Origin: Acidobacteriota bacterium
Lineage (GTDB): Bacteria > Acidobacteriota > Terriglobia > Acidiferrales > UBA7541
Length of the DNA: 12,523 bases
Direction of reading: 5' to 3'
Assembly (NCBI GenBank): GCA_003131705.1
Contig: PKUY01000249.1
Span: 21,026 to 33,548 of the forward strand
Positions within the stretch are counted from its first letter, which is position 1. Every line of letters starts with the position of its first letter. The notes beneath the pieces were generated by a model. That model was not told the DNA's origin. It was given only the letters and a program-made list of their open reading frames with translations, and made no database searches. The position numbers and the translations under genes were made by a program. This document shows positions 1 to 12,523 of this stretch, in pieces.

Positions 1-188
1 GCTATCGGAAGATGATCGAGGCGCGCACCGAGACGGGCGAAAAAGCCGGAGCGCCGAGCCTGAAAGACTTCGAGCGCTTCGTCCAGCAGAAGACGAAGGA
101 TCTTCAGGACAAGGGCGGCCACGAAATTGAATACAGCGTCAGCGTCGAAGGCGGGCGCGTGAAACTGAAGGCCCGCGTTTCCAGCTAG
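1..188 (+). CDS. C-terminal fragment of an unidentified protein (5' truncated)
   Basis: An open frame enters from the left edge (first full codon at base 3) and ends at TAG 186-188, giving 61 visible residues ending in KLKARVSS. The fragment is rich in Lys, Glu and Gln, with a predicted charged helix (about residues 18-40) followed by a short beta-like stretch (EYSVSVEGGRVKLKARV). The pattern of a charged helix, then a x-V-x-V-x-x-G-R-V-x-L-K-A strand pair at the C-terminus, reminds me of the C-terminal domain of MXAN_5187-type proteins. I hold that loosely because most of the protein lies outside the window. There is no signal or membrane segment in the visible part. It is separated from purH by about 255 bases and is probably its own transcription unit. 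Confidence 0.7.
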   Translation, partial: YRKMIEARTETGEKAGAPSLKDFERFVQQKTKDLQDKGGHEIEYSVSVEGGRVKLKARVSS

Positions 189-208
189 AACTAATTTCGA
201 GGGAATCA

Positions 209-240
209 GAGGGATCCTGCAACCGGAAGAGAGATCCCTC
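209..240. repeat. 8-bp inverted repeat, possible weak terminator
   Basis: GAGGGATC at 209-216 is the exact reverse complement of GATCCCTC at 233-240, with a 16-base loop. It sits 20 bases after the stop of the upstream gene, where a terminator would be expected. No T-tract follows the 3' arm, so it is not a canonical intrinsic terminator. Confidence 0.35.
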
Positions 241-347
241 GCCGCGCTTCGGGATGAGATCCAAAACATTTTTAGAGCTTCTCCAGGTCTATCGTTTTCT
301 ACTTCTGCGTCCGAACCGCGGCAAGTGATCCCACCCCGCACCGTGTG

Positions 348-369
348 ACTCAAGCGAGACTCAAGCGAG
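348..369 (+). repeat. Tandem 11-bp direct repeat
   Basis: ACTCAAGCGAG occurs twice head to tail (348-358 and 359-369), upstream of the putative purH promoter. Two identical adjacent copies could be an operator-like element or simply replication slippage. There is nothing further to decide between these. Confidence 0.45.
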
Positions 370-443
370 GCTCTTCCGAAATCCTCCGCAAACGCTTACA
401 CTGACCTGCTCCATCCATTCAAGCTGAACTGGGGGACAGCGCA

Positions 444-2015
444 GTGGCGATCGAACGGGCGCTGATCAGCGTCTACGATAAAACTGGGGTCGTGGAATTC
501 GCGCGGGAACTTGCGTCGTTGCCAATCGAGATTCTTTCCACAGGCGGGACTGCCCGGCTGCTGCGAGAGGCCGGGGTCGCGGTGCGCGACGTCGCCGAGC
601 TAACCGGCTGGCCGGAAATGCTCGGCGGGCGGGTGAAAACATTACACCCCAAAGTGCACGGCGGGATTTTGTTCCAGCGCGGGAAACCGGAGGATCGCGC
701 GGAGGCCGCGACGCATTCCATCGTTCCGATCGACCTCGTCGTGGTGAACTTGTATCCATTTTCAGCGACGGCGGCGAAGCCGGGGGTTACGGCCGACGAA
801 CTTATCGAGAACATCGATATCGGCGGGCCAGCAATGGTCCGCTCGGCCGCGAAAAATTTCCAGAGCGTGGGAGTGATCACCGACCCGGGCGACTATGCAG
901 CGATCGCCGCAGAGTTGCACGAAACGCAGGAACTGAAGCTTTCGACGCGACTCTCTCTTGCACGTAAGGCGTACGCTCGCACGGCACGATACGACGGGGA
1001 AATTGCCACGGAGCTCGAACGGCTCACAGCGAATGGCAGCGTCACACTCGGACTGCCGGTAAAATTGCCGGAGCGCATTCACATTGCGCTCGAACGACGG
1101 CAATCGATGCGCTACGGCGAAAATCCGCACCAGGCTGCGGCGCTGTATGTTCCCGCGGGGCAGCCAGTCGCGGGGCTTGCCGGCGCGAAACAACTTCAGG
1201 GCAAAGAGCTTTCGTACAACAATCTGGTGGACCTTGACGCGGCGTGGGCGCTGGTCACCGAATTCCGCTGCCCGGCGGTTGCGATCATCAAGCACAACAA
1301 CCCGTGCGGAGCGGCCGAGCAGGAATCGCTGCGCGATGCGTATTTGAAGGCGCTGGCGTGCGATCCGGTTTCTGCTTTCGGCGGCGTGCTCGCTTTCAAC
1401 CAGCCGCTCGACGCGGCTGCCGCGGAAGAAGTGGCGAAGCTCTTTGTTGAATGCATTGTCGCGCCGGGGTACGCGCCCGCGGCACTCGAGAAATTCGCGT
1501 CGAAGAAAAATCTGCGGCTACTGCAAATGCCGAGCGAGGCTGCGCCCAGCGAACTCGATCTCAAGCGCATTTCCGGCGGAGTGCTGGTGCAGGAACCAGA
1601 CCGCGGCGAGATCACCGCGGCGGATCTCAAGGTTGCCACCGAGCGGGCGCCGACCGATGCGGAGCGACGCGCGTTGCTCTTCGCGTGGAAAGTCGGGAAG
1701 CATGTGAAATCGAATGCGATCCTTTTCGCTCGCGAAGGGCGGACGGTCGGCGTGGGCGCCGGGCAGATGAGCCGCGTGGACTCGGTGAAGATCGCGGTGA
1801 TCAAGGCTGCGACGGCGGGTCTCTCTCTTAAGGGCAGCGTGGTCGCGTCCGATGCGTTTTTCCCGTTTCCCGATGGCGTGGAAGAGGCGGGCAAGGCGGG
1901 TGCTACCGCGCTGATTCAGCCGGGCGGCTCCATCAAGGATCAGGACGTGATTGATGTCGCTAATAAACTTGGCATGGCAATGGTCCTCACTGGCATGCGA
2001 CATTTCAGACACTAG
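444..2015 (+). CDS. purH: Bifunctional AICAR formyltransferase / IMP cyclohydrolase
   Basis: This catalyses the last two steps of de novo purine synthesis: AICAR is formylated with 10-formyl-THF, and FAICAR is then cyclised to IMP. The protein is 523 aa, the normal length for the family. The N-terminal IMP cyclohydrolase (MGS-like) domain covers about residues 1-195, with the signature GGRVKTLHPKVHGG at 61-74. The C-terminal transformylase domain follows, with RYGENPHQ (223-230), the KHNNPCG motif (283-289) holding the expected catalytic Lys283 and His284, SNAILFA (423-429), GVGAGQMSRVDS (436-447) and the conserved ending FRH. The start is GTG 444, with a GGGGGA Shine-Dalgarno about 8 bases upstream and an N-terminus (ISVYDKTG) at the usual distance from the start. 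The gene is intact. A HemD gene follows after 20 bases in the same direction and may be co-transcribed. Purine regulation is not evident from the upstream bases. Confidence 0.97.
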   Translation: MAIERALISVYDKTGVVEFARELASLPIEILSTGGTARLLREAGVAVRDVAELTGWPEMLGGRVKTLHPKVHGGILFQRGKPEDRAEAATHSIVPIDLVVVNLYPFSATAAKPGVTADELIENIDIGGPAMVRSAAKNFQSVGVITDPGDYAAIAAELHETQELKLSTRLSLARKAYARTARYDGEIATELERLTANGSVTLGLPVKLPERIHIALERRQSMRYGENPHQAAALYVPAGQPVAGLAGAKQLQGKELSYNNLVDLDAAWALVTEFRCPAVAIIKHNNPCGAAEQESLRDAYLKALACDPVSAFGGVLAFNQPLDAAAAEEVAKLFVECIVAPGYAPAALEKFASKKNLRLLQMPSEAAPSELDLKRISGGVLVQEPDRGEITAADLKVATERAPTDAERRALLFAWKVGKHVKSNAILFAREGRTVGVGAGQMSRVDSVKIAVIKAATAGLSLKGSVVASDAFFPFPDGVEEAGKAGATALIQPGGSIKDQDVIDVANKLGMAMVLTGMRHFRH

Positions 2016-2035
2016 GCGGCAATTTTAGGAAACCA

Positions 2036-2908
2036 GTGAAAGAGCGTGCCAAGTCGGGCGGGCTAACAGGGCTGCGGGTGCTCTGGTTCGAAAGCCGGCG
2101 CGCGACGGAGATGGCAAAGCTCATCCAGAGTTACGGCGGAAGCCCGATCGTGGCGCCGTCGATGCGCGAAGTTCCTCTCGGATCGAACACCGAAGCACTG
2201 GCGTTCGCTCGCGCGCTCGCGGCGGATGGCTTCGACATGGTCATCTTCCTAACCGGCGTTGGCACGCGCGCACTGGCGCGCGTGGTCGAAACTGTGTACC
2301 CGATCGAGCAGTTCGCGGGAGCGCTTCGGCGAGTTTCGGTAGTGGCTCGCGGACCGAAACCCGTCGCCGCCTTGAAAGAACTGGGAGTGCCAGTGACGCT
2401 CGCTGCTCCCGAACCCAACACGTGGCGGGACCTGCTGCGGGCGCTCGACGAAAAAGAGGATTCGCTGCCATTGAAGGGGTGGCGCGTCGCCGTTCAGGAA
2501 TATGGCTCGCAGAATTCGGAGCTCCTCGCGGGGCTGGAAGAGCGCGGCGCACATGTGACGCGTGTGCCTGTCTATCAGTGGGCGTTGCCGGAGGATACCG
2601 GGCCGCTACGGGCCGCCGTGCAATCAATCGCGCGCGGCGAAATCGACATGGCACTGTTCACAACTTCGATTCAGGTCGTTCATCTGCTGCGGATCTCGCG
2701 GGAAATGAATCTGGAACAGGAACTTCGCCGCGGTTTCGCACGCGTCGTGGTCGGCTCGATTGGACCGATGACTTCCGAAGAGCTGCGCGACCGGGGCTTG
2801 CCTGCAGATTTCGAGCCAGCGCATCCCAAGATGGGGTTCCTTGTGAATGAAGCGGCGCAGCAAGGGGCTGCGATGGTGAAGAAGAAGAGAAGGAACATCT
2901 CAGGATGA
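2036..2908 (+). CDS. hemD: Uroporphyrinogen-III synthase (HEM4 family)
   Basis: This is predicted to close and invert ring D of hydroxymethylbilane to give uroporphyrinogen III, the branch point for heme, siroheme and cobalamin. The 290-aa product shows the two-lobe HEM4 pattern: SRRATEMAKLIQSYGG at 20-35, a hydrophobic DMVIFLTGVGTRAL strand-helix at 67-80, the hinge and second half from about 148 (WRVAVQEYG), ALFTTSIQV at 206-214, and the conserved VGSIGPMTSEELRDRGL near 239-255. It is slightly longer than typical HemD (about 250 aa), with a basic, low-complexity tail (KKKRRN). The start is GTG 2036, with AGGA about 8 bases upstream. HEM4 sequences are poorly conserved, so a HemD-like protein of other function cannot be excluded. 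A siroheme-type gene lies convergently downstream, which supports a tetrapyrrole role. Confidence 0.88.
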   Translation: MKERAKSGGLTGLRVLWFESRRATEMAKLIQSYGGSPIVAPSMREVPLGSNTEALAFARALAADGFDMVIFLTGVGTRALARVVETVYPIEQFAGALRRVSVVARGPKPVAALKELGVPVTLAAPEPNTWRDLLRALDEKEDSLPLKGWRVAVQEYGSQNSELLAGLEERGAHVTRVPVYQWALPEDTGPLRAAVQSIARGEIDMALFTTSIQVVHLLRISREMNLEQELRRGFARVVVGSIGPMTSEELRDRGLPADFEPAHPKMGFLVNEAAQQGAAMVKKKRRNISG

Positions 2909-2952
2909 CGTACGTCGGGGGAGTCGGCGAGCGGCCAAGCCCTGGAAGTTTT

Positions 2953-2962
2953 GGGGGGGGGG
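2953..2962 (+). repeat. Homopolymer run of ten G
   Basis: Ten consecutive G residues preceded by TTTT lie between the convergent hemD and precorrin-2 dehydrogenase genes. The spacer (2909-3131) otherwise holds no gene or clear terminator. Confidence 0.7.
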
Positions 2963-3131
2963 AATGCCAAGACCCGGCCGCATCGGCGAATGCATGAATC
3001 CTATCAGGTGCTGCGCATGGCGCGTTCGTCGAATTATCGATTGAAAGTATTCGTCTTCCGAATTTGCTCCCATCTTTCTGATTTAATTCACTTTCTGGGT
3101 GCCATCGAGCGCCAATGATATTCAAATCTAA

Positions 3132-3734
3132 TCACTTTTTCTTTCGTTTTTGGCGACGCAGAAACTCCTCGAACGAAATCTGACTGGCGAGCCGGTGCAA
3201 TAGAAGCTTGCGGCGCTCGGGCGAGAGAGTCTTCGCGAAGAGTCTCTTTCGAGAGGCGGCAAGCTCTTCGAGCCACTGTTCGTATTCCGCGCCAAACTCC
3301 TGCTCGATCTGTTTTCGGAGTCGCTGCGCGAGAGCCGGGCTGTGACCTCCCGTCGAAATCGCGATTTGCAGCGAGCCGCGGCGGACAACGGAACCATAGT
3401 AGAAATCGCAGTGCTCGGGATCGTCAACCACGTTGCACAAAACCGAACGGCGCCGGGCCTTCTTATAAATCTGGGCGTGAAGCGCGGGCGACGAAGTAGC
3501 GGCGACAACTACGAATGCGCCCGCAAAATCCGTGGGGCGGAATTTGCGGCGCTCCCAGCGAAGTTTTCCGGCCCGCACCCAGTCGCGAATGCGATCCGTG
3601 GCTTCTGGAGCCACCACACGAATATCCGCTCCCGCGCGAAGCAGGCCTTCGATTTTTCCCTCGGCCACGGGACCGGCTCCGACAACAAGGCAGCGGCGGC
3701 CCTCGATCTTAAGGAAGGCTGGAAACAAAGTCAT
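3132..3734 (-). CDS. Precorrin-2 dehydrogenase / sirohydrochlorin ferrochelatase (CysG-N/Met8 type)
   Basis: This is predicted to oxidise precorrin-2 to sirohydrochlorin with NAD+ and probably insert iron to make siroheme, the cofactor of sulfite and nitrite reductases. The 200-aa protein matches the stand-alone CysG N-terminal/Met8p family. A Rossmann fold starts with CLVVGAGPVAEGK (15-27). FVVVAATSSPALH follows around 74-86. NVVDDPEHCDF (101-111) carries the Asp used for both activities in CysG and Met8p. AISTGGHSPALAQRLR lies at 125-140. The C-terminal helical dimerisation part ends in a very basic tail (RRQKRKKK). No methyltransferase (CysG-C/CobA) domain is attached. The start ATG (3734 to 3732) overlaps the lysA stop in an ATGA, which implies translational coupling to lysA. 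Names used for such genes include sirC and met8. Confidence 0.92.
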   Translation of the reverse strand: MTLFPAFLKIEGRRCLVVGAGPVAEGKIEGLLRAGADIRVVAPEATDRIRDWVRAGKLRWERRKFRPTDFAGAFVVVAATSSPALHAQIYKKARRRSVLCNVVDDPEHCDFYYGSVVRRGSLQIAISTGGHSPALAQRLRKQIEQEFGAEYEQWLEELAASRKRLFAKTLSPERRKLLLHRLASQISFEEFLRRQKRKKK

Positions 3735-5107
3735 CGGCGTCGGGCATGCTCGCCACGAACGAGATCGTCATATTGTTCGCGGCGGCGGGCGATGCGGAAC
3801 CGTGCGCCTTCGACGAGGATTTCAGCGGCACGGCGGCGGGCGTTGTAATTCGAGGATTGCGTAAAGCCGTAAGCTCCCGCCGTCCACACGACGAGAAGAT
3901 CGCCCGATTTGACCGGCGCGAGAGGCCAATCGCGCGCGAGAAAATCTCCCGATTCGCAAACGGGGCCGACAACGTCCACGCGTAACTTCTTGTCGGCAGA
4001 GTTTTCAGTGCCACAAACGGCCGGCGTGATGGGATGCGTGGCGTCATACAGAACGGGACGGATCAGATCGTTCATCGCGGCATCTACAACCACGAAAGTT
4101 TTCCCGCGGTTTTCCTTCACGTACAGAACTCGGGTGAGCAAAACGCCGGCGGGGCCAACGATCGCTCTCCCGGGCTCGATCAGCAGCCGGCAGCCGAGAG
4201 GCCGGACAATTTCGGCGACTGCCTCTGCGTAGTCAACGGGCGCAAGGGCCAATTCGTCCGTGTAGCGAATGCCCAGGCCTCCTCCGATATCAATGTGATC
4301 GAGGCGAATTCCATTTCGCGCAAGGTCACGCACGTAAGAGGCGATCCGCGTGAGCGCGCGACGGTAAGGACTCGTGCTGAAGATTTGCGAACCGAGATGG
4401 GCGCTAATCCCGCGCCAAACAATCGAGCGCGAATCCTTGTGCGCGAGGTACAGCCGGCGCGCTTCCTGCCAGTCCACGCCAAATTTGTGATGATGCGAGC
4501 CGGTCGCGATGTGCGGATGGCCGCCGGCCTGCACGTCAGGATTCACGCGGATCGCGGCGGAGGGCGGAGCGCCGCCTGCAGCCACGTGCCGAGCAGCTTC
4601 GCTGATTAAAACTTCGAGCTCGGCGCCGGACTCCGCATTGAATACCAATATCCCGCTGCGCCGCGCGTCCTTTCCTGCGTAGCGCAGCGCTTCTCGAATC
4701 TCCTCGCGCGTCTTCCCGACTCCCGAAAAGACGATGCGGTTGCCGGGGACGCCGATGCGGCCCAGGCGGTCAAGCTCTCCGCCGGAAACGATGTCGAAGC
4801 TGCTACCGAGCCGCGCGAGAACGCGCAGGACGGCAAGATTCGAATTCGCTTTCATCGCGTAACACAACGTATGAGGAAGCGAACCGAAGGCGCGGTCGAG
4901 CCCGCGGTACGCGGCTTCAATGCTGGCCCGGCTGTACACATAGGCGGGAGTGCCGACAGCGTCCGCGATGCTGGATAGCGCGACTCGTTCGCAGTAAAGC
5001 TCCCGATCCCGTCCCGTGGCTCGATAAGCGTAGCACGGCGTGTACTTCGTGGGATCGACGGTGCGCAGCGATTTCCTTTTTCGCGGCGAATGCGACGTGG
5101 GCGTCAT
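3731..5107 (-). CDS. lysA: Diaminopimelate decarboxylase (PLP-dependent)
   Basis: This decarboxylates meso-diaminopimelate to L-lysine, the last step of the pathway. From ATG 5107 the protein is 458 aa. Family features are the PLP-binding lysine in YAMKANSN (Lys86), the HLGSQIF motif (237-243), the phosphate-binding GGGLGI (275-280), EPGR (311-314), CESGDFL (384-390, with the catalytic Cys of the partner subunit) and GAYGFTQSSNYN (411-422). The N-terminus before AVGTPAYVY (about 50 residues) and the basic C-terminal tail are longer than usual. The frame stays open up to an ATG at 5200, but a TATGAT -10-like element lies at 5197-5192 on this strand, so a start upstream of it is unlikely. 5107 or 5173 remain possible, and neither has a strong Shine-Dalgarno. 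It is the first gene of a two-gene unit and is separate from the dapBAD cluster. Confidence 0.95.
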   Translation of the reverse strand: MTPTSHSPRKRKSLRTVDPTKYTPCYAYRATGRDRELYCERVALSSIADAVGTPAYVYSRASIEAAYRGLDRAFGSLPHTLCYAMKANSNLAVLRVLARLGSSFDIVSGGELDRLGRIGVPGNRIVFSGVGKTREEIREALRYAGKDARRSGILVFNAESGAELEVLISEAARHVAAGGAPPSAAIRVNPDVQAGGHPHIATGSHHHKFGVDWQEARRLYLAHKDSRSIVWRGISAHLGSQIFSTSPYRRALTRIASYVRDLARNGIRLDHIDIGGGLGIRYTDELALAPVDYAEAVAEIVRPLGCRLLIEPGRAIVGPAGVLLTRVLYVKENRGKTFVVVDAAMNDLIRPVLYDATHPITPAVCGTENSADKKLRVDVVGPVCESGDFLARDWPLAPVKSGDLLVVWTAGAYGFTQSSNYNARRRAAEILVEGARFRIARRREQYDDLVRGEHARRR

Positions 5108-5191
5108 CGCAACAAATCCAAAGACGGAGCGGCGCAGCGTGAGCCGCACGTGAGCGTAGCGCGATGGCTGCATGGAAAAATCATGATCACC

Positions 5192-5197
5192 ATCATA
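5192..5197 (-). promoter_or_regulatory. Candidate -10 element for lysA
   Basis: On the minus strand this reads TATGAT, five of six matches to the sigma-70 -10 consensus. The -35 at 17 bases upstream is poor (GTGGCT). It lies about 85 bases before the preferred lysA start. It is a single-motif prediction only. Confidence 0.3.
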
Positions 5198-5314
5198 CAA
5201 ATTCTGCGGGGAAAAGCCACGATGGGGTGTGCCGTTCCGAGGTCCCTTCGAGCCGACCGCGCATAGTGATCTTCATGTATTGCCCGCGCGGGAAAGGTCG
5301 ATTTATCATGTCGC

Positions 5315-5647
5315 ATGCTTACCGTACTGCTTCTCATCGTTTCCAACGTGTTTATGACCTTCGCGTGGTATGGGCACCTGAAACATCGCTCCGCGCCACT
5401 TCTGGAAGTCATCGTCGTTAGCTGGCTGATCGCGTTTGGCGAATATTGTTTTCAAGTTCCGGCCAATCGCATTGGCTATGGCCACTTCACCGGATATCAG
5501 CTGAAGATCATCCAAGAGTCCGTCACTTTGACGGTCTTCGTTGTTTTCGCGTACTTCTATCTGGACGAGCCGATTCGCTGGAACCACGCCGCTTCCTTTC
5601 TGTGCATTTTCGCGGCTGTGATGTTTGCATTTTGGGGAAAGGTGTAA
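5315..5647 (+). CDS. DUF486 / DMT-superfamily small membrane protein
   Basis: The 110-aa, strongly hydrophobic protein has about four membrane segments: residues 1-17, about 29-46, about 66-84 and about 92-108. It carries the family's conserved blocks FMTFAWYGHLKH (13-24), FGEYCFQVPANRIGYGHF (41-58) and YQLKIIQESVTL (61-72), and ends in a short cytoplasmic GKV. This pattern is that of the DUF486 family, related to small drug/metabolite transporters. Its substrate is unknown. ATG 5315 matches the usual N-terminus (a hydrophobic LLLIVSN directly after Met). GGAAAGG lies 17 bases upstream, farther than ideal. It is divergent from lysA, and the broken NTF2-like gene begins 9 bases after its stop. 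Confidence 0.88.
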   Translation: MLTVLLLIVSNVFMTFAWYGHLKHRSAPLLEVIVVSWLIAFGEYCFQVPANRIGYGHFTGYQLKIIQESVTLTVFVVFAYFYLDEPIRWNHAASFLCIFAAVMFAFWGKV

Positions 5648-5655
5648 GCTCTCCC

Positions 5656-6101
5656 ATGCAAACTGCTGCCGCGGCGCGAAGCCAGCATCCAAAAAGAGAC
5701 CATCCAGTGCAGAATGACGGAAAAGCGATTCGCGAGCCGATCGACACGTGGATGCGCGCCACATCAGCAGGAGATTTGGATCAGGTGCTAAGCCTGATGG
5801 CCGAGGATGTGGTATTTCTGATTCCGGACAGCCGCCCATGTGCGGCAGAGAGGAATTTGCCAGAGGCTTTCGAATCGCGCTCCAACGCGTGCGGATTGAA
5901 TCGCGCTGCGAGATACAGGAAATCAGATTCGCAGGAGCCTGGGCTTACTGCTGGAACCATCTCTGGGTGACAGTGACGCCGCTGAAAGGCTCGCCGCAGA
6001 GGCGAGAGGGTTATACGCTGTCGATATTCGGCAAGAATTCGGCAGGCAACCGGCTGCTCGTTCGCGACGCCAACATGTTGACGCTGGAGCCACAAGCCTG
6101 A
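5656..6101 (+). pseudogene. NTF2/SnoaL-like (SgcJ/EcaC type) protein, frameshifted
   Basis: Two frames together spell one NTF2-like protein. The first, from ATG 5656, gives AIREPIDTWMRATSAGDL and LMAEDVVFLIP. The second continues with GQPPMCGREEFARGFR, EIQEIRFAGAWAYCWNHL, VTVTPL, GYTLSIFGKNS and RDANMLTLEPQA, ending at TGA 6099-6101. The join falls at about 5825-5829, where one G appears to be missing (CCGGACAG where CCGGGACAG would restore frame). Without correction, the first frame runs to TGA 5968-5970 with unrelated sequence. Family members are small alpha+beta barrel proteins of about 130-150 aa, often annotated as SgcJ/EcaC oxidoreductases, with poorly known roles. The start may instead be GTG 5707. 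The rest of the reading frame is undamaged, so the lesion is either recent or a sequencing/assembly error. GGGGAAAGG lies about 12 bases before ATG 5656. Confidence 0.8.
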
Positions 6102-6301
6102 CGCTGAATTAGATTCCTGAGACGGGCCTTACGCAATAGGACACATGCGGCGTCCATTTTCTGATTGTTCCTCAGCGCTTTGTTTATAGTTTCATTGTCT
6201 AGAACATCTCACCAATGGTTTTCCGTCAGGGCAGGGTGAACGATCGAAGCATTTAGGAGATAGGTTTCAGACCGTCGAATTCGTATCGCTCTTAATTGCG
6301 G

Positions 6302-7198
6302 ATGCAACCCTCACCTCAGCGGCGCATAGGTCTTAAAAGCGGCGTTTTGGTGTCGCTGGTTTTGTTTTCTGCCGCGGCGAGTTTCGCGCAGGACCTTGGT
6401 GACATCGCCCGGCAAGAACGCGAACGCAGGAAAGAGCAGCCGCCTCGCGCCACATATGTTTACACCGACGACGATCTGAAAAGGCAGCATATCCTGGTCC
6501 CGGAAGATCAGGCGCGGGTAGTCGCCGCTCGCCAAAGCGTATCCACTCCTGCGATCCAGGTTTCGGAGATTCGCATTCCTGCTCCGCCGCAGCCCGCTTT
6601 ACCTGCGCCAGTTTCAGCTTCACCTGCTCCCGCGAGCATCGCAGCAGTCGTGCCCGCGCCGGTTCCTTTGGGAAACCCGCTGGAAGGGCTGCCGGAAGAT
6701 TCGACAGGCAATCATCCTCAGACGCAGTTTCCCACGCCACGTGTTATCAGTCCGGTTCCCTCTGACGCTCTGTTATCGTTGGCCGCCCGAAAGAAAGCCG
6801 TGCGCCCTGAGATCGCGACCGCCCTTGTTTCTCATTCCGATTTCTCAAGACGGCAACCGCATCGTGCGATTCTGGAGCGCGAACCGGTCAATTCGCGTAT
6901 GGCCGTCGTCACCGTCGAGCGGGGCGATTCACTCTGGAGCCTAGCCAAACGGTATCTCGGAAAAGGCACACGTTGGCGTGAGCTGGCGGCCCTCAATACC
7001 CAAATCTCGAATGCGAATTTCATTCGCGCTGGCGAATGGATTAGTCTCCCTGCCGGAAACTTGCAGACCGCGCGGCAAACGATCACTCCCCGCGCTCGCG
7101 CGCCGGGAAGTATCGCCCAGGCGGGTGTGACAATCACATCGCCTTCACCTGTATTCACGGTGCAAATTGCCAACCACCGGCGGCTCGCCCAGCCCTGA
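6302..7198 (+). CDS. Secreted LysM-domain protein
   Basis: The 298-aa protein has a clear signal peptide: basic start, hydrophobic VLVSLVLFSAAASFA, and a likely cut before Gln30. DLGDIARQERERRKEQPP and a conserved-looking TYVYTDDDLKRQHILVPEDQ segment follow (51-70). A long Pro/Ala-rich linker spans about 90-150. One LysM domain lies near 204-250, with the hallmark GDSLWSLAKRYLG, the NTQISNANFIRAG turn and WISLP. LysM binds N-acetylglucosamine in peptidoglycan, so the product is probably a periplasmic or cell-wall-associated protein. No catalytic domain is present. The C-terminus (SPSPVFTVQIANHRR) stops just where it begins to look like the first strand of a SPOR domain, so truncation is possible. 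TTG 6296 is an alternative start. No good Shine-Dalgarno precedes either start. Confidence 0.82.
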   Translation: MQPSPQRRIGLKSGVLVSLVLFSAAASFAQDLGDIARQERERRKEQPPRATYVYTDDDLKRQHILVPEDQARVVAARQSVSTPAIQVSEIRIPAPPQPALPAPVSASPAPASIAAVVPAPVPLGNPLEGLPEDSTGNHPQTQFPTPRVISPVPSDALLSLAARKKAVRPEIATALVSHSDFSRRQPHRAILEREPVNSRMAVVTVERGDSLWSLAKRYLGKGTRWRELAALNTQISNANFIRAGEWISLPAGNLQTARQTITPRARAPGSIAQAGVTITSPSPVFTVQIANHRRLAQP

Positions 7199-7205
7199 AC
7201 GCGCG

Positions 7206-7310
7206 GTAACTGTAAACGGACCGACTATGCAACGCACGAGGCCTTATGCTGTCGATATTCTACAAGAACTCGGACGGATATTGCCTCAACCTTTGTAACT
7301 TGCTGAGGCT
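7206..7310 (+). pseudogene. Decayed fragment resembling the C-terminus of the NTF2-like gene
   Basis: GCTGTCGATATTC is identical at 7248-7260 and 6017-6029. The match continues with the same spacing (CAAGAA, then TCGG), about 25 of 30 bases overall. Translated, 7249 onward reads LSIFYKNSDGYCL, comparable to LSIFGKNSAGNRL of the frameshifted gene. In another frame just upstream (7206-7247) the bases give VTVNGPTMQRTRPY, comparable to the VTVTPL...QRREGY stretch. The two pieces are in different frames, and no start or full domain remains. This looks like the worn 3' end of a paralogue. The alignment was made by eye, so confidence is moderate. Confidence 0.45.
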
Positions 7311-7348
7311 GTCGCTTGCGGTTATTGTCGAATCAGAAAGGCACCAAA

Positions 7349-7585
7349 ATGGCCAAAAAGAAGACAGAATTCGACAAGGCTGTGGAGAGAGCGGCGAGGA
7401 TTGTCCAGGCTGAGCTGGACACGTTGCCGTCCGAGGTCGCGAAAGAGAAACGCAAAGACTTCACCGGATGGGCGTCAAGGCTTCCCACGCCGGGTAGTAT
7501 CCTAGCGCAATGGAGAGTCTGCATCAGAAGATTTCAGGCAGTGCGGCCCCAGGCGGTACTGTCTATAGGTGGGCAGCGCGGTTAG
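7349..7585 (+). CDS. Small hypothetical protein (78 aa)
   Basis: I do not recognise this protein. ATG 7349 has AGAAAGG 7 bases upstream, and the first 36 residues (MAKKKTEFDKAVERAARIVQ, then an acidic/basic helix ending VAKEKRKD) look like a genuine amphipathic, charged helical protein. After about residue 36 the composition changes (TGWASRLPTPGSILAQWRV) and the frame overlaps the next ORF by 76 bases. The original stop may therefore have been lost by a frameshift, with the tail non-native. There is no signal or membrane segment. Confidence 0.5.
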   Translation: MAKKKTEFDKAVERAARIVQAELDTLPSEVAKEKRKDFTGWASRLPTPGSILAQWRVCIRRFQAVRPQAVLSIGGQRG

Positions 7586-7734
7586 GCTGGTGCGCCGGTT
7601 TAGCGGCATCGGCAATTATATTTCTCCTGATCCCGCACTGGTATCTTGCTTTGCCTGCCGCTCTCTTCGGATTTTGGCTGACTACCGCGACCTGCGGAGC
7701 ATCGTGGGCAGCAATTAGAGGAGCGTTGTTCTGA
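7510..7734 (+). CDS. Small putative membrane protein (74 aa)
   Basis: The product has two likely membrane helices (about residues 26-43 and 45-68) rich in Ala, Leu, Trp and Phe, after a short polar N-terminus. No family was recognised. The start has no clear Shine-Dalgarno and lies inside the preceding small ORF, so one of the two is probably not translated as drawn. Confidence 0.4.
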   Translation: MESLHQKISGSAAPGGTVYRWAARLGWCAGLAASAIIFLLIPHWYLALPAALFGFWLTTATCGASWAAIRGALF

Positions 7735-7749
7735 AAACCGGAACCTGGA

Positions 7750-7778
7750 GATGACCGTCGTCATCTGTGGCTCCACAG
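7750..7778 (+). repeat. Two abutting perfect hairpins
   Basis: GATGAC-CGTC-GTCATC (7750-7765) and CTGTGG-CT-CCACAG (7765-7778) are perfect inverted repeats sharing one base, located directly before ATG 7780. Confidence 0.55.
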
Positions 7779-7779
7779 A

Positions 7780-8064
7780 ATGGCCGTTATTATCTTGTTC
7801 CTAGCTACTATCGTTGGGGTTGCTGGCTTGCTCTACATCCCAAACTGGCAAGACTTCGAATACAACGGTCATCCTAGTCTGGTGACCGTTGCGGGCACCA
7901 TAGGCTTGGGCCTTTTGGCCTTCGTACTGGGCTTCGGGCTGACCGCATGGACCTTGTTCCGTATAGCTGCCATTAGGACAGGAAGGACAGATACCGTGCT
8001 AGATAATCCGAATCGTCCACAATGCGGTCAGCCATTGGATATTGTCATCGAGGACGGCCGATAG
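7780..8064 (+). CDS. Small putative membrane protein (94 aa)
   Basis: The product has two likely membrane helices, at residues 2-20 (VIILFLATIVGVAGLLYI) and about 33-65 (LVTVAGTIGLGLLAFVLGFG and onward). They are separated by a short NWQDFEYNGHPS loop, and a polar tail (DNPNRPQCGQPLDIVIEDGR) follows. No family was recognised. Two compact hairpins lie immediately before its ATG, and no Shine-Dalgarno is visible. It may form a pair with the small membrane ORF ending 45 bases upstream, or both may be pieces of a decayed gene. Confidence 0.4.
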   Translation: MAVIILFLATIVGVAGLLYIPNWQDFEYNGHPSLVTVAGTIGLGLLAFVLGFGLTAWTLFRIAAIRTGRTDTVLDNPNRPQCGQPLDIVIEDGR

Positions 8065-8463
8065 GTAGCAAGCCCCTGCACTAATCCAGACTGCCCAGGA
8101 AATTCTGAGTAGGTTCGCCAGCTTCAAAATGACGGCACTACCGCCGGCGTGCGCTTCTTGACTTGGACCTGGGCCGCCGATAGACTCACAGTGTTCTTGG
8201 TAGAGGTGCGGGGGCCATGAGGAGCCGGGCCGGAAGTTCCGAGTAGCTTCGGAGTGCCGGGTGAAAGGGGCTTTCACGTAGTTGACTCCGCCGAAATCGT
8301 GTCGATAGCTGCTATCGAGGCGGTTGGTGGATAGGCTGAAAGGCTTATTCACTGTCATCCGTTGCAAAATGGATGGAGCGCTATCCAGGAGTGAAGACAC
8401 GAGCCGCGCCTCTCGCGTAACCTTCCCTTCTCTTTCCGTCCCATCCCAAAAGCAGGTAACGCA
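8065..8463. other. 399-base region without a convincing gene
   Basis: Both strands were read. A minus-strand frame is open across most of the stretch but shows no recognisable family and runs into dapE-like coding sequence on the other strand. The plus strand is broken by stops. The notable content is the run of three hairpins at 8230-8323. No tRNA-like cloverleaf, insertion-sequence ends or strong promoter was seen. The bases directly before ATG 8464 (CAGGTAACGCA) provide a weak AGG Shine-Dalgarno. Confidence 0.5.
8230..8323 (+). repeat. Cluster of three consecutive hairpins, possible structured RNA
   Basis: (1) CCGG 8230-8233 pairs with CCGG 8257-8260, enclosing TCCGA 8238-8242 paired with TCGGA 8249-8253. 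(2) GTGAAAG 8261-8267 pairs with CTTTCAC 8271-8277, loop GGG. (3) TCGATAGC 8302-8309 pairs with GCTATCGA 8311-8318, and is bracketed by CCGCC 8288-8292 and GGCGG 8319-8323. All pairings shown are perfect. No known RNA family was recognised. Confidence 0.45.
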
Positions 8464-9474
8464 ATGAATGTTTTCGAGCTGACTCGAGCGCTGGTGGATA
8501 TCGAGTCCGTCACCGAGAATGAGGGCGGGGTGGGTGCGTACCTGCACGCCCATTTGTCGAAGATTGCGGCGGGGTCGGGCGGCAAGATCGAGAAAATGGA
8601 CGTCGAGCCGGGCCGGTTCAACGTGCTGGCGTATTGGGGCGCGCCCATCGTGACGCTCTCAACCCACATGGACACCGTGCCGCCGTTTTTTCCGTCGCGC
8701 GAGGATTCCGAATTCATTTGGGGACGCGGCGCGTGCGACGCGAAGGGAATTATTGCCGCGATGGTGGCCGCTGCGGAAAAGCTACTCGCGGACGGCGTGA
8801 AGAATTTCGGCATGCTTTTCGTCGTAGGCGAGGAGCGCAACAGCGCGGGGGCCATCGTCGCCGAAAGAACACCCCGTGGATCGAAGTATCTCGTCAACGG
8901 CGAGCCGACCAACAACAAACTGGCGCTGGCGTCGAAAGGCGTGCTGCGACTGGAAGTCGTGGCGACCGGGCGAATGGCGCATTCGGCCTATCCTGAGCTG
9001 GGCGAATCGGCCATCGACAAATTGCTGGATGCGCTGGAAGCAATCCGGCGCGTTCCGTTGCCGAAAGATGATCTGTTTGGCGCGTGCATGATGAACATCG
9101 GAACAATTTCGGGAGGCCGAGCACCCAACGTGATTGCAGACGCGGCCAAAGCGGAAATCCTTGTGCGATTAGTAGGAGATTCGGCGCAGATCATGGAGCC
9201 GTTCGCACGCGCCGCGGGTACACGCGCGCAAGTGAACGAGATTTTAACCCTCCCGCCGATCAGGTTCCGAGGCGTCGATGGAGTGCCCACAACCGTCGTA
9301 TCCTTCGCGACCGATGTGCCGATGTTTGGCACGAGCTGGGGAGAACCTCTGCTGGTGGGGCCCGGAAACATCCATGTGGCGCACACGTCCGAGGAGCGGA
9401 TATCGAAACGAGAGCTTACGGACGCAGTCGGGATCTATGCGGATGTCGTAAAGAAACTGTTGGCGACCTCGTGA
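8464..9474 (+). CDS. M20-family metallo-deacylase (DapE/ArgE-like)
   Basis: A zinc-dependent amidohydrolase of 336 aa. It has the M20 active-site set: STHMDTVP (66-73) with ligand His68 and Asp70, WGRGACDAKG (86-95) with bridging Asp92, VGEERNSAG (121-129) with general-base Glu123 and ligand Glu124, NGEPT (145-149) with ligand Glu147, and VAHTSEERISKREL (305-318) with ligand His307. A lid/dimerisation domain with GRMAHSAYPELGESA lies at about 169-183. It precedes dapB-dapA-dapD, and because dapD makes N-succinyl intermediates, a succinyl-DAP desuccinylase role (DapE) is attractive. The short length and the GEPT/GACDAKG wording also suit acetylornithine deacetylase-like proteins (ArgE, LysK). 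Family is secure and substrate is inferred from neighbours. The start is ATG 8464. 216 bases separate it from dapB. Confidence 0.9.
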   Translation: MNVFELTRALVDIESVTENEGGVGAYLHAHLSKIAAGSGGKIEKMDVEPGRFNVLAYWGAPIVTLSTHMDTVPPFFPSREDSEFIWGRGACDAKGIIAAMVAAAEKLLADGVKNFGMLFVVGEERNSAGAIVAERTPRGSKYLVNGEPTNNKLALASKGVLRLEVVATGRMAHSAYPELGESAIDKLLDALEAIRRVPLPKDDLFGACMMNIGTISGGRAPNVIADAAKAEILVRLVGDSAQIMEPFARAAGTRAQVNEILTLPPIRFRGVDGVPTTVVSFATDVPMFGTSWGEPLLVGPGNIHVAHTSEERISKRELTDAVGIYADVVKKLLATS

Positions 9475-9690
9475 GACTTTCCGTGGAGCCTCGCGTCGCG
9501 GATATTAGTGGGAATGTTTTTGTTGAGCAGACTACAATTCGTGAAGCGGAAGCAAGGTCCCAGTACCTCGGGGACGGGACCGGGGCAAGCCTCACGCCGC
9601 GAATTTTACTCCACAATGAAATGAGGCGTTGCACAAGCCGGCGGAATTTCGTTTTTCTTCCGCTTCGTGCGAAGAAAGTAATTGAATAAG
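9475..9690 (+). other. Spacer between the M20 gene and dapB with two hairpins
   Basis: GGTCCC 9556-9561 pairs with GGGACC 9576-9581. Nearer dapB, GCGGAA 9641-9646 pairs with TTCCGC 9658-9663 inside an outer GCAC 9631-9634 / GTGC 9667-9670 pair. No T-tract follows either one. They may be a leader structure for dapB or chance. No lysine-riboswitch or T-box core was recognised. Confidence 0.35.
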
Positions 9691-10386
9691 ATGAATATCG
9701 CAATCGTCGGATACGGGAAAATGGGACGGCTGATCGAGCAGCTCGCTCCTGAATACGGCTGCGAGGTGAAGCTGCGCCTCGATGTGGACAACAACGCGAA
9801 GTACGAAGGGCTGACGAAAGAAAATTGTCGCGGGATCGATGCCGCAATTGAATTCTCGACACCGTCCGCAGCGCCGGAAAATATCGAGCGGCTGGCGCGG
9901 CTCGGAGTAAATGCGGTGATCGGGACGACGGGGTGGTTCGGCGATCTCGATCGCGCGCGGGCGGCTGTCGAGCGGGGCGGGACAGGACTTGTGTGGAGTC
10001 CGAATTTTTCTGTGGGAGTCGGAATTTTCAATCAGATTGTTGCGGAAGCGGCGCGGCTGCTCGCGCGCCAACCCGAATACGGCGCGTGGGCATGGGAAAT
10101 TCACCATGCAACGAAGAAGGATGCGCCTTCGGGAACGCTGCTCGCGGTGGTCGAAAAAATGAAGCAGAGCGGCTACGACAAAAAGATCGACACCAGCAGC
10201 AGCCGCGCCGGTGCGCATCCGGGAACGCATGAGATCGGATTCGACTCCGCAGCCGACACGATCACGATCCGGCACACGGCGCGCAGCCGCGAGGGTTTTG
10301 CTCGCGGGGCACTACGAGCGGCCAAGTGGGTGGCGGAGAAGAAGGGGTTTTTCGATTTTCGCGAGATTGTGAACGAGCTGGAGTAA
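9691..10386 (+). CDS. dapB: 4-Hydroxy-tetrahydrodipicolinate reductase
   Basis: This reduces the DapA product to tetrahydrodipicolinate with NAD(P)H, the second committed step of DAP/lysine synthesis. From ATG 9691 it is 231 aa, the short form of the family (E. coli has about 270). It shows the Rossmann loop VGYGKMGR (6-13), EFSTPSA (54-60), GTTGW (78-82), SPNFSVGVGIF (103-113), and the catalytic EIHHATKKDAPSGT (136-149) with His138, His139 and Lys142. RHTARSREGFARGAL lies at 194-208. An in-frame TTG at 9682 would add three residues, but ATG 9691 gives the canonical MNIAIVGYG start, and AAGAAAG sits at a usable distance. dapA follows after 20 bases. Confidence 0.95.
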   Translation: MNIAIVGYGKMGRLIEQLAPEYGCEVKLRLDVDNNAKYEGLTKENCRGIDAAIEFSTPSAAPENIERLARLGVNAVIGTTGWFGDLDRARAAVERGGTGLVWSPNFSVGVGIFNQIVAEAARLLARQPEYGAWAWEIHHATKKDAPSGTLLAVVEKMKQSGYDKKIDTSSSRAGAHPGTHEIGFDSAADTITIRHTARSREGFARGALRAAKWVAEKKGFFDFREIVNELE

Positions 10387-10392
10387 GGTTTT

Positions 10393-10401
10393 AGAAGGAG
10401 G
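10393..10401 (+). promoter_or_regulatory. Strong Shine-Dalgarno for dapA
   Basis: AGAAGGAGG lies 5 bases before ATG 10407, near-perfect complementarity to the 16S 3' end and by far the best ribosome site in the window. Confidence 0.8.
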
Positions 10402-10406
10402 CAGAA

Positions 10407-11306
10407 ATGTTTATAGGATGCGGAACAGCGCTGGTCACTCCGTTTCGGCAGAATCTTGCGCTCGATGAAGACGCGCTGCGCCGGCTGGCCCGGCGGCAGG
10501 TCGAAGCCGGAATTAATTTTCTCGTGCCCTGCGGCACGACCGGCGAAAGCCCCACGCTGAGCCGCGAGGAACAGCGGCGCGTGGTGGAAATTGCGATCGA
10601 GGAAGCGCGCCGCGGCAAGATTCCGGTGCTGGCCGGAGCCGGCGGAAACAATACGGTGCAGGTGATCGAAATGGCCCGCGAATTTGCGTCTTTGGGCGCA
10701 GACGGAATACTTTCCGTAAGCCCGTATTACAACAAGCCAACGCAGGAAGGGCTCTACGAACATTACAAGGCGATTGCCGCGGCGGTTTCGCTCCCCATCA
10801 TTCTGTACAACATTCCCGGACGCACGGGCGTGAATATCGAGCCGGCCACCGTGAAGCGGCTGGCCGAGATCGAGAATATCGTAGGGGTGAAAGAAGCGTC
10901 CGGCAGCATTTCGCAGATGGCCGTGATTCTGGACAGCGTTCCGGATGACTTTCTGGTGCTTTCGGGCGACGATGCCATTACGATTCCGCTGATGTCGCTC
11001 GGGGGACGTGGGCTGATTTCGGTGGTATCGAATGAAATTCCTGCGGAGATGACGCGCATCGTGAAGCTCTGCCTGGCCAACGATTTCGCAGGCGCGCGCG
11101 AAATTCACCGGCGCTATTTCCGTTTGATGGAGGCGAATTTCGTGGAGACGAATCCGGGTCCCGCGAAGGCCGCGATGGCGATGATGGGGCTGCTCGAGCC
11201 GGTGTGGCGGCTGCCCGTCGTCGGACCATCCCCGGCGAACCTTGCGAAAATTCGCAGCGTGCTCGAATCCGTTGGACTACTTCAACAGGTCCATGCTGCC
11301 CACTAA
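10407..11306 (+). CDS. dapA: 4-Hydroxy-tetrahydrodipicolinate synthase
   Basis: This condenses pyruvate with aspartate semialdehyde, the entry reaction of DAP/lysine synthesis. The 299-aa TIM barrel has every expected active-site element: [10 protein letters not shown] (42-51, Thr44/Thr45), [16 protein letters not shown] (105-120, Tyr107/Tyr108), LYNIPGRTG (133-141, Tyr134 and Arg139) and the Schiff-base lysine in VGVKEASGS (Lys162). Length and spacing match E. coli DapA closely, so it is probably a genuine DHDPS rather than another member of the aldolase superfamily, and the dapB/dapD neighbours agree. Its last 14 bases overlap the start of dapD. Confidence 0.97.
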
Positions 11307-12144
11307 TATAAACCGCGAAATCGAGCAGTTGTTCGACGCAAATCCCGGACGGTACACCGACGAGGATTTTCAACTATTTCAGAAATTCAAAGATGCGCTG
11401 AACGCAGGCGAGATTCGCGCCGCTGAGCCCGACTCCGCGCGCGCGAGCGGCTGGCGGGTGAATGCGTGGGTCAAGAAGGGCATCCTGCTGGGATTCCGCA
11501 TGGGCAAGATCGTCGATATGTCGATCGACGCGGCGCGCCAGCCTTTCTTCGACAAGAGTACCTATCCGGTGAAAACGTTTTCGGCGGAGTCGGGCGTGCG
11601 CATTGTTCCCGGCGGATCGAGCATTCGCGATGGCTGCTACGTCGGCAAGGGCGTCACGTGCATGCCGCCGATGTACATCAATGCGGGCGCGTACGTTGAC
11701 GAAGGGACGATGGTCGATTCGCACGCCCTGATCGGAAGCTGCGCGCGGATCGGAAAAAAGTGCCACATCTCGGCGGCCGCGCAGATCGGCGGCGTTCTCG
11801 AGCCGGTCGGGGCTCTGCCGGTAATCATCGAAGATGAGGTTTTAATCGGCGGAAACTGCGGCGTGTATGAAGGTACTGTCGTGAAGAAACGCGCTGTCCT
11901 TGGCACTGGCACGATCATCAACCGCTCGACGCCGATCTACGACCTGGTGACAGGCGCGGTCCACAGCGCGAGCGCCGATGAGCCGCTGGTGATTCCCGAG
12001 AACGCCGTAGTGGTCGCCGGCTCGCGAGCGATCTCGCACGGTCGCGGCAAGGAGTGGAATCTCTCGCTCTACACGCCTGTGATCGTGAAATACCGCGATG
12101 CGAAGACCGACGTGAAGGTGCAGCTTGAAGACTTACTGCGGTGA
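11293..12144 (+). CDS. dapD: 2,3,4,5-Tetrahydropyridine-2,6-dicarboxylate N-succinyltransferase
   Basis: This transfers succinyl from succinyl-CoA to tetrahydrodipicolinate, committing the cell to the succinylase branch. The protein is 283 aa. An N-terminal helical domain (1-about 95) includes [10 protein letters not shown] and [20 protein letters not shown] left-handed beta-helix of hexapeptide repeats runs about 100-245: [19 protein letters not shown], then [22 protein letters not shown] with the likely catalytic Asp142, then [15 protein letters not shown] with a Glu at 193. A C-terminal domain ends in [11 protein letters not shown] 11293 lies inside the dapA 3' end (14-base overlap) with AACAGG upstream, so translation is probably coupled. 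The frame is open further upstream within dapA, but [14 protein letters not shown] is the natural N-terminus. Confidence 0.95.
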
Positions 12145-12199
12145 ACTAGAGCGTGCTGTGTTTATCGAAACCCAGGCGACAGGCAACATCAGTCTGTGC

Positions 12200-12228
12200 T
12201 TGACAAGGGCGGATTCTTAACTTAATTT
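12200..12228 (+). promoter_or_regulatory. Candidate promoter for the his leader
   Basis: There is a perfect -35 box TTGACA at 12200-12205. The -10 is less clear: CTTAAT at 12221-12226 (4/6, 15-base spacer) or TAATTT at 12223-12228 (3/6, 17-base spacer). Transcription would start just before the leader ORF at 12239. Confidence 0.5.
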
Positions 12229-12238
12229 CGAGAGCGTT

Positions 12239-12310
12239 ATGAAACTGCTGCGGGCGCATCATAGTCACCACCATCATCACGTGAAACCGCTCCCGCGGCG
12301 GTGTGGCTAG
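12239..12310 (+). CDS. hisL: Histidine leader peptide (23 aa)
   Basis: ATG 12239 to TAG 12310 encodes 23 residues containing HHSHHHHH at positions 7-14, that is seven histidine codons (a mix of CAT and CAC) within eight. GAGAG at 12230-12234 can serve as a Shine-Dalgarno. The E. coli/Salmonella HisL peptide also has seven histidines. In that system, stalling of the ribosome at His codons when His-tRNA is scarce prevents the downstream terminator from forming. Here the ORF is followed after 25 bases by a textbook terminator and then hisI, so the same role is inferred. Beyond the His run the peptide does not resemble E. coli HisL (it continues VKPLPRRCG). The symbol is given by analogy of function. 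Confidence 0.85.
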
Positions 12311-12335
12311 CTGGAAATACAAAGCTGCACTTATC

Positions 12336-12376
12336 AGCCCGCTGGCGCGGAATGTGCCAGCGGGCTTTTTGTTTTT
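12336..12376 (+). terminator. Attenuator terminator before hisI
   Basis: AGCCCGCTGGC (12336-12346) pairs perfectly with GCCAGCGGGCT (12356-12366), and G-U and C-G pairs can extend it by two. A T5-G-T5 tract (12366-12376) follows. A competing antiterminator is possible: GCGG 12298-12301 and GCT 12306-12308, at the 3' end of the leader ORF, can pair with AGCCCGC 12336-12342 across a 4-base bulge. The T-tract abuts the GGGGAGA Shine-Dalgarno of hisI. Confidence 0.88.
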
Positions 12377-12387
12377 GGGGAGACGAA

Positions 12388-12523
12388 ATGGAACTCGATT
12401 TCGATAAGGAAAACGGACTGATTCCGGCCATCGTGCAGGATCATGTGAACGGCGAAGTTCTGATGCTGGGCTTCATGAATGCGGAAGCTCTGGCGATGAC
12501 GCAGGAGACCGGCTTCGTGACGA
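12388..12523 (+). CDS. hisI: Phosphoribosyl-AMP cyclohydrolase, N-terminal part
   Basis: This opens the purine ring of phosphoribosyl-AMP, the third step of histidine synthesis. Only 45 residues lie in the window. They show the family's N-terminal pattern: [20 protein letters not shown], then [20 protein letters not shown]. The metal-binding cysteines and any fused HisE (pyrophosphohydrolase) domain lie outside the window, so hisI and hisIE cannot be told apart. GGGGAGA at 12377-12383 is the Shine-Dalgarno for ATG 12388. The gene lies directly behind the histidine attenuator. Confidence 0.92.

Follow-up and report, generated by a model that had tools for sequence, protein, structure and literature searches.

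The histidine operon in the window, by which we mean the whole 12,523-nucleotide stretch of DNA analyzed here from a 3.9-Mb draft genome, is very probably controlled by a ribosome-mediated (leader-peptide) transcription attenuator that lies directly in front of hisI, the first gene of the operon. The parts of this his leader, their conservation, and their alternative pairings were established by reading, folding, and comparing sequences; from these features we infer that termination would depend on charged tRNA and on leader translation. The predicted leaderless start and the spread over the phylum go beyond what the first-pass annotation of this DNA had observed, and the spread became visible only with relatives.

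A His-rich leader ORF and an intrinsic terminator precede hisI

The first-pass annotation had described a TTGACA box, a 23-codon ORF with seven His codons in eight, an 11-bp hairpin with a T-tract starting 25 nt after the ORF stop, and hisI directly following. Direct reading located the box and the ORF, hisI was borne out by a PF01502 match over the cut-off, and the hairpin has both its T-tract and the 25-nt gap from the leader stop, but its stem is 13 bp by folding, not 11. The parts of the leader are as follows.

12200-12228, + strand: promoter-like site, TTGACA (12200-12205), 17-nt spacer, TAATTT (sequence and relatives)
About 12234-12237, + strand: predicted transcript start, 2-5 nt upstream of the leader ATG
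12239-12310, + strand: leader peptide ORF of 23 codons, ATG 12239 to TAG 12310, predicted to be leaderless (counterparts upstream of hisI in relatives)
12247-12257, + strand: segment A, 5' part of the leader ORF, pairing with 12289-12299 if ribosome-free (fold and covariation)
12257-12280, + strand: His codon run HHSHHHHH, 7 of 8 codons His (sequence)
12287-12298, + strand: segment B (CCGCTCCCGCGG), last codons of the leader ORF, pairing with either A or C, the 5' arm of the terminator
12336-12366, + strand: intrinsic terminator stem-loop, 13 bp (fold, covariation in 23 relatives)
12336-12348 and 12354-12366, + strand: terminator arms C and D, respectively; the part of C that pairs with B spans 12339-12350
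12367-12376, + strand: terminator T-tract (TTTTGTTTTT) (sequence)
12388-12523, + strand: hisI from its ATG at 12388 (PF01502 match and translation)

Against 200 dinucleotide shuffles, the leader RNA of the window folds with z = -3.94; for the stretch after the His run by itself, the gain over shuffles is modest (z of -1.84 and -1.51). A control scan for ORFs of 10 to 40 aa with at least 4 His in 8 gave 9 stray matches in 598,312 strand-bases of 47 fetched loci (one true leader was contained in the scanned loci), none of them with at least 5 His in 8. A generic His-run DNA pattern, tried as a search tool on 61 genomes, was far too common for use.

The genes hisG to hisA follow hisI on the contig, which places the leader at the head of a his operon with the order hisI-hisG-hisD-hisC-hisB-hisH-hisF-hisA (genes after hisI named from translations); used as queries, these later genes match his genes in other genomes. 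The hisI reading frame meets N right after the window end at 12523 (L002 1050-1051) and is incomplete in the assembly. Elsewhere in the window, an Rfam search found a Lysine riboswitch at 8193-8391 (+ strand; RF00168, 69.7 bits), and the genes 3' of it were read by eye as an M20 peptidase (dapE-like), dapB, dapA, and dapD, so that two different RNA switches would sit on adjoining lysine and histidine genes.

Rfam His_leader (RF00514) had no match in the window at the gathering threshold, in 12100-12523 at E<=10, or, at gathering, in the loci of 20 relatives; therefore, the window leader is not a member of that family. The only sub-threshold scores in 12100-12523 were Trp_leader (15.5 bits) and Thr_leader (14.3 bits), and no T-box match was found upstream of hisI in the window or in the 20 relatives' loci. 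The likeness to the E. coli and Salmonella his attenuator that had been proposed thus holds for the predicted mechanism and not for the Rfam family.

The leader is conserved in close relatives

Among 61 genomes (the window's own and 60 relatives), a PF01502 search found hisI in 41, and 32 of these carry a short ORF with at least 4 His in 8 and a terminator 5' of hisI. Two more (G045, G053) have a weaker leader with 3 His in 8 and a terminator. No leader was found in the remaining seven hisI genomes (G044, G048, G049, G052, G056, G057, G059); the contig of G044 starts 344 nt upstream of its hisI match, and hisF lies directly upstream of hisI in G052, G056, and G057. The 20 genomes without a PF01502 match include some that are more than 95% complete (G021, G029, G033, G037). 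Across families, the His run is kept while the remaining leader residues vary. The attenuation mechanism that the first-pass annotation had put forward came through this comparison of close relatives supported, and so did its acidobacterial lineage: the leader of G035, in the window's family, is the same as that of Terriglobia bacterium SRVP_33 (L044). In the same way, the leader stretch of G134 (family f11) is identical to that of Acidobacteriaceae bacterium palsa_246 (L088).

We also built an RNA model, R1, from 23 leaders of the window's family and its order, with terminator pairs only, and searched the same 61 genomes under strict filters with up to 55 candidates scored per genome. Among the candidates scored, full-length matches occurred in 31 genomes, namely the 23 training genomes and 8 others (G045, G047, G050, G053, G054, G055, G058, G060). 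In all 8, the R1 match lies no more than 200 bases from that of hisI. The 20 genomes that lack hisI gave no full-length match, and one of them, G003, gave a partial one. R1 missed G043, G046, and G051, which the script had scored as leaders.

A box close to GCACTCATC, just 5' of the terminator, is nearly invariant in the window's family (alignment columns about 101-112; about 12325-12336 in the window), and it extends the antiterminator pairing in G023, G026, and L054.

The probable attenuator occurs in other Acidobacteriota families

A scan of named genomes was evaluated for the best 80 of 594 loci, of which 22 are titled Acidobacteriota. Twenty of these 22 have the leader (19 by script, L043 by eye), including the isolates Terracidiphilus gabretensis and Granulicella sp. 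S156, and two (L051, L056) have none. Only 1 of the 58 loci not titled Acidobacteriota passed the scan for leader plus terminator (L059), a weak comparison given that hisI may be operon-internal in many of them. In that locus, from Armatimonadetes, the look-alike 5' of hisI (L059:3856-3983) combines a His-rich ORF starting with GTG, a terminator (-26.7 kcal/mol) located 22 nt past the ORF stop, and, by eye, a -10-like TAAAGT 8 nt before the start; its B:C pairing was reached by 0/200 shuffles in one test and gave p = 0.119 in the ungapped 12-mer test.

Over the phylum, hisI is present in 190 of 297 genomes. We sampled 69 of the hisI genomes, 30 unpicked and 39 hand-picked, and located hisI in 64. 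A His-rich ORF precedes it in 31 of the 64 loci, 30 of them with a terminator, a fraction that is biased because the picks favored f11 and short unfused hisI: the ORF was seen in 0 of 25 unpicked and 31 of 39 picked loci. Twelve of the picked loci with the ORF belong to f11, in the same class as the window, and 19 to families outside that class (f55, f33, f24, f85, f53, f42, f38). The probable attenuator also occurs in other families of Acidobacteriota, as seen in a partly hand-picked sample.

For 12 genomes whose hisI is located downstream in the operon or apart from it, we examined 9.5-15 kb upstream of hisI. In all but L193, hisF is directly upstream of hisI, and one genome, G243, has a His leader in front of hisG, its head gene; for L193, L196, and L200 the operon head may fall outside this stretch. 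Similar leaders in front of trpE, homoserine dehydrogenase, and ilvD were found at 0 of 35 loci in 10 genomes, where some loci were short upstream (253 nt in L232) and trpE was not matched in G000 or G054; accordingly, we do not propose attenuation as a general habit.

The leader ORF is predicted to be leaderless

A scan with a strict promoter consensus passed over the TTGACA site, since the -10 element TAATTT there matches at only 3 of 6 positions, and listed one minus-strand site instead. The promoter call consequently rests on relatives. For this comparison and those below, 52 and 34 leaders were combined, less L044, G134, and one double entry, to give 83 leaders, 19 of them named and one of these from Armatimonadetes. 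In 69 of the 83, a TANNNT box ends 8-10 nt upstream of the leader start codon, compared with 4.2% in mononucleotide shuffles; TTGAC ends 31-33 nt 5' of the start in 50, and SD-like 4-mers (GGAG, GAGG, AGGA) precede the start in only one. According to passages of PMC3160421, leaderless genes are marked by a TANNNT located about 10 bp upstream and occur in all three Acidobacteria genomes considered there, with an average of 13.3% of genes. The leaders show this combination of a -10-like box about 10 bp upstream and no SD, and by that rule the position of TANNNT predicts that the leader ORF in Acidobacteriota is leaderless.

The same attenuator might instead carry a conventional 5' UTR, with transcription arriving from a more distant upstream promoter such as by readthrough from dapD, in which case the -10-like box near the ATG would not set the start. 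We hold this to be unlikely. Its adherents could point to the site missing from the strict scan and to the 14 of 83 leaders without TANNNT at 8-10 nt, but six of these 14 are explained by a box at 11 nt (G020, G023, G026, G035) or at about 9 nt with an alternative start by eye (G038, L090), and both the excess of the box over shuffles and the near absence of SD-like 4-mers speak for a start close to the leader ATG.

The terminator arm has alternative pairings, and the predicted antiterminator strand changes frame

Folding revealed the mutually exclusive structures that the first-pass annotation had suggested looking for, as the three pairings A:B, B:C, and C:D. By script, 82 of the 83 leaders have a terminator, which starts 21-28 nt past the leader stop in 55 of the 82; G221 lacks one by script, and the pairing tests therefore used 82 leaders. 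In 23 relatives, 96% of the terminator cells are paired and 6 of 13 pairs have double changes, a result as high in 0 of 500 shuffles. For A:B, 78.7% of the cells are paired, and both this value and the covariation score beat all 500 shuffles, while 34 of 500 shuffles reach the same level of pairs with double changes.

The B:C pairing was tested in several ways. In a free register, complementarity had a mean z of -2.26 in 52 leaders (one duplicate, L044/G035). With ungapped 12-mers, p<=0.05 was obtained in 46 of 82 leaders, and with a longer C, to which up to 12 nt upstream of the terminator were added, in 54 of 82, where the sequences are related and the p values not independent. In 63 of 82, B paired better with its own C than it did on average with the Cs of other leaders, and with the longer C the median B:C duplex was -27.3 kcal/mol versus -21.95 for the terminators. 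For the window itself, 0/200 shuffles reached the B:C value in one test, and p was 0.025 in another and 0.10 with the longer C. When the window's register was fixed, B:C displayed no covariation in the 23 relatives (shuffles as high in 236/500 for cells paired and 492/500 for covariation score); the B:C register differs among genera.

At equilibrium, the terminator prevails in every state of the full RNA tested, including the one in which A is covered (P 0.92); antitermination would therefore have to be kinetic, with B:C formed before the D arm is complete. When the RNA ends at 12358, the mean B:C pairing probability over C is 0.73-0.91 with A covered and 0.23 with A free.

Segment B contains the RNA motif CGUGYCnGCGG, with C or U at some positions; searched as [CT]GTG[CT][CT]NG[CT]GG, it is present in 33 of 83 leader ORFs. 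Among the leaders with this motif, it starts at codon phase 1 in 15 of 16 from f1 and at phase 2 in all 9 from f11, so that one family reads it as PCPRR and another as SVSA-like residues. The same motif in differing codon phases indicates that the RNA, not the peptide, is kept.

These data also bear on the idea that the His-rich ORF encodes a functional small protein, such as a metal-binding one, with the hairpin as its own terminator and hisI transcribed separately. His runs can bind metals, and the ORF does possess a promoter-like site and a terminator of its own, but a protein would hardly account for a peptide that is not kept between families outside the His run, for a B motif that shifts phase between f1 and f11, for the position in front of hisI (or of hisG in G243), or for an ORF end complementary to a terminator arm, and we consider the idea highly improbable. 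That a His-rich frame lies by chance next to an unrelated terminator of an upstream transcript, terminators being common between genes, is barely credible in view of the low rate of His-run ORFs in the control scan and of an ORF and terminator that are conserved and covarying in relatives.

Discussion

The leader thus has an ORF rich in codons for the amino acid of the operon, an intrinsic terminator between this ORF and the first gene, an antiterminator incompatible with the terminator, and an A:B pairing that keeps the antiterminator from forming, with fixed-register B:C covariation absent within the family. According to the mechanism that we propose, RNA polymerase would start at the leader ATG or a few bases before it, and the ribosome would begin on the leaderless 5' end. 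With ample charged tRNA-His, the ribosome would read through the His run to the stop, where it would cover B or leave A:B free to form; the C:D terminator would then form and transcription would halt ahead of hisI. Under a shortage of His-tRNA, the ribosome would stall at the His codons and cover A, B would pair with C before the D arm is complete, and transcription would run into hisI.

On balance, we favor the broader view that Acidobacteriota have a class of his attenuators that evolved independently and extends over the whole phylum, with leaderless mRNA on which the ribosome would load nearly as soon as the 5' AUG emerges from the polymerase, and with the antiterminator strand inside an ORF whose frame has moved while the RNA was kept. 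The missing Rfam match hints at an origin independent of the proteobacterial his leader. The window leader offers a concrete job and a testable design for an attenuator in Acidobacteriota, and it would bring a classic form of control to bacteria other than its classic hosts. Because attenuation needs coupled transcription and translation, a conserved attenuator argues for coupling at the his operon, and a leaderless start would make this operon a natural system in which to ask how early coupling sets in.

In the open-licence literature searched, we found neither a his attenuator in Acidobacteriota nor a leaderless his leader, though Lopatovskaya et al. 2010, cited in PMC4833913, might already list Acidobacteria. 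The 2010 survey PMC2965389, in the portion available, reports almost no predicted attenuator with associated function in Acidobacteria, and the excerpt of PMC8632094 leaves Acidobacteria unmentioned. For Actinobacteria, a section of PMC1262725 states that no conserved RNA structure lies upstream of histidine operons. His leaders have been reported, in extracts of PMC9413887, for Proteobacteria and three Bacillota groups (the B. cereus group, Peptostreptococcaceae and Lutispora, and Erysipelotrichales), and hisZ and hisS* of bacilli have His-leader attenuators (PMC2965389, in part).

The proteobacterial his attenuator (hisL, RF00514) resembles the window leader in its His-codon ORF and in a terminator before the first his gene. 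The peptide of the window leader is presumably unlike HisL, and the window differs in its hisI-first operon, its predicted leaderless start, and its minimal set of A:B, B:C, and C:D pairings. Mutually exclusive pairings are likewise described for the proteobacterial system in parts of PMC9413887. The Bacillota his attenuators, which belong to another phylum and are likened to the window here by their partial descriptions, share the His-run leader, the terminator, the alternative antiterminator, and prediction by comparison, and in the same extracts of PMC9413887 they too have no RF00514 match. In its predicted start, the window leader is closest to trpL of Sinorhizobium meliloti, described in part of PMC7298713 as a leaderless attenuator leader, and to the ilvBNC leader of Corynebacterium glutamicum, discussed in part of PMC11857589 as a leaderless mRNA; as far as these texts go, both leader mRNAs start at or near the AUG, and they serve other amino acids in other phyla.
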